64,000 nucleotides of DNA from Sphingomonas hankyongi (GTDB lineage Bacteria > Pseudomonadota > Alphaproteobacteria > Sphingomonadales > Sphingomonadaceae): contig NZ_JAMGBE010000001.1 in the NCBI RefSeq assembly GCF_023516575.1, positions 310,001 to 374,000 of the forward strand, read 5' to 3'. Positions 1-64,000 of the stretch are shown one piece after another; positions within the stretch are counted from its first letter, which is position 1, and every line of letters starts with the position of its first letter. A program made the translations under genes and the position numbers. The notes below the pieces were generated by a model. The model was given only the letters and a program-made list of their open reading frames with translations, was not told the DNA's origin and searched no databases.

Positions 1-279
1 CGCGCAAATGTCGAAGGCGTCCGCCCCTATACGGCGGTGGTCGCGGAGCACGATTTCTCCGGCAATGGACGCGTGATCCGGTTCAGCCAAACCGTTGCTC
101 CAACGATCGTCAATTTGTGGGACGTGGAAGGCGATGAGGAAACCTACGGTCGCATCATCAGCGGCGCGACCGCGAACCTGTGGGCGGGGGCGACCATCGA
201 CTGGTCGATGAGCAGCACTTTCGGACGCGACAATGGCCGCGAATTCGGCATGCAGCTCGGCTTGAGAGCCGCCTTCTAA
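1..279 (+). CDS. C-terminal end of a probable outer-membrane beta-barrel protein (5' truncated by the window edge)
   Basis: An open frame enters at base 1 and stops at 277-279, giving about 92 residues. The visible part alternates hydrophobic and polar residues (for example ATIDWSMSSTF) and ends in GLRAAF with a terminal Phe, the usual signature of the last strand of an outer-membrane barrel recognised by BamA. It could be an autotransporter translocator domain, but no passenger is in view and the family cannot be named. It converges on uvrB with only 2 bp between the two stop codons. Confidence 0.55.
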   Translation, partial: RANVEGVRPYTAVVAEHDFSGNGRVIRFSQTVAPTIVNLWDVEGDEETYGRIISGATANLWAGATIDWSMSSTFGRDNGREFGMQLGLRAAF

Positions 280-281
280 GG

Positions 282-2483
282 TCAGCCGCGGCGGCCGCCG
301 AAGCGCGTCCGCTGCTGCCTGCCGAAGCGGCCCTTCCGGGTACCCGGCTTGCCTTCGGTTGAATTGCCAAGCGGGCGCGGCGCAACGCGATCGTCATGCG
401 GGATCCCGAGATCGTCTTCTTCGAGACGGCGGATCTCATCGCGAAGGCGCGCAGCCTCCTCGAATTCGAGGTCGGCCGCGGCCTTGCGCATCCGTTCCTC
501 GAGATCGGCGATGTAGGCCTTGAGGTTATGCCCGACGAGATGCGGGCGCTCATCGTCGCCGGTGTCCACCACGACACCGTCACGCGTTGCTACATGCGCC
601 AACAGGTCGTGGATATTGCGCTTGATGCTTTCGGGCGTGATGCCATGCTCTTGATTGTAGGCCAGCTGCTTCTCGCGTCGCCGGCTGGTCTCGTTGAGCG
701 CCCGCTCCATCGAGCCAGTCACCGTGTCGGCGTAGAGGATCACGCGCCCTTCGACGTTACGCGCCGCGCGCCCGATGGTCTGGATCAGTGAGGTCTCCGA
801 ACGGAGGAACCCCTCCTTGTCGGCGTCAAGGATCGCGACCAGCCCGCACTCAGGAATGTCGAGACCTTCGCGCAGCAGGTTGATCCCGACCAACACGTCG
901 TACACGCCCAGGCGCAGCTCCCGGATCAGCTCAATACGCTCGAGCGTCTCGACGTCGGAGTGCATGTACCGAACCTTGAGGCCAGCCTCGTGAAGATATT
1001 CGGTGAGGTCCTCGGCCATGCGCTTGGTCAGAGTCGTGACCAGCGTCCGATACCGCTTTCGCGCCGTCTCCTTCGCCTCGTGGACGAGGTCGTCGACCTG
1101 ATCCTCGACCGGCTTGATCTCGACGGGGGGGTCGATGAGGCCGGTTGGACGGATGACCTGCTCGGAGAAGACTCCGCCAGTCTCGTTCATCTCCCACGGG
1201 CCGGGCGTCGCCGACACGAACGTCGTCTGGGGGCGCATCGCGTCCCATTCGTTGAAGCGCAGCGGCCGGTTGTCGATGCAGCTCGGCAGGCGAAAGCCAT
1301 ATTCTGCCAGCGTGATCTTCCGCCGATGGTCGCCACGCGCCATCGCGCCGATCTGCGGCACGGTCTGGTGGCTTTCATCGATGAACAGAAGGGCATTGTC
1401 CGGAAGGTATTCGAACAACGTCGGCGGCGGCTCACCGGGAAGCCGCCCCGTCAGGAAGCGCGAATAATTCTCGATACCTGCGCATGACCCGGTCGCTGCG
1501 ATCATCTCCAGGTCGAAGTTTGTACGCTGCTCGAGCCGTTGCGCCTCGAGCAGTCGACCTTCCGCCTGCAACTCCTTCAGACGCTCGGAGAGCTCATGGC
1601 GGATCGCCTCCATTGCCTGCTTCAGCGTGGGCCCAGGAGTCACATAGTGCGAGTTCGCATAGACCTTGATGAAGTCGAGTGACGCAATCGTCTTGCCGGT
1701 CAGCGGGTCGAACTCGGTGATGTCCTCGATCTCGTCGCCGAAGAAGCTGATGCGCCAGGCCATGTCCTCATAGTGCGAGGGGAAAATCTCGAGGCTGTCG
1801 CCGCGAACCCGGAAATTTCCGCGGGCGAAAGCCTGGTCGTTGCGCCGATACTGGAGCGCGACGAGCTTGCGGATCACCTCGCGCTGGTCCTCCGATGCGC
1901 CCTTCTTCAAGCTGAAGGTCATCGCCGAATAGGTTTCGACCGAACCGATACCGTAGAGGCAGCTGACCGAGGCGACGATAATGACGTCGTCACGTTCCAG
2001 CAGCGACCGCGTCGCGGAGTGACGCATGCGGTCGATCGCCTCGTTCACGCTCGACTCCTTTTCGATGTAGGTGTCGGTGCGCGGGACGTAGGCTTCGGGC
2101 TGATAATAATCGTAGTAGCTGACGAAATATTCGACGGCGTTTTCGGGAAAGAAGCTCTTAAATTCCCCGTAGAGCTGTGCCGCCAGGATCTTGTTCGGAG
2201 CGATCACCAACGCCGGACGCTGCAACGTCTCGATGACCTTGGCCATGGTGAAGGTCTTGCCCGATCCGGTGACGCCCAGAAGCACTTGGCTCGCCTCACC
2301 ATTCTCGCCGATGCCCTCGACGAGCTCACGAATTGCCGTCGGCTGGTCGCCTGCGGGCTCGTACTCGGAAACCAGCTTGAACAGCTTCCCGCCCTCGGCC
2401 TTGTCGGGCCGAGCGGGCTTGTGCGGAACGAACGTCTCGCCCGTTTCCGGCTCAGCGAGCGAGGTGCGGATTTGAATCGCCAT
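282..2483 (-). CDS. uvrB: Excinuclease ABC subunit B
   Basis: This 733-residue protein is the DNA-loading helicase-like subunit of UvrABC nucleotide excision repair in the cytoplasm. Residues 70-77 form the Walker A loop GVTGSGKT. The beta-hairpin that probes damage ([12 protein letters not shown]) lies near residue 125, and helicase motifs follow, including [10 protein letters not shown] and the IGRAARN segment. A UVR domain near residues 655-690 ([16 protein letters not shown]) would bind UvrC. The extreme C-terminus is basic and Gly/Arg-rich (ending FGGRRG). Length is typical for alphaproteobacteria. It starts at an ATG 24 bp from the divergent HNH gene, so their promoters must overlap. 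Confidence 0.97.
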
Positions 2484-2507
2484 CGCCAGCCCATATGGTC
2501 ATGGTGA

Positions 2508-2786
2508 ATGGATGCGGCAACGCAAGTATGCTGGCTTTGCCGGCGGCCGCTCGGGGAGCGCATCGAATATCATCATCCCGTCCCGAAGAGCCGCGGCGGC
2601 CGGGAGACCGTGCCGATCCATCCGATCTGCCACCGGACGCTTCACCGCACATTCTCGAACGCGGAGCTGGCCTTATTCGGCGCAAGCGCCGCAGCGGTAC
2701 GAGCCGATCCTCGCATCGGCCGCTTTCTCGCCTGGATCGCGAAAAAGCCTCCGGATTTCCACGCACCGACGCACGGACGTCGCTAG
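2508..2786 (+). CDS. Small HNH-type endonuclease-like protein
   Basis: The 92-residue protein has a treble-clef HNH layout: a Cys pair C8/C11, H22-H23 in the segment EYHHPVPKSRGG, then H38, C41 and H42 in HPICHRTLH. This is the metal-binding and catalytic arrangement of HNH nucleases, so a DNA-cleaving or nicking role is likely but not proven. No further domain is present. It is divergent from uvrB and starts 24 bp from it, which suggests co-regulation with repair, although no LexA box could be identified with confidence. The ATG at 2508 is the only sensible start. Confidence 0.8.
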   Translation: MDAATQVCWLCRRPLGERIEYHHPVPKSRGGRETVPIHPICHRTLHRTFSNAELALFGASAAAVRADPRIGRFLAWIAKKPPDFHAPTHGRR

Positions 2787-2839
2787 TGCAACGGCTGTAC
2801 CGGTCCTATGAGGTGTCGGGGCGTAAAATGGGAGTTTTC

Positions 2840-3391
2840 ATGAAATATACAGTCGCACTGATCGCTTGCGCCCTTCCGCTGGCCGCCTGCGGCAAATCGC
2901 CGGCCGTTCACGAGGAGAATGCAAGCGTCGCCGAGGTGCAAAACAGCATAGCGGAGGCGGGCGGCACCGACAGCTTCGTCCGGCCGGGGCTTTGGGAATC
3001 CAAGGTCACCCTCGAGGAAATGAGCATGCCGGGGATGCCGAAGGAAGTCGCCGCCAAAATGGCGGGCGCGACCGGCAAGGCCGAGGTCAATCGCTCGTGC
3101 CTCACGCCCGACGAGGCGAAGCGGCCCAAGGAAGGTTTCTTCGCGGGGGACAACAAGAATTGCCGGTACGACCATTTCACCATGGCGGGCGGAAAGATCG
3201 ATGCCGTGATGAAGTGCAGCGCGGAAGGCGCGACGCACACCATGACGCTGCAGGGTGGCTATACTCCAAATACCTATGACATGCGGATGACCATGAACGC
3301 CGAGGGCGGAGCGGGCCCCAATGCCGGAATGACCATGAAGATGCATGTCGAGGCCAGCCGCGTCGGCGAATGCACTGGTAAGGAGAGTTGA
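2840..3391 (+). CDS. DUF3617-type lipoprotein
   Basis: The 183-residue product starts with a lipoprotein signal: a short hydrophobic segment and the lipobox LAAC with the lipidated Cys at residue 17, so it should be an outer- or inner-membrane anchored periplasmic protein. The mature part contains the FVRPGLWE segment and paired Cys residues (RSCLTP, NKNCRY, MKCSAEG, GECTG) typical of DUF3617 proteins. The function of that family is unknown. The ATG at 2840 is preferred over the in-frame ATG at 2828 because GGAG lies 5 nt upstream of it. Its TGA overlaps the TTG start of the lipid kinase. Confidence 0.78.
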   Translation: MKYTVALIACALPLAACGKSPAVHEENASVAEVQNSIAEAGGTDSFVRPGLWESKVTLEEMSMPGMPKEVAAKMAGATGKAEVNRSCLTPDEAKRPKEGFFAGDNKNCRYDHFTMAGGKIDAVMKCSAEGATHTMTLQGGYTPNTYDMRMTMNAEGGAGPNAGMTMKMHVEASRVGECTGKES

Positions 3392-4305
3392 GCGGAAAGC
3401 AGCGCGTGGCCGTACCCGTATTGCTCAACCGCGGCGGCGGCGCCGTCGCCGCGGACGGCCAGATCGCCGAGAAAGTGCGGACGGCTCTCGCTGAGGCGGG
3501 CGTCGACGCCGACATCGATCTGATCGACGGCGGCGATTATGAGGTGCGGTGCCGTTCCGCAGCCGAGCGCGGCGATCCAGTCGTGGTCGTCGGAGGCGGC
3601 GACGGCACGGTGAGCGCCGCTGCCTCGGTACTTGCCGGAACCAACACCCGGCTTGGCGTCCTTCCGCTGGGCACGCTCAACCATTTCGCGCGCGACCTCG
3701 GCATCCCCACGGACATCGCGGAGGCGGCTCGGTTGATCGCCGCTGGGCAGGATCGACAGGTCGACATCGGCGACATGAATGGGCGCACCTTCATCAACAA
3801 CAGCGCAATCGGCCTTTACCCGCTGATGGTCGTGGACCGCGACGTCCAGCGGAAGCGGCTCGGCAGAAGCAAGCGGCTCGCCATGCTGGTGGCGTCTGCT
3901 CGAACACTCCTCCGGTTCAATCACCAGCGCCTGACGCTACAGGCGAACGACGAGCAGGCCCGGGTGGACACACCTTTGCTTTTCGTGGGCAACAATGATT
4001 ATCGGCTCGATATCGGTGGCGCGGGCCAACGGGACAGCCTGGAAGACGGTCAATTGTTCGTGCTCGTCATGCGCAAGAAGACCCGGCGTGGCCTGATCGC
4101 GGCAAGCATTCGCGCCCTGCTGAACCGAACGAGACCCGACGATATGGTGCGCATCGAAGGCGTGCAGCGACTGCGCGTCGCCAGCCGGCGATCCATGCTC
4201 CCCGTCTCCTTGGACGGTGAGGTCGTCCAAGCGAAAACCCCGCTCGAATATACCATTCGGCGGAAGGCGCTGCGCGTCATCGTGCCGGAAGCAAACAAGG
4301 GCTAA
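3388..4305 (+). CDS. Diacylglycerol kinase-family lipid kinase (YegS/DgkB-like)
   Basis: The 305-residue protein carries the diacylglycerol/sphingosine kinase catalytic core: an N-terminal LLNRGGG strand-loop, the nucleotide-binding motif VVVVGGGDGTVS near residue 72 and the LGVLPLGTLNHFARDLGIP segment near residue 90. A C-terminal beta-rich domain follows. It should phosphorylate a lipid or related substrate at the membrane. In sphingolipid-containing organisms a sphingoid or ceramide substrate is conceivable, but nothing in the sequence decides this. The TTG start at 3388 overlaps the upstream TGA, with AAGGAG just upstream, implying translational coupling. GTG at 3406 is the alternative start. 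Confidence 0.85.
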   Translation: MSGKQRVAVPVLLNRGGGAVAADGQIAEKVRTALAEAGVDADIDLIDGGDYEVRCRSAAERGDPVVVVGGGDGTVSAAASVLAGTNTRLGVLPLGTLNHFARDLGIPTDIAEAARLIAAGQDRQVDIGDMNGRTFINNSAIGLYPLMVVDRDVQRKRLGRSKRLAMLVASARTLLRFNHQRLTLQANDEQARVDTPLLFVGNNDYRLDIGGAGQRDSLEDGQLFVLVMRKKTRRGLIAASIRALLNRTRPDDMVRIEGVQRLRVASRRSMLPVSLDGEVVQAKTPLEYTIRRKALRVIVPEANKG

Positions 4306-4360
4306 TGGAACCACTTCCGCCGTTGCTTGGTTCGCGCGGTGGAGATTCGGGGCGAACGCA

Positions 4361-4945
4361 TTGGCAACAGAGGCTCATCGCCAACTCTCGGGTCGAGTTC
4401 GCGCGCGCGGCATCCGCGCCGCGGGGCTGGCGATCATCATCCTGAGCGCAGGCGCCGCACTCCTTCCCATTGAAAAGGGTGTTTCGTCCGACGTGATGGG
4501 CGCGATGCTCGTCGCTGCCGGCCTGATTGAAATCATCGCCGCAGCGCTGCGGCGGCAGGTGCGCCAACTCGCGACTGCCGCGGGAGTAGTGACCGCGCTC
4601 GCGGGCGTGCTGTTCCTCGTCAATCCGGAGACGCGCTTCTTCCCCACCGTGCTGCCGATCGTCGGCTGGCTCGTCCTGCGTTGCCTGATCCTGGGTTACG
4701 CGAGCACATTATCGCGGGGCTCGGTGCGCCGCTGGACCGCTTTCTCCGCCGGTATGGACCTGCTGCTGGCTGCCCTGCTCATTACGGGGCTGTCGATCAC
4801 GACGATCGTCGTCAGCCTGTTCGGCCCCACGCAGCCCCTGATCGCCGGCTTCTCGTGGATCCTGGCGGCGAGCTTCGTGGTCAACGGACTTATGCTCCTC
4901 GAGGTTGCCAGCTGTGAATCCGAAGGGGCATCGGACGCAGGCTAG
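4361..4945 (+). CDS. HdeD-like (DUF308) multi-pass membrane protein
   Basis: About 194 residues form six or so hydrophobic segments, beginning with GLAIIILSAGAALLP and ending with SWILAASFVVNGLMLLEVA, with short basic loops between. This arrangement and length match the HdeD/DUF308 family, implicated in acid resistance in enterobacteria but functionally unknown elsewhere. The frame is open upstream to 4217, overlapping the lipid kinase gene. The TTG at 4361 is chosen because a purine-rich GGGGCG sits about 8 nt upstream and it gives the family length. Confidence 0.65.
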   Translation: MATEAHRQLSGRVRARGIRAAGLAIIILSAGAALLPIEKGVSSDVMGAMLVAAGLIEIIAAALRRQVRQLATAAGVVTALAGVLFLVNPETRFFPTVLPIVGWLVLRCLILGYASTLSRGSVRRWTAFSAGMDLLLAALLITGLSITTIVVSLFGPTQPLIAGFSWILAASFVVNGLMLLEVASCESEGASDAG

Positions 4946-4974
4946 GAAGCGCCGCGCGCCGTGACCATAAAGCC

Positions 4975-5472
4975 GTGATGGTCCTCGACCCAACCGACAT
5001 CAGCGTTTCGACCGTAGCGCAGGTCATCCAGCTTGCGGTCGCTCCCGTGTTCCTGCTCGCAGGCATTGGGGCATTCCTGAACGTCTGCGCCGGTCGCCTG
5101 TCCCGCATCGTCGACCGGGCGCGCAATATCGAGCCGCTGCTGCTCGCGTCACGCGGCGCGGAACATGCCCGCCGCCTGCAGGAGATCCGCACGCTGGACC
5201 GGCGCATGGGAATGGTCAGCTGGGCGATCTTCTTCTCGGTGCTTGCAGCGGTAATGATCTGCATCGTCGTCATCCTGCTTTTCGCAGCGACACTGACGGG
5301 CGCGCATTCGGGAACGGCGGTAGCTCTGCTTTTCATCGGCACGATGGCTTCGATCGGTCTCGGCTTCTCTGTTTTCCTGCTCGAGACCCGCGTCGGCTCG
5401 CGCGCCGTCCGGATCCGCACGGAGATCCTCGAGCATATGGAAGAGCAACGAGACGCCGACGGCGGCGGCTGA
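4975..5472 (+). CDS. DUF2721 family membrane protein
   Basis: The 165-residue protein has an N-terminal hydrophobic helix (VIQLAVAPVFLLAGIGAFLNV), the conserved stretch RLSRIVDRARNIE, and two more hydrophobic helices around residues 80-130. This is the DUF2721 pattern, whose function is unknown. GTG at 4975 and ATG at 4978 are both possible starts. It lies 29 bp behind the HdeD-like gene and is probably part of the same membrane-protein operon. Confidence 0.75.
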   Translation: MMVLDPTDISVSTVAQVIQLAVAPVFLLAGIGAFLNVCAGRLSRIVDRARNIEPLLLASRGAEHARRLQEIRTLDRRMGMVSWAIFFSVLAAVMICIVVILLFAATLTGAHSGTAVALLFIGTMASIGLGFSVFLLETRVGSRAVRIRTEILEHMEEQRDADGGG

Positions 5473-5549
5473 CCAATCCACCTCCTGCCTTGCCTCGACA
5501 ATGCTCGCCTGCGTGCCTATCGGCTCGCGCATCAACCCCGGAGTATCAA

Positions 5550-6545
5550 ATGAATCGCGCCGACCCTGCCGCCTCGTCCGTTCTCGACCGCGTCCTCGTC
5601 CTCGAGATGGTGCGCGTGACCGAAGCGGCCGCCATCGCGGCGTCGAAATGGATCGGCCGCGGCGACAATGACGCTGCCGACGCGGCCGCCGTCGAGGCCA
5701 TGCGGATGGCGCTCAACGAGCTTCCGTTCTGCGGCACCGTCGTGATCGGCGAAGGCGAGCGGGACGAAGCGCCGATGCTCTATATCGGCGAGAAGGTGGG
5801 CTGCGCGCAGGAGAGTGGGCCGGGCATCGACATCGCGCTGGACCCGCTGGAAGGAACCACGCTGACGGCCAATGCGGGACCGAACGCGCTCGCCGTCCTG
5901 GCGATCGCCGAGGAAGGCTGCCTACTGAATGCGCCTGATACCTATATGGAGAAACTGGCGATCGGACCCGGCTATCCCGAGGGCACGATCGATCTGCGCA
6001 AGTCCCCTGCCGACAACGTCCGCGCCATCGCCGCGGCAAAGGGCGTACAGCCGGGCGAGATCATCGCCTGCGTGCTCGATCGACCCCGCCACGAGAAGAT
6101 CATCGCCCAGCTTCGCGAGATCGGCTGCGGGATCAAGCTCATCCCCGATGGAGACGTCGCAGGCGTCATCGCGACTGCAGACCCCGACACGGGCATCGAC
6201 GTCTACATGGGCACCGGAGGCGCTCCGGAAGGCGTGCTCGCCGCGGCCGCCCTGCGCTGCGTCGGGGGGCAGATGCATGGGCGTCTCGTCTTCCGCAATG
6301 ACGACGAAGTCTCTCGCGCTCGGCGCTGGGGAATCGAGGACCTGGAGCGAATCTACCACCTCGAGGACATGGCGACGGGCGACTGCATCTTTGCGGCGAC
6401 CGGAGTCACCGACGGCTCGCTTCTCGAGGGCGTGCACCGGCGCAAGGGCTGTGTCACCACCCAGAGCATCGTCATGCGCGCCAGCTCGGGCACAATCCGG
6501 CGCGTATCCACAGAATATCACGACCTGAAGCACCGCGGCCTCTAG
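5550..6545 (+). CDS. glpX: Class II fructose-1,6-bisphosphatase
   Basis: The 331-residue enzyme hydrolyses fructose-1,6-bisphosphate to fructose-6-phosphate in gluconeogenesis. Family signatures are GRGDNDAADAAAVEAMR near the N-terminus, the metal-binding GEGERDEAPMLYIGE segment, DIALDPLEGT, and GTGGAPEGVLAAAALRC. The ATG at 5550 has CGGAG 6 nt upstream, so the longer upstream extension of the frame is not needed. It is followed after 35 bp by recJ on the same strand. Confidence 0.95.
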   Translation: MNRADPAASSVLDRVLVLEMVRVTEAAAIAASKWIGRGDNDAADAAAVEAMRMALNELPFCGTVVIGEGERDEAPMLYIGEKVGCAQESGPGIDIALDPLEGTTLTANAGPNALAVLAIAEEGCLLNAPDTYMEKLAIGPGYPEGTIDLRKSPADNVRAIAAAKGVQPGEIIACVLDRPRHEKIIAQLREIGCGIKLIPDGDVAGVIATADPDTGIDVYMGTGGAPEGVLAAAALRCVGGQMHGRLVFRNDDEVSRARRWGIEDLERIYHLEDMATGDCIFAATGVTDGSLLEGVHRRKGCVTTQSIVMRASSGTIRRVSTEYHDLKHRGL

Positions 6546-6580
6546 ACCCCGGAATCGGCCAGACATATTTTCGCTATCCT

Positions 6581-8332
6581 ATGGTGGTGGCGCTCGACAT
6601 CGAACGGTCCGTAACCGGCCAACCGTGGCGCTGGCGCAGGCCTGCTGAGGCAGGGCTTGGCATGGATGCGCTGGTCGATGAGCTTTTGCTCGCCCGCGGC
6701 GTAACCCGCGAGGACCTCCCTCGACACCGCGACCCGCGCATCCGCGACTTCCTGCCCGATCCATCCTGTTTCAAGGACATGGACAAAGGCGCGAAACGGC
6801 TCGCGGACGCTGTGCAGAACGGCGAGACGATCGCCATCTTCGGGGATTACGACGTCGACGGCGCGACCAGCTCCGCGCTGCTGGTGCTGCTCCTCCGACG
6901 CCTGGGCGTCGAAGCCGTCGTCTATATCCCGGACCGCCTGATGGAAGGCTACGGACCGTCCGGCAAAGCTCTCGTCGAGCTGAAGGCGCGCGGCGCAAGC
7001 GTTGCAATATGCGTGGACTGTGGCGCGCAGGCCTTCGACGCGCTCGATGAAGCACGCGCCGCCGATCTCGACGTCATCGTCGTCGACCATCATCAATGCG
7101 CGAGCCTGCTCCCGGTCGCCCACGCCCTGATCAACCCCAACCGCCTGGACGAGGGTGCTGACGGCGCCGCGCACGGTCACCTAGCCGCAGTCGGCATGGC
7201 CTTCCTGCTCTCCGTCGCGCTGATCCGCGAGTTGCGCAGCCGCGGCTTCTTCGAAGCGCTATCCGAACCCAAGATCCTTGACCTTCTCGACCTCGTGGCG
7301 CTCGGAACCGTGGCCGACGTCGCGCGCCTCAAGAGCCTCAATCGCGCCTTCGTGACGCAGGGTCTGAAAGTGATGGCCGCGCGCCAGAATCTCGGCATGT
7401 CGGCGTTGATCGAGGCATCGCGCCTGGTGAAACCGCCATCCTGCCGCGACCTCGGCTTTGCGCTCGGACCGCGGATCAATGCCGGCGGCCGCGTCGGCAA
7501 ATCGGACCTCGGTGTGCGCCTCCTGACCTGCACCGACCCCGAGGAAGCGCGCACGATCGCCGCAGAGCTCGATCGACTAAACGAGGAGCGCCGCGCAATC
7601 GAGATGCTCGTATGCGAGCAGGCTGAAGCGCTGGCGAAAGAACAAGCGGACGCGCCCGTGATCACAGTCATGAGCGGAGGCTGGCATCAGGGCGTGATCG
7701 GTATCGTCGCCGGCCGGTTGAAGGAACGGTTTGGGCGTCCCGCACTGGTGATCGCCGAATGCGATGACGGAACAGGCAAGGGCTCGGGCCGATCGATCAG
7801 CGGCGTCGACCTTGGCGCAGCGGTGCTTGCGGCCAAGGACAGCGGCCTTCTGCTGGCCGGCGGAGGTCACGCGATGGCGGCCGGACTGACGCTGCCTGCC
7901 GGCGGCCTCCAGGCATTCAAGGAGTTCATCAACGAGCGGCTCGCCGCCGATGTCGAGAAAGCACGCGGCGACCGAGCGCTCCTGCTCGACGCGCTGCTCG
8001 CTCCGGGAGGTGTCGCCGCCGCGCTGTGCGACGCGCTGGACGCCGCTGGCCCCTATGGAGCGGGCTGGCCGAGCCCGCGGGTGGCGGCGGGCCCGGCAAG
8101 GCTGATCAAGACCGGCATCGTCGGCGATGGGCATGTCCGGGGCTTCGCTGCGGGCGACGACGGCAAAAGCTTCAAGTGGATCGCCTTCCGCAGTGCTGGA
8201 ACCGACCTGGGCCAGGCTTTGCTGTCCTCGCCTACCGATGCGCGCTGGTGGCTCGCCGGCACGATCAAGCGCGATGAGTGGAACGGCGGAAACTACGCCG
8301 AGATGCACCTCGAAGACGCCGCGCCTGCCTGA
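6581..8332 (+). CDS. recJ: Single-stranded-DNA-specific 5'-3' exonuclease RecJ
   Basis: The 583-residue protein is the DHH-family exonuclease of RecFOR recombination and mismatch repair. Motif I is FGDYDVDGATSSALL (D89, D91, D93) and the DHH triad is at residues 170-172 (VVDHHQC). The DHHA1 RNA/DNA-binding motif SGRSISGVDLG and GGGHAMAAGLTL follow in the C-terminal half, then an OB-like domain. Length and order are normal. The gene directly precedes tRNA-Glu. Confidence 0.95.
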   Translation: MVVALDIERSVTGQPWRWRRPAEAGLGMDALVDELLLARGVTREDLPRHRDPRIRDFLPDPSCFKDMDKGAKRLADAVQNGETIAIFGDYDVDGATSSALLVLLLRRLGVEAVVYIPDRLMEGYGPSGKALVELKARGASVAICVDCGAQAFDALDEARAADLDVIVVDHHQCASLLPVAHALINPNRLDEGADGAAHGHLAAVGMAFLLSVALIRELRSRGFFEALSEPKILDLLDLVALGTVADVARLKSLNRAFVTQGLKVMAARQNLGMSALIEASRLVKPPSCRDLGFALGPRINAGGRVGKSDLGVRLLTCTDPEEARTIAAELDRLNEERRAIEMLVCEQAEALAKEQADAPVITVMSGGWHQGVIGIVAGRLKERFGRPALVIAECDDGTGKGSGRSISGVDLGAAVLAAKDSGLLLAGGGHAMAAGLTLPAGGLQAFKEFINERLAADVEKARGDRALLLDALLAPGGVAAALCDALDAAGPYGAGWPSPRVAAGPARLIKTGIVGDGHVRGFAAGDDGKSFKWIAFRSAGTDLGQALLSSPTDARWWLAGTIKRDEWNGGNYAEMHLEDAAPA

Positions 8333-8392
8333 TGCTGAGCGGTCGCTTGACCGATTTCGCACCCTCGCCTAACGGGCATCGGCTCGCTGAGC

Positions 8393-8468
8393 GGCCCCAT
8401 CGTCTAGCGGTCTAGGACGTCGCCCTTTCACGGCGAAAACACGGGTTCGAGTCCCGTTGGGGTCACCA
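8393..8468 (+). tRNA. tRNA-Glu (anticodon UUC)
   Basis: A complete 76-nt cloverleaf is readable with encoded CCA. The acceptor strands GGCCCCA and TGGGGTC pair with one G-U. The anticodon stem is TCGCC/GGCGA with loop CTTTCAC, placing the TTC anticodon at 8427-8429. The T arm contains GGGTTCGAGTCCC. No integrase or partial tRNA copy lies next to it. Confidence 0.96.
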
Positions 8469-8491
8469 ATGCCGCTGGCGAGATGGATCTC

Positions 8492-9043
8492 TCATTCCAT
8501 CCACTTGCCGGGGACACATCCTGCGACTGGCTGCGCATGACGCGCGGGCATCTCCGCCGAGCGGGGGTATTCGTAGGAATAAAGCACGCTGAGGATACGC
8601 CAGTTGCCGTCCACCTTCACCATCTGCCAGTTTTCGAGACCCCAATTGGTGACCTTGCAGTTCATGGTGAAATCATAGGCGAAGTTGACGCTTGCTAGCT
8701 TGCCGTCGGTGACGATCTCTGGATCGTAGAATCGCTCGGCAATCGGAATGTGCCGCATGCGTTCGTTGGCGAACAAGGTGAATGCACCGGATGGATATAC
8801 CGGTGGAATAACCTTCCCCAGGTCCTTACTTTCGCCGTTGCGGACCTCGGGACGAGCGATGCTCCTCCACACAATCTCGCCATCGTGAAACAGAGCCTTC
8901 ATGGTCTCGGCGTCGCGCGTGCGGATCGCCGTATCGAACCTGTCCATCACCTTCAGGATCGCTGCTTGGTCGTCATTCACCTCTGCGCTTGCGGCCATTG
9001 GAAATGCGAGGATAACTGCGGTGAAAATGAGCCTCCTATTCAT
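8492..9043 (-). CDS. Secreted SnoaL/NTF2-like protein
   Basis: The 183-residue product begins with a cleavable Sec signal (ending MAASA around residue 20). The mature part starts with a helix and the segment MDRFDTAIRTRDAETMKALFHDGEIVW, typical of the NTF2-like/SnoaL fold, a small cone-shaped beta-sheet used by cyclases, isomerases and binding proteins. The C-terminal WQMVKVDGNWRILSVLYS strand is also typical. No catalytic assignment can be made. It probably acts in the periplasm. It converges on tRNA-Glu. Confidence 0.7.
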   Translation of the reverse strand: MNRRLIFTAVILAFPMAASAEVNDDQAAILKVMDRFDTAIRTRDAETMKALFHDGEIVWRSIARPEVRNGESKDLGKVIPPVYPSGAFTLFANERMRHIPIAERFYDPEIVTDGKLASVNFAYDFTMNCKVTNWGLENWQMVKVDGNWRILSVLYSYEYPRSAEMPARHAQPVAGCVPGKWME

Positions 9044-9217
9044 TTGAGCGCACCTAACAATTAGATGACTGGCCGCGTTTCTGGAAGTTTCCGACCCGGA
9101 AGGGTCCGAACAACGCCACCCGAAAAATCGAGCGTATTAAAGGGATTGCGGGCGACAATGCTTTGTTCGACGGACGGCGCTTTCCGCCGATGAAGCGCGA
9201 TCGGTCTTCAGATCCTA

Positions 9218-11281
9218 TCAGAGCCCTAAGCCAGGATCGCCTTCCAGGACTTGCTGAACAAGCTGGGGCTGTTCGCCAGGACGCCACAGCTTTGCGGTAT
9301 GGACAATGCGATACCGCAGAGGTCCGCCGTCCGGGGTCGCCGCGCGCGCGATAGGCCGCGGAATGCAGACGAACTCGGTCCGCATCTCCTGCCCGTCGAC
9401 CCGCACCGTCGCATAGCCATGACCGCCGATGTCCACGAACTTCAGGTGCGGTGCCACGTCGGGATTGGACAGGGCCAGCGCCTTGGCCCGATCGAAGGAT
9501 TTCCCATATTCGAAGCAGGGCCGAACGCCGTGCCTCAGCATCATGTTGTATGTTGACTCAGGTCTGGCCGCACCCGGCTTGTCGGCCAGGTATAGCGGCC
9601 GGAATTTATCATCCTTCTTGATCACATACTCGTTCGCTTCGCCTCCGCCCACGCTCGACATGGACCCGCCAGTGAAGCTCAGGCCGATGGGTTCAAACTT
9701 CCCGGGCGGCAACTGCGCGGAGGCGTAACCGGCCCAGAAGCTGTGGAGGTCGCCGGAAACGATTGCGAAACCGGTGATCTTGGCATCGCGGACCAGGTCG
9801 TAAATCTCGCCGCGCTCGACCCAAGCACTGCCGAAATCCCCGCCCTGTACGTTGGCGAACCGGCCCGCCGGCCATTTTTGCTTCGTCAGCCCGGCCGGAA
9901 AATTTTCCGGATCGGCGCGCTGCTCCAGCGTACATTGCGAGCTGCCCCAGATCTTCCAGGTCGCGCCGGAGTTACGCAGGCGATCCTTGAACCACGCTTT
10001 CTGCGTGCCTCCGAGGATCGTCTGCGGCGGCTTGTCCTTGTTGGGGTTAGGGACCTTTGTTCCGTTGAATTCCAGCTCGACCGGGGGATTGCCGCCGTTG
10101 TACGCACGTCCGCCGTCGAGCGCCTGAAGCAAGTCGTCGGGGAACATCCCGTAATCGGCCCAATCGGCAAGTTTGTCAGTTGACGACTCTTCGAACGGGT
10201 TTGGTCCGCGATAGCTGCGCTCATCGGTAAGCAAGAGATCGAGGTGGCGGCCATAGCGCAGCGCCCGGTAGATGATCAGGCTGTTGATCGCGGCGATATT
10301 GTTCGGCTCGAGGCCCAGGCCGTCGTCGGCGAACTTCTCGATTTTCACGTTTTTCACCGGAACCGAACCGAACTCTTCGAAGGATCCGCTTGGTGCCTTC
10401 ACTCGCGCCGGTATGTTCTCGAACCAGGCCTGGTTGGCAGCGACCTTGATGGTCTGCGCGGGCTGCTCAATTGACGGCGCTTTCAGGATGCTCTGCCAAC
10501 CCTGCCACGAGAATTCATGATTGTCCCAAGTGCACACAAACGGCCAGCGGGCGCGTGCATCCTGCAGGTCGGGATCGGCGAGAAAGCCTTTCCACACTGC
10601 GCGATATCCCTCGAGCGTCGTAGGGAGATGGTAGGTGCGGACTTTCAGCGAGTCCGGAATGCGCGCGACTTCATAGAGTTTCCGGTCGAAGCGGGGCTTC
10701 CCTTCCCCTGGATATTGCACGACCTCGTAGATGAAATCGCCAAGGTGCAGGACGAAATCGAGCTGGTCCCGGGGTTGCGCCCGCTCATCCTCGAAGATCA
10801 TACGGCGGTAGCCGTTAAGCTTGCTTTCGTTGACATCCTGGCAGCTAACGAACGCGAAATTGACCGGACGGGCGTCGTTAGCGTTTGGCGCCGTTTTCGT
10901 GCGGCCGACGCGGCTGCCGTTCCCTTCGGAATCGGTGAAGCGGTACCAATAGACGTGGGCGGGCTTCAGCTTGCCGACGAGCACCCTCGTGGTCCAATCC
11001 GAAGCCGACGACACCGGCGCGGGAGCAGTCGCGACAACACGGCGGAACGCCTCGTCTTCGGCGACTTCCACGATCAGGACCTTGCGGCCTTCGCTTTGAT
11101 ACGGGCGCCTCGTCCACAGGATCACGCTGTTCGAGTCGGGATCGCCCGAAGCAACGCCTTCGGGATAGTATTGCCGGTTTTCACGCCAGTTCGTGCGGGA
11201 GGCATGTACCCTTCCGCTCCATGCCAGGCTGGCGCCCATCGCCGCCGCTAACTGAACGAACTCGCGGCGGTTGAGCGTCAT
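9218..11281 (-). CDS. phoD: Tat-exported alkaline phosphatase D (PhoD-like phosphodiesterase/phosphatase)
   Basis: The 687-residue protein opens with a twin-arginine signal (NRREFVQ at residues 4-10, then a hydrophobic stretch to about residue 27), so it is exported folded to the periplasm. The N-terminal domain has the PhoD start YPEGVASGDPDSNSVILWTR. The metallophosphatase core shows HLGDFIYE and WDNHEF, the Asp/His metal ligands of the Fe/Ca PhoD type. It would release phosphate from mono- and diesters. Its start is 3 bp from the fghA stop, so it is probably co-transcribed with the formaldehyde operon, an unusual partnership. It is longer than many PhoD proteins because of an extra C-terminal region. 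Confidence 0.9.
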   Translation of the reverse strand: MTLNRREFVQLAAAMGASLAWSGRVHASRTNWRENRQYYPEGVASGDPDSNSVILWTRRPYQSEGRKVLIVEVAEDEAFRRVVATAPAPVSSASDWTTRVLVGKLKPAHVYWYRFTDSEGNGSRVGRTKTAPNANDARPVNFAFVSCQDVNESKLNGYRRMIFEDERAQPRDQLDFVLHLGDFIYEVVQYPGEGKPRFDRKLYEVARIPDSLKVRTYHLPTTLEGYRAVWKGFLADPDLQDARARWPFVCTWDNHEFSWQGWQSILKAPSIEQPAQTIKVAANQAWFENIPARVKAPSGSFEEFGSVPVKNVKIEKFADDGLGLEPNNIAAINSLIIYRALRYGRHLDLLLTDERSYRGPNPFEESSTDKLADWADYGMFPDDLLQALDGGRAYNGGNPPVELEFNGTKVPNPNKDKPPQTILGGTQKAWFKDRLRNSGATWKIWGSSQCTLEQRADPENFPAGLTKQKWPAGRFANVQGGDFGSAWVERGEIYDLVRDAKITGFAIVSGDLHSFWAGYASAQLPPGKFEPIGLSFTGGSMSSVGGGEANEYVIKKDDKFRPLYLADKPGAARPESTYNMMLRHGVRPCFEYGKSFDRAKALALSNPDVAPHLKFVDIGGHGYATVRVDGQEMRTEFVCIPRPIARAATPDGGPLRYRIVHTAKLWRPGEQPQLVQQVLEGDPGLGL

Positions 11282-11284
11282 GAC

Positions 11285-12130
11285 CTATCCCCTTTTCAGT
11301 CTCTCCGCGTGCCAGCGCAGGTGCTCGGCCATGAAGGTCGAGATGAAATAATAGCTGTGATCGTATCCGGGCTGCCGGCGCAGCGTCAGGTCGATCCCGG
11401 CCTTCGCGCAGGATTGCTCCAGCAACTCAGGGCGCAATTCATTTTCGATGAACGTGTCGCTCGTTCCGACATCGACGAGGATTTCATCGACGCGCGCGCC
11501 ATCTTCGATCAGCGCGACCGCATCATGCTTGCGCCAGGCGGCCCGATCTTCGCCGAGATAGCCGCCCAACGCCTTCTGGCCCCAGGGCACTTGCGACGGC
11601 GCTACGATCGGCGCGAACGCCGATACGCTTCGAAAACGACCGGGATGGCGCAGCGCGACGGTCAGCGCCCCATGACCGCCCATCGAATGGCCGGTGATCC
11701 CCTGTCGGGTCATGTCCGCGGCAAACTCGGAGCCGACCAGCTGCGGAAGCTCTTCGGTGACATAGGTCCACATGCGGTAATTGCGCGCATAAGGCTCTTG
11801 CGTCGCGTCGACATAGAACCCCGCTCCCAGGCCGAAGTCATACGCACCTTGGGGATCGTCGGGAACGCCGTCGCCGCGCGGACTCGTGTCGGGCGCTACG
11901 AAGATGAGACCGTGCTCGGCGCAGGCTGCACGACACTCCCCCTTTTCGGTCACGTTGGCATGGGTGCACGTGAGGCCGGAAAGGTACCAGACAACTGGGC
12001 GTTTCTCACCAGCTTCGGCTTGCGGCGGCAGGAAAATCGAGAAGGTCATGTCGGACGACGTCGCCGCCGACGCATGCTTCACGACCAGCTGACGCCCGCC
12101 ATGAGCCTTGTTTTCGCTGACGATTTCCAT
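11285..12130 (-). CDS. fghA: S-formylglutathione hydrolase
   Basis: The 281-residue esterase hydrolyses S-formylglutathione to glutathione and formate, the second step of glutathione-dependent formaldehyde oxidation. The alpha/beta-hydrolase nucleophile elbow is GHSMGGHGAL, WYLSGLTCTHANVTEKGE carries the oxyanion region, and GYDHSYYFISTF supplies the catalytic His near the C-terminus. The ATG at 12130 starts MEIVSENKAHGG, which matches the family. The frame is open further upstream but that part overlaps the VOC gene. It lies 2 bp behind the VOC gene. Confidence 0.95.
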   Translation of the reverse strand: MEIVSENKAHGGRQLVVKHASAATSSDMTFSIFLPPQAEAGEKRPVVWYLSGLTCTHANVTEKGECRAACAEHGLIFVAPDTSPRGDGVPDDPQGAYDFGLGAGFYVDATQEPYARNYRMWTYVTEELPQLVGSEFAADMTRQGITGHSMGGHGALTVALRHPGRFRSVSAFAPIVAPSQVPWGQKALGGYLGEDRAAWRKHDAVALIEDGARVDEILVDVGTSDTFIENELRPELLEQSCAKAGIDLTLRRQPGYDHSYYFISTFMAEHLRWHAERLKRG

Positions 12131-12132
12131 GC

Positions 12133-12519
12133 TTATTGGTCGGCAGGAACCCGATAGAAACCACAAAGCTTGTTGCCGTCAGGGTCGCGCAGGTAAGCCA
12201 GGTACATCTTGCCGAACCCCGCATCGCGCAGCCCCGGCGGATCCTCGCAGGACGCGCCCCCATTCGCGACGCCGGCAGCGTGCCAGGCGTCGACCTGCTC
12301 TGGACTTTCAGCGCGAAATCCAATCGTCGAACCGTTGCCGTGGCTGCACGGCTCGCCGTTCAGCGGCTGCCCGATGCCGAGCGACCCCTCACGCGTCATC
12401 CACCAGTCGGACTTTCCGAAATCCTGTCCGGGCTTGATCCCGAGCGCCCCGAGAGTGGCGTCGTAAAACTTCTTCGACCGCTCGCGGTCGCTGCACCCAA
12501 GCATCACATGGCTGAACAT
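12133..12519 (-). CDS. VOC-superfamily (glyoxalase/bleomycin-resistance fold) protein
   Basis: A 128-residue single-domain protein with the opening strand MFSHVMLGCSDRERSKKFYDATLGALG and the closing segment YLAYLRDPDGNKLCGFYR, typical of vicinal-oxygen-chelate proteins. Its place between frmA and fghA suggests a role connected with glutathione adducts or aldehydes, which is inference from context. The start has a strong GGAGGG sequence just upstream. The substrate is unknown. Confidence 0.85.
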   Translation of the reverse strand: MFSHVMLGCSDRERSKKFYDATLGALGIKPGQDFGKSDWWMTREGSLGIGQPLNGEPCSHGNGSTIGFRAESPEQVDAWHAAGVANGGASCEDPPGLRDAGFGKMYLAYLRDPDGNKLCGFYRVPADQ

Positions 12520-12530
12520 CGTTCCCTCCG

Positions 12531-12887
12531 TCAGATTGCCACAGCGGCGCTTTGCGGCGATCCTTCGCCGACATTGTGCGTGCCGCTGGGCTCAATGTTG
12601 ATCATCTTGACCTCGCCGTGGCGCGCGACCGGCCGATGCTCGACACCGCGCGGTACGACGAAGACCTCTCCCGGTCCCAAGGTCACCGTGCGGTCGCGCA
12701 ATTCGATGTCCAGGAGACCATCCAGCACCAGGAAGAAATCGTCGGTGTCCTCATGGCTGTGCCAGACGAACTCGCCGTCGACTTTCACGATGCGGATATC
12801 GTTGCCGTTATACTCGGCGACGATGCGCGGCGCCCAGTGATCGGAGAAAGTGTCGAACGTTTCCGGCAGATTGACCTTGTCGCGCAT
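12531..12887 (-). CDS. Small cupin-domain protein
   Basis: The 118-residue protein contains the cupin motif 1 segment GEFVWHSHEDTDDFFLVLDG with two His and Glu/Asp metal ligands, and motif 2 PGEVFVVPRGVEHRP. It is a single-domain metal-binding beta-barrel of unknown reaction. Its ATG overlaps the frmA stop codon by one base (TGATG), so it is translationally coupled to frmA and belongs to the formaldehyde operon. Confidence 0.85.
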   Translation of the reverse strand: MRDKVNLPETFDTFSDHWAPRIVAEYNGNDIRIVKVDGEFVWHSHEDTDDFFLVLDGLLDIELRDRTVTLGPGEVFVVPRGVEHRPVARHGEVKMINIEPSGTHNVGEGSPQSAAVAI

Positions 12888-13999
12888 CAGTAAACGACCA
12901 CGCTGCGGATGCTCTCGCCCGCGTGCATCAGGTCGAAGCCCTTATTGATTTCGTCCAATGTCAGCACGTGCGTGATCATTGGGTCGATCGCGATCTTCCC
13001 ATCCATGTACATATCGACGATCTTGGGCACGTCGGTCCGGCCCTTCGCTCCGCCGAATGCCGTGCCGCGCCAGTTGCGCCCGGTAACGAGCTGGAATGGA
13101 CGCGTAGCGATTTCCTTGCCGGCTTCGGCAACGCCGATGATGACGCTCGTGCCCCACCCGCGATGGCAGCATTCCAAGGCTGTGCGCATGACTTCCGTAT
13201 TGCCCGTGGCGTCGAAGCTGTAATCCGCCCCGCCGTCGGTCATCTCGACGATCTTGGCGACGATGTCTTCCCGGCTCATGCCCTTGGTGTTGAGGAAGTC
13301 GGTCATTCCGAACTGGCGACCCCATTCCTCCCGGTCAGGATTGATGTCGATGCCGACGATCCTGTTCGCGCCCGCAAGCCTGGCGCCCTGAATGACGTTG
13401 AGGCCTATGCCGCCGAGGCCGAACACGACGACATTGTCGCCCGGCTGCACCTTGGCGGTGTTCATCACCGCGCCGACGCCCGTGGTTACTCCGCAGCCGA
13501 TGTAGCAGCTGGTCTTGAACGGGGCGTCCTCGCGGATCTTTGCGACCGCGATCTCAGGCAGCACCGTGAAGTTCGAGAAGGTCGAGCAGCCCATGTAATG
13601 GTAGATGGTCTCGCCCTTATACGAGAAGCGGCTGGTGCCGTCTGGCATCAGGCCTTTTCCCTGCGTCGCGCGGATCGCCGTGCAAAGGTTGGTCTTGCCG
13701 CTCAGGCACGACTTACACTTGCCGCATTCTGGCGTGTACAACGGAATGACGTGATCACCGGGCTTCACGCTGGTGACGCCCTGGCCGATTTCGCGAACGA
13801 CCCCTGCGCCTTCATGCCCTAGGATGGAAGGGAAGATCCCTTCACTGTCGAAGCCGTCGAGGGTGTAGGCATCGGTATGGCAGATGCCCGTCGCCATGAT
13901 CTCGACAAGGACTTCGCCCTGCTTCGGTCCTTCGAGGTCGACTTCGACGATCTCGAGCGGCTTCTTGGCTTCGAATGCGACGGCGGCGCGGGTCTTCAT
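12887..13999 (-). CDS. frmA: S-(hydroxymethyl)glutathione dehydrogenase / class III alcohol dehydrogenase
   Basis: The 370-residue zinc enzyme oxidises S-hydroxymethylglutathione, formed from formaldehyde and glutathione, to S-formylglutathione with NAD. It can also act as S-nitrosoglutathione reductase. Catalytic zinc ligands include C40 (GICHTD) and H62 (GHEGAG). The structural zinc loop has C92, C95, C98 and C106. The Rossmann motif [13 protein letters not shown] is present. Length is that of class III enzymes. It heads the coupled run frmA-cupin-VOC-fghA-phoD, with a glutamine amidotransferase 30 bp upstream on the same strand. Confidence 0.96.
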
Positions 14000-14029
14000 G
14001 AGTCGGGATCCCCCTGATGTTGCGGCTGC

Positions 14030-14707
14030 CTATGCCTCCAAGAAGCGCCGTATCCAACCGCCAACCCGCTCGCTGTCGTTTGGCGCGCCGAGCGACGCTA
14101 TCGCGCCGGCCGGATCAGAAACCCGATCGTGGCGCTCGGCTATCAACGCCTTGGCGAACTCGGGCGTGAACTCCGGGTGGAACTGGAAGGAAATGGCGGG
14201 ACGGTCGGTCCAGGCGAGACCGGCATAAGGCGTGAAGTCGGATGATAATGTGATCCCCGTGTTCGGCGGCTGCAGGACCACCTGATCCTGGTGCGATGCG
14301 GGTTCGGCGATTTCAGCGACACTATCCATCCAGGGTTCTACCCGATCCACCCTATATCGGTGCAGGCCCGTCCCCCAGCCCTTCTCCGATTTCTCGACAT
14401 GGCCGCCGAGGGCCTGAGCCATCACCTGGTGCCCGAAGCAGATCCCGACCATCTTCGCCCGGTCGGCCGCGCGAATGAACTCCAGCAGCGGCTCGATCCA
14501 GGGGAGAGGGTCGTAGACACCCGCCGGGGAGCCAGTGAGCAGATAGGCGGCGTGCGCCTGGGGTTCCGGCACGTGGCCTGCCTGAACATCGAAGCTTTCA
14601 ACTTCGAACCCCGGTCCAAGCAGCCGCCCGAACATGGCGGGATAATCGCCGAAACGGTGGACGAGATCGCCGGGCGGCCGGCCCGTCTCCAGGATCGCGA
14701 GCTTCAT
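14030..14707 (-). CDS. Class I glutamine amidotransferase-like protein
   Basis: The 225-residue protein carries the GATase-1 nucleophile elbow GICFGHQVMAQALGG and the FQFHPEFTPE segment with the catalytic His and Glu. It resembles the free-standing GMP synthase-like amidotransferases (YfeJ type) rather than a biosynthetic subunit, because no synthase domain or partner is adjacent. It could hydrolyse a gamma-glutamyl bond, which would fit the glutathione theme of the downstream genes, but that is inference. It is 30 bp upstream of frmA and divergent from the SDR gene. Confidence 0.82.
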   Translation of the reverse strand: MKLAILETGRPPGDLVHRFGDYPAMFGRLLGPGFEVESFDVQAGHVPEPQAHAAYLLTGSPAGVYDPLPWIEPLLEFIRAADRAKMVGICFGHQVMAQALGGHVEKSEKGWGTGLHRYRVDRVEPWMDSVAEIAEPASHQDQVVLQPPNTGITLSSDFTPYAGLAWTDRPAISFQFHPEFTPEFAKALIAERHDRVSDPAGAIASLGAPNDSERVGGWIRRFLEA

Positions 14708-14764
14708 GCGGCGCGCCTTGCCACCTCATGGCCGTTCCGCCAATGCTGATCCGAAAGGAAAGCT

Positions 14765-15529
14765 ATGCCGAACTGGCTCGAAGGGCGTCACGCGCTGATC
14801 ACCGGTGGTGGAACGGGCATCGGGGCTTCCGCCGCGACCCATCTGCACGCAGCCGGAGCGAAGATTACGGTCACGGGCCGTCGGCCCGAGCCTCTCGAGA
14901 CAATCCGCAAGATCGTGAACGGCGCTGCCGTCCAATGCGACGTCACCGATAGAGAGCAAATCGTGCGTGCGTTCGACCAAGCCCGCGCAGCGAACGGTCC
15001 GATCGAAATGCTGATCGTGAACGCGGGGATCGCGGAGAGCGCACCCTTCCACAAGATGAAGCGCGAAAGCTGGGACCGGATCATCGCCACCAATCTCACC
15101 GCGGCCTTCGATTGTGCCCAGGCGGCGTTGTCGGACCTTCTCAAGAGCGACAGTGGCCGGCTGATCTTCGTCGCTTCCGTCGCAAGTCTGCGCGGCGTGC
15201 CTTATGCCGCTCACTATGCCGCATCGAAGCATGGCCTGCTCGGACTGATGCGAAGTCTCGCGGCGGAATATGCGAAGACGAACCTCACCGTGAACGCGGT
15301 CTGCCCCGGCTATGTCGACACGCCGATGACCGACCAGTCGGTCGCTCGGGTTTCCGAGATAACGGGGCGCAGCGAAGGCGATGCGCGCTCGGCGATCACC
15401 AACATGAACGCAAGTGGTCGCCTCGTTGACCCGGACGGCATCGGAACGATGATCATGACTCTGTGCCTTCCGCAGAGCCGCGACATCAATGGGGCGGCGG
15501 TCACGATCGACGGGGGCACGAGCGCTTGA
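14765..15529 (+). CDS. Short-chain dehydrogenase/reductase, first gene of an aryl-CoA catabolic operon
   Basis: The 254-residue enzyme is a classical SDR: cofactor motif GGGTGIG near residue 15, NAG at the end of beta-4 (VNAGIAE), catalytic Ser in FVASVAS, and YAASKHG with the catalytic Tyr and Lys. The C-terminal motif [18 protein letters not shown] is typical of 3-hydroxyacyl or cyclic-alcohol dehydrogenases. AAGGAA lies upstream of the ATG. It leads five coupled genes, and within a beta-oxidation-like route it would be the 3-hydroxyacyl-CoA dehydrogenase step. The real substrate is not determined. Confidence 0.9.
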
Positions 15530-16335
15530 CCTTCGACCCGACGACCTTCGCGCCAACGCATTTCCTTTGGGAATTCGCCGACGGCGTCGCCACGATCACG
15601 CTCAACCGTCCGGAGCGCAAGAACCCGCTCACCTTCGACAGCTACGACGAGCTTCGCGACGCCTTCCATGCGCTAGACAAATGCCGGGCCGTAAAGGCCG
15701 TCGTCGTTACCGGCGCCGGCGGCAACTTCTGCTCGGGCGGAGATGTGCACGAGATCATCGGCCCGCTCACCAAGATGAATGAGCGCGGCCTGCTCGATTT
15801 CACGCACATGACCGGCGATCTGGTTCGCGCGATGCGTTCCTGCCCTCAGCCGATCGTGGCCGCGGTTGAAGGCGTTTGCGCTGGCGCCGGAGCGATCATC
15901 GCCATGGCGTCCGACCTGCGCATTGCCGCGCCGAGCGCGAAGACCGCGTTCCTGTTCGTACGCGTGGGCCTGAGCGGCGCGGACATGGGCGCCTGTGCGA
16001 TCCTTCCCCGGATCATAGGCCAGGGTCGTGCGGCAGAGCTTCTCTTCACCGGGCGCAACATGACCGCGGACGAGGGTTTCGCCTGGGGATTCTGGAACCG
16101 CCTGTCGGAGAATGTGCTTGCGGATGCGCAGTCGCTAGGCCGCGAGCTCGCAAGGGGGCCGAGCATTGCGCATGCCGTGACCAAGAAGCAGCTCGATGCC
16201 GAATGGCACGTCTCGATCGAGCAGGCGATTGAGATGGAAGCGCGCGCCCAGGCGCACTGCATGCAGACCAGGGACTTCCATCGCGCATACGAAGCCTTCG
16301 CGGCGAAGCGCATGCCAGAGTTTCAGGGCGACTGA
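15526..16335 (+). CDS. Enoyl-CoA hydratase/isomerase family protein
   Basis: About 269 residues with the crotonase fold: oxyanion segments [15 protein letters not shown] and [18 protein letters not shown], then [24 protein letters not shown]. It would hydrate or open an enoyl-CoA intermediate. The TTG at 15526 overlaps the SDR stop (TTGA) and has a G-rich stretch upstream; longer in-frame starts would run back inside the SDR gene. Its own TGA overlaps the ATG of the acyl-CoA dehydrogenase by one base, so translation is coupled along the operon. Confidence 0.9.
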
Positions 16336-17483
16336 TGACCGATCGTGGATTCCTCTCTTGGCCCTTCTTCGAAGAGCGCCATCGGGAGCTCGCTTCCGCG
16401 CTCGAAGAGTGGTGCGAGAAGAACATCCACGACGCCCATGCAGCCGATGCGGACGAAGCATGCCGAAGCCTTGTCACCGAACTTGGGCGCGCCGGCTTCC
16501 TGAAGCTCACCGTCGGCGACGCCGACCGCAGGCCGGACGTTCGAAGCCTCGCATTGTCTCGCGAAACACTGGCCAGGCATCATGGCCTCGCCGATTTCGC
16601 CTTTGCGATGCAAGGCTTGGGCTCAGGTGCGATCTCGCTGTTCGGCACGATCGAGCAGAAGCGCGAATGGCTGCCGCGCGTCGCAAGCGGCGAAGCAATC
16701 GCGGCCTTTGCGATGACCGAGCCCGAATGCGGGTCGGATGCCGCGAACATGGCCACCTCGGCCATGCGCGACGGCAACGAATGGGTGATCGTCGGCGAGA
16801 AGACACTCATTTCCAATGGCGGCATTGCAGACTTCTACGTGACCTTTGCGCGCACCGGAGAAGGCGAAGGCGCGCGCGGGCTGTCGGCGTTCATCGTTCC
16901 CGCGGAGGCGGTCAGCGTCGAGGAGCGTATAGAGACGATCGCGCCCCATCCGCTCGCGCGGCTCAAGTATGACAATGTGCGGATCCCTGCGAACGCCATC
17001 ATCGGCGAGCCCGGCGAAGGCTTCCGCATCGGCATGGAGACGCTCAACCTCTTCCGCGTGACGGTCGGTGCCGCCGCGCTGGGCTTCGCTCGCAGGGCGC
17101 TCGACGAGGCGCTCGTCTTTGCCCGCGACCGCCGCCTCGGCAGCGCTACCCTGGCCGACAATGCGGTGACGCAGGCGAAGCTCGCCGACATGGCGCTCGC
17201 AGTCGATGCATCCGCACTGCTGATCTACCGCGCTGCATGGCAGCAGGACGTCGGCGGCGCCGACCATCGCCGCGCCGCGGCCATGGCCAAGCTTCATGCT
17301 ACCGAAGCCGCGCAGAAAGTGATCGACGACGCGGTGCAGATGCATGGTGGAGCCGGGGTCACGAGGGGCGTGAAGGTCGAAGAGCTCTATCGCGAAATAC
17401 GCGCGCTGCGCATCTACGAAGGCGCAAGCGAAGTGCAGCGTCAGATCATCGCGAAGGACTTGCTGAAGGAGGCTCGCCAATGA
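16335..17483 (+). CDS. Acyl-CoA dehydrogenase family protein
   Basis: The 382-residue flavoprotein has [15 protein letters not shown] (FAD/substrate segment), the [17 protein letters not shown] region, and the C-terminal [17 protein letters not shown], where E362 is at the position of the catalytic base. It would introduce a double bond into a CoA-bound intermediate. It is coupled to both neighbours by overlapping stop/start codons. In 2-aminobenzoyl-CoA gene clusters an enzyme of this family sits in the same place; this comparison is from memory of the family. Confidence 0.92.
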
Positions 17484-17872
17484 AGATCCTGCAGCCGCCG
17501 GGCTGGCCCCGGCCCAAGGGCTATTCGAACGGCATTTCGGCCAAGGGGCGGATGGTCTTCACGGCCGGCATCGTAGGCTGGGACGAGCATGAGGCCTTTC
17601 CGGAATATACGCTGCATGGGCAGTTCACGCGCGCGCTCCGGAACACGCTCGCGATCCTCGCCGAGGACGGCGCGGGCCCGGAGCATATCGTGCGCATGAC
17701 CTGCTACGTCACCGACCGGCACGAATATGTCGTCTCGCGCGATGAGATCGGCGCCGCGTGGCGCGAGCTGATGGGCAAGAATTTTCCGACGATGGCGCTG
17801 ATCGAGGTGAAGAGCCTTCTGGAAAGCGCGGCAAAGGTCGAGATCGAAACGACGGCGGTGGTGCCTGAGTGA
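17480..17872 (+). CDS. RidA-family (YjgF/YER057c/UK114) protein
   Basis: The 130-residue protein has the RidA fold landmarks [45 protein letters not shown] and the ending [24 protein letters not shown]. RidA proteins hydrolyse enamines and imines, releasing ammonia. That would suit a pathway whose intermediate carries an amino group, such as one from 2-aminobenzoate. The ATG at 17480 has AAGGAGG 7 nt upstream and overlaps the previous stop as ATGA; the longer frame starting at 17237 lies inside the dehydrogenase gene. The stop overlaps the GTG of the CoA ligase. Confidence 0.92.
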
Positions 17873-19467
17873 GAGACACGTTCGTCGAAGATCGATTGCC
17901 GCCTGCGGAGCTTCTTCCGGAATTCCGTTTCGCCCTGCCCGAGCTGCAATATCCAGAGCGATTGAACGCTGCTGCGGAGCTGCTGAAGGGCGGCGCGCCG
18001 GATGCGCTTGCGGTCATCAACGACCATGGCCGCTGGACCTACGCGGAGCTCGACGCTTTCAGCGGGCGCATCGCTCGCCTGCTGGTCGACGAGCACGGGC
18101 TCATTCCCGGCAATCGCGTCCTGTTGCGCGGCCCCAATTGCGCGACGATGTTCGCCGCGTGGCTCGGCGTGCTGAAGGCCGGCGGCGTGGTGGTCGCGAC
18201 AATGCCTTTGCTTCGCCCGGGCGAGATCGCGACGGTGATCGAGCGCGCCGCGATCAGCCACGCGATCGTCGACAGCCGGTTCATCGGCGACTTCCGCGAG
18301 GGGGTCGAGCAGACCCACTTCGTCAAGCACATCGTCAAATATGACGGCGATTACGGGAAGGGCGAGCTGGAAACCCGCGCCGCTCCGCTGAAACCGCTTC
18401 CTGCGGTAGACACAGGCCGCGACGACCCATGCATCATCGCCTTCACCAGCGGCACCACCGGCGTGCCCAAGGGCTGCGTTCAGTTCCACCGCGATGTGCT
18501 TGGCCCCTGCGACAGCTTCGCGAAGCATCTGGTCGGTCCGAAGCCCGGTGACGTCTTCCTCACCAGCGCGCCGATGGCCTTCACCTTCGGGCTCGGCATC
18601 ACGCCGATGTTCCCGCTGCGCTTCGGCGCGGCATGCGCGACGATCGAGCAGGGCGGGCCGGATAAATTGCTCGACGCGATTTCCAAGTTCGGGGTCACCC
18701 ACCTCGGCACAGCGCCTACCGCCTACAAGGCGATGCTGTCGCAGCCGAAGCTCGACGATGCGCTGAAGACCCTTCGCTATTGCATCTCCGCCGGCGAACA
18801 CCTTCCCGAAGCAACCTGGCGCGCGTGGAAGGATCGGACGGGCGTCGCGATCACCGACGGCATCGGTTCGACCGAGATGATGCATATCTTCGTATCCGCC
18901 GCGGGCGACGACATCCGCCCCGGCTCAACCGGCAAGGCGGTGCCGGGATACGAAGCGACCGTGTTGGATGCGGACGGCAAGCCGATGGACGAGGGCGTCG
19001 GCCGCCTGGCGATCAAGGGCCCCACCGGCTGCCGTTACCTCGATGACCCGCGTCAGCGCGACTACGTCGTCAACGGCTGGAACGTCACCGGCGACACCTA
19101 CCGCAAGGACGCCGACGGCTACTTCTGGTACCTCGCGCGCAGCGACGACATGATCGTCAGCTCGGGCTACAATATCGGCGCTCCCGAGGTTGAGAATGCG
19201 CTCCTGTCGCACCCCGCCGTCGCCGAATGCGCGGTGATCGGCGTGCCCTGCCCGGAGCGCGGGCAGAAGGTAAAGGCGTTCGTAGTGCTTGCAGCGGATG
19301 CGACCCCGTCGGAGGAACTCGTCGCGGAGCTGCAGGGGCACGCCAAGGCGCAGATCGTCCCCTACAAATATCCGCGCGAAATCGAGTTCGTGACTGCGCT
19401 CCCGAAGACCGCGACGGGCAAGCTCAGGCGAAGCGAACTTCGCTACTCAAATTCGACGATGACCTGA
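17869..19467 (+). CDS. Aryl-CoA ligase of the benzoate/2-aminobenzoate-CoA ligase type
   Basis: The 532-residue adenylate-forming enzyme has the AMP-binding P-loop IIAFTSGTTGVPKGC, the SAGEHLPEATW region and GIGSTEMMHIF of benzoate-CoA ligases, the ARSDDMIVSSGYNIGAPEVE hinge, and the C-terminal KTATGKLRRSELR with the catalytic Lys. It would activate an aromatic acid with ATP and CoA, starting the pathway served by the four genes before it. A 2-aminobenzoate preference is suggested by the RidA partner but not shown. Start is GTG overlapping the RidA stop (GTGA). Its 3' end overlaps the convergent pccA gene by 25 bp. Confidence 0.88.
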   Translation: MRDTFVEDRLPPAELLPEFRFALPELQYPERLNAAAELLKGGAPDALAVINDHGRWTYAELDAFSGRIARLLVDEHGLIPGNRVLLRGPNCATMFAAWLGVLKAGGVVVATMPLLRPGEIATVIERAAISHAIVDSRFIGDFREGVEQTHFVKHIVKYDGDYGKGELETRAAPLKPLPAVDTGRDDPCIIAFTSGTTGVPKGCVQFHRDVLGPCDSFAKHLVGPKPGDVFLTSAPMAFTFGLGITPMFPLRFGAACATIEQGGPDKLLDAISKFGVTHLGTAPTAYKAMLSQPKLDDALKTLRYCISAGEHLPEATWRAWKDRTGVAITDGIGSTEMMHIFVSAAGDDIRPGSTGKAVPGYEATVLDADGKPMDEGVGRLAIKGPTGCRYLDDPRQRDYVVNGWNVTGDTYRKDADGYFWYLARSDDMIVSSGYNIGAPEVENALLSHPAVAECAVIGVPCPERGQKVKAFVVLAADATPSEELVAELQGHAKAQIVPYKYPREIEFVTALPKTATGKLRRSELRYSNSTMT

Positions 19468-21452
19468 TCGACCGCGAGGCTGTCGCCTGCCTTCGCGGGC
19501 GTCGCCTTGACCGTCGCCGCCTTGGGCGCGCGGAGAATATTCTCCATCTTCATCGCTTCCATCACCGCGATCGGCTGGCCTGGCTCGACCTTGTCGCCGA
19601 CCGCAACGTCCAGCTTGGTCAGAAGCCCCGGCATCGGCGCGATCAGCAGCCGCGACAGATCCGGCGGCGCCTTCTCGATCATATGCTTCGCAAGCTCGGC
19701 AACGTGCGGAGGAACGACCACGACGCGATGGCTCGCGCCTCGCGTCTGTAGCTCCCACGCGCGGCCGGAGCGGCGCACCTGCACGGTGCGAAGCCGGCCG
19801 TCGACGGTGACGGTCAAAAGCCGCTGCCCGGGCGTCCAGCGGCCGACGATGTCGACCAGGTCGCCGTCATCCGTAACCGCGAGCGTCCCGCCCTTGTACG
19901 GCTTTATCCGCACCTTGTGATCCGCGCCGGCGATGCGGACGATCCGCTCGCACGGGAAATCGGGGCGCTCACCGAGCTGGTCGCTGATCTCCGCCGCGCG
20001 CTCGTCAGTGATGACCGAGACCATGCCCGCGATCGCGGTCAGGTCCGCGATCAGTTGCTCGTCCGCCGGAGCGCCCTCGAACCCTTCGGGATATTCCTCG
20101 GCGATGAAATTGGTCGTGATGTTGCCGTCGCGGAAGCGCGGGTGCTGCATCAGCGCCGAGAGGAAGTCGACGTTGTCGCTGATGCCGTCGATCACGAACT
20201 GGTCGAGCGCTGCGACCTGCGCGTCGATGGCTTCGATCCGCGTCGGCGCGTGCGTGATCAGCTTGGCGATCATCGGATCGTAGAACATGCTGACTTCGCC
20301 GCCGTCCTGGACGCCGTCGTCGACGCGGACGACGAGATCGTCCTCGCGGACCTGCTTCGAAGGCCAGTAGCGGATCAGCCGCCCCGTGCTCGGCAGGAAG
20401 TGGCGGTATGGATCTTCGGCATAAACGCGCGTCTCGACTGCCCAGCCGCCGAGCTTCACATCGTCCTGTCCGAACTTGAGCTTCTCGCCCGCCGCGACAC
20501 GAATCATCTGTTCGACAAGGTCGAGGCCTGTCACTTCCTCGGTCACCGGATGCTCCACCTGCAGCCGGGTGTTCATCTCGAGAAAGTAGAAGCTCTTGCC
20601 GGTCGTATCGGCGCCGGAGACGATCAGTTCGACCGTACCGGCGGAATAATATCCGACCGCCCGCGCCAACGCGACCGCCTGCTCGCCCATCGCCTTCCGC
20701 ATTTCGGGCGTGACGAACGGCGATGGCGCTTCCTCGACCACCTTCTGGTGGCGGCGCTGGATCGAGCATTCGCGCTCGCCCAAATAGAGGATGTTGCCGT
20801 GCTGGTCGCCAAGCAGCCGAATCTCGATGTGGCGCGGCTGCTCGATGAACTTCTCGATGAAGACACGGTCGTCGCCGAAGCTGTTGAGGCCCTCGCGCTT
20901 TACACTGTCGAAGCCCTCGCGAACGTCCTTCTCGTTCCAGGCGAGGCGCATGCCTTTGCCGCCGCCGCCGGCCGAGGCCTTCATCATCACCGGGAAGCCG
21001 ATGTCCTTGGCAATCTTCAGCGCCTCGCCGGTCGTCGCGATATCGCCGAGATAGCCCGGGACGATGTTCACGCCCGCTTTCTGCGCGAGCTTCTTGGACT
21101 CGATCTTGTCGCCCATTGCGGCGATCGCCTTGGGCGGCGGGCCGATAAAGGCGATGCCGGCTTTCTCCAGCGCCTTGGCGAAGGTCGTTCGCTCGGACAG
21201 GAAGCCATAGCCCGGGTGCACCGCCTCAGCGCCGGTCGCCTTGCAAGCGTCGATGATCAGCTCGGCCTTGAGGTAGGATTCGGACGCCGGTGGCGGGCCG
21301 AGGCGGACGGCTTCGTCCGCCATCTTCACATGCGGCGCGCGAGCGTCTGCGTCGGAATAGACCGCGACGGTCTTGACGCCCATCCGCCGCGCGGTGCGGA
21401 TCACCCGGCACGCAATCTCCCCGCGATTGGCGATCAGGATCTTCTTAAACAC
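19443..21452 (-). CDS. pccA: Propionyl-CoA carboxylase, biotin carboxylase/biotin carrier subunit
   Basis: The 669-residue alpha subunit carboxylates its own biotin with ATP and bicarbonate. The N-terminal FKKILIANRGEIACRVIRTA, the ATP-grasp loop KASAGGGGKGMR, EMNTRLQVEHPVTE and the C-terminal biotinyl motif EAMKMEN with K635 are all present. The start is GTG (VFKKIL read as Met). It is the last gene of the pccB-to-pccA operon and is separated from mcm by an 84-bp gap, of which 67 bp is a paired-palindrome repeat. Its last 25 bp overlap the convergent aryl-CoA ligase gene. Confidence 0.93.
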   Translation of the reverse strand: MFKKILIANRGEIACRVIRTARRMGVKTVAVYSDADARAPHVKMADEAVRLGPPPASESYLKAELIIDACKATGAEAVHPGYGFLSERTTFAKALEKAGIAFIGPPPKAIAAMGDKIESKKLAQKAGVNIVPGYLGDIATTGEALKIAKDIGFPVMMKASAGGGGKGMRLAWNEKDVREGFDSVKREGLNSFGDDRVFIEKFIEQPRHIEIRLLGDQHGNILYLGERECSIQRRHQKVVEEAPSPFVTPEMRKAMGEQAVALARAVGYYSAGTVELIVSGADTTGKSFYFLEMNTRLQVEHPVTEEVTGLDLVEQMIRVAAGEKLKFGQDDVKLGGWAVETRVYAEDPYRHFLPSTGRLIRYWPSKQVREDDLVVRVDDGVQDGGEVSMFYDPMIAKLITHAPTRIEAIDAQVAALDQFVIDGISDNVDFLSALMQHPRFRDGNITTNFIAEEYPEGFEGAPADEQLIADLTAIAGMVSVITDERAAEISDQLGERPDFPCERIVRIAGADHKVRIKPYKGGTLAVTDDGDLVDIVGRWTPGQRLLTVTVDGRLRTVQVRRSGRAWELQTRGASHRVVVVPPHVAELAKHMIEKAPPDLSRLLIAPMPGLLTKLDVAVGDKVEPGQPIAVMEAMKMENILRAPKAATVKATPAKAGDSLAVDQVIVEFE

Positions 21453-21461
21453 GGGCGCCTT

Positions 21462-21528
21462 GTACCCCGGCGAAGGCCGGGGTCCAGTCCAACGAGCAAA
21501 GTCTGGATTCCGGCCTCCGCCGGAATAC
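21462..21528. repeat. 67-bp paired-palindrome repeat, copy A (mcm-pccA junction)
   Basis: Two hairpin units face each other. Unit 1 (21462-21489) reads GT, then 8-bp arms ACCCCGGC/GCCGGGGT with loop GAAG, then CCAGTC. Unit 2 (21501-21528) is inverted; on the other strand it reads GT, arms ATTCCGGC/GCCGGAAT with loop GGAG, then CCAGAC. The spacer at 21490-21500 is CAACGAGCAAA. Copy B has the same length and almost the same spacer. Confidence 0.88.
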
Positions 21529-21536
21529 GGGCCAAC

Positions 21537-23681
21537 TCACTCCGCCGCCTCGTCGAGCGGCGGACGATTGTGACCGAGCAGGCGCAGCACCTCGTCGGCA
21601 GCGTCGGCGAGGTTGGTGCCGGGACCGAAGATCGCCTGCACGCCCGCAGCGCGGAGCATTGCATAATCCTGCGGCGGGATGACGCCGCCCGCGACCACCT
21701 TGATGTCGGCGCGACCCATGTCCTTCAGCGCCTCGATCATCTCCGGGATCAATGTCCGGTGCCCGGCGGCGAGCGAGCTTGCGCCGACGACGTCGACGTC
21801 ATTCTCGATGGCCATCTGCGCGGTTTCGCGCGGGGTCTGGAACAACGGCCCGGGGATCACCTCGAAGCCGAGGTCGGTAAACGCCGACGACACGAGGTTC
21901 GCACCGCGGTCGTGGCCGTCCTGGCCCATCTTGGCGACCATGATGCGGGGCTTGCGGCCCAGGCGCCCGGCAACAGCCTCAGTCGCTTCGACCGCTGCCA
22001 TCCAGCCACCGTCCTTCCGCGCAGCGCCGTAGATTCCGCTCACCGGCTGCGGCTTGGTCCCGTAGCGGCCGAAAGCCCGCTCAAGCGCATCGGAGATCTC
22101 GCCGAGCGTGCAGCGCACGCGGGCCGCGTCGACGCTCAAGGCAAGCAGGTTGCCCTCGCCCCGCGCGCCAGATTCGAGCGCATCCAGCGCGGCCCGGACT
22201 TTCTCCTCGTTGCGGCTGGCCCGAACCTTTTCGATCTTGGCGATCTGGGATGCGCGCACCTTCGCATTGTCGACCTCAAGGATGTCTACCGCGGGCTCGT
22301 CCTTCAGCCGGTAGCGGTTGACGCCGACGATCACCGTCTCGCCCGTGTCGACCTTCGCCGCGCGCGCCGCCGCGGCTTCCTCGATCCGGTGCTTGGGCAG
22401 CCCTTCCGCGACCGCCTTCGTCATCCCGCCATGCTCTTCGACTTCCTGGATCAAGGCCCAGGCCTTATCCTCCAGCTCGCGCGTCAATCTCTCAACGTAG
22501 AAGCTGCCTCCGAGCGGATCGGCGACCGCCGTCACGCCGCTCTCCTCAGCGAGGATCAGCTGCGTGTTGCGGGCGATGCGTGCGCTGAAATCGGTGGGCA
22601 GCGCAATCGCCTCGTCGAAGCTGTTGGTGTGGAGCGACTGGGTGCCGCCCAACACCGCGGCGAGCGCCTCGATGGTGGTGCGGATGATGTTGTTGTACGG
22701 GTCCTGCTCGGTGAGGCTGACGCCCGACGTCTGGCAGTGGGTGCGGAGCATTTTCGACCGGTCGTTCTTGGCGCCGAGATCGGTCATGATCCGGTGCCAC
22801 AAAGTGCGCGCGGCGCGCAGCTTCGCGATCTCCATGAACAGGTTCATGCCGATGCCGAAGAAGAAGCTTAGGCGAGGCGCAAAATCGTCAATGTCGAGCC
22901 CATCGGCCTTAGCGCAGCGAACATATTCCATGCCGTCGGCGAGCGTGTAGGCGAGCTCCTGCACCGCCGTCGCTCCCGCCTCGTGCATGTGATAGCCGGA
23001 GATGGAGATCGAATTGAACTTCGGCATCTCGGCCGCGCAATAGCCGATGATATCACTGACGATCCGCATCGAGGGCTCGGGCGGGTAGATGTAGGTGTTC
23101 CGGACCGCGAACTCTTTCAGGATGTCGTTCTGGATCGTGCCGGTGAGCTTGTCGTGGCCGACGCCCTGCTCCTCGCCGGCGACGATGAAGAAGGCCATGA
23201 CCGGAAGCACCGCCCCGTTCATGGTCATGCTGACCGACATCTCGCCGAGCGGGATGCCGTCGAAGAGCAATTTCATGTCCTCGACGGTATCGATCGCAAC
23301 GCCCGCCATTCCGACGTCGCCGGCGACGCGCGGGTTGTCGCTGTCGTAGCCGCGGTGGGTGGCGAGGTCGAAGGCGACGCTGAGGCCCTTCTGCCCCGCC
23401 GCGAGGTTACGGCGGTAGAAGGCATTGGACTCCTCGGCGGTCGAAAAGCCGGCGTACTGCCGGATCGTCCAGGGCCGGCCCGCGTACATGGTCGCGTAGG
23501 GCCCGCGTGTAAAAGGCGCGAGGCCTGGATAACCGCTGTCGATGCCGCCCGCCGCATCGGGTCCGTAGACCGTCTCTAGCCTGATGCCCTCGAACGTCTC
23601 GCGCGACAGGTCCTTCCCGCGCGATTCCTTCGCGGCGAGGGTTTCCCAGTCCTGGCGCTTGTCAGAGGTCATATGCGGCAC
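21537..23681 (-). CDS. scpA: Methylmalonyl-CoA mutase (single-chain, B12-dependent)
   Basis: The 714-residue enzyme isomerises (R)-methylmalonyl-CoA to succinyl-CoA. The N-terminal substrate barrel shows [20 protein letters not shown] and the central [14 protein letters not shown]. The C-terminal cobalamin domain has DGHDRG at about residues 588-593, the His that ligates cobalt, and GGVIPPQDY. The track start is GTG at 23681; an ATG three codons in (23672) may be the true start. The upstream 79-bp gap is almost filled by a 67-bp repeat, so the ribosome-binding region was probably rebuilt from repeat DNA; no good Shine-Dalgarno is visible. Confidence 0.95.
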
Positions 23682-23685
23682 CCGT

Positions 23686-23752
23686 GTACCCCGGCGAAGC
23701 CGGGGGTCCAGTCAAAAGAGCAAAGTCGGGGCTCCTGCCTTTACAGGAGCAC
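23686..23752. repeat. 67-bp paired-palindrome repeat, copy B (SRAP-mcm junction)
   Basis: Unit 1 (23686-23713) begins GT, has arms CCCCGGC/GCCGGGG with loop GAA (one extra G beside the stem) and ends CCAGTC. Unit 2 (23725-23752), inverted, reads GT, arms GCTCCTG/CAGGAGC with a 6-nt loop, then CCCGAC. The spacer 23714-23724 is AAAAGAGCAAA. The second hairpin is unlike copy A in sequence but keeps its pairing. Confidence 0.86.
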
Positions 23753-23760
23753 AGGTTCAA

Positions 23761-24342
23761 TCAGCAGATTTGCTCAACGTCCAAACTGCCCGCGGGAAGC
23801 GGACTGCAAAGTTCGGCAGCGGGCACTGTCGGATCCAGCCACGCGCCGAAATCGTCGGGGGCGAGCACGACGATCTGGCGGTTGTGATAGGGCTGCACGT
23901 CCTCTCCGGGCTCGGTCGTCAGCATCGTGAACGCCTCGCCGACCTGCGGATCGGTGCGCCACAAGCCCGCGATCGCGAACTGGTTCGCGTCCTTCATCGT
24001 GAAGCGCCATTTGTGCTTGCGCTTGGCCTTGGGGTCCTCCGGCTTGGTGAATTCGAAGAAACTATCCGCGATGATCAGGCAGCGGCCGCTTCCGAATTCC
24101 CGCCCGTCGGAGCGGAAGTTGAACACTGGCTTTCCCCCCGGCGCGGGCCAGCTCCAGCGCCTCACCACAAGGTCGAAATCGCCATCGTCGGCGACGCGCA
24201 CGATCGGCCCGGGATCGGTGATCGCGACCTCGCGAGGCTGGAGGTTCGGGACGCCTTCAGGAAAGCGCAGCGGAATCTGGATGTCGCGGAACAATTGCGC
24301 GACCTCGTCCACCGATTTGGACTGCGTGTAGAGGTTGCACAC
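23761..24342 (-). CDS. SRAP-family (HMCES/YedK-like) abasic-site protein
   Basis: The 193-residue protein starts with the invariant catalytic Cys at position 2 (MCNLYTQ; usual form MCGRY). It has N75 in VFNFRSD, E97 in CLIIADSFFEF and H153 in YHNRQIVVL, matching the Asn, Glu and His of the SRAP active site. SRAP proteins form a covalent thiazolidine cross-link with abasic sites in single-stranded DNA and protect forks. The Arg-rich consensus around the Asn is altered (NFRSDG rather than NARSE), so this is a divergent branch. The start is GTG. It lies 3 bp behind mce, inside the propionyl-CoA operon. Confidence 0.85.
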   Translation of the reverse strand: MCNLYTQSKSVDEVAQLFRDIQIPLRFPEGVPNLQPREVAITDPGPIVRVADDGDFDLVVRRWSWPAPGGKPVFNFRSDGREFGSGRCLIIADSFFEFTKPEDPKAKRKHKWRFTMKDANQFAIAGLWRTDPQVGEAFTMLTTEPGEDVQPYHNRQIVVLAPDDFGAWLDPTVPAAELCSPLPAGSLDVEQIC

Positions 24343-24345
24343 GGG

Positions 24346-24759
24346 CTAGTGCGCCGGCGTTTCCATGATTTCGGTCAGAACGCCGCCCATGTCCTTGGGG
24401 TGGACGAAGAAGACGAGCGTCCCGTGCGCGCCGATGCGCGGCTCGCCCAGGACACGCGCGCCCTTCGCCTCGAATTCGGCCTTGGCTGCGTGGATCTCCG
24501 GCACTTCGAAGCAGACATGATGCTGACCGCCGAGCGGGTTCTTCTCGAGGAACTTCACGATCGGGCTATTCTCGCCAAGCGGCTCGATCAGCTCGATCTG
24601 GCTGTTCGGCGTGTCGACGAAGCAGACGCGCACGCCCTGCGCGGGAAGGTCGAAGGCAGGCCCGTGCGGCTCCGCGCCGAACATGTCGCGGTAAAGCTCG
24701 AGGCTCTGCTCGATCGACGGCGTCGCAACGCCGACATGGTTGAGGCGGCCTAGTTTCAT
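24346..24759 (-). CDS. mce: Methylmalonyl-CoA epimerase
   Basis: The 137-residue VOC-fold enzyme converts (S)- to (R)-methylmalonyl-CoA between the carboxylase and the mutase. The opening LGRLNHVGVATPSIEQSLELYRDMFG, the middle segment LGGQHHVCFEVPEIHAAK and the ending LVFFVHPKDMGGVLTEIME carry the family's His/Glu metal ligands. Its Shine-Dalgarno (CTCC on the plus strand at 24767-24770) touches the end of the GIY-YIG element at 24771, so the element sits directly upstream of the ribosome site. Confidence 0.93.
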   Translation of the reverse strand: MKLGRLNHVGVATPSIEQSLELYRDMFGAEPHGPAFDLPAQGVRVCFVDTPNSQIELIEPLGENSPIVKFLEKNPLGGQHHVCFEVPEIHAAKAEFEAKGARVLGEPRIGAHGTLVFFVHPKDMGGVLTEIMETPAH

Positions 24760-24770
24760 GAACTTACTCC

Positions 24771-24799
24771 GTCATGCTGAACTTGTTTCAGCATCCATT
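24771..24799 (+). repeat. Left inverted hairpin end of the GIY-YIG element
   Basis: The unit is GTC, arms ATGCTGAA (24774-24781) and TTCAGCAT (24787-24794) around loop CTTGT, then CCATT. It is identical over 29 bp to the reverse complement of the right end. Confidence 0.93.
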
Positions 24800-24819
24800 C
24801 CTTCGCATGCACTGCCGCC

Positions 24820-25128
24820 GTGAAACAGCCGTGCGTCTACATGCTTGCCAGTCAGGAATATGGGACGCTTTACGTCGGCGTCACCTCCGACCTGATCGCG
24901 CGACTCTATCAGCACCGAACCGGCGGTGTGAAGGGATTCACAGCAAGGTATGGCGTAAATAGGCTCGTGCGGTTCGAGCAATTCGAGACGATGCTCGATG
25001 CCATCTCAAGAGAGAAGCAGCTCAAGCGGTGGCATCGTCAGTGGAAGATCAACCTCATAGAGAGCGAGAATCCGCGGTGGGCGGATTTAGCTCCTAGCTT
25101 GGGCCTGCCGCCGCTTCCGTCACCCTGA
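24820..25128 (+). CDS. Small GIY-YIG endonuclease-family protein (COG2827/UPF0213-like)
   Basis: The 102-residue protein is essentially one GIY-YIG domain. V6-Y7-M8 and Y18-V19-G20 correspond to the GIY and YIG strands, R28 and H32 lie in the catalytic helix (LIARLYQHR), and E65 in SREKQLKRW matches the metal-binding Glu. The tail NPRWADL is usual in this subfamily. Such domains make single-strand nicks or double-strand cuts using one metal ion. The start is GTG without a clear Shine-Dalgarno. It is antisense to the propionyl-CoA operon and is flanked by perfect 29-bp inverted hairpins, suggesting it acts on those repeats. That link is inference. Confidence 0.88.
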   Translation: MKQPCVYMLASQEYGTLYVGVTSDLIARLYQHRTGGVKGFTARYGVNRLVRFEQFETMLDAISREKQLKRWHRQWKINLIESENPRWADLAPSLGLPPLPSP

Positions 25129-25152
25129 GCTCGCTTCGTTTTCACTCTCGGC

Positions 25153-25181
25153 AATGGATGCTGAAACAAGTTCAGCATGAC
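25153..25181 (-). repeat. Right inverted hairpin end of the GIY-YIG element
   Basis: This is the exact 29-bp reverse complement of 24771-24799, so on the minus strand it again reads GTC, 8-bp-arm hairpin, CCATT with CCATT facing the gene. It lies 5 bp from the osmC-like stop codon. Confidence 0.93.
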
Positions 25182-25186
25182 ATTGC

Positions 25187-25645
25187 CTAAGACTCGACCG
25201 TAACCTCGGTCGTCACAGAGTTGGCGATGAAGCAGGCTTCGTGCGCGCGGTGGTGCAGGTCGGCGATGTCCGCTTCGTCGGGCGTGCCGCCGTGCCAGAT
25301 GATGCGCGGACGCAGGGTTACGCGGGTGATCGCAATCTTCCCGGCGCCGTTCTTCTCCATCACGCCCTCGGCCTCGTCGTGATAGCTGTCGACCGTCCAC
25401 CCGTCGCGCCGGGCGAAATCCAGGAAGAACAGCATGTGGCAGGAGGCCAGCGAGGCGACGAACGCTTCTTCGGGATCGACGCCCTTCGGATCGTTCCACG
25501 GTGCGGGGACGACATGCGGGCTGGGACTTGCCGGAACCACCGCGCCGCCGTCGAACGCCCATTCGTGCGCGCGGCTATACTGACCTTTGGTGAAGTCCCC
25601 ATCGCCGGTGCGGTGCCAGTGAATCGAGGCGCTGTAGGTGCTCAT
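25187..25645 (-). CDS. OsmC-family peroxiredoxin-like protein
   Basis: The 152-residue protein has the OsmC core: GVDPEEAFVASLASCHMLFFLDFARRDGW with the first redox Cys, and HHRAHEACFIANSV with the second. Family members reduce organic hydroperoxides. It sits 7 bp behind pccB and would be the second gene of the propionyl-CoA operon, before the GIY-YIG insertion. A direct link with propionate metabolism is not established. Confidence 0.88.
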   Translation of the reverse strand: MSTYSASIHWHRTGDGDFTKGQYSRAHEWAFDGGAVVPASPSPHVVPAPWNDPKGVDPEEAFVASLASCHMLFFLDFARRDGWTVDSYHDEAEGVMEKNGAGKIAITRVTLRPRIIWHGGTPDEADIADLHHRAHEACFIANSVTTEVTVES

Positions 25646-25652
25646 GACTGCC

Positions 25653-27185
25653 TCACAGCGGAATGTTGTCGTGCTTCTTCCACGGGTTCTCGAGCTGCTT
25701 GTTGCGCAGCTTTCGCAGGCCCATCGCCACGCGCCGTCTCGTCGAATGCGGCATGATCACCTCGTCGATGAAGCCCTTGCTCGCCGCCACGAAGGGGTTG
25801 GCGAAGCGTTCCTCATATTCGGCGGTCCGCTTGGCGATCTCTTCCGGATTGTCGGCGTCCTTGCGGAAGATGATCTCGACCGCGCCTTTGGCGCCCATCA
25901 CCGCGATCTCGGCGGTCGGCCAGGCATAGTTCAAGTCGCCGCGAAGATGCTTGGAGGCCATGACGTCGTACGCCCCGCCATAGGCTTTGCGGGTGATGAC
26001 TGTGATCTTCGGCACCGTCGCCTCGGCATAAGCGAAAAGCAGTTTCGCGCCATGCTTGATGATCCCGTGATGCTCCTGCCCGACGCCCGGCAGGAAGCCC
26101 GGCACGTCGACGAAGGTCAGGATCGGGATGTCGAAGGCGTCGCAGAAACGAACGAAGCGCGCCGCTTTCTTCGAAGAATTGATGTCGAGCACGCCCGCAA
26201 GCACCATCGGCTGGTTGGCGACGATGCCGACGGTTCGCCCTTCGATCCGAATGAAGCCGACGAGGATGTTCGGGGCATGATTGGGCTGGATCTCGAAGAA
26301 ATCGCCTTCGTCCGCGACCTTCCGGATCAGCTCATGCATGTCATAGGGTTGGTTGGCCGACGGCGGGATAAGGGTGTCGAGGCTGTCCTCGATCCGGTCG
26401 ACCGGATCGTCGCACGGCCGCTCCGGCAGGTCGTGGCGGTTCGACAAGGGCAGGAAGTCCACGAACTCGCGGGTCGCGATCAGCGCGTCGATGTCATTCT
26501 CGAACGCCACATCAGCGACCCCGGACCTTGTCGTGTGGGTGACGGCGCCGCCCAGCTCCTCCTGGGTGACGATCTCATTGGTGACGGTCTTCACCACGTC
26601 CGGCCCGGTGACGAACATGTAGGAGCTGTCCTTCACCATGAAGATGAAGTCGGTCATCGCTGGTGAATAGACGGCACCGCCCGCGCATGGCCCCATGATC
26701 AGGCTGATCTGCGGGATGACCCCCGACGCGAGCACGTTGCGCTGGAACACCTCGGCATAGCCGGCGAGGCTGGCGACGCCCTCCTGTATGCGAGCGCCGC
26801 CGCTGTCGTTGAGGCCGATCAGTGGCGCCCCGACCTTCATCGCCATGTCCATGACCTTGCAGATTTTCTCGGCATGGCGCTCGGAGAGCGAACCGCCAAA
26901 GACCGTGAAGTCCTGCGCGAAAACATATACAAGGCGACCGTTGATAGTGCCCGAGCCGGTGACGACTCCATCGCCCGGGACCTTCTGCTTTTCCATGCCG
27001 AAGTCGGAGCAATTGTGCTCGACGAACATGTCATATTCCTCGAAGCTGCCGGGATCGAGCAGCACCGAAATGCGCTCGCGGGCGGTCAGCCGCCCTTTGG
27101 AATGCTGGGCCGCGATCCGCTTCTCGCCGCCGCCAAGGCGGGCGAGCTCACGGCGCTTTTCGAGCTCTTCAATGGTCGTCGCCAA
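25653..27185 (-). CDS. pccB: Propionyl-CoA carboxylase, carboxyltransferase (beta) subunit
   Basis: The 510-residue subunit transfers the carboxyl group from biotin to propionyl-CoA. It shows [21 protein letters not shown], the acyl-CoA oxyanion segment [32 protein letters not shown], and in the second half [24 protein letters not shown] and [14 protein letters not shown]. The start is TTG, supported by GAGGAG 8 nt upstream. It heads the minus-strand operon that runs to pccA and is divergent from the glycosyltransferase gene across 182 bp that should hold both promoters. Confidence 0.95.
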
Positions 27186-27367
27186 GCCTGTTTCTCCTCG
27201 GCGTTATCCCTTCCACAGCCCCGCTTGGCGCGTCAATCGGTCACCTCGGCGAATGTTGCGCCGCACAACAGCAGGAATCGCCCTAATTTCGATCAGTGTT
27301 GCGGAACCGGAATGGCCGCTGCCCCGTTCATCCATTGGGTTTCCAACAGCAAGAGGTAGAACCAGAA

Positions 27368-28585
27368 ATGCTGACTCGCGTCGGGGTGCCAGTTGACCGT
27401 GTAGCCGAGCCCTCGGTCCCGGATCAGCACCCTACAACTTTGATCTGTTTTTCGCACCTGCGGTGGGACTTCGTGTTCCAGCGTCCGCAGCATCTGATGA
27501 GCCGCTTTGTGAGGGACATGGAGGTTATCTTCTGGGAGGAACCGATCGAAATCGGACCGAAGGAAACATCCTACCTCAAAGTTCGCGAGGCTGAAGGCGT
27601 CGCGAATTTGCGGATCGTCGTCCCCCACCTTCCCGAAGGCATGCCGGAGGACGCCCGCGAAGCGACCCTGAAGCGCCTGCTCGATGCGCATCTTTCGACC
27701 ATTAAGGGTCGGTTGGTCTCCTGGTATTACACGCCCATGATGCTGCCATTCTCGCGGCATATCGAGGCAGACGCCGTCGTGTTCGATGCGATGGACGAGC
27801 TCAGCAAGTTCAAGTTTGCGCCGACCAAGCTGCTCGATCTGGAGCAGGAGCTGATCGACAAGGCAGACGTCGTGTTCACGGGCGGGTCGAGCCTCTTCGA
27901 GGCGAAGAAGGACCGCCATCGCAGCGTCCACTGCTTCCCTTCTTCAGTCGACCGCACGCACTTCGCGAAAGCGCGCGCCCAGATGTTCGATCCTGCGGAC
28001 CAAGAGGACCTGTCGCGTCCGCGCCTCGGCTTTTACGGCGTGGTCGATGAGCGCTTCGATATCGAGCTACTCGACCGGGTTGCCGCGATGCGCCCGAACT
28101 GGTCGTTCGTGATGGTCGGTCCGGTGGTCAAGATCAGCGAGGACGAGCTGCCGCGCCGGCACAACATCTGTTACCTCGGTGGAAAGACGTATGAGCAGCT
28201 CCCCGCTTATCTGTCCGGCTGGGACGTCGCCCTGATGCCGTTCGCGATGAACGAATCGACCCAGTTCATCTCGCCGACCAAGACTCCTGAATATTTGGCC
28301 GGCGGGAAGCCGGTGGTCTCGACTCCGATCAAGGACGTCGTGCGCCACTATGGGCACCTCCAGGGCGTCCAGATCGCCTCGACGCCCGAGGAATTCGTCG
28401 CCGGGTGTGAGAAGGCGCTCGAGCTTTCGCGAAATCCAGAAAGCGGATGGCTCGCCGAAGCCGACCTGATGCTTTCCGCGACCAGTTGGGACACGACGCA
28501 GGCGCGCATGGCCGGCCTCATCGCCGAGGTTCTCGGCGAGCCGGCAGCGACACGCTCTTCCGCCTTGCTCGTGGCGGCAGAATGA
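27368..28585 (+). CDS. Glycosyltransferase (GT-B, group 1/GT4-like)
   Basis: About 405 residues with a GT-B plan: an N-terminal half starting ICFSHLRWDFVFQRPQHLMSRF and a C-terminal donor domain with LGFYGVVDERFD, SFVMVGPVVKI, ICYLGGKTYEQLPAYLSGWDVALMPFAMNESTQFISPTKTPEYLAGGKPVVSTPI broken here into its main motifs, including the E of the EX7E-like segment. It has no signal peptide, so it works at the cytoplasmic face. The ATG at 27368 is preferred to the longer frame because AGAGG lies upstream. It is coupled by ATGA to glf, so a galactofuranosyl or related transfer is likely. Donor and acceptor are unknown. Confidence 0.85.
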   Translation: MLTRVGVPVDRVAEPSVPDQHPTTLICFSHLRWDFVFQRPQHLMSRFVRDMEVIFWEEPIEIGPKETSYLKVREAEGVANLRIVVPHLPEGMPEDAREATLKRLLDAHLSTIKGRLVSWYYTPMMLPFSRHIEADAVVFDAMDELSKFKFAPTKLLDLEQELIDKADVVFTGGSSLFEAKKDRHRSVHCFPSSVDRTHFAKARAQMFDPADQEDLSRPRLGFYGVVDERFDIELLDRVAAMRPNWSFVMVGPVVKISEDELPRRHNICYLGGKTYEQLPAYLSGWDVALMPFAMNESTQFISPTKTPEYLAGGKPVVSTPIKDVVRHYGHLQGVQIASTPEEFVAGCEKALELSRNPESGWLAEADLMLSATSWDTTQARMAGLIAEVLGEPAATRSSALLVAAE

Positions 28586-29754
28586 CCGGCGAAAATCGCG
28601 GCACCAGCCGCTACGATTATCTGGTCGTCGGGGCCGGCTTCGCTGGCTCCGTGATCTCCGAGCGCCTTGCTTCACAGCATGGCGCGCGCGTCCTGCTGAT
28701 CGACCGCCGCCCGCACATTGGCGGAAACGCTTACGACGAGCCAAATGAGGCCGGGATCCTCTACCACAAATACGGCCCGCACATCTTTCACACGAACAGC
28801 GACCAGGTCGTGGACTACCTCTCGCAATTCACCGAGTGGCGGCCCTACGAACATCGCGTTCGCGCGGTCGTGCGCAACAAGCTGGTGCCGATCCCGATCA
28901 ACCGGACCACGCTCAACAAGCTGTTCGATCTCGACCTCGAGACCGACGAGGAAGCGGCCGAATATCTGGCATCGCGCGCAGATCCAGTTGCCGACATCCA
29001 GACGTCCGAAGACGTCGTCATCAATGCGGTCGGCCGCGAGCTCTACGAGCTGTTCTTCCAGGGCTACACCCGCAAGCAATGGGGGCTCGACCCAAGCGAG
29101 CTCGACAAGTCGGTGACGGCGCGCATCCCGACGCGGACCAACACCGACGATCGCTATTTCACCGATACGTTCCAGGCCATGCCGCGCGACGGCTACACTG
29201 CCATGTTCGAACGAATCCTCGACCATCCGCTGATCGAGGTTCGGACCGGCGTCGATTTTCGTGAATTCAAGGATCGCGCGCACGAGATCGCCGACCACGT
29301 CGTCTACACGGGACCGATCGACGAATATTTTGATCACCGCTTCGGCAAGCTGCCCTACCGCAGCCTGAAGTTCGATCACCAGACGCTTCAGCAGGACCGG
29401 TTCCAGGAGACCGGAACCGTCAATTACCCCTCGCCCGAAGTGCCTTACACCCGGATCAGCGAATACAAGCATCTGACGGGCCAAGAATCCGACGTCACCA
29501 CGGTGACCTACGAATATCCGTCGGCAGAGGGCGATCCTTATTATCCCATCCCGCGCCCCGAGAATCAGGAGCTATTCAAACGTTACGAGGCGCTTGCGGA
29601 CGCTACCGAGAATGTGACGTTCGTCGGCCGCCTCGCGACCTATCGCTATTACAATATGGATCAAATCGTCGGGCAGGCGCTCGCGACCTTCCGGCGCATC
29701 GACGAGCGCAAGCAGCGTGACGGGCTTCAGCCGGCGGCCGTTGCCGCGGAATAG
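28582..29754 (+). CDS. glf: UDP-galactopyranose mutase
   Basis: The 390-residue flavoenzyme interconverts UDP-galactopyranose and UDP-galactofuranose. The FAD motif VVGAGFAGSVISERLA lies at residues 15-30, followed by RRPHIGGNAYDE and the YGPHIFHTNS segment. The FFQGYTRKQWGLDPSEL and YFDHRFGKLPYRSLKF regions carry substrate-binding Arg and Tyr residues. Near the C-terminus GRLATYRYYNMDQIVGQAL completes the FAD site. The ATG overlaps the glycosyltransferase stop (ATGA). It supplies a galactofuranose donor, the strongest clue to what the island makes. Confidence 0.95.
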   Translation: MTGENRGTSRYDYLVVGAGFAGSVISERLASQHGARVLLIDRRPHIGGNAYDEPNEAGILYHKYGPHIFHTNSDQVVDYLSQFTEWRPYEHRVRAVVRNKLVPIPINRTTLNKLFDLDLETDEEAAEYLASRADPVADIQTSEDVVINAVGRELYELFFQGYTRKQWGLDPSELDKSVTARIPTRTNTDDRYFTDTFQAMPRDGYTAMFERILDHPLIEVRTGVDFREFKDRAHEIADHVVYTGPIDEYFDHRFGKLPYRSLKFDHQTLQQDRFQETGTVNYPSPEVPYTRISEYKHLTGQESDVTTVTYEYPSAEGDPYYPIPRPENQELFKRYEALADATENVTFVGRLATYRYYNMDQIVGQALATFRRIDERKQRDGLQPAAVAAE

Positions 29755-29801
29755 CAACGTTCCCGCTTCCCCGTCGCCCGCGCGAGCAATATGTGCGGGC
29801 C

Positions 29802-30842
29802 ATGGCTGCATCGCTTGATTCTCCCGGCGTTGCCGAGCCGGCGGCGAATGGCGTGTCGGTCCCGGCAGCGAGATCCTACGTCAATCCAGTCCTGGACGAG
29901 GATTTCCCAGACCCGGCAGTCGTCCACGCCTACGACGGCTATTATTACGCTTACGCGACGCAGACACTGCGCGAGGGCAAATGGATCAACATCCAGGTCG
30001 CGCGCTCGTCTGACCTGGTTCACTGGCAGCATCTCGGGGATGCACTGCCGGACAAGCCCGCGTGGGCCCAGGGCACGCAGGATTTCTGGGCACCTTACGT
30101 GCTCAAGGACGGCGACCGCTACCTGATGTATTATTCGGCGACGCCCGATCTTTGTGACGTCCCCGAGCGAGGACATTGCCTCGCCATCGCAAGCTCCTTG
30201 TCTCCGGCGGGTCCGTTCGTCGACATCGGCCTCCCGCTGCTTCTGGGCATGGGGTTCGAATATATCGACCCGATGGTCTTCGATGACCCAGTCAGCGGCA
30301 AAAGATACCTCTACTGGGGATCGGGATTCCAGCCGATCAAGGTGCAGGAACTCGCCGATGACCACATGTCATTCGCGCCGGGCAGCGAGCCGGTCGACGT
30401 CATATGGCCGAACCCGATCGAGGGCGCATTCCCGCGCCTCGTGGAGGCCGCCTGGGTCGTGCACCACGACGAATATTATTACATCTTCTACTCGGGCGAT
30501 AATTGCTGCGGGCCGGACGCGGAATATGGCGTCATGGTAGCCCGGTCTCGCGAGCCCACAGGACCGTTTGAGACCCTCGAGGAAGCCCGGGGCATCCCCC
30601 ACAGCCTGATGCTCTTCAAAAGCGATCGCTGGCTAGCGCCCGGACATAATTGCATCGTGACCGACGCCGCGGGCGAGACCTGGATCATTTATCACGCGAT
30701 CGACGTAAACCGGCCCCGCCAGCGCCAGGAAGATGAGATCAACAGCCGCCGGATCATGCTTATCGACCGCATCCAGTGGCGCGACGGATGGCCGTTCGTC
30801 GGCACTCCCTCCGAGGATCCTCAGGCCGCGCCGGTGACTTGA
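29802..30842 (+). CDS. Glycoside hydrolase family 43-like five-bladed beta-propeller protein
   Basis: About 346 residues with the clan GH-F propeller plan. FPDPAVVHAYDGYYYAYAT holds the likely base Asp, QDFWAPYVLKDGDRYLMYYSA the second blade, EYIDPMVFDD the pKa-modulating Asp, and PRLVEAAWVV the likely acid Glu. Known GH43 enzymes cut arabinofuranosides, xylosides or galactans. Next to glf a furanoside substrate is attractive, but this is inference. No signal peptide is seen, which is unusual for a polysaccharidase. ATG at 29802 is chosen; GTG at 29793 is in frame. Confidence 0.8.
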   Translation: MAASLDSPGVAEPAANGVSVPAARSYVNPVLDEDFPDPAVVHAYDGYYYAYATQTLREGKWINIQVARSSDLVHWQHLGDALPDKPAWAQGTQDFWAPYVLKDGDRYLMYYSATPDLCDVPERGHCLAIASSLSPAGPFVDIGLPLLLGMGFEYIDPMVFDDPVSGKRYLYWGSGFQPIKVQELADDHMSFAPGSEPVDVIWPNPIEGAFPRLVEAAWVVHHDEYYYIFYSGDNCCGPDAEYGVMVARSREPTGPFETLEEARGIPHSLMLFKSDRWLAPGHNCIVTDAAGETWIIYHAIDVNRPRQRQEDEINSRRIMLIDRIQWRDGWPFVGTPSEDPQAAPVT

Positions 30843-30872
30843 ACAACCGTCGCCGCGGCGTGTTGTCACCCC

Positions 30873-32123
30873 ATGGCTGAACGCAGCGCCGACGCGATCT
30901 TCCCGACTTTCTTCATGGCGGGTTTCGAATGCTCGACCTTCGTGTGGAAGGACCGCCAGCGAAAGGATTATGTCAGCGCGACGGGCCACGACCTCCATCT
31001 GGAGGCCGATTTCGAAGCGGCGATGGATCTCGGCATCGGGACGGTCCGCGAGGCGGTTCGCTGGCCGGTCGTCGATCTCGGCGGAGGTCGCTATGACTGG
31101 TCGAGCGTCGAAGCGGTCCAGAAGGCCGCGACGCAATGCAAGCTGACGCCGATCTGGGACCTTTGCCATTACGGCTTTCCCGACGGCTGCGACCCGTTTT
31201 CCGATGAATGCCGCAAGCGCTTCGTCAATTACTGCCGGGAAGTCGCCCAATTCGTCACGAGCACCGCCGACGGACCGTATTTCTTCACGCCGATCAACGA
31301 AATCAGCTTCTTCTCCGCCGCGGCCACCGACCTCGAATGGATGTATCCGTTCGCGAAGGGGCGGGAGGATGAGCTCAAGCGCGCGCTCGCGCACATGGCG
31401 ATTGAAGGCGCCAAGGCGATCCGCGAGGTCGAGGCAAAGGCGCGGATGGTGCATGTCGATCCGATCGTGCACGCGGTTCCCCCGCCCGACCGACCGGACC
31501 TCGCCGACGAGGCGCGGGACGAAGCTCACCGGAAAGCTTTTGAAGCGTGGGACATGCTGTGCGGCCGGCTCGCACCCGAGCTCGGCGGCTCAGCCGACAT
31601 CCTCGATATCGTCGGCGTCAACGTCTACCATTATAGCCAGGTCCAGCTCGACGCCGACAAGAAGCGCGAAATCCTCGGCCCACGCGACCCACGTCGCAAG
31701 CCTTTGAGCGAGTTGCTTCAATTCGCCTGGGAGCGGTACCGCCGACCGATCATCATCGGCGAGACCAGCGGCTTCCAGGACAATCGCGCCCAATGGCTGC
31801 GCATGACGATGGAAGAGTCGTTCAAGGCCATCAACGCCGGCGTCGATCTTCACGGGGTGTGCCTCTACCCGTTCGTCGACCTACCCGACTGGTGGTCGCA
31901 GAAGTGGGCGAAGATCGGCATTTACGATGTGGCCGACAAAGAGGCCTTCGAGCGCGTGCCCTACGATCCGTACATCGAAGAGCTGCGGCGATGGCAGAAA
32001 TTGCTCGACCAGCCCGAAAATGTCGAACCGGACGGCTATGGCCACGAATGGGGCCGGGTCCAGCTTGCCGAAGTCCGGAAATATGCAGCGAAGTCGGCTG
32101 CGCCCGCGGAACAGCCTGCCTAG
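30873..32123 (+). CDS. TIM-barrel glycoside hydrolase (clan GH-A, beta-glucosidase-like), paralogue 1
   Basis: The 416-residue protein has barrel strands with IWDLCHYGFPDGCDP, the acid/base Glu E143 in TPINEISFF and the nucleophile Glu E297 in IIIGETSG, the geometry of retaining clan GH-A enzymes. The N-terminal AGFECSTF segment is shared with the convergent gene at 32120-33280, so the two are paralogues. There is no signal peptide. The family within the clan (GH1 or another) is uncertain. Its stop codon lies in a CTAG that is also the stop of the paralogue. Confidence 0.78.
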   Translation: MAERSADAIFPTFFMAGFECSTFVWKDRQRKDYVSATGHDLHLEADFEAAMDLGIGTVREAVRWPVVDLGGGRYDWSSVEAVQKAATQCKLTPIWDLCHYGFPDGCDPFSDECRKRFVNYCREVAQFVTSTADGPYFFTPINEISFFSAAATDLEWMYPFAKGREDELKRALAHMAIEGAKAIREVEAKARMVHVDPIVHAVPPPDRPDLADEARDEAHRKAFEAWDMLCGRLAPELGGSADILDIVGVNVYHYSQVQLDADKKREILGPRDPRRKPLSELLQFAWERYRRPIIIGETSGFQDNRAQWLRMTMEESFKAINAGVDLHGVCLYPFVDLPDWWSQKWAKIGIYDVADKEAFERVPYDPYIEELRRWQKLLDQPENVEPDGYGHEWGRVQLAEVRKYAAKSAAPAEQPA

Positions 32124-33280
32124 CGGGCTATTCGAATCCGCCGGAAGTTGCCTGAAGACTCCTCATCCACGCCGAAGATCGTCCGTTGTCTTTCAAGCTC
32201 GTCGGCGAGCGGCCGATAAACGTGTCGCTTGCCGTCCGAACCGATCGGCGAGAACAGGCCGACCTCGCAGTGCCGGCTATTGTCCCAGCCGGGATAAGCG
32301 GTGACCGGGTAGATGCAGATGCCCTTTACGTCGGCACCACGCGTGAGCGCGTCGCGTACCTCATCGCAGACATAATGCAGCCACGCAGGACGGCCCGACC
32401 CCTCGGCGCCGGTTTCCGAAATGAAGACCGGCTTGCCATAGCGTTCGGCTACCTCGACTAGCATGTCGGACAGGGGCCGATATTCGTGGTGTCCCATCGG
32501 TATCGTGGGGCCTTCGAAATACCATTGGTTGTGCGGATAGAAGTTGAGCCCAACGACATCGACGAGCGACGGATCGCCGCCGAGCTGGGGCTCGGCCCTG
32601 CCCGTGATCCAGTCGTAAGCCTCGTACATCCCCTGCAAATTCCTGCGGGCGGCACGGATGGTGGGCCGGCGCTGGTTATGCGGTGCGATGTGGATCAGTG
32701 GCTCGGCCCACACGATCGTGGCGTCGGGCCAGCGTTGCTTGATTTCTCGCGAGGCCATGATGCCGGCGCCGACGAGTTGATATTTGAACCAACCCTGCTC
32801 GTCCGGGCCAACCCTCGGAAAGTAGCCGTCGTCGACCGCCCAGGACAGGAAGTTGATCTCATTCAGAGGGCAAACGACCGGCGTGCGTCCGCTTACCGTT
32901 TGATGCAACTCGAGCGCGGCGACGGCGAAGTCGGTGAAGCGCTGCGCAAAGCCCGGGGCCGCTTGGTCCACGCAGTCCGGGGAGCCGTAATGGAAAAGGT
33001 CCCAGATGATCTGCAGGTCGAGCTGTTCTGCGGCCTCCAGGGCGGGAAGCCAGCTCGACCAGTCGTAATTGCCCGGGGTCTTCTCGATCAGGTGCCAGCG
33101 AAGGCCGTCCCGCAGCGTCCTGAGGCCCAGTTCGGCGCATTGCCGATAATCGGACAGGACGTGACGGTCGTGCGAGGTCGCGCGTATCAGGTCGAGACGC
33201 ACGCCATCACGCCGCCGGTGCGAAGAACATTCGAACCCTGCCTGAAAGAAGCTCGCGAAGATGTTGCCCTTGTCGCTCAT
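32120..33280 (-). CDS. TIM-barrel glycoside hydrolase (clan GH-A, beta-glucosidase-like), paralogue 2
   Basis: About 386 residues from the ATG at 33280 (a TTG at 33292 is also in frame). It matches paralogue 1 along the barrel: QAGFECSSHRR, IIWDLFHYGSPDCVDQ, acid/base Glu E141 in CPLNEINFLSW, VVGLNFYPHNQW, and nucleophile Glu E289 in VFISETGAEG. No signal peptide is seen. It converges on paralogue 1 with a 4-bp overlap, as left by an inverted duplication followed by divergence. The substrate is unknown. Confidence 0.78.
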   Translation of the reverse strand: MSDKGNIFASFFQAGFECSSHRRRDGVRLDLIRATSHDRHVLSDYRQCAELGLRTLRDGLRWHLIEKTPGNYDWSSWLPALEAAEQLDLQIIWDLFHYGSPDCVDQAAPGFAQRFTDFAVAALELHQTVSGRTPVVCPLNEINFLSWAVDDGYFPRVGPDEQGWFKYQLVGAGIMASREIKQRWPDATIVWAEPLIHIAPHNQRRPTIRAARRNLQGMYEAYDWITGRAEPQLGGDPSLVDVVGLNFYPHNQWYFEGPTIPMGHHEYRPLSDMLVEVAERYGKPVFISETGAEGSGRPAWLHYVCDEVRDALTRGADVKGICIYPVTAYPGWDNSRHCEVGLFSPIGSDGKRHVYRPLADELERQRTIFGVDEESSGNFRRIRIAR

Positions 33281-33430
33281 TGACGCAACCAATGCGTGAT
33301 CATGGGAAATAGAGCCTCATCGGCCCCGCAAATAGCACGGCCCGTCCGAACCAGGCTAATTTGCGGCCGTTTTGGCATGCTTGGCACATTCGTCTGCCTC
33401 GTGCTTTGAGCGAGCAGGAGGATAGGCCCG

Positions 33431-34195
33431 ATGCGCCAGAATTGGCCTGAGCGACTTTGGCTGGTCAGGCACGGCCAGAGCCAGGGGAATGTCGCGCGCG
33501 ATGCGGCCGACGCAGCCGGGCACCACGAGATCGCGATCGACGTTCGCGACGTTGACGTGCCGCTGTCTGAGCTCGGACATCGCCAGGGCGAGGCGGCCGG
33601 CCGGTGGTTCGCTTCGCTACCCGCTAACGAGCGGCCCGAGGTCATACTCGCCTCCCCATATTTGCGCGCAAAACAGACGGCTGAGCTGATCTGCAAGGCG
33701 GGAGCGCTTGCAGGGGGCCCGGCGCGCACGATTATCGACGAACGCCTCCGCGAGCGTGAATTCGGCGTGTTCGACCGGTTGACCACTGCCGGGATCCGCG
33801 CGCGTTTCCCCGAAGAGGCCGCTCACCGCACCCGCCTCGGCAAGTTCTACCATCGACCGCCCGGCGGAGAGAGCTGGGCCGACGTCATCCTTCGCCTCCG
33901 ATCGATGCTGAACACGATCAACCTGCATTACTGCAATCGGCGGGTCGCCGTCGTCTGCCATCAGGTCGTTGTCCTGTGCATGCGCTACATCCTCGAGGAA
34001 CTCGATGAGCAGCAAATCCTTGCGATCGACAAGCAGTCCGAAGTTTTGAACTGCGGCATCTGCGCCTACGAGTTCGAACCTGATGCAAAGGGCCTTTGTG
34101 TGCCGGAACTCGTGCTGTGGAATTATGGCGCGCCACTCGAAACCGAAGGCACCGCGAAGACCTCGGCGCCGGACGCTCTTGCAGGGTCACGGTGA
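33431..34195 (+). CDS. Histidine phosphatase-family protein (phosphoglycerate mutase-like)
   Basis: The 254-residue protein has the phosphohistidine motif LVRHGQSQGN near residue 11, the second Arg in SPYLRAKQTAE, the REREFGVFD segment and the catalytic His in VAVVCHQVVVL. The branch-1 family contains mutases and many phosphatases, so the substrate cannot be named. It is coupled by GTGA to the NAD(P)HX dehydratase gene. A location downstream of the glycan island could mean a sugar-phosphate phosphatase role, but that is speculation. Confidence 0.85.
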   Translation: MRQNWPERLWLVRHGQSQGNVARDAADAAGHHEIAIDVRDVDVPLSELGHRQGEAAGRWFASLPANERPEVILASPYLRAKQTAELICKAGALAGGPARTIIDERLREREFGVFDRLTTAGIRARFPEEAAHRTRLGKFYHRPPGGESWADVILRLRSMLNTINLHYCNRRVAVVCHQVVVLCMRYILEELDEQQILAIDKQSEVLNCGICAYEFEPDAKGLCVPELVLWNYGAPLETEGTAKTSAPDALAGSR

Positions 34196-35052
34196 GCGAG
34201 GGCCAGGTGCTCGACCGGAGCGCGCTCGAAGCTCATCCCCTGCCCCCGGTCGTCGACGGCGATAAGGAGACCAAAGGTCGCATCCTCATCGTCGCAGGGA
34301 GCCGCGAGGTCCCCGGCGCCGCGATGCTGACCGCAACCGCGGCCATGCGCGCTGGCGCGGGCAAGTTGGCCATCGCGACCATGGAAAGCGCGGCGCCCTA
34401 CCTTGGGGTGTCGATGCCCGAGGCGATGGTCGTTGGCCTGCCCGAGGATGAAGATGGCGGTTTCGGCGGCGACGCCGTCGAGCTTTTGCGCGGGTATGCC
34501 GACGAAGCAGACGCCGTCGTCGCGGGGCCAGGCATGACGCAGAACGAATCGTGCGAACGCATTTCCCGCGCGCTGCTCGAATGCTCCGCTGCGGTCGCTT
34601 TGGACGCCGCGCTTCTGCACGCGCTGTCATCACCGATACCCGAACGCGACCAGGCGCCAGTGCTGCTTCCCCATGTGGGAGAGCTCGCGTCGCTGCTGGG
34701 CTGCGATGAGGAGGATATCGACCGCGACCCGATCGGCTGCGGTCATCGCGCAGCTCAGCTCTATCGATCGATCGTGCTGGTCAAAGGGGTGAAGAGTCAC
34801 GTCGTCGCGCCGGACGGGTCGACGTGGACATATCAAGGCGGCGCGCCGGGGCTCGGTGTATCGGGCAGCGGCGACGTGCTTGCCGGCATCGTGGGCGGCC
34901 TGCTCGCGCGCGGGGCCGAGCCGCTCAATGCATTGCTTTGGGCGGTCTGGCTTCACGGCGAAGCCGGCGCGGCCCTCGCGAAGGAGGTGGGTCCAATCGG
35001 CTTTCTCGCTCGCGAGATCGCAGACGAGTTGCCCGCGCTACTTCCGCGTTGA
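34192..35052 (+). CDS. nnrD: ADP-dependent NAD(P)H-hydrate dehydratase (dehydratase domain only)
   Basis: About 286 residues of the ribokinase-like YjeF C-terminal domain. Motifs are KGRILIVAGSREVPGAAMLTATAAMRAGAGK, GPGMTQNES, the LPHVGELASLLG segment and PGLGVSGSGDVLAGIVGGLLARG with the catalytic Asp. It repairs damaged NAD(P)H by dehydrating the S-hydrate with ADP. The N-terminal epimerase (NnrE) domain found in the common fusion is absent. The GTG at 34192 overlaps the preceding stop. Its 3' end overlaps the convergent pyk gene by 15 bp. Confidence 0.9.
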   Translation: MSEGQVLDRSALEAHPLPPVVDGDKETKGRILIVAGSREVPGAAMLTATAAMRAGAGKLAIATMESAAPYLGVSMPEAMVVGLPEDEDGGFGGDAVELLRGYADEADAVVAGPGMTQNESCERISRALLECSAAVALDAALLHALSSPIPERDQAPVLLPHVGELASLLGCDEEDIDRDPIGCGHRAAQLYRSIVLVKGVKSHVVAPDGSTWTYQGGAPGLGVSGSGDVLAGIVGGLLARGAEPLNALLWAVWLHGEAGAALAKEVGPIGFLAREIADELPALLPR

Positions 35053-36516
35053 GCTGTGCCGCTCGAGCTCGTCGCCAATCAGCCTGACTACGTGCAGCAC
35101 GTTGGTGGATCCTGCGGTCCCGAAAGGAATTCCTGCCATCAGCACGATCCGCTGGCCACCCTGCGCCAGGCTGTGGCGCAGCGCCATGCGCTTACCCTTC
35201 TCCACCATTTCCTCGAAGCTCGCGACATCTCGCGTGTGCACGGCGTGCACACCCCAAAGCAGTCCCATCCGGCGCGATGTATTGATCGACGCGCTCATTG
35301 CCAGCAGGGGCACCGGCGGCCTTTCGCGTGCGATGCGCCGGGCCGTCGAGCCTGAGCTCGTGTAGCAAACCATCGCGCTGGCCGAGACGGTACTGGCGAT
35401 CTGACGGGCGGACCCTGCGAGAGCATCAGCGGTGGTGGGCTCGAGCTGGGTTTGCGTAAAGTGCACTCGCGCCTGGTAGGTATGATCGCGCTCCACGCTT
35501 ACCGCGATCCTGTCCATCATCGCGACTGCCTCGACCGGATATTGGCCGGCCGCACTTTCCGCGGACAGCATCACCGCATCGGCCCCGTCGTAGATGGCCG
35601 TGGCAACGTCGCTGACCTCGGCGCGCGTAGGCGTCGGCGACGTGATCATGGATTCGAGCATCTGCGTCGCGACGACGACAGGCTTTCCGAACTGGCGCGC
35701 GCAGGCAACGATCCGGTTCTGGAGCGGCGGAACCTCCTCGGGTGGAAGCTCCACGCCAAGGTCGCCGCGCGCGACCATCACGCCGTCCGCAAGCGCGATT
35801 ATGTCGTTCAATCGGTCGATCGCCGCCGGTTTCTCGATCTTCGCCATCAGCGCCGCGCGCTCGCCGATGAGGGAGCGCGCCTCCGCCACGTCTTCCGGCC
35901 GCTGGACAAACGACAATGCGATCCAGTCGGCGCGCTGCTCCAGCGCGAACTCGAGGTCCGACCGGTCCTTCTTCGTAAGCGCCGGGATCGGCAGCAATAC
36001 ATTGGGAACGTTGACGCCCTTGTTGTCCGAAACGCGCCCTCCAACGACGACCTCCGCCTCGATGCGATTGTCGTCGGCCTTGAGGACCTTCAGCCTCACC
36101 TTGCCGTCGTCGACCAGGATATGGGCGCCCGGATTTACCGACTGGAACAGTTCGGGATGCGGGAGCTGCACGCGCTCGCTGCTGCCCGGTGCCGCGTCAC
36201 GGTCGAACAGGAAGCGCTGGCCGCGTTCGAGCGTTGCCTGTCCGCCTTCAAAGTGGCCGACGCGCAGCTTTGGCCCCTGCAGGTCGAAAACAATGGTCGT
36301 CGGTCGGTGAAACTCCTTCTCGAGGCCACGGATGGCCTCGACGAGACGCGCCTTCTGGCGCTTGTCGCCGTGACTCATGTTGATGCGAAATGCGTCAGCG
36401 CCGGCCGCCATCAATTTGCGGATCGTCTTGGCGTCGCTTGAAGCCGGTCCGAGCGTCGCCAGGATCTTCACTTTACGAGCGCGGGGCGGAAGCGTGTCAG
36501 TCGCGGAGGCAGTCAT
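35038..36516 (-). CDS. pyk: Pyruvate kinase
   Basis: The 492-residue enzyme makes pyruvate and ATP from phosphoenolpyruvate in glycolysis. It has VKILATLGPASSDAKTIRKL, the FRINMSHGD active-site segment, the MAKIEKPAAIDRL catalytic Lys region, and GVMVARGDLGVELPPEEVP. The C-terminal allosteric domain is present. It follows the alpha/beta hydrolase gene by 20 bp on the same strand, and a 14-bp perfect palindrome lies in that gap. It is probably in the tetR-hydrolase-pyk transcript, an unusual place for pyk. Confidence 0.96.
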   Translation of the reverse strand: MTASATDTLPPRARKVKILATLGPASSDAKTIRKLMAAGADAFRINMSHGDKRQKARLVEAIRGLEKEFHRPTTIVFDLQGPKLRVGHFEGGQATLERGQRFLFDRDAAPGSSERVQLPHPELFQSVNPGAHILVDDGKVRLKVLKADDNRIEAEVVVGGRVSDNKGVNVPNVLLPIPALTKKDRSDLEFALEQRADWIALSFVQRPEDVAEARSLIGERAALMAKIEKPAAIDRLNDIIALADGVMVARGDLGVELPPEEVPPLQNRIVACARQFGKPVVVATQMLESMITSPTPTRAEVSDVATAIYDGADAVMLSAESAAGQYPVEAVAMMDRIAVSVERDHTYQARVHFTQTQLEPTTADALAGSARQIASTVSASAMVCYTSSGSTARRIARERPPVPLLAMSASINTSRRMGLLWGVHAVHTRDVASFEEMVEKGKRMALRHSLAQGGQRIVLMAGIPFGTAGSTNVLHVVRLIGDELERHSSTRK

Positions 36517-36527
36517 GAGCGTCCGCC

Positions 36528-36541
36528 CTTAACCGGTTAAG
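36528..36541. promoter_or_regulatory. 14-bp perfect palindrome upstream of pyk
   Basis: CTTAACCGGTTAAG reads the same on both strands. It begins 11 nt upstream of the pyk ATG and includes the TAA stop of the alpha/beta hydrolase gene. It may be an operator or just a compact stop region; no cognate regulator can be assigned. Confidence 0.35.
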
Positions 36542-37436
36542 ATGACGGTTCAACCCGTGCGACCAGCGTTTCCAGGAAGCTGTCGATTGCCGCGACGGCT
36601 TCCGGTTCACTCAGTTCCGGCGCATGGCCTGTCGCGGGGATGACGGCGAACTGCATGGACGGCGCAAGCTCGCACATCTTTTGGGCAGCACGCGCCCCAA
36701 GCAACTCGCTGATCTCCCCTCTGATCACAAGAAGCGGTTTTTGCGCGAGTGCGAGGAAAAGCGGCCACGTGTCGATCTTGGGGACGGGGCCCGCAGTCTT
36801 GAACGGCTCCGCAATGGCCATGTCATAATCGAAGCGGATTTCGCCATCCTGCTCGCGGCAATTGCGTCTTGCCATGGCAAGCCAATCACTCTGTCCGTAG
36901 TTGGGAAAGGCCGGGCCATGCTTCTCGGCAACCGCCGCCGCGGCTTCTTGCCAGCTGCCAAACCGGGCATCGTTGCCAAGGTAGGTCATGATCCGGTCGA
37001 TCCCGACATCCTCGAGCTCCGGGCCCACATCGTTGAGAATCGCGGCGTGGATCCGATCCGGCACAGTGGCAGCGATCGCCATCGTGACCAGGCCGCCAAG
37101 CGAGGTGCCGACGAAGATCGCCTCATCAATCCCCAGGCTGTCCAGCAGTTCGATCACGTCGCCGGCATATGTCAGAGGATTGTACCGCGCGGGGATGGGA
37201 TCATGGTCGCTATCCCCCCGGCCGCGAAAGTCGACGACGATGACACGAAAGCGGGGGGAATAGCGCTCCGCGAATTGAGCGAAATCCCGAGCGTTGCGGG
37301 TCAGCCCGTGCAGGCAAAGCAGCGGTGGCAATTCCGAGCTGCCCGGATAGTCGCGATAATGCATGCGCAAGTCATCGCGAAGCTGCACGTAGCCATCGCG
37401 GTAGGCCTGCTCTCCGGCGGCTTCTCCGGAAGCCAT
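36537..37436 (-). CDS. Alpha/beta-fold hydrolase
   Basis: About 299 residues with the usual alpha/beta hydrolase elements: LLCLHGLTRNARDF (oxyanion loop), VVDFRGRGDSDHDP, the nucleophile elbow FVGTSLGGLV with Ser, and the catalytic His in IPATGHAPELSEPEA. No signal peptide is present. The ATG at 37436 overlaps the tetR stop by one base (TGATG), so the two are coupled. Esterase or lactonase activity is possible; the substrate is unknown, but co-regulation with a TonB-dependent receptor suggests an imported ester. Confidence 0.85.
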   Translation of the reverse strand: MASGEAAGEQAYRDGYVQLRDDLRMHYRDYPGSSELPPLLCLHGLTRNARDFAQFAERYSPRFRVIVVDFRGRGDSDHDPIPARYNPLTYAGDVIELLDSLGIDEAIFVGTSLGGLVTMAIAATVPDRIHAAILNDVGPELEDVGIDRIMTYLGNDARFGSWQEAAAAVAEKHGPAFPNYGQSDWLAMARRNCREQDGEIRFDYDMAIAEPFKTAGPVPKIDTWPLFLALAQKPLLVIRGEISELLGARAAQKMCELAPSMQFAVIPATGHAPELSEPEAVAAIDSFLETLVARVEPSS

Positions 37437-38074
37437 CACTTGCCTAGCCCCGCGCGCAATGCCCGGCTCGTCGCGGCTGCGACGGACGCGGGGTCGGCGC
37501 TGGCCCACACCGAATAGCGCAACCCCAGGAACACGTTCGCGCCCATCAAAGCCCAGGCGAGGACTTCCAGATCCTCATGTGAATAAGAAGATGCAATTTC
37601 ACCCCGCTCCCGCCCGGCGATGAGCCGCGCAGCGATGCGCTCGGCGGTGGTCTCATAATGCGCCCGAAAGCCCGCGGGATCCACGAATTCGGCTTCATCG
37701 ATGATCCGGTACACGTGGCGATATTCGCGTGCGAACCGCAAAAAGGATTCGAGCGCTAGACGTTCGCCGTCGAAAACGTCTCCGGCTTCCTCCAGCGCCG
37801 GCGCAACATGGTCGCGGACCTGCGCCGACATGTCCCGGACAAGCGCTTCGAACAGCGCCTCCTTGGAATCGAAGTATGTGTAGAAGGTCCCGAGAGCGAC
37901 GCCGGCCCGCTGGGTGATCCCGACGATCGAGCTGTCTGAAAAGCCGCGCTCCCCGATTTCGTCGCGGGCCGCATCGAGGATCTTCCTCAGCGTGCGCTCG
38001 CCCCGCGCCGTGCGGGGAGCCTTGCCGCTGCTGGCAACGCCGATCTGCCCGTCATTGCTCAAGCCAGCCCCCAT
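37436..38074 (-). CDS. TetR/AcrR-family transcriptional regulator
   Basis: The 212-residue protein has an N-terminal helix-turn-helix (RKILDAARDEIGERGFSDSS, then ITQRAGVALGTFYTYFDSKEALFEAL) and a ligand-binding C-terminal domain with FAREYRHVYRIIDEAEFVDP. TetR proteins are dimeric repressors released by small ligands. The gene is divergent from the TonB-dependent receptor and coupled to the hydrolase. A perfect 8-bp inverted repeat in the 120-bp divergent region is the likely operator, which would autoregulate this gene and control the receptor. Confidence 0.92.
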   Translation of the reverse strand: MGAGLSNDGQIGVASSGKAPRTARGERTLRKILDAARDEIGERGFSDSSIVGITQRAGVALGTFYTYFDSKEALFEALVRDMSAQVRDHVAPALEEAGDVFDGERLALESFLRFAREYRHVYRIIDEAEFVDPAGFRAHYETTAERIAARLIAGRERGEIASSYSHEDLEVLAWALMGANVFLGLRYSVWASADPASVAAATSRALRAGLGK

Positions 38075-38108
38075 GAACGCTCCCTACCGAGTCCCCGCGC
38101 AAAATCGC

Positions 38109-38130
38109 AAGTTGAAAGCCGGTTCAACTT
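38109..38130. promoter_or_regulatory. Predicted TetR operator between tetR and the TonB-dependent receptor
   Basis: Perfect inverted arms AAGTTGAA (38109-38116) and TTCAACTT (38123-38130) surround the 6-bp spacer AGCCGG. Location in the divergent promoter region and arm length fit a TetR-type operator. Binding is inferred. Confidence 0.6.
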
Positions 38131-38194
38131 TCATTATGCCTGCGATTATCGACGCGCGCAACGCACATGCGCCGTCCAAGGGGAGATACAAAAA

Positions 38195-40690
38195 ATGCGC
38201 GTTTCGATCGCACGCGCCGCGATGTTCGGCACGGTTGCCGCGGCGGCCCTTCTTGCAGCTCCAGTTCTGGCGCAGCCGACCCAGTCGAGCGATCCCGCGC
38301 CGGCTACCGATGCGCCGAGCGACGCCGCACCGGCTGCTGATGTGCAGACCGAGGATGAGGCCGCCGCCGCGAGCGACCAGCAGATCGTCGTGACTGCCCG
38401 CCGCCGCAATGAGTTGCTGCTCGACGTGCCGGTTGCTGTCACGGCTTATTCCGGAGAGCAGCTTGAGCGTCAGGGCGCGCTGGACATCACCGACATCGGC
38501 GACACCACTCCAAACGTCACGCTCGAAACCTCACGCGGCACGAACACGACGCTTACCGCCTTCATTCGCGGCGTCGGCCAGCAGGATCCCGTGGCGGGCT
38601 TCGAGCAGGGCGTCGGCATCTATCTCGACGACGTATACCTCAACCGCCCTCAGGCAGCTGTGCTCGACATTTATGACGTCGAGCGGATCGAGGTCCTGCG
38701 CGGCCCGCAAGGCACGCTTTACGGCCGCAACACAATCGGCGGCGCGGTGAAATACGTGACCCGGCGAATCCCGGGCGACGGCCCGCACGTCAATGCGCGC
38801 GTGAACGTGGGCACGTATGGCCAGCTCGACGTCGTCGGCTCCGCTTCGACGCCGCTGACCGACGGTTTCAGGATCGGCGGTTCGGTCGCGCGCCTGACGC
38901 GCAACGGGTTCGGCGAGAACCTCACGACCGGCGAAGAGAATTACAACAAGGACATTTGGGCGATCCGCGGCACATTTGAGGCCGTCCCAAACGATGACAT
39001 GTTCCTGCGCTTTTCCGGCGACTACAGCTGGGACGACAGCAACGCGCGCGGCGGCCATCGCCTGATTCCAAGCCTGGTGACCCATCAGCCTGTGCTCGAC
39101 GACGTGTTCGACACCCGGGGCGGCCTTGCCGACCCGAAGCAGAAGGTGACGGGCGGCGGCCTCGCGCTGCACGGTGAAATCGGAGTCGCCGAAGGGATCA
39201 AGATACGTTCGATCACCGCGTATCGAAAGGACACGAGCCATACGCCGATCGACTTCGACGCGTTGGAAGCCGTGGATGTCGACGTGCCGGCCATCTACAA
39301 GAACAAGCAGTTCAGCCAGGAGCTGCAGGCGGTCATCGAAAAGGGTCCGTTGGGCGGAGTCGTCGGCGCATATTACCTCAGCGCCAACGCCTTCACCGCC
39401 TTCGACGTCCGGCTGTACACGTCCGCCCCAACGGTCCTGCCCGGCCTCACCGGTCTCACCCAGGGGGACGTCGACACCAATACCTGGGCGGTGTTCGGCG
39501 ACTTCAGCTACGACATCAACGACATGTTCAGCGTGTCGCTGGGCGGGCGATATACGAACGACAAGCGTAAATCCCGCATCTTACGCCAGAATTACATCAA
39601 CGGCGGCTCACCCTTACTCGGCGGCTCAAACGGTTTCGGGGTCGGCGTGCCGTTCCTCGACCCCACTTCGGATTATCTCGGGCGGCGCACCGACAAGGCC
39701 TTCACGCCCCGCGCCTCGATCAGCTTCAAGCCGAACAGCGATCACAATTTCTACCTGAGCTATTCGCAGGGATTCAAAGGCGGCGGCTTCGATCCGCGCG
39801 GCCAAAGCACGGCATGCCGCGGAGCGACCGGCGGCACCTGCACCGAGGACGAGCTGTTCGAATTCATGGCGTTCGATCCTGAAAAGGTGAACAGCTATGA
39901 ACTCGGCTGGAAAGGAGCCGCGCTCGGCCGCCGCCTCAAATGGGCGCTCGCCCTGTTCCATGCCGACTACAAGGATGTTCAGGTACCCGGCTCGTTCGGG
40001 ACCGTGCTTCAGGGCGTTCCCACCTTCATCGGCGTGACCACCAATGCCGGCAAGGCGCGCTTCAACGGAGTCGAGCTGGAAACCACTGCGGACGTTGCCG
40101 AGAACCTTGCCGCCGCCGGGGACAGGCTGCGGCTGTCCGGCACGGTCGGCTACCTCGACGGCAAGTACAAAGAGTTCATCACGACGACGCTATTCGATCC
40201 GGTCACCGGCGCACCGTTGCCGAGGGCGATTGAGATCGACGCCGCCGACTTCTTCCACATCCAGAACACACCGAAATGGACGCTCAGCGGCACGGTTGAA
40301 TATGACGTACCCGTTGCCGGCGGACGCCTGAACGCCAACACCACCCTATCCTACCGCAGCGCCAGCCAGCAGTTCGAATGGAGCACGCCGCCGCTCGACC
40401 AGTCGGGCTTCGCACTGTGGGACGCCAACCTCGTCTGGCGCTCGCCGGGAAGCCGTTACACTGTTGGTCTTCATGGCAAGAACCTGACGAACAAGAAGTA
40501 CATCGTCTCCGGCTACAACTTCCTCAGCCAGAATTTGCTGACCGGTCAGTTCGTGGGCAATAATCAGGCACCGTTCAACGTACCGTTCGGCCAGCCGGGC
40601 TTCGACCCGACGCTCGGCACCGAAGGCGTGCTCACGGCCTTCTACGGAAATCCGCGCCAGGTCTGGCTATCGCTTGGCGTGAACTTCTGA
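38195..40690 (+). CDS. TonB-dependent outer-membrane receptor
   Basis: The 831-residue protein has a Sec signal (ending VLAQP near residue 27), an Ala/Pro/Asp-rich stretch, a TonB-box-like segment QQIVVTARRR near residue 64, the plug domain with VYLNRPQAAVLDIYDVERIEVLRGPQGTLYGRNTIGG split across its usual motifs, and a 22-strand-type barrel ending WLSLGVNF with terminal Phe. It should take up a scarce ligand across the outer membrane with TonB energy. The ligand is unknown. GGGGAGA lies upstream of the ATG. The predicted TetR operator lies 65 bp upstream. Confidence 0.94.
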   Translation: MRVSIARAAMFGTVAAAALLAAPVLAQPTQSSDPAPATDAPSDAAPAADVQTEDEAAAASDQQIVVTARRRNELLLDVPVAVTAYSGEQLERQGALDITDIGDTTPNVTLETSRGTNTTLTAFIRGVGQQDPVAGFEQGVGIYLDDVYLNRPQAAVLDIYDVERIEVLRGPQGTLYGRNTIGGAVKYVTRRIPGDGPHVNARVNVGTYGQLDVVGSASTPLTDGFRIGGSVARLTRNGFGENLTTGEENYNKDIWAIRGTFEAVPNDDMFLRFSGDYSWDDSNARGGHRLIPSLVTHQPVLDDVFDTRGGLADPKQKVTGGGLALHGEIGVAEGIKIRSITAYRKDTSHTPIDFDALEAVDVDVPAIYKNKQFSQELQAVIEKGPLGGVVGAYYLSANAFTAFDVRLYTSAPTVLPGLTGLTQGDVDTNTWAVFGDFSYDINDMFSVSLGGRYTNDKRKSRILRQNYINGGSPLLGGSNGFGVGVPFLDPTSDYLGRRTDKAFTPRASISFKPNSDHNFYLSYSQGFKGGGFDPRGQSTACRGATGGTCTEDELFEFMAFDPEKVNSYELGWKGAALGRRLKWALALFHADYKDVQVPGSFGTVLQGVPTFIGVTTNAGKARFNGVELETTADVAENLAAAGDRLRLSGTVGYLDGKYKEFITTTLFDPVTGAPLPRAIEIDAADFFHIQNTPKWTLSGTVEYDVPVAGGRLNANTTLSYRSASQQFEWSTPPLDQSGFALWDANLVWRSPGSRYTVGLHGKNLTNKKYIVSGYNFLSQNLLTGQFVGNNQAPFNVPFGQPGFDPTLGTEGVLTAFYGNPRQVWLSLGVNF

Positions 40691-40711
40691 CCGTTACGAC
40701 CAGCTCGATTG

Positions 40712-40748
40712 AATGAAAAGGGCGGCTTCACGGCCGCCCTTATTCATT
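40712..40748. terminator. Bidirectional terminator between the TonB-dependent receptor and the LysR gene
   Basis: A strong hairpin with arms AAGGGCGGC and GCCGCCCTT is extended by AATGAA/TTCATT with one bulge. A-rich and T-rich edges allow termination in both directions. It overlaps the TAA of the LysR gene. Confidence 0.8.
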
Positions 40749-41645
40749 GGAGTTTATTCGAAGATCCGGGTTTTGAGCGTCGAAAAGCCACGCGACAGCA
40801 TCCACGAAGGCCTCGATAACGGCGCGCTTGGGTGAGCTGCCGTTCCAGACGGCCCAATATCCATATTCCGCAAGTACGGAGCGCTCGAATATACGTACCA
40901 GCCGGCCGGAGGAGAGATCATTCCGCGCCAGTTGCGCTCGAGCAAGCGCTATACCATGGCCGGCGACCGCCGCTTCAAGGACCGTCGCCGAGTCATCGAT
41001 GTGAAGACTGGATGTTTCCGGCTCAGTCCCCGCGATGAACCAAAGGCGCCAGCTGCTTTCCGGATGGTGGATCAGGACGTGGTTTCGAAGCCCGGCCTCA
41101 TCTTTGGGAAACGCGCCTCGAAGATATTCGGGGCTCGCGACCGGAAAGAGTTCTTCCTGCGACAGGAGCCTGCTCTGAACTCCGCGCCAACCGCCAGGGC
41201 CGAAGCGGATTGCCACGTCCACGCCGTCGTCGAAGTTGGCCAGACCGTTCGACGTGCGAAAATCGAGCGAGGTATCGCCGCACGCGTCCCGCAGCGTCCG
41301 CAGCTCCGGCAGCAAGATTTTCTGCGCGATCGACGCAGTCGTGGACACAACGAGCCGATCGAGCGTGCGCCAGGGAGCGATGTCGAAGGCATCGGACAGC
41401 AGGCCCAGGCTAAGCCTGACGCGCGCCGCTAGCGTCTGACCCGCGGGCGTCAGGGCAACCGAGCGGCCTTCCCGAATGAACAATTGCTGGTCAAGACGAT
41501 CCTCCAGGGCTTTGATCGCATGACTGATCGCTCCGGGCGTAAGGTTGAGCTCTTCAGCTGCACGGGTGAAGCTTGCATGACGAGCGGCCGCCTCGAAGGC
41601 GGCTACCGAACGGAGCGAAGGCGGCCTGACGGGCAAGTTGCGCAC
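40740..41645 (-). CDS. LysR-family transcriptional regulator (GcvA-like)
   Basis: The 301-residue protein has the LysR helix-turn-helix: RSVAAFEAAARHASFTRAAE, then LNLTPGAISHAIKALEDRL, followed by a periplasmic-binding-protein-like effector domain. The start is GTG. Sequence style resembles the GcvA branch. It is convergent with the receptor gene and divergent, across 214 bp, from the sulfotransferase, which is its most likely visible target, though no LysR box could be defined with confidence. Confidence 0.92.
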   Translation of the reverse strand: MRNLPVRPPSLRSVAAFEAAARHASFTRAAEELNLTPGAISHAIKALEDRLDQQLFIREGRSVALTPAGQTLAARVRLSLGLLSDAFDIAPWRTLDRLVVSTTASIAQKILLPELRTLRDACGDTSLDFRTSNGLANFDDGVDVAIRFGPGGWRGVQSRLLSQEELFPVASPEYLRGAFPKDEAGLRNHVLIHHPESSWRLWFIAGTEPETSSLHIDDSATVLEAAVAGHGIALARAQLARNDLSSGRLVRIFERSVLAEYGYWAVWNGSSPKRAVIEAFVDAVAWLFDAQNPDLRINSNE

Positions 41646-41859
41646 AAGCTGCCATCTGAGTGAATTTTATTCAACGATCCGCAGATTCATCCGCGAGAAA
41701 ACCGGCAACTTGATTCCATAGCAGAAGCCCGTCATGCCGGCCCGACCGAGAAGGCTCCAGCCAACAGATGCGACTGAATCAGCCCCTTACGCAGCTGCCG
41801 AGCCGCTTCACGATCTCTCAGGCTCCGGCGCGAGACCGCGAAGAGCTCTGCGAAGCGGG

Positions 41860-42744
41860 ATGACCGAAATCCCTTATCGCGATCGCTTCGATCGCCCGAC
41901 GCTGATCCTGAGCAGTCCACGCTCGGGGTCGACCTTATTGTTCGAGACGCTTGCGCATGCGCGCGGGCTCTTCACCGTAGGCGACGAGAGCCACGGGCTG
42001 ATCGAACGCATTCCGGGACTCGGCCCGTTCACTCGCGGCTGGGATTCAAATCGGCTCACCGAGCACGACCTCAACCCCGAGGTCGCGGAGCGGCTTGCCC
42101 AATCGTTTTACGAGGCCCTCCGCGATCGAGCCGGCGCCCGCCCGGAGGGGCGAGTGCGGATGCTCGAGAAGACGCCCAAGAATGCGCTGCGGATTCCCTT
42201 TTTCCGGGCGCTGTGGCCAGACGCCAAATTCATCTATCTCTATCGCGACCCACGCCAAACTCTTGCGAGCATGATGAGGGGCTGGGAGTCAGGACGTTTT
42301 CGAACCTACCCGCGTTTGCCCGACTGGACCGGCCCTTCATGGTCGTTCCTGCTCGTCCCTGGCTGGGAGTCGCTTCGCAATCTGCCCGGGCCGGAAATCG
42401 TCGCGCGCCAATGGGCAATCACCACAACCATTCTGGTCCGGGACCTCGAAGAACTGCCTCCGGACCAAGTGCGCGTCCTCGATTACGATGAGTTCCTTGC
42501 TAGTCCCCAGCAGAGCGTTGAAAGGCTGGCAAGCTCGCTGGAGCTGGGCTGGGATCGAGAGCTTCCCGCAACCCTCCCGCCTTCCCGGATGACGTTGACC
42601 GCGCCCCGGCAAGACAAGTGGCGGTCGCTCGAAAGTGAAATCGAGGCTGTCCGGCCTCTGTTTGCTACAGCCGACGACTTAGCGCGCGACTTCATCGCGC
42701 GGGTGAAAAAGTCGAGCGGAGACGCTTGCGCCTCGCGCGAATAG
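41860..42744 (+). CDS. Sulfotransferase-family protein
   Basis: About 294 residues. The N-terminal PAPS-binding loop is LILSSPRSGSTLLFETLA and the 3'-phosphate segment is FIYLYRDPRQTLASMM, the classical pair of sulfotransferase motifs. The EKTPKNALRIPFF segment between them fits the Sulfotransfer_3 branch. The acceptor is unknown. The ATG at 41860 is preferred over the longer frame because the family similarity starts there. It lies directly upstream of rpoB, where rplL is usual, which is notable. Confidence 0.85.
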   Translation: MTEIPYRDRFDRPTLILSSPRSGSTLLFETLAHARGLFTVGDESHGLIERIPGLGPFTRGWDSNRLTEHDLNPEVAERLAQSFYEALRDRAGARPEGRVRMLEKTPKNALRIPFFRALWPDAKFIYLYRDPRQTLASMMRGWESGRFRTYPRLPDWTGPSWSFLLVPGWESLRNLPGPEIVARQWAITTTILVRDLEELPPDQVRVLDYDEFLASPQQSVERLASSLELGWDRELPATLPPSRMTLTAPRQDKWRSLESEIEAVRPLFATADDLARDFIARVKKSSGDACASRE

Positions 42745-42960
42745 GACTATATCGGGCAAATCCAACAAATAGACGGCTCCGCCGCACGGTGACGTGCGCC
42801 CCGGGGCTTTTCCCGTCCTCTCCGGGACAGGGCCCGAACGGCGCACGGGCCAAACGCATTGGAGAGGGTTGCGGGTACAGCGCTCCAGACAACGACCGGC
42901 TGAAGCCGGAAACCATTGCGGGGCGCTCGAAATGCGTCCCCGCGCAGCGCAGGGAAGCAA
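42745..42960 (+). promoter_or_regulatory. rpoBC leader region with hairpins
   Basis: This 216-bp gap carries no gene. It has a G+C-rich segment, a hairpin at 42896-42909 (CCGGC/GCCGG, loop TGAA), and a larger one at 42918-42943 (GCGGGGCGC pairing with GCG-CCCCGC, one bulged T) ending 17 nt before the rpoB ATG. The rpoBC promoter should be here. AGGGA lies 5 nt before the ATG. Confidence 0.5.
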
Positions 42961-47133
<4,173 letters not shown>

Positions 47134-47150
47134 CAGAACTTCCAATCAGG

Positions 47151-47172
47151 CCCCTCCCGTCCGCGGGAGGGG
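47151..47172 (+). promoter_or_regulatory. Perfect hairpin in the rpoB-rpoC intercistronic gap
   Basis: Arms CCCCTCCCG (47151-47159) and CGGGAGGGG (47164-47172) pair perfectly over 9 bp around loop TCCG. No U-tract follows, so it is not an intrinsic terminator. It ends just before the rpoC Shine-Dalgarno (AGGAG) and may be an RNA-processing or translation-control site. Confidence 0.6.
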
Positions 47173-47187
47173 TCAGGAGCCTAAAGA

Positions 47188-51459
<4,272 letters not shown>

Positions 51460-51486
51460 CTAAACCCTTCTAGCGAGGGCAAAATA

Positions 51487-51522
51487 AAGACCCCGTCGGA
51501 GCGATCCGGCGGGGTCTTTTTT
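51487..51522 (+). terminator. Intrinsic terminator of rpoBC
   Basis: Arms AAGACCCCGTCGG and CCGGCGGGGTCTT pair over 13 bp with one G-T wobble around loop AGCGAT, followed by a run of six T at 51517-51522. It stands 27 bp after the rpoC stop. Confidence 0.95.
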
Positions 51523-51546
51523 ACCGCTGTCGAGCGGTCAAACGCG

Positions 51547-51690
51547 TTACTTGCAGTGGCCTGTGTTCATCGTGTTCTCGGTACAGTTCGCAACCGAGTT
51601 CACATCAGCGGCGGCCCCGCGGACGGTGTTGCAAGCGGCGATTCCGAGAGCTCCGCCGATGAGAACAACCGTCATTATCTTCCGAACCAT
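51547..51690 (-). CDS. Entericidin-like small lipoprotein, copy 1
   Basis: A 47-residue ORF, too short to be obvious: start MVRKIMTVVLIGGALGIAAC with the lipobox ending in Cys20, then NTVRGAAADVNSVANC and a tail with a further Cys before the final Lys. The CNT-x-RG start of the mature part is the entericidin A/B signature, a family of stress-related membrane-associated lipoproteins. The strong GGAGG at 51701-51705 (minus sense, 7-11 nt upstream) supports the ATG. A second copy lies 74 bp upstream. Two extra cysteines are unusual for entericidins and could form a disulfide. Confidence 0.82.
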   Translation of the reverse strand: MVRKIMTVVLIGGALGIAACNTVRGAAADVNSVANCTENTMNTGHCK

Positions 51691-51764
51691 TGATCGCTCC
51701 TCCATTAAGCATCCGGAACAATCATGGCGTTACGAACAGCAGTTTGTCTACTGGCTGAACGACT

Positions 51765-51905
51765 TCAGCACTTGCCGCCGTTGATCGTGTTCTCGGTGCA
51801 ATTCGCGACCGAATTGACGTCCGCCGCAGCCCCGTGAACGGTGTTGCAGGCCGCAATCGCCAAGGTGGCGCAGATCAAGGCAACGCTGGCAACTTTCTGA
51901 AGCAT
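51765..51905 (-). CDS. Entericidin-like small lipoprotein, copy 2
   Basis: A 46-residue product from the ATG at 51905, with GGAGG just upstream. It starts MLQKVASVALICATLAIAAC (lipobox Cys20) and continues NTVHGAAADVNSVANCTEN, almost identical in its mature part to copy 1, ending GGKC. It has the same extra Cys pair. It lies between thyA and copy 1, both on the same strand. The near identity of the mature peptides and the different signal segments point to tandem duplication with constraint on the mature part. Confidence 0.82.
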   Translation of the reverse strand: MLQKVASVALICATLAIAACNTVHGAAADVNSVANCTENTINGGKC

Positions 51906-51953
51906 GTGAGCCTCCTCTTTCTTATCAACGGCAGGTCTAACGCGGCGAACGGC

Positions 51954-51979
51954 ATTGCGCTCCATTCCGGAAGCGCAAT
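51954..51979. terminator. Hairpin downstream of thyA, possible weak terminator
   Basis: Arms ATTGCGCT (51954-51961) and AGCGCAAT (51972-51979) pair perfectly over 8 bp with a 10-nt loop. It follows the thyA stop on the minus strand, but no T-run follows it, so termination is uncertain. Confidence 0.4.
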
Positions 51980-52007
51980 CGTCTTGTCGGTTATCGGCGA
52001 ATTGCCG

Positions 52008-52802
52008 TCAGACGGCGACGGGCGCCGAAATGTGCGGGTGCGGTTCGTAATTCTCGAAGACGAAGTCTTCAGGCTCGTAGTCGAACAGGCCTTGGCCACG
52101 ATCCTTGATCACGAGCTGGGGCAGCGGTCGCGGATCGCGCGATAGCTGAAGGCGGGCCTGCTCCAGGTGGTTCGAGTACAGGTGGACGTCGCCTCCGGTC
52201 CACACGAAAGTCCCCGGCTGCAGCCCCGCCTCTCGAGCCAGCATGTGCGTAAGCAACGCATAGCTGGCGATGTTGAACGGGACGCCAAGGAAGAAATCTG
52301 CGCTGCGCTGGTAGAGCTGAAGGTTCAGCCTGCCGGCGGCAACTTGCGTCTGGAACAGGCAATGGCAGGGCGCCAGCGCCATCCGCTGTATTTCCCCCGG
52401 ATTCCAGGCGGTGACGATCTGTCGCCGCGAATAGGGGTCGCGACGAATGAGATCCACGAGATTGGCGATCTGGTCGACATGCCGCCCATCGGCCGTTTCC
52501 CAGTTGCGCCATTGCTTCCCGTAGACAGGGCCGAGGTCGCCCTCCTCGTTTGCCCATTCGTCCCAGATGCTGACGTTGCGATCCTTCAGCCAGCGGATGT
52601 TCGTGTCGCCCCGCAGGAACCATAGAAGCTCGACTATGATCGAGCGCAGGTGCAGCTTCTTGGTGGTGAGCAACGGAAAGCCATCCGCCAGGTCGAATCG
52701 CATCTGCCCCCCGAAGAGCGACAAGGTGCCGGTTCCGGTACGGTCCTGCTGCTCGACGCCCTCGTCGAGGATTTGCTGCATCAAGGCGAGATATTGGCGC
52801 AT
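52008..52802 (-). CDS. thyA: Thymidylate synthase
   Basis: The 264-residue enzyme makes dTMP from dUMP with methylene-tetrahydrofolate. The catalytic Cys is C146 in [11 protein letters not shown], preceded by [29 protein letters not shown] at residues 20-38 contains the phosphate-binding Arg, and [21 protein letters not shown] is the conserved C-terminal half. The length and Cys number match the E. coli enzyme. No dihydrofolate reductase gene follows it here. Confidence 0.97.
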
Positions 52803-52919
52803 GGCTCTACCCTAACGAAGACGGCGGCCTCGTCCAACGGCTGTCGATACATCCATAACGGAGTCCAGTTCCGACTTGGTTGAACTGGCCATCACGGCAC
52901 TCACTCTTAAGCTGGCACG

Positions 52920-53324
52920 ATGCGTTACCAGCGTGCCGAACCGCCGCTCAAGCTCGATGGCCTGAGCGTTGCGCAATCCTTCTTCGCGGCTTGCTTTTCA
53001 GACGCCGACCCCTCGCGGGAACGGCTGATCGTCGCTCATCTCGACGACGAGGCGCGCTGCCTCCACCTGTCCCAGCACCAAGGAGACGAAACCGGTACGT
53101 CGTTCCCGCTTCGCGAGATCGTGGTCGATGCGGCGATTCATGGCAGCGCTGGAATCGTGCTCGCCCACAATCATCCGAGCGGAGATGCGACGCCCGGCGA
53201 TTCGGATTGCCGCGCTACCCGCCGCCTCGCGGCGGCCGTTCAAGCGCTCGACTGTGCCGTGATTGACCACCTCATATTCGCCGGTGGCGACTGCACGAGC
53301 TTGAGGAGCATGGGGCTGCTCTAG
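52920..53324 (+). CDS. Stand-alone RadC-like JAB/MPN-domain protein
   Basis: The 134-residue protein is only the C-terminal metalloprotease-like domain of RadC. The JAMM ligands are H83-x-H85 in VLAHNHPSGD and D96 ten residues later. The usual N-terminal helix-hairpin-helix half of RadC is missing. The biochemical role of RadC proteins is unresolved; isopeptidase-like activity is assumed from the fold. It is divergent from thyA and 51 bp ahead of corA. Confidence 0.82.
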   Translation: MRYQRAEPPLKLDGLSVAQSFFAACFSDADPSRERLIVAHLDDEARCLHLSQHQGDETGTSFPLREIVVDAAIHGSAGIVLAHNHPSGDATPGDSDCRATRRLAAAVQALDCAVIDHLIFAGGDCTSLRSMGLL

Positions 53325-53375
53325 GATCGCATTGGGCAGCTAGTGCCACCGCACTCCGTGGAGTAGTGGGCCGCC

Positions 53376-54344
53376 ATGGCTGTTGTTGCCGCATATCTGT
53401 ATCGCGACGGGCACCGTGTGAGGTCGATCAAGATCGACGAGCCGGTCAGTTGCCGGGAGGTGAAAAGCGAGTTCGTCTGGATCGGGATCGCCGATCCCAC
53501 ACAGGACGAGATGCGCTCGCTCGCCAATTGCTACGATCTCCACCCACTGGCAGTCGAAGACGCGATCAAGGCGGATCAGTTGCCGAAGATCGACGTTTAC
53601 GGCGACCAATTGTTCGTGGTGGCCCGCACGGCGCGCCTGGAAGGCGATCATATCGATTATGGTGAGACAGCGATCTTTGTCGGGCACAGCCACATTATCA
53701 GTGTCCGCCATGGATCTACCCGAGCGCATACGGCGCTGCGCGAACAGCTGGAAAAGGCGCCCAGGCTGCTCATGCACGGGGTCGATTACCTGCTTCACGC
53801 GATCCTCGACTATATCGTCGACGGATATCTGCCTCTCATCGAGGACCTCGAGGAAGAGGTTCTGGAGATGGAGACCAAGGCCATCGACAGCTTTCTGGGC
53901 CGCGATGAGGTCAGTCGCATTTTCACCGTCCGCCGCGAGCTCATCCGCTTCCAGCGCATCCTCGGTCCGATGGGGGAAGTGGCGAGCAAGCTCGCCCGGC
54001 AGGAGCTGCCCTGCGTAGACCCGGAAGCGCGAATCTACTTTCGCGATGTTTCGGACCACATCCGACGGGTCCAGGCTCGCGTAGACGGACTTCGGGACGT
54101 CCTTGCCGGCGTTTTCGAGTTCAGCTCGCTACTCGAGCAACAGCGGCAGGGCACGATCACTCGGCAGCTTGCCGCCTGGGCGGCGATTCTCGCGGTTCCG
54201 ACGGCGATCGCGGGCATCTACGGCATGAACTTCCACAACATGCCGGAGCTGAGCACCCAATATGGCTATTACGTCGTTGTCGGGGTCATCGTCATGATCT
54301 GCCTGCTGCTCTACGCACGTTTCAGGCGGACGGGCTGGCTTTAG
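53376..54344 (+). CDS. corA: CorA-type magnesium/cobalt channel
   Basis: The 322-residue protein has a cytoplasmic N-terminal domain, a long coiled stalk helix, and two C-terminal transmembrane segments. The selectivity motif GMN is at residues 283-285 (IAGIYGMNFHNMPEL), at the end of the first transmembrane helix, and the basic tail RFRRTGWL follows the second. It should form a pentamer importing Mg2+. It converges on the methyltransferase with a 4-bp overlap of stop codons. Confidence 0.95.
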   Translation: MAVVAAYLYRDGHRVRSIKIDEPVSCREVKSEFVWIGIADPTQDEMRSLANCYDLHPLAVEDAIKADQLPKIDVYGDQLFVVARTARLEGDHIDYGETAIFVGHSHIISVRHGSTRAHTALREQLEKAPRLLMHGVDYLLHAILDYIVDGYLPLIEDLEEEVLEMETKAIDSFLGRDEVSRIFTVRRELIRFQRILGPMGEVASKLARQELPCVDPEARIYFRDVSDHIRRVQARVDGLRDVLAGVFEFSSLLEQQRQGTITRQLAAWAAILAVPTAIAGIYGMNFHNMPELSTQYGYYVVVGVIVMICLLLYARFRRTGWL

Positions 54345-55039
54345 CTTCGTTCGGATCGGCAAGGTTTGATTTTGGAGGGTTCCGGCTTCGGCCCGGCCGA
54401 CCGAAACGCCATCAGATAAGCGTCGCTGCTCGGCAGTTCCTCGAAGTGGGCCGACTGGAGCGCTAGCGCGGCGAGTTCGCAGCGAAGCTGCTGCGGTGGG
54501 ATGCCATGACGATCCGTGGCTCGATTGGAATCGACCACGATCACCAGACCGCCCGGCTTCAGGGCATCTCGCAAGTGCCACAGGAACGCGTAGGGCGATT
54601 GCACCTCGTGGTACATGTGGACGAGGAAGACTCGATCGAACGACTGCTGCGGGAGCATCGGATTGTCGGGGCTCCCGAGCTTCACCGCGACGTTGTCGAG
54701 CTGTTCTCGCTGGACCCGCTGACTCAGCGAATCCCGGACCGCCGGCATGATGTCCTCCGCGAGGACCCGTCCCTTCGGCCCGACCGTGCGGGCCAGCCGA
54801 ACCGTGTAATAGCCTTCGCCGGCGCCGACGTCGGCTACGGACATTCCGGGCTTCACGCCGGCAAGTTGTATGACCTGTTCGGCCTCGCCGACGCGGTCGC
54901 GAGCATCTTCCGTTGAGAATGCGTCGCCGACAATCGGAGAGACCTTGCGTTCCGCCTTCGGGAATTGCGGCTGGGACGGCTCCGCGCGGCACGCGGCCAG
55001 CCCAAGGATTAGCGCCGCCGCTGCGCGCCTATTCCACAT
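54341..55039 (-). CDS. Class I SAM-dependent methyltransferase with a lipoprotein signal
   Basis: The 232-residue protein begins with a lipoprotein signal: a hydrophobic stretch and the lipobox LAAC with Cys at residue 17. The mature part is a Rossmann-type methyltransferase with VADVGAGEGYYTVRLAR as motif I, EDIMPAVRDS after it, and FLVHMYHEVQSPYAFLWHLRDALKPGG as the post-motif region. A SAM enzyme outside the cytoplasm would lack an obvious SAM supply, so it may bind another ligand or act without export. The start overlaps the prfB stop by 11 bp, placing it downstream of prfB in one transcript. Confidence 0.8.
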   Translation of the reverse strand: MWNRRAAAALILGLAACRAEPSQPQFPKAERKVSPIVGDAFSTEDARDRVGEAEQVIQLAGVKPGMSVADVGAGEGYYTVRLARTVGPKGRVLAEDIMPAVRDSLSQRVQREQLDNVAVKLGSPDNPMLPQQSFDRVFLVHMYHEVQSPYAFLWHLRDALKPGGLVIVVDSNRATDRHGIPPQQLRCELAALALQSAHFEELPSSDAYLMAFRSAGPKPEPSKIKPCRSERS

Positions 55040-56156
55040 CCTCGACCTCGACGGTCTCTCCGGTCACGCGTTGGGACAGGGCCGCGGCCATGAACCGGTC
55101 GAGGTCGCCATCCAGCACATCCGTCGGCGACGTCGAAGTCACTCCTGTGCGCAGGTCCTTCACCAACTGGTATGGTTGCAGCACATAGGATCGTATCTGG
55201 TGGCCCCACCCGATATCGGTCTTGGCGGCATTGGCAGCGTTCGCCTCGGCCTCCCGTTTTTGCAGCTCCGCTTCGTACAGGCGCGCCTTCAGCTGCTTCA
55301 TCGCCGAGGCGCGGTTCTTGTGCTGCGACCGCTCGTTCTGGCAGGCGACGACGATCCCAGTGGGAATGTGCGTGATCCGGACTGCGCTGTCCGTCGTATT
55401 GACGTGCTGACCTCCCGCGCCGGATGCCCTGTAGGTGTCGATCCGAAGGTCCTTGTCCTCGACCTGGATGTCGATATCCTCGTCGACTTCCGGATAGACC
55501 CACACGCTCGAGAAGCTGGTGTGGCGCCGAGCGTTGGCATCATACGGGCTGATCCGTACCAGCCGGTGGACCCCGCTCTCCGTCTTCAAGTTGCCGTAGG
55601 CATTCTCGCCTTTGACGAGGATCGTTGCCGACTTGATGCCCGCCTGCTCGCCTGAATGATGGTCGATCATCTCGACTTTGTAGCGGTGGCGCTCGCCCCA
55701 GCGCGTGTACATGCGGAGCAGCATCTCCGCCCAGTCCTGGCTTTCGGTGCCCCCTGCCCCGGCGTTCACCTCGATATAGGCGCTGTTCGCGTCGGCTTCC
55801 CCGGCCAGGAGGGCCGCCACCTTGTCGCGCTCCGCGCGGTCGGCGAGATCGGCGAGGCTGCGGATACCGTCCTCGACGAGGGCGTCGTCCCCTTCTGTCT
55901 CGGCAAGCTCGATCAGCTCGGCGGTATCGGCCAGTTCCCTCTCGATCGCGCGCGTCGCTCCGATCGCCTCGTCCAGGCGGCGCCGTTCGCGCATGACGTC
56001 CTGCGCCGCCTTCGGATCGTTCCAAAGGCTAGGGTCCTCGACCTTCGCATTCAGCTCATCCAGTCGCTTCATGGCGCGATCCCAATCGAGAAAGCGGCGG
56101 AGAAGCGCCGTGGCGGCATTGATCTGATCGATATGGGCCTGCGCTTCGGCGCGCAT
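55029..56156 (-). CDS. prfB: Peptide chain release factor 2
   Basis: The 375-residue factor ends translation at UGA and UAA codons. The peptidyl-tRNA hydrolysis motif GGQ is at residues 248-250 (RASGAGGQHVN). The stop-codon recognition segment is S203-P204-Y205 in RISPYDANARRHTSF, so the Phe of the textbook SPF motif is Tyr. The programmed +1 frameshift of E. coli prfB is absent: the matching site encodes RRFLDWD in an unbroken frame. It overlaps the next gene and lies 40 bp behind PBP1A. Confidence 0.96.
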   Translation of the reverse strand: MRAEAQAHIDQINAATALLRRFLDWDRAMKRLDELNAKVEDPSLWNDPKAAQDVMRERRRLDEAIGATRAIERELADTAELIELAETEGDDALVEDGIRSLADLADRAERDKVAALLAGEADANSAYIEVNAGAGGTESQDWAEMLLRMYTRWGERHRYKVEMIDHHSGEQAGIKSATILVKGENAYGNLKTESGVHRLVRISPYDANARRHTSFSSVWVYPEVDEDIDIQVEDKDLRIDTYRASGAGGQHVNTTDSAVRITHIPTGIVVACQNERSQHKNRASAMKQLKARLYEAELQKREAEANAANAAKTDIGWGHQIRSYVLQPYQLVKDLRTGVTSTSPTDVLDGDLDRFMAAALSQRVTGETVEVEDVE

Positions 56157-56196
56157 GTCGCTGAACCTTCGTAAATCCTATCGGGCAACAGCCCTA

Positions 56197-58806
56197 TTAT
56201 TGCGTATTCGTCGTTGGCAAGACGCTGGGCTGCGGCTGGGGTGCGACTTGCCTCGGCCGCTGCGCCGCGGCCGCTCTCTGCTGCTGCCGCAACTGCTGCA
56301 GCCGTTGCAGCTGCTGCAGCTGTTGCTGCCTTGGGTCGACATCCTCTTCGCCATAGGGGTTGCCCGACCGCCGATACGAGCGCCGCGGTTCGGTCTGCGG
56401 CTGGAACGCCTCCCAGATCACCGAGGATTTCGGGTCTTCCTTGGTCGGGAACACGCCGTAGACGCGCTTGCCGCTCGCCCTGTCGATTCGAACCCAGCGA
56501 ATGCCGGCGGGCGCAACGAACGGCACCTTTGGCTGGTCCTTGAGTGCGGTCTGCGCCCATTGCTTGAAGATCGGCGCCGCGATGCGGCCGCCCTGCGCGG
56601 CATGACCCATCGGCCGCGGCTGATCGTAGCCCATGTACACTCCACCGACGATGTCAGGGGTGCCGCCGACGAACCACACGTTGGTCGGTCCTGACGTCGT
56701 TCCCGTCTTGCCGAATAGCGGCCGGTCGAGGTCACGCAGCACGGTCGCGGTGCCGCGCTCGATCACGCCGGTCATGATGTGGACCATCTGGAAGGCGGCC
56801 ATCGGGTCGAGCAATTGACGCGTTCGGCTGGGGGGGCGCGGCATCGTCTTGCCGTCCCAATCCGCCGCATTGCAATTTTCCATCAGAGCGCAGCGATTGT
56901 CGGTTCGGAAGATCACCTTGCCGTTCCGGTCCTGCACATAATCGATCGTGGTGGGACGCACCGACCGGCCCTGGTTGGCCAGGATCGCATAAGCGTTGAC
57001 GAGCCGCTGAACGGTCGTTTCGCCCGCGCCCAGCGCGATAGACAGATAGTTCGGGAAGTCGCCGACGCCGAGCTTCTTCGCATTGGCGATGACCTTCGGC
57101 ATGCCGGTCTCAGACGCGGCCCGAACCGTCATCAGGTTACGGGACTGCTCGACGCCCCAGCGCATCGTATGCGGCCCCGCATAACGGCGGTCGAAGTTCA
57201 CGAAGCACTTATTGCCGAGCCCCGCGCCCTGATAGACGCAGAAAGGCGCGTCCACGATGATCGACGCAGGCGTCATTCCGTTCTCAAGCGCCGTCACATA
57301 AACGATGGGCTTGAACGCCGAACCCGGCTGGCGAAGCGCCTGCGTGGCGCGGTTGTAGGCCGACCCGACGACATCGAAGCCGCCCTGCATCGCCAGGACG
57401 CGGCCCGTGTGCACTTCTTCTGCGACAAATCCACCGCCGATCTTCGGCACCGAGCGCAGCGCATAGGCGCCTGGGCTCTCTTGCTTGACGATGATGATCA
57501 TGCCCGGACGCAGATAATCGAACGCAACGCCGCCCACGCCCCGCTTAGGCATGGCGGCTGCCGACCGAGCTAGCGTTCCGGACGATCCGTTGGTGAATCC
57601 GATCCGGGCTTCTCCTGCGTTCTTGGAGAGCACGACTGCCTTGCGCCAGTCTGTGAAACCGACGCCGATCGGCGCCCGGTCGAGCGCACCCGCCCAATCG
57701 CCGGAGAGATCGACGCTCTTTTCGGTGTCGATCCAGCCGCGCCCCGCGCCGTCGAACTTCGCAAGTCCTTCTCGGAGGGCTTCGGCGGCCGCGTCCTGCA
57801 TCATTGGGTTCATCGACGTGCGAACCCACAATCCGCCGGCGTAGACGCTGTTTGGCCCATTGTCGGCATTCTCGCCGAACTGCTTCATCAGGCTGCGGCG
57901 AACATCTTCCATGAAATAGCCGCCCTGCTGGCGGAACTTCTCGTTGCTGCCGTAGCGGATCGTGCCGAGCGGCATCGTGGCCGCCTCGCGCCATTGCTCC
58001 TCGCTGATGTAGCCGTTGCGATACATCTCCCGCAGCACGTAGTTGCGGCGATCGAGCGCCTTCTGCGTCGCTCTGACCGGGTCGTAATTGGCTGGAGCCT
58101 TGGGGAGGACTGCGAGATAAGCGGCTTCCGGCAGCGTAAGCTCGTTGATGTCCTTGTCGAAATAAGCGCGCGCGGCCGACTGGACGCCGTAGGCATTGCG
58201 GCCAAGGAAGATAGAGTTGAGGTAGATTTCCAGGATCTGCTGCTTGCTCAGGGTCGATTCGAGCCTGAACGCCAGGATCGCCTCGCGGATTTTCCGGCCG
58301 ATATTGTAGCTGCTGTCCTTGAGCAGATATTTAGCGACCTGCTGCGTGATCGTGGAGCCGCCTTTCGCGCGTCCACCGCCCGTCACGCTCTTGGTCGTGA
58401 AGTCGGCGACCGCTCCGATCAGCCCCGCATAATCGATGCCGCCGTGACGGAAGAAGGTCTTGTCCTCGGCCGAGATGAACGCATTGACGACCAAGGGCGG
58501 GAATTCGTCATAGGCGAGCTCGACGCGTCGCTCGCGCGCGAAAGTCTGTACCAGGTCTCCGTCATAGCCGCGCACGTTGGTCGGAAGCGGAGGCTCATAG
58601 GCCAGGAGTTTTTCCGAAGATGGAAGGCCGCTAGCGAAATACAGCCACACTCCGGAGAAAAAAACGAACAGGCCGAGCGCGGTCCAGGTGCCGCGACGGA
58701 CCCATTTGCGCTGCCACCAAGGCTCGATTCGATCCCGGACCCTCTCATTGAAGGCGACGAGGTCAGGTAGCTGCCATTGAGGAACGGTGAGGCGTTCGAA
58801 CTTCAT
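56197..58806 (-). CDS. mrcA: Penicillin-binding protein 1A (bifunctional class A PBP)
   Basis: The 869-residue inner-membrane enzyme polymerises and cross-links peptidoglycan. A transmembrane helix spans residues 42-60. The GT51 domain has the catalytic Glu in ISAEDKTFFRHGG (about residue 114) and GGSTITQQ. The transpeptidase domain has SAFK with S496, the SRN triad at 555-557, and KTGTT further on. The C-terminal tail is rich in Gln, Leu and Ala and ends PTTNTQ; such tails vary widely. It lies 41 bp behind the amidase gene, a coherent cell-wall pair. Confidence 0.96.
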   Translation of the reverse strand: MKFERLTVPQWQLPDLVAFNERVRDRIEPWWQRKWVRRGTWTALGLFVFFSGVWLYFASGLPSSEKLLAYEPPLPTNVRGYDGDLVQTFARERRVELAYDEFPPLVVNAFISAEDKTFFRHGGIDYAGLIGAVADFTTKSVTGGGRAKGGSTITQQVAKYLLKDSSYNIGRKIREAILAFRLESTLSKQQILEIYLNSIFLGRNAYGVQSAARAYFDKDINELTLPEAAYLAVLPKAPANYDPVRATQKALDRRNYVLREMYRNGYISEEQWREAATMPLGTIRYGSNEKFRQQGGYFMEDVRRSLMKQFGENADNGPNSVYAGGLWVRTSMNPMMQDAAAEALREGLAKFDGAGRGWIDTEKSVDLSGDWAGALDRAPIGVGFTDWRKAVVLSKNAGEARIGFTNGSSGTLARSAAAMPKRGVGGVAFDYLRPGMIIIVKQESPGAYALRSVPKIGGGFVAEEVHTGRVLAMQGGFDVVGSAYNRATQALRQPGSAFKPIVYVTALENGMTPASIIVDAPFCVYQGAGLGNKCFVNFDRRYAGPHTMRWGVEQSRNLMTVRAASETGMPKVIANAKKLGVGDFPNYLSIALGAGETTVQRLVNAYAILANQGRSVRPTTIDYVQDRNGKVIFRTDNRCALMENCNAADWDGKTMPRPPSRTRQLLDPMAAFQMVHIMTGVIERGTATVLRDLDRPLFGKTGTTSGPTNVWFVGGTPDIVGGVYMGYDQPRPMGHAAQGGRIAAPIFKQWAQTALKDQPKVPFVAPAGIRWVRIDRASGKRVYGVFPTKEDPKSSVIWEAFQPQTEPRRSYRRSGNPYGEEDVDPRQQQLQQLQRLQQLRQQQRAAAAQRPRQVAPQPQPSVLPTTNTQ

Positions 58807-58847
58807 TCCGCGCGGCTCTAGCCCTTTCGGCGAGTGGCTGGAAGCAG

Positions 58848-59780
58848 TTAACGGCGTGAACGTGTTGCGACGTCCGCCTCAACGGCCTGGGCCAGGGCGA
58901 GGACCATCGCACTGCGATGCTCTGGCGAGCGCAAAAGAGCCTCGTCGTCGACGTTGCTGATATAGCCTGCCTCGAACAGCACGGCAGGCGTGTCCGCGCG
59001 GCGCAGCACGTGAAATGCCGCGAACCGATGAGGATCGGGTCGTAGTTCGAACCGCCCTGCGGACTTCCTGAGCAGCCGCATCGAGAAATCAGCCGAGGCG
59101 TTCATCTCCGATCGCATCGCAAGGTCCGCCAGCATCGATGCAACCGGGGACGCATCCTGGGCAGTCGCTACGGCGTCGCCGTTCTGGGCGGCCGCGAGGC
59201 GCGCTGCCTCCCCGTCGGACGCCACGTCAGAAAGGGAATAAACGGTTGCCCCACGCGCGAGAGGGTTGGGCGCGCTGTCGGTGTGGAGAGAGATAAACAG
59301 GCTTGCGCCGAGCCTCCGCGCCACCGCGGCGCGGTCTTCGAGTGTCAGGTAACGGTCATCGTCGCGCGTAAGGGCGACACGCACCCGGCCCCGCTCGACC
59401 AGGATATCGCGAAGCTCCCGCGCAAGCGCGAGCGTCAGCTCTTTCTCCCGCACCTCGCCCGAAACGCTCGTGGCCCCCGGGTCGCGTCCTCCATGGCCAG
59501 CATCGATGACGATGATGGGGCGCCCTGCAGCGGAGGGGGCGCCGTAAATGCGGTCGTTGGTGGCAACCGGCATTCCAACGGTCAGGCTCGCCTGTCTCGC
59601 CTCGCCCAGCAGGGCGGGCCGGTCGTCCACCGCCGACGCGCCGCTCCTGCCGGCCGCGGTAAGACCGAATAGCGCCACGGCAGCGACGACCAAAGTCACG
59701 CCGGCGAGCAGTTTTTCGCGAGGAACGCGATCCTTCACCCAAATTCCGCCAAACCGTTGAGCCACAAGCCAAGTTATCAT
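58848..59780 (-). CDS. N-acetylmuramoyl-L-alanine amidase (Amidase_3)
   Basis: The 310-residue zinc amidase cleaves the bond between MurNAc and the stem peptide during division or wall turnover. The zinc ligands are in IVIDAGHGGRDPG, the REKELTLA Glu segment and FISLHTDSAPN, with the catalytic Glu in LFEAGYISN. The N-terminus has a hydrophobic segment LLAGVTLVVAAVALFGL preceded by basic residues, a signal anchor or signal peptide. No AMIN domain is present. It is upstream of PBP1A and divergent from rne. Confidence 0.93.
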   Translation of the reverse strand: MITWLVAQRFGGIWVKDRVPREKLLAGVTLVVAAVALFGLTAAGRSGASAVDDRPALLGEARQASLTVGMPVATNDRIYGAPSAAGRPIIVIDAGHGGRDPGATSVSGEVREKELTLALARELRDILVERGRVRVALTRDDDRYLTLEDRAAVARRLGASLFISLHTDSAPNPLARGATVYSLSDVASDGEAARLAAAQNGDAVATAQDASPVASMLADLAMRSEMNASADFSMRLLRKSAGRFELRPDPHRFAAFHVLRRADTPAVLFEAGYISNVDDEALLRSPEHRSAMVLALAQAVEADVATRSRR

Positions 59781-60151
59781 GCCTGATTGGTTAATGGTAA
59801 ATTATCCACGATTTCCTATTTATGGAGTGGCGGTGCGGTTGCGACGGTTACGAGCCGGTGCTAACCGCTCTGTCGATCTCCAGCTTTTGCCTGGAGATAT
59901 CCGCCGCCGCCGGTGCGAAAGGTGCGCGGCTTTCGAGGTTGACGCTTGCATGATGCCACAGAACGCCCTTTGTCCGCTCGAATGTGAAGCGGCGGTCGCG
60001 TTCCCTGTGCCGAGGCGCGGGATGGCACGTGCAGCAGACGCAACAATCATAAATCACCCCGCTCCATTGGGCCGCAGTACGGCCCGGGCGGCACTAATCA
60101 TGGCGCGGCGCCGGCACGGCCGGCTGCATCTTCGCGCCCGGAGAATTTTCA
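59781..60151 (+). promoter_or_regulatory. 371-bp divergent promoter and rne 5' leader
   Basis: No gene is supported here. It should hold the promoters for rne and the amidase. Hairpins are visible: 59876-59898 (ATCTCCAG/CTGGAGAT, loop CTTTTGC) and 60069-60085 (GGGCCG/CGGCCC, loop CAGTA). RNase E of other bacteria controls its own mRNA through a long structured leader; this leader has the right position and length, but the mechanism is inferred. Confidence 0.5.
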
Positions 60152-62590
60152 ATGTCCATGCGCATGCTGATCGACGCGCGCCACCCGGAGGAGACCCGGG
60201 TTGCGGTCGTGAAGGGAAACCGGATTGAGGAGTTCGACTTCGAATCCGCGGAGCACAAACAGCTCAAAGGGAATATCTATCTAGCCAAGGTTACCAGGGT
60301 GGAGCCGTCGCTCCAGGCGGCCTTCATCGATTATGGCGGCAACCGCCACGGCTTCCTGGCCTTCAGCGAGATCCATCCGGATTATTATCAGATTCCCAAG
60401 GCGGATCGCGAGGCTTTGCTTCGCGAAGAGGCCGAGCACGCCGCCGAGGAAGAGCGGCTTCGCGCGGCCGAATATGAAGCCGCGGAAAGTGACGAAATCG
60501 ACGACGACGAGGGCCCTGCGGACGCAGAGGTCACCGAGGCCGCCGCGACCGCCACGGCCTCCGAGGCGGGCACCGGTTCGAACCGCTCTCCAGTCGATGA
60601 ATCCGCGGCGGATGAGCTCCGGCGCAAGCGCCAGGAGCTGCGCCGGCGCTACAAGATCCAGGATGTCATCCAGCGGCGTCAGGTCCTGCTCGTGCAGGTC
60701 GTCAAGGAAGAGCGCGGCAACAAGGGTGCGGCGCTCACCACCTATCTGAGCCTGGCGGGCCGCTATTGCGTGCTGATGCCGAATACCAGCCACGGCGGCG
60801 GCATTTCGCGCAAGATCTCCAACGGCGCCGACCGCAAGCGCCTGAAGTCGATCATGACGGACCTGAAGCTGCCATCGACCATGGGGCTGATCGTCCGCAC
60901 CGCTGGCCTCCAGCGGACCAAGACCGAGATCAAGCGCGATTTTGACTATCTCGCGCGGCTTTGGGACGAGATCCGCGAGCGCACGCTTTCGAGCACCGCT
61001 CCTGCATTGATCTACCGCGACAGCGACCTCATCAAACGCGCCATCCGCGATCTCTACCACCGCGAGATCGAGCAGGTGATCGTCGAGGGCGAGGAGGGGT
61101 TCAAGGCTGCCCGCGGCTTCATGAAGCTGCTGATGCCGAGCCACGTTCGCCGCGTTCAGCTTCACAGCGAAAGCACGCCCCTGTTCCAGCGCCACGGCGT
61201 GGAAGACCAGCTCAGCGCGATGTACCAGCCGGTCGTCCAGCTGAAATCGGGCGGCTACCTGGTCATCAATCCGACCGAGGCGCTGGTCTCGATCGACATC
61301 AACTCCGGGCGGTCGACGCGCGAGCACAATATCGAGCAGACCGCGTTCAACACGAACATCGAAGCCGCCACCGAGATCGCGCGCCAGTTGCGCCTGCGTG
61401 ACATGGCCGGCCTCGTCGTCATCGACTTCATCGACATGGAACAGAACAGCCATGTCCGTAAGGTCGAGAAGGCGATGAAAGAGGCGCTCAAGAACGACCG
61501 CGCCCGCATCCAGGTCGGCCGAATTTCCAGTTTCGGCCTCATGGAGATGAGCCGCCAGCGGCTGCGCACCGGCGTGCTTGAAGCCTCGACCAAGCCATGC
61601 CCGCATTGCGAAGGCACGGGACTGATGCGGACGGCGGCATCGGCAGGCCTGTCCGCCCTGCGGATCATCGAAGATGAGGCAGCGCGCGGCCGCGGCGAAA
61701 AGGTGTTGCTCCGCGCCGGTCGCGAAGCAGCGGTCTACGTCCTCAACAAGAAGCGCTCCGAGCTTGCCGACATCGAGCTTCGCTACGGCGTCTCGATCGA
61801 GATCGCGATCGACGAGACGTTCGAAGGTGCCAAGATGGCCGTCGAAGCGTCCGGCCCAAGGCCGGTCGCGGCGGCCCCGCGCGCCGAAGCACCTGTCGTC
61901 GAAGAGGACGAGGACGAGGAGGAAACCCTCGAAATCTCGCTGGAGGAAGAAGAGGGCGAGGACATCGAGGCCTATGCCGAGGAGCCGGCCCGCGAAGAGC
62001 GCCAGGGTCGTCGTCGGCGCCGCCGCCGTCGCGGCGGGCGCGGCCGCGGCCGCCGTGAAGAAGCGGAAGGCGGCGCGGAGGAAGCGAAGCAATCCGAAGC
62101 ATCCGAAGAGGCGCCGGCGCAATCTCAAGAACAAGTCGACGAGGAGCCGCAAGCCGAGCGCGAACAGGCCCCTCGGAAGCGTCGTCGTCGCGGCAAGCGA
62201 AGCGACGTGGAGGCGATCGAACCGGACAGCTCGCCGATGGTAGAGCGGCCGATCGACGAGGAACCGCCGATCGCCGAGACCCAGCCGGCCGAGGAGTCGA
62301 AGCCCAAGCGCCGGCGGTCGAAGAAGGTGGCCGCCGAAGAGACTCCGGTGTCGGTGCCTGAGCCGGCTCCAGCCGAAGCTCCTCCGGCCGAAACCGTCGA
62401 CCAGGCAGCGCCTGCTACGGAGACACCGGCAAAGCGCGCCCGGAAGCCACGAGCCAAGAAGGTCGCTGACCAGGCCGCACCAGCAGAGGCCGCTCCGGCC
62501 GATGCGGTCGCCGTACCGGCAGCGAACAACGATACCGCGCTGGACGAGGGCGAGCCGCGTCGCGGCTGGTGGCAGCGCACCTTCGGGTAA
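60152..62590 (+). CDS. rne: Ribonuclease E/G
   Basis: The 812-residue endoribonuclease starts mRNA decay and processes RNA precursors. The S1 domain begins GNIYLAKVTRVEPSLQAAFIDYG and is interrupted by an acidic insertion of about 90 residues (from EEAEHAAEEE to the ELRRRYKIQDV restart), common in alphaproteobacteria. The DNase I-like catalytic segment contains VVIDFIDMEQNSHVRKVE and the zinc-link is CPHCEGTG. The C-terminal 250 residues are low-complexity, alternating acidic runs with Arg-rich runs (RRRRRRRGGRGRGRR), the degradosome scaffold and RNA-binding part. GGAG lies upstream of the ATG. Confidence 0.96.
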   Translation: MSMRMLIDARHPEETRVAVVKGNRIEEFDFESAEHKQLKGNIYLAKVTRVEPSLQAAFIDYGGNRHGFLAFSEIHPDYYQIPKADREALLREEAEHAAEEERLRAAEYEAAESDEIDDDEGPADAEVTEAAATATASEAGTGSNRSPVDESAADELRRKRQELRRRYKIQDVIQRRQVLLVQVVKEERGNKGAALTTYLSLAGRYCVLMPNTSHGGGISRKISNGADRKRLKSIMTDLKLPSTMGLIVRTAGLQRTKTEIKRDFDYLARLWDEIRERTLSSTAPALIYRDSDLIKRAIRDLYHREIEQVIVEGEEGFKAARGFMKLLMPSHVRRVQLHSESTPLFQRHGVEDQLSAMYQPVVQLKSGGYLVINPTEALVSIDINSGRSTREHNIEQTAFNTNIEAATEIARQLRLRDMAGLVVIDFIDMEQNSHVRKVEKAMKEALKNDRARIQVGRISSFGLMEMSRQRLRTGVLEASTKPCPHCEGTGLMRTAASAGLSALRIIEDEAARGRGEKVLLRAGREAAVYVLNKKRSELADIELRYGVSIEIAIDETFEGAKMAVEASGPRPVAAAPRAEAPVVEEDEDEEETLEISLEEEEGEDIEAYAEEPAREERQGRRRRRRRRGGRGRGRREEAEGGAEEAKQSEASEEAPAQSQEQVDEEPQAEREQAPRKRRRRGKRSDVEAIEPDSSPMVERPIDEEPPIAETQPAEESKPKRRRSKKVAAEETPVSVPEPAPAEAPPAETVDQAAPATETPAKRARKPRAKKVADQAAPAEAAPADAVAVPAANNDTALDEGEPRRGWWQRTFG

Positions 62591-62642
62591 GTAGGCAGCT
62601 TTTCATCGCGCGTTCAGGCGCAAAGATGGTAAGCCGCCCCCG

Positions 62643-64000
62643 ATGACATCACCGGTCTCCCGGCTTGCGCGTCTGGTAATGCTCGCGCTGATGCTGTTTT
62701 CTGTCAGCTGGCAGCCCGCAGCCGCGCAGGACTCTGGTCCCTCGATCCTTCGCGACAGCGAGACGGAAGCCCTGTTCCGCGACGCCTCTCTGCCGCTCAT
62801 CCTGGCTGCCAACCTGGATCCGAACAGCGTGCAGGTCGTCCTTTTGGGCGATCCGGAGATCAACGCCTTCGTCGCGACGGGGCAGACCGTCTACATTCAG
62901 TCCGGCCTGCTGCTTGCTGCGGACGACGTTGGTCAGGTCCAGGGCGTGATCGCGCACGAGCTCGGGCACGTTGCCGGCGGTCACTCGATCCGCCTGCAGC
63001 AGGGTGCAAACCAGGCCACGGGCATAACCATCGCGACGATGGTGCTCGCCGTTCTTGCGATGGCGGCAGGCGCCGGCGAGGCAGGCATGGGCATCTTGGC
63101 GGCCGGCCAGCAGGCCGCGATGGGGGAGTTCCTGGCTTTTAGCCGAACCCAGGAAAGCTCAGCAGACCAGGCCGGCGCGAAATATCTGTCGAAAGCGGGC
63201 ATCAGCGGGCGCGGGCTGCTGAAGTTCTTCAGCAAGCTGCAGAATCAGGAATATCGGCTCGCGATCTATGCAACCGACAGCTACGCCCGGACGCACCCGC
63301 TCTCATCGGAACGCATTCAGGCACTAGAGCAGGAATTCCGGCAGGATCCGGCCTGGTCGCACCCTGTCGACCCCGGGCTCGAGGCGCGCTTCGAGCGCGT
63401 AAAGGCGAAGCTTCTCGGCTTCTCGAACCCGAAGCAAGCCGTTGTGAAATATCCCGAGACGGACCAAAGCATTCCGGCACATTATGCGCGAGCCTATGCC
63501 TACCACGTCGGCGGTTATCCGGACAAAGCGCAGTCCGAGGCCGATGCGCTGCTGGCCGCCGACCCCCACGATCCCTATTTCCTGGAGCTTAAGGGACAGG
63601 TCCTGCTCGAAGGCGGCAAGCCTGCCGAGGCCATAGCGCCGCTTCGCGAGGCGACTACGCGTTCCGGAAATGCACCCCTCATTGCGGCCATGCTCGGGCA
63701 TGCCCTCGTGGCGACCGAGGATGCCAAGAACTTCGTGGAGGCGAAGCAGGTCCTGAAGACCGCCGTGGCCCGCGACAATAAGAACCCATTCGCCTGGTAT
63801 CAGCTGGGGATCATTTACGACCGCGAGGGCGATCAGGCGCGCGCCGCGCTGGCGACTGCCGAACGAAACAATCTCGAGGACAATCCGAAGCTCGCCCTCG
63901 CCAGCGCGCAGACCGCAATGAAGGGCATCCCGCAAGGGTCGCCCGACTGGCTTCGCGCGCAGGATATCGCCATGGTTTCCAAGGCCGAGCTGGCCAAGAA
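62643..64000 (+). CDS. M48-family metalloprotease with TPR region, BepA-like (3' truncated by the window edge)
   Basis: An open frame from the ATG at 62643 runs off the end of the window (452 codons visible). A Sec signal ends near residue 29 (QPAAAQ). The zinc motif HELGH is at residues 105-109 in VQGVIAHELGHVAGGH, and a Glu ligand follows in QESSADQAGAKYL. A hydrophobic stretch (ATMVLAVLAMAAGAGEAGMG) and a C-terminal TPR-like region (AYAYHVGGYPDKAQSEADALL, LIAAMLGHALVA) complete the BepA/YfgC layout. It would guard outer-membrane protein assembly in the periplasm by degrading misfolded barrels. Confidence 0.9.
   Translation, partial: MTSPVSRLARLVMLALMLFSVSWQPAAAQDSGPSILRDSETEALFRDASLPLILAANLDPNSVQVVLLGDPEINAFVATGQTVYIQSGLLLAADDVGQVQGVIAHELGHVAGGHSIRLQQGANQATGITIATMVLAVLAMAAGAGEAGMGILAAGQQAAMGEFLAFSRTQESSADQAGAKYLSKAGISGRGLLKFFSKLQNQEYRLAIYATDSYARTHPLSSERIQALEQEFRQDPAWSHPVDPGLEARFERVKAKLLGFSNPKQAVVKYPETDQSIPAHYARAYAYHVGGYPDKAQSEADALLAADPHDPYFLELKGQVLLEGGKPAEAIAPLREATTRSGNAPLIAAMLGHALVATEDAKNFVEAKQVLKTAVARDNKNPFAWYQLGIIYDREGDQARAALATAERNNLEDNPKLALASAQTAMKGIPQGSPDWLRAQDIAMVSKAELAK

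Follow-up and report, generated by a model that had tools for sequence, protein, structure and literature searches.

REPtrons, which combine a RAYT (TnpA_REP) enzyme with GTAG REPs and REPINs, are among the described systems closest to the element reported here. One small gene lies inside inverted palindromic REPs, gene-free REP pairs occur as well, and a genome may hold several REP types, each with its own gene. The REPtron enzyme is an HUH-tyrosine transposase (PF01797). GIY-YIG enzymes hydrolyze DNA, and no covalent link is formed. Members of the GIY-YIG superfamily in Neisseria, named Ssn, are reportedly site-specific single-strand nucleases with a cognate repeated genome sequence (NTS), and the study of them is said to have dealt with cutting and natural transformation.

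A further group, the CGTC-tagged REPs, was described by Di Nocera, De Gregorio, and Rocco in 2013 (PMC3733652). As defined in the sections of that paper used here, they carry the tag CGTC, TGTC, or CCTC, an 8- or 9-bp stem that opens with AT, a loop of 4 or 5, and the tail CCA; head-to-head dimers predominate, and the repeats are common in Alphaproteobacteria, including the sphingomonads S. wittichii, S. chlorophenolicum, and N. aromaticivorans. The same sections equate Neisseria dRS3 with CGTC-1 and also place Rickettsia RPE-4 and RPE-6 among the CGTC-REPs. On mobility, they state that transposase genes are not found in association with the repeats, which "apparently lack a dedicated transposase," and they consider a broad range of transposases as possible movers (PMC3733652). 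The term "GIY" is absent, by term search, from the main text of that paper and from a 2025 REP survey, and no publication linking a GIY-YIG gene with REPs was found in a literature search whose coverage left out most subscription journals and all preprints.

Here we describe a 411-bp unit of Sphingomonas hankyongi, located in a stretch of 64,000 nucleotides (the window; contig NZ_JAMGBE010000001.1, positions 310,001 to 374,000). It is one unit with type-matched ends and conserved catalytic residues, and it is present or absent at fixed sites; relatives hold a few copies in each of three genomes, with the REPs as ends in one, and gene-free REP pairs. From these comparisons we consider it rather probable that the unit is a minimal REPtron-like mobile element, in which two inverted CGTC-type REP hairpins, tags outward, surround a small GIY-YIG nuclease gene matched to its own REP type, and in which the nuclease would act on its own REP hairpins. 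CGTC-REPs are already described; their pairing with a GIY-YIG gene is REPtron-like, with another enzyme class.

Structure and composition of the element

The features are listed in Table 1, where the name mce for the glyoxalase-type neighbor is that of an earlier note on this DNA, made from the letters alone.

Table 1. Features of the element and its flanking genes (positions in the window)
Feature	Position	Strand	Remarks
Whole element, 411 bp	24771..25181	+	Between osmC stop and mce start
Left CGTC-REP	24770..24799	+	Tag CGTC, stem ATGCTGAA/TTCAGCAT, loop CTTGT, tail CCATT; 29-bp exact repeat from 24771
GIY-YIG nuclease gene, 102 aa	24820..25128	+	GTG start; PF01541, E 7e-15
Right REP, inverted copy of 29-bp unit	25153..25182	-	Own-strand tag reads TGTC
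Glyoxalase-type gene (PF13669; mce)	24346..24759	-	Flank, outside element
osmC-type gene	25187..25645	-	Flank, outside element

The 29-bp unit GTCATGCTGAACTTGTTTCAGCATCCATT is found exactly at 24771-24799 (+) and 25153-25181 (-), with GTC outside and CCATT inside, and the earlier note was right to place the 102-residue GIY-YIG protein within exact 29-bp inverted hairpins; no such inverted unit occurred in 100 dinucleotide shuffles. Folded as single-stranded DNA (30 to 31 nt, both strands), each REP forms an 8-bp stem with a 5-nt loop at -6.7 to -8.1 kcal/mol (z of -4.2 to -4.5), with short outer pairing added in two of the four folds. The G+C content of the interior is 58.1%, against 63.4% for the window; the figure of about 55% that the note gave for the interior fits the whole element instead (55.7%). 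Only 3.4% of 353-bp windows are as low in G+C as the element interior.

The repeats agree with the definition of CGTC-REPs in tag (CGTC left, TGTC right), in the 8-bp stem with AT as its first two pairs, and in the order ATGCTGAA, CTTGT, CCATT; stem, loop, and tail agree with family CGTC-2 as that family appears in the sections used here (PMC3733652). Across 152 loci, the base before GTC is C in 88% (left) and 86% (right). The stems show paired changes, e.g., GC in 26 and CG in 23 of 53 at one type-2 pair, a covariation that supports pairing, for a hairpin in single-stranded DNA and for a duplex palindrome read by a dimer alike.

The source genome (2.5 Mb, 8 contigs) holds the 29-bp repeat at only 5 sites (at most 3 mismatches in 26 bases), including the two of the element itself, whereas up to 218 core sites were counted in one relative, and dimers were seen in six relatives examined. 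Same-type REPs are thus dispersed in relatives, and the 29-bp unit is not confined to this locus, a possibility that the earlier note had raised against its own proposal. The GIY-YIG gene is single in the source genome; one further PF01541 match lies in a 697-aa frame, which we take to be UvrC. With one such gene and 5 REP sites, nothing in this genome shows activity.

The element shares with REPtrons the inverted REPs around a gene and a REP type specific to that gene, but it has neither an HUH tyrosine transposase gene nor the GTAG tag; its enzyme is GIY-YIG (PF01541) and its tag CGTC or TGTC. In comparison with a free-standing GIY-YIG homing endonuclease, it is intergenic and has intact palindromes at both ends.

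The GIY-YIG protein

Residues Y7, Y18, G20, R28, H32, E65, and N84 correspond to the catalytic set of GIY-YIG enzymes. Each is conserved in 175 or more of the 178 proteins, which is what an active enzyme would lead one to expect. The AlphaFold2 model of the window protein has a mean pLDDT of 79. Its best fold matches are the GIY-YIG domains of UPF0213, Slx1, and UvrC (Foldseek E of 0.0032 at best, none at E 0.001), and sequence similarity to these domains is likewise weak (phmmer E of 0.0026 at best); fold and motif are common to them and the window protein. The Slx1 and UvrC domains act on branched or damaged DNA. Among alignment columns sought as setting the REP type, one (column 70) passed, weakly. 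A phage origin was rejected, because a search of 50,697 phage records at E 1e-5 gave no match, as was identity with a defense-system, phage, or named NCBI family, for which matches were weak (best E of 0.0017).

REPs around GIY-YIG genes in relatives

The survey comprised 194 loci (30, 160, and 4 from the genus), which, at a minimum length of 85 aa, gave 178 distinct proteins. The family and phylum are taken, from their named members, to be Sphingomonadaceae in the broad sense and Pseudomonadota. The family set consisted of 30 loci, two of them (L022 and L024) clipped in one analysis, and 80 further places from the match list. The set from other families of the class consisted of 28 loci (L259 to L286) with 20 stronger and 20 weaker places, and the set from other classes of the phylum of 18 loci; all three sets lean to closer homologues. 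Of the weaker places, L303 belongs to the window's own family, and L304 gave no match and was dropped, leaving 19.

Among the best 80 of 243 matches, from sphingomonads or MAGs with broader names, 71 have a CGTC-REP in plus orientation before the gene and one in minus orientation after it. In a typed search, CGTC-REPs stand on both sides of the gene in 153 of the 178 distinct family proteins, on one side in 21, and on neither in 4. Of 904 control windows taken from other parts of these loci, 0 had REPs on both sides. The REP type is the same on both sides in 152 of these 153: type 2 (CTGAAC-GTTTCAG) in 109, type 4 (CCCGCGAAGGCGGG-like) in 25, type 3 (CCGGACTTGATCCGG-like) in 16, and type 1 (TTGCGAG-AAGCAA) in 2. 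These type labels were defined in the present analysis, and up to 6 mismatches were allowed (7 to 8 for type 1). In 125 of 178, the REPs nearest the gene on its two sides both point their tags outward; the other arrangements are (-,+) in 16, (+,+) in 12, and (-,-) in 4, with a REP on one side in 17 and none in 4. The commonest element length in relatives is 401 bp (53 of 152).

A strict descriptor found REPs on both sides in 118 of 181 cases, on one in 35, and on none in 28, against 0 of 181 after shuffling and 0 of 928 windows elsewhere; it was loosened to a generic one (GTC followed by a hairpin) because visible REPs were missed through edge mismatches. The generic descriptor matched both sides in 142 of 178 family proteins (one side in 27, none in 9). 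Among the stronger homologues outside the family, it did so in 19 of 48 where only the class is shared (one side in 15, none in 14) and in 11 of 18 where only the phylum is shared (one side in 5, none in 2). For the weaker GIY-YIG homologues it matched both sides in 0 of 19 and one side in 1, and for control windows both sides in 0 of 871 and one side in 64. A GIY-YIG gene is found between CGTC-REPs in most family homologues, whereas the 2013 description, in the sections used here, states that they are not associated with transposase genes (PMC3733652).

Eleven loci from a plasmid collection were inspected by eye and by their best inverted repeat. Outward-tagged REPs lie on both sides in L328, L331 (Aeromonas), L336, and L337; in L332 (Azospirillum lipoferum AZO_p3), REP pairs lie on both sides of the GIY-YIG unit, between sufB and sufC. 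Hairpins of CGTC style in other arrangements were seen in L329 (Neisseria), L334, and L335, and CGTC-REP ends were absent from L327, L330, and L333. The records in this collection that measure 4.9 Mb, from Aeromonas, and 2.2 Mb, from Neisseria, are of chromosome size and may be mislabeled chromosomes. In L334, on plasmid p1 of Planktothrix agardhii, the GIY-YIG homologue lies between an MmeI-like gene and the DISARM gene drmA, with GTCATTCTGAG-type repeats nearby.

Correspondence between REP type and enzyme

On a protein tree of 178 proteins and 101 columns, in which 94 of 175 inner branches are open, the REP type changes 10 times over 169 labeled rows, against a shuffled mean of 51.7; none of 200 shuffles was as low. 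REP type tracks the protein clade, as would result from shared descent of gene and ends in any unit that is inherited as a whole. Several genomes (G006, G071, G087, G104, and G122) each combine two or three GIY genes that differ in REP type, a further likeness to REPtrons.

Across the 199 family genomes, those with a closer best homologue tend to have more type-2 cores (Spearman 0.61), a value to be read with the non-independence of related genomes and with the two cores of each element included in the counts, which inflates it. Among the 53 genomes with at least 10 type-2 cores, 50 have a homologue, 42 of them at 1e-33 or better; 3 are without a homologue and 11 without one at 1e-33. Conversely, a close homologue occurs in 5 of the 90 core-free genomes.

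Y1_Tnp (PF01797, RAYT-type) is found in 31 of the 199 family genomes and in 12 of the 53 REP-rich ones, leaving 41 without it, and its count in the source genome is 0; a RAYT or other Y1 transposase was rejected as the REP partner on these numbers. They also bear on the explanation that the GIY-YIG gene is a passenger, i.e., cargo, or a host gene trapped by REPs that a RAYT/Y1 or some insertion sequence transposase moves in trans. The presence of Y1_Tnp in part of the family fits this, as does the opinion, in the sections of the 2013 paper used here, that a broad range of transposases could move CGTC-REPs (PMC3733652). We nevertheless regard a passenger as very improbable: Y1_Tnp, the sole transposase type searched, is missing from the source genome and most REP-rich genomes, and REPs of matching type enclose this one gene family in most homologues of the family and in part of those outside. 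The GIY-YIG enzyme is the leading candidate partner for CGTC-REPs, given that gene and repeats together are present or absent at the same sites in related strains. The 41 REP-rich genomes without Y1_Tnp agree with one part of the earlier note, which had the GIY-YIG enzyme fill the RAYT role; that role can be inferred at most, because a hydrolytic nuclease cannot carry out RAYT chemistry alone.

Filled and empty sites

Of the 20 osmC loci listed for the genus, 14, the window's own included, show mce on the downstream side within the stretch compared. The earlier note had proposed to look for an empty site at this junction in sister species, and one is present in 4 of the 13 sister loci (L060, L065, L072, and L075), where the gap is -1 to 2 bp; L075 has frameshifts in both flanking genes. 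One sister locus, L068, holds the unit in the same orientation as in the window, with 82% protein identity. In L063 and L069 a different GIY-YIG gene (61% and 53% identity to that of the window) lies in the opposite orientation with type-1 REPs, and the six other loci hold GIY-free sequence of 139 to 902 bp, with REP-like pieces in L061 and L066. Judging from the other GIY-YIG/REP pair and these pieces, the junction is a possible REP hot spot. In one sister genome (L074), it is instead the space between pccB and osmC that holds a GIY-YIG homologue (70%), surrounded by REP pairs.

A second site lies on Sphingobium plasmids, in the gap that separates fnrL from a response-regulator gene. Seven records, four examined in sequence and three by BLAST only, hold a GIY unit with type-3 REPs there. 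The four are TomMM7A, TomMM15, TomTYG73 (whose gene has a one-base gap), and TomTYG46 (with a shortened right tag). In TomTYG64 and TomTYG74 the gene is absent, but its left edge is still marked by a single palindrome that bears a CGTC tag at each end and looks like a fusion of the left stem with the right REP; alignment of the right flank resumes after about 13 nt. Neither the gene nor the double-tagged palindrome is present at this gap in TomTYG72, TomTYG65, and S. herbicidovorans. The palindrome may be a footprint of the unit or its precursor. Among type-2 repeats, palindromes with two tags are rare: 16 of 199 genomes hold them, at 21 places in total, against 0 in the control; an 8-bp direct repeat within the stems could also yield them by slippage, enzyme-free. 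At the plasmid loci of Rhizobium tumorigenes (L327) and Sinorhizobium (L333), no clean empty site was present among the matches listed.

With gene and hairpins as one unit, present or absent at fixed sites, and with dispersed same-type REPs in relatives, the REP-like mobile unit of the earlier note is partly supported; its REPs are CGTC-tagged and not of the GTAG kind.

The gene is patchily distributed (a homologue in 141 of 199 family genomes), and in-frame stops occur in a minority of homologues among the matches listed; the stop-bearing homologues appear to be decaying copies, as expected of a mobile gene. This patchiness, the stops, and the presence or absence of the unit at one site among close plasmids, together with the empty sites, argue against a domesticated host protein with the task of maintaining or trimming REP hairpins, for which the flanking REPs would be regulatory or terminator hairpins of the gene. 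Such a factor, although compatible with the strong conservation of catalytic-type residues and with Slx1 and UvrC domains among the nearest solved folds (with weak scores), is to us very improbable.

Copies within genomes and the absence of target-site duplication

Four similar copies, with pairwise DNA identities of 86 to 94% over 409 to 513 bp, are present in G135 beside a diverged fifth (L340); this genome is a 77%-complete MAG of 450 contigs, and the copies could come from mixed strains. G111 has two similar copies (94% over 525 bp) and a diverged third, and G165 has two (78% over 406 bp). Homology in G165 starts at CCGTCA and stops at TGACG, and the REPs are therefore the ends, while in G135 and G111 it extends past the REPs by tens of bases to about a hundred. 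The flanks of similar copies differ in all three genomes. Most within-genome pairs are diverged; in G359, any DNA block was found in only 6 of 45 pairs, the best being 66 to 68% over about 270 bp or 73% over 138, and a recent burst in this genome was rejected on account of that divergence.

As in insertion sequences and transposons, there are terminal inverted repeats, empty sites, and several similar copies (in the relatives G135, G111, and G165; one copy in the source genome). The usual target-site duplication is lacking: among 152 units none was found beyond the shuffled range. The outer flanks of these units are C-rich and G-poor on both sides.

The lack of a duplication also suits the chief alternative, in which the protein is a site-specific single-strand nuclease that shapes DNA uptake and recombination, as is said of Neisseria Ssn and NTS; it would cut incoming or replicating single strands that carry REPs, and the cassette would spread by homologous recombination between REPs and flanks, with no transposition. 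The window protein resembles Ssn as a small GIY-YIG protein with conserved catalytic-type residues. Ssn reportedly has a cognate sequence repeated in the genome, and the view of the earlier note that no named family has this pairing is doubtful on that account. A Neisseria gonorrhoeae homologue, encoded by an unannotated reading frame not named Ssn, has 58.6% identity over 85% of the query and CGTC-type hairpins nearby, and Neisseria dRS3 is equated with CGTC-1 in the sections of the 2013 paper used here (PMC3733652). The nearest REPs at that Neisseria locus, however, are not arranged tags-out around the gene. Movement to new sites is called for by the similar copies with differing flanks in G111, G135, and G165, and by the osmC-mce junction, which sister species have filled with two different GIY/REP pairs. 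We hold this alternative to be serious but unlikely.

Gene-free REP pairs

Gene-free REP pairs, chosen because they were visible as pairs in the list of core sites, are a likeness to REPtrons that could be measured. Core spacing is 62 bp in 11 of 15 measurable pairs (from G006, G026, G033, G087, and G162) and 54 to 65 bp in the rest; in four pairs of G165 it is 110 to 111. The tails match those of GIY units of the same genomes in G006 and G162, which share sites (CCAG in 15 of 16; units L028 and L029), and in G165 (CCAT in 8 of 8; unit L020). They read CCAT in 4 of 4 in G026, whose own unit has CCAT and CCAA, in 4 of 6 in G087, whose own unit has CCAT, and in 4 of 4 in G033, where the tails alone were scored, with no GIY unit in the comparison.

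The interiors of the 19 measurable pairs are mostly unrelated: 5 of 23 within-genome and 4 of 148 between-genome comparisons exceed the best shuffled score, and 3 of the 4 high between-genome scores are G006 against G162, whose like interiors are probably orthologous. That the pairs are copies of one unit was rejected, with likeness in the 5 within-genome cases being weak.

Proposed mechanism and implications

For the minimal mobile element that we favor, the enzyme would recognize the tagged hairpin in single-stranded or extruded DNA, during replication, uptake, or repair, and would cut at or near the tag. Since GIY-YIG enzymes hydrolyze DNA without a covalent link, the chemistry would differ from that of RAYT; no covalent strand transfer is expected, and annealing, repair, and ligation by the host would replace the covalent step. 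The outcome would be excision, sometimes leaving one double-tagged palindrome, and rare insertion without target duplication, and REP pairs of about 91 bp would be non-autonomous partners. Several observations weigh against this reading: the single gene and 5 REP sites of the source genome, the lack of a target duplication, the stronger homologues outside the family in which the generic descriptor did not match both sides (29 of 48 and 7 of 18), the plasmid loci L327, L330, and L333, the divergence of most within-genome pairs, the REP-rich genomes without a homologue, the close homologues in core-free genomes, and the rarity of double-tagged palindromes.

We put forward more tentatively, as a possibility, that CGTC-REPs across the phylum, and perhaps in others, are mini-elements of a class of transposons without a classical transposase, in which a hydrolytic, REP-type-specific GIY-YIG nuclease cuts tagged hairpins and host repair completes the movement, and in which excision can leave a double-tagged palindrome. 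If so, the enzyme of the CGTC-REPs, a question left open in 2013, would be settled. A type-matched GIY-YIG gene gives each REP type a candidate enzyme, and the spread of REPs becomes testable in harmless sphingomonads of the laboratory. If the nuclease does move DNA, a hydrolytic nuclease together with host repair can drive a REP-based mobile element, and the many natural enzyme/hairpin pairs may serve as sequence-specific DNA tools.

Other palindromic repeats

Beside fnrL, the gap in TomTYG72 (L356) is without a GIY unit and holds another short palindromic repeat, CTCCCTCTCTCC...GGGGAGAGGG, instead. The window itself contains a second palindrome pair at 21461-21529, composed of TGTACCCCGGCGAAGGCCGGGGTCCAG and an inverted partner, which looks like a REP pair with an altered tag; a core of the TGTACCCCGGCGAAGGCCGGGGTCCAG type occurs at 9 sites in the source genome, against 4 for a reversed-pattern control. 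In the same genus, TGTT-tagged hairpins flank a GIY-YIG gene (L220, G197).
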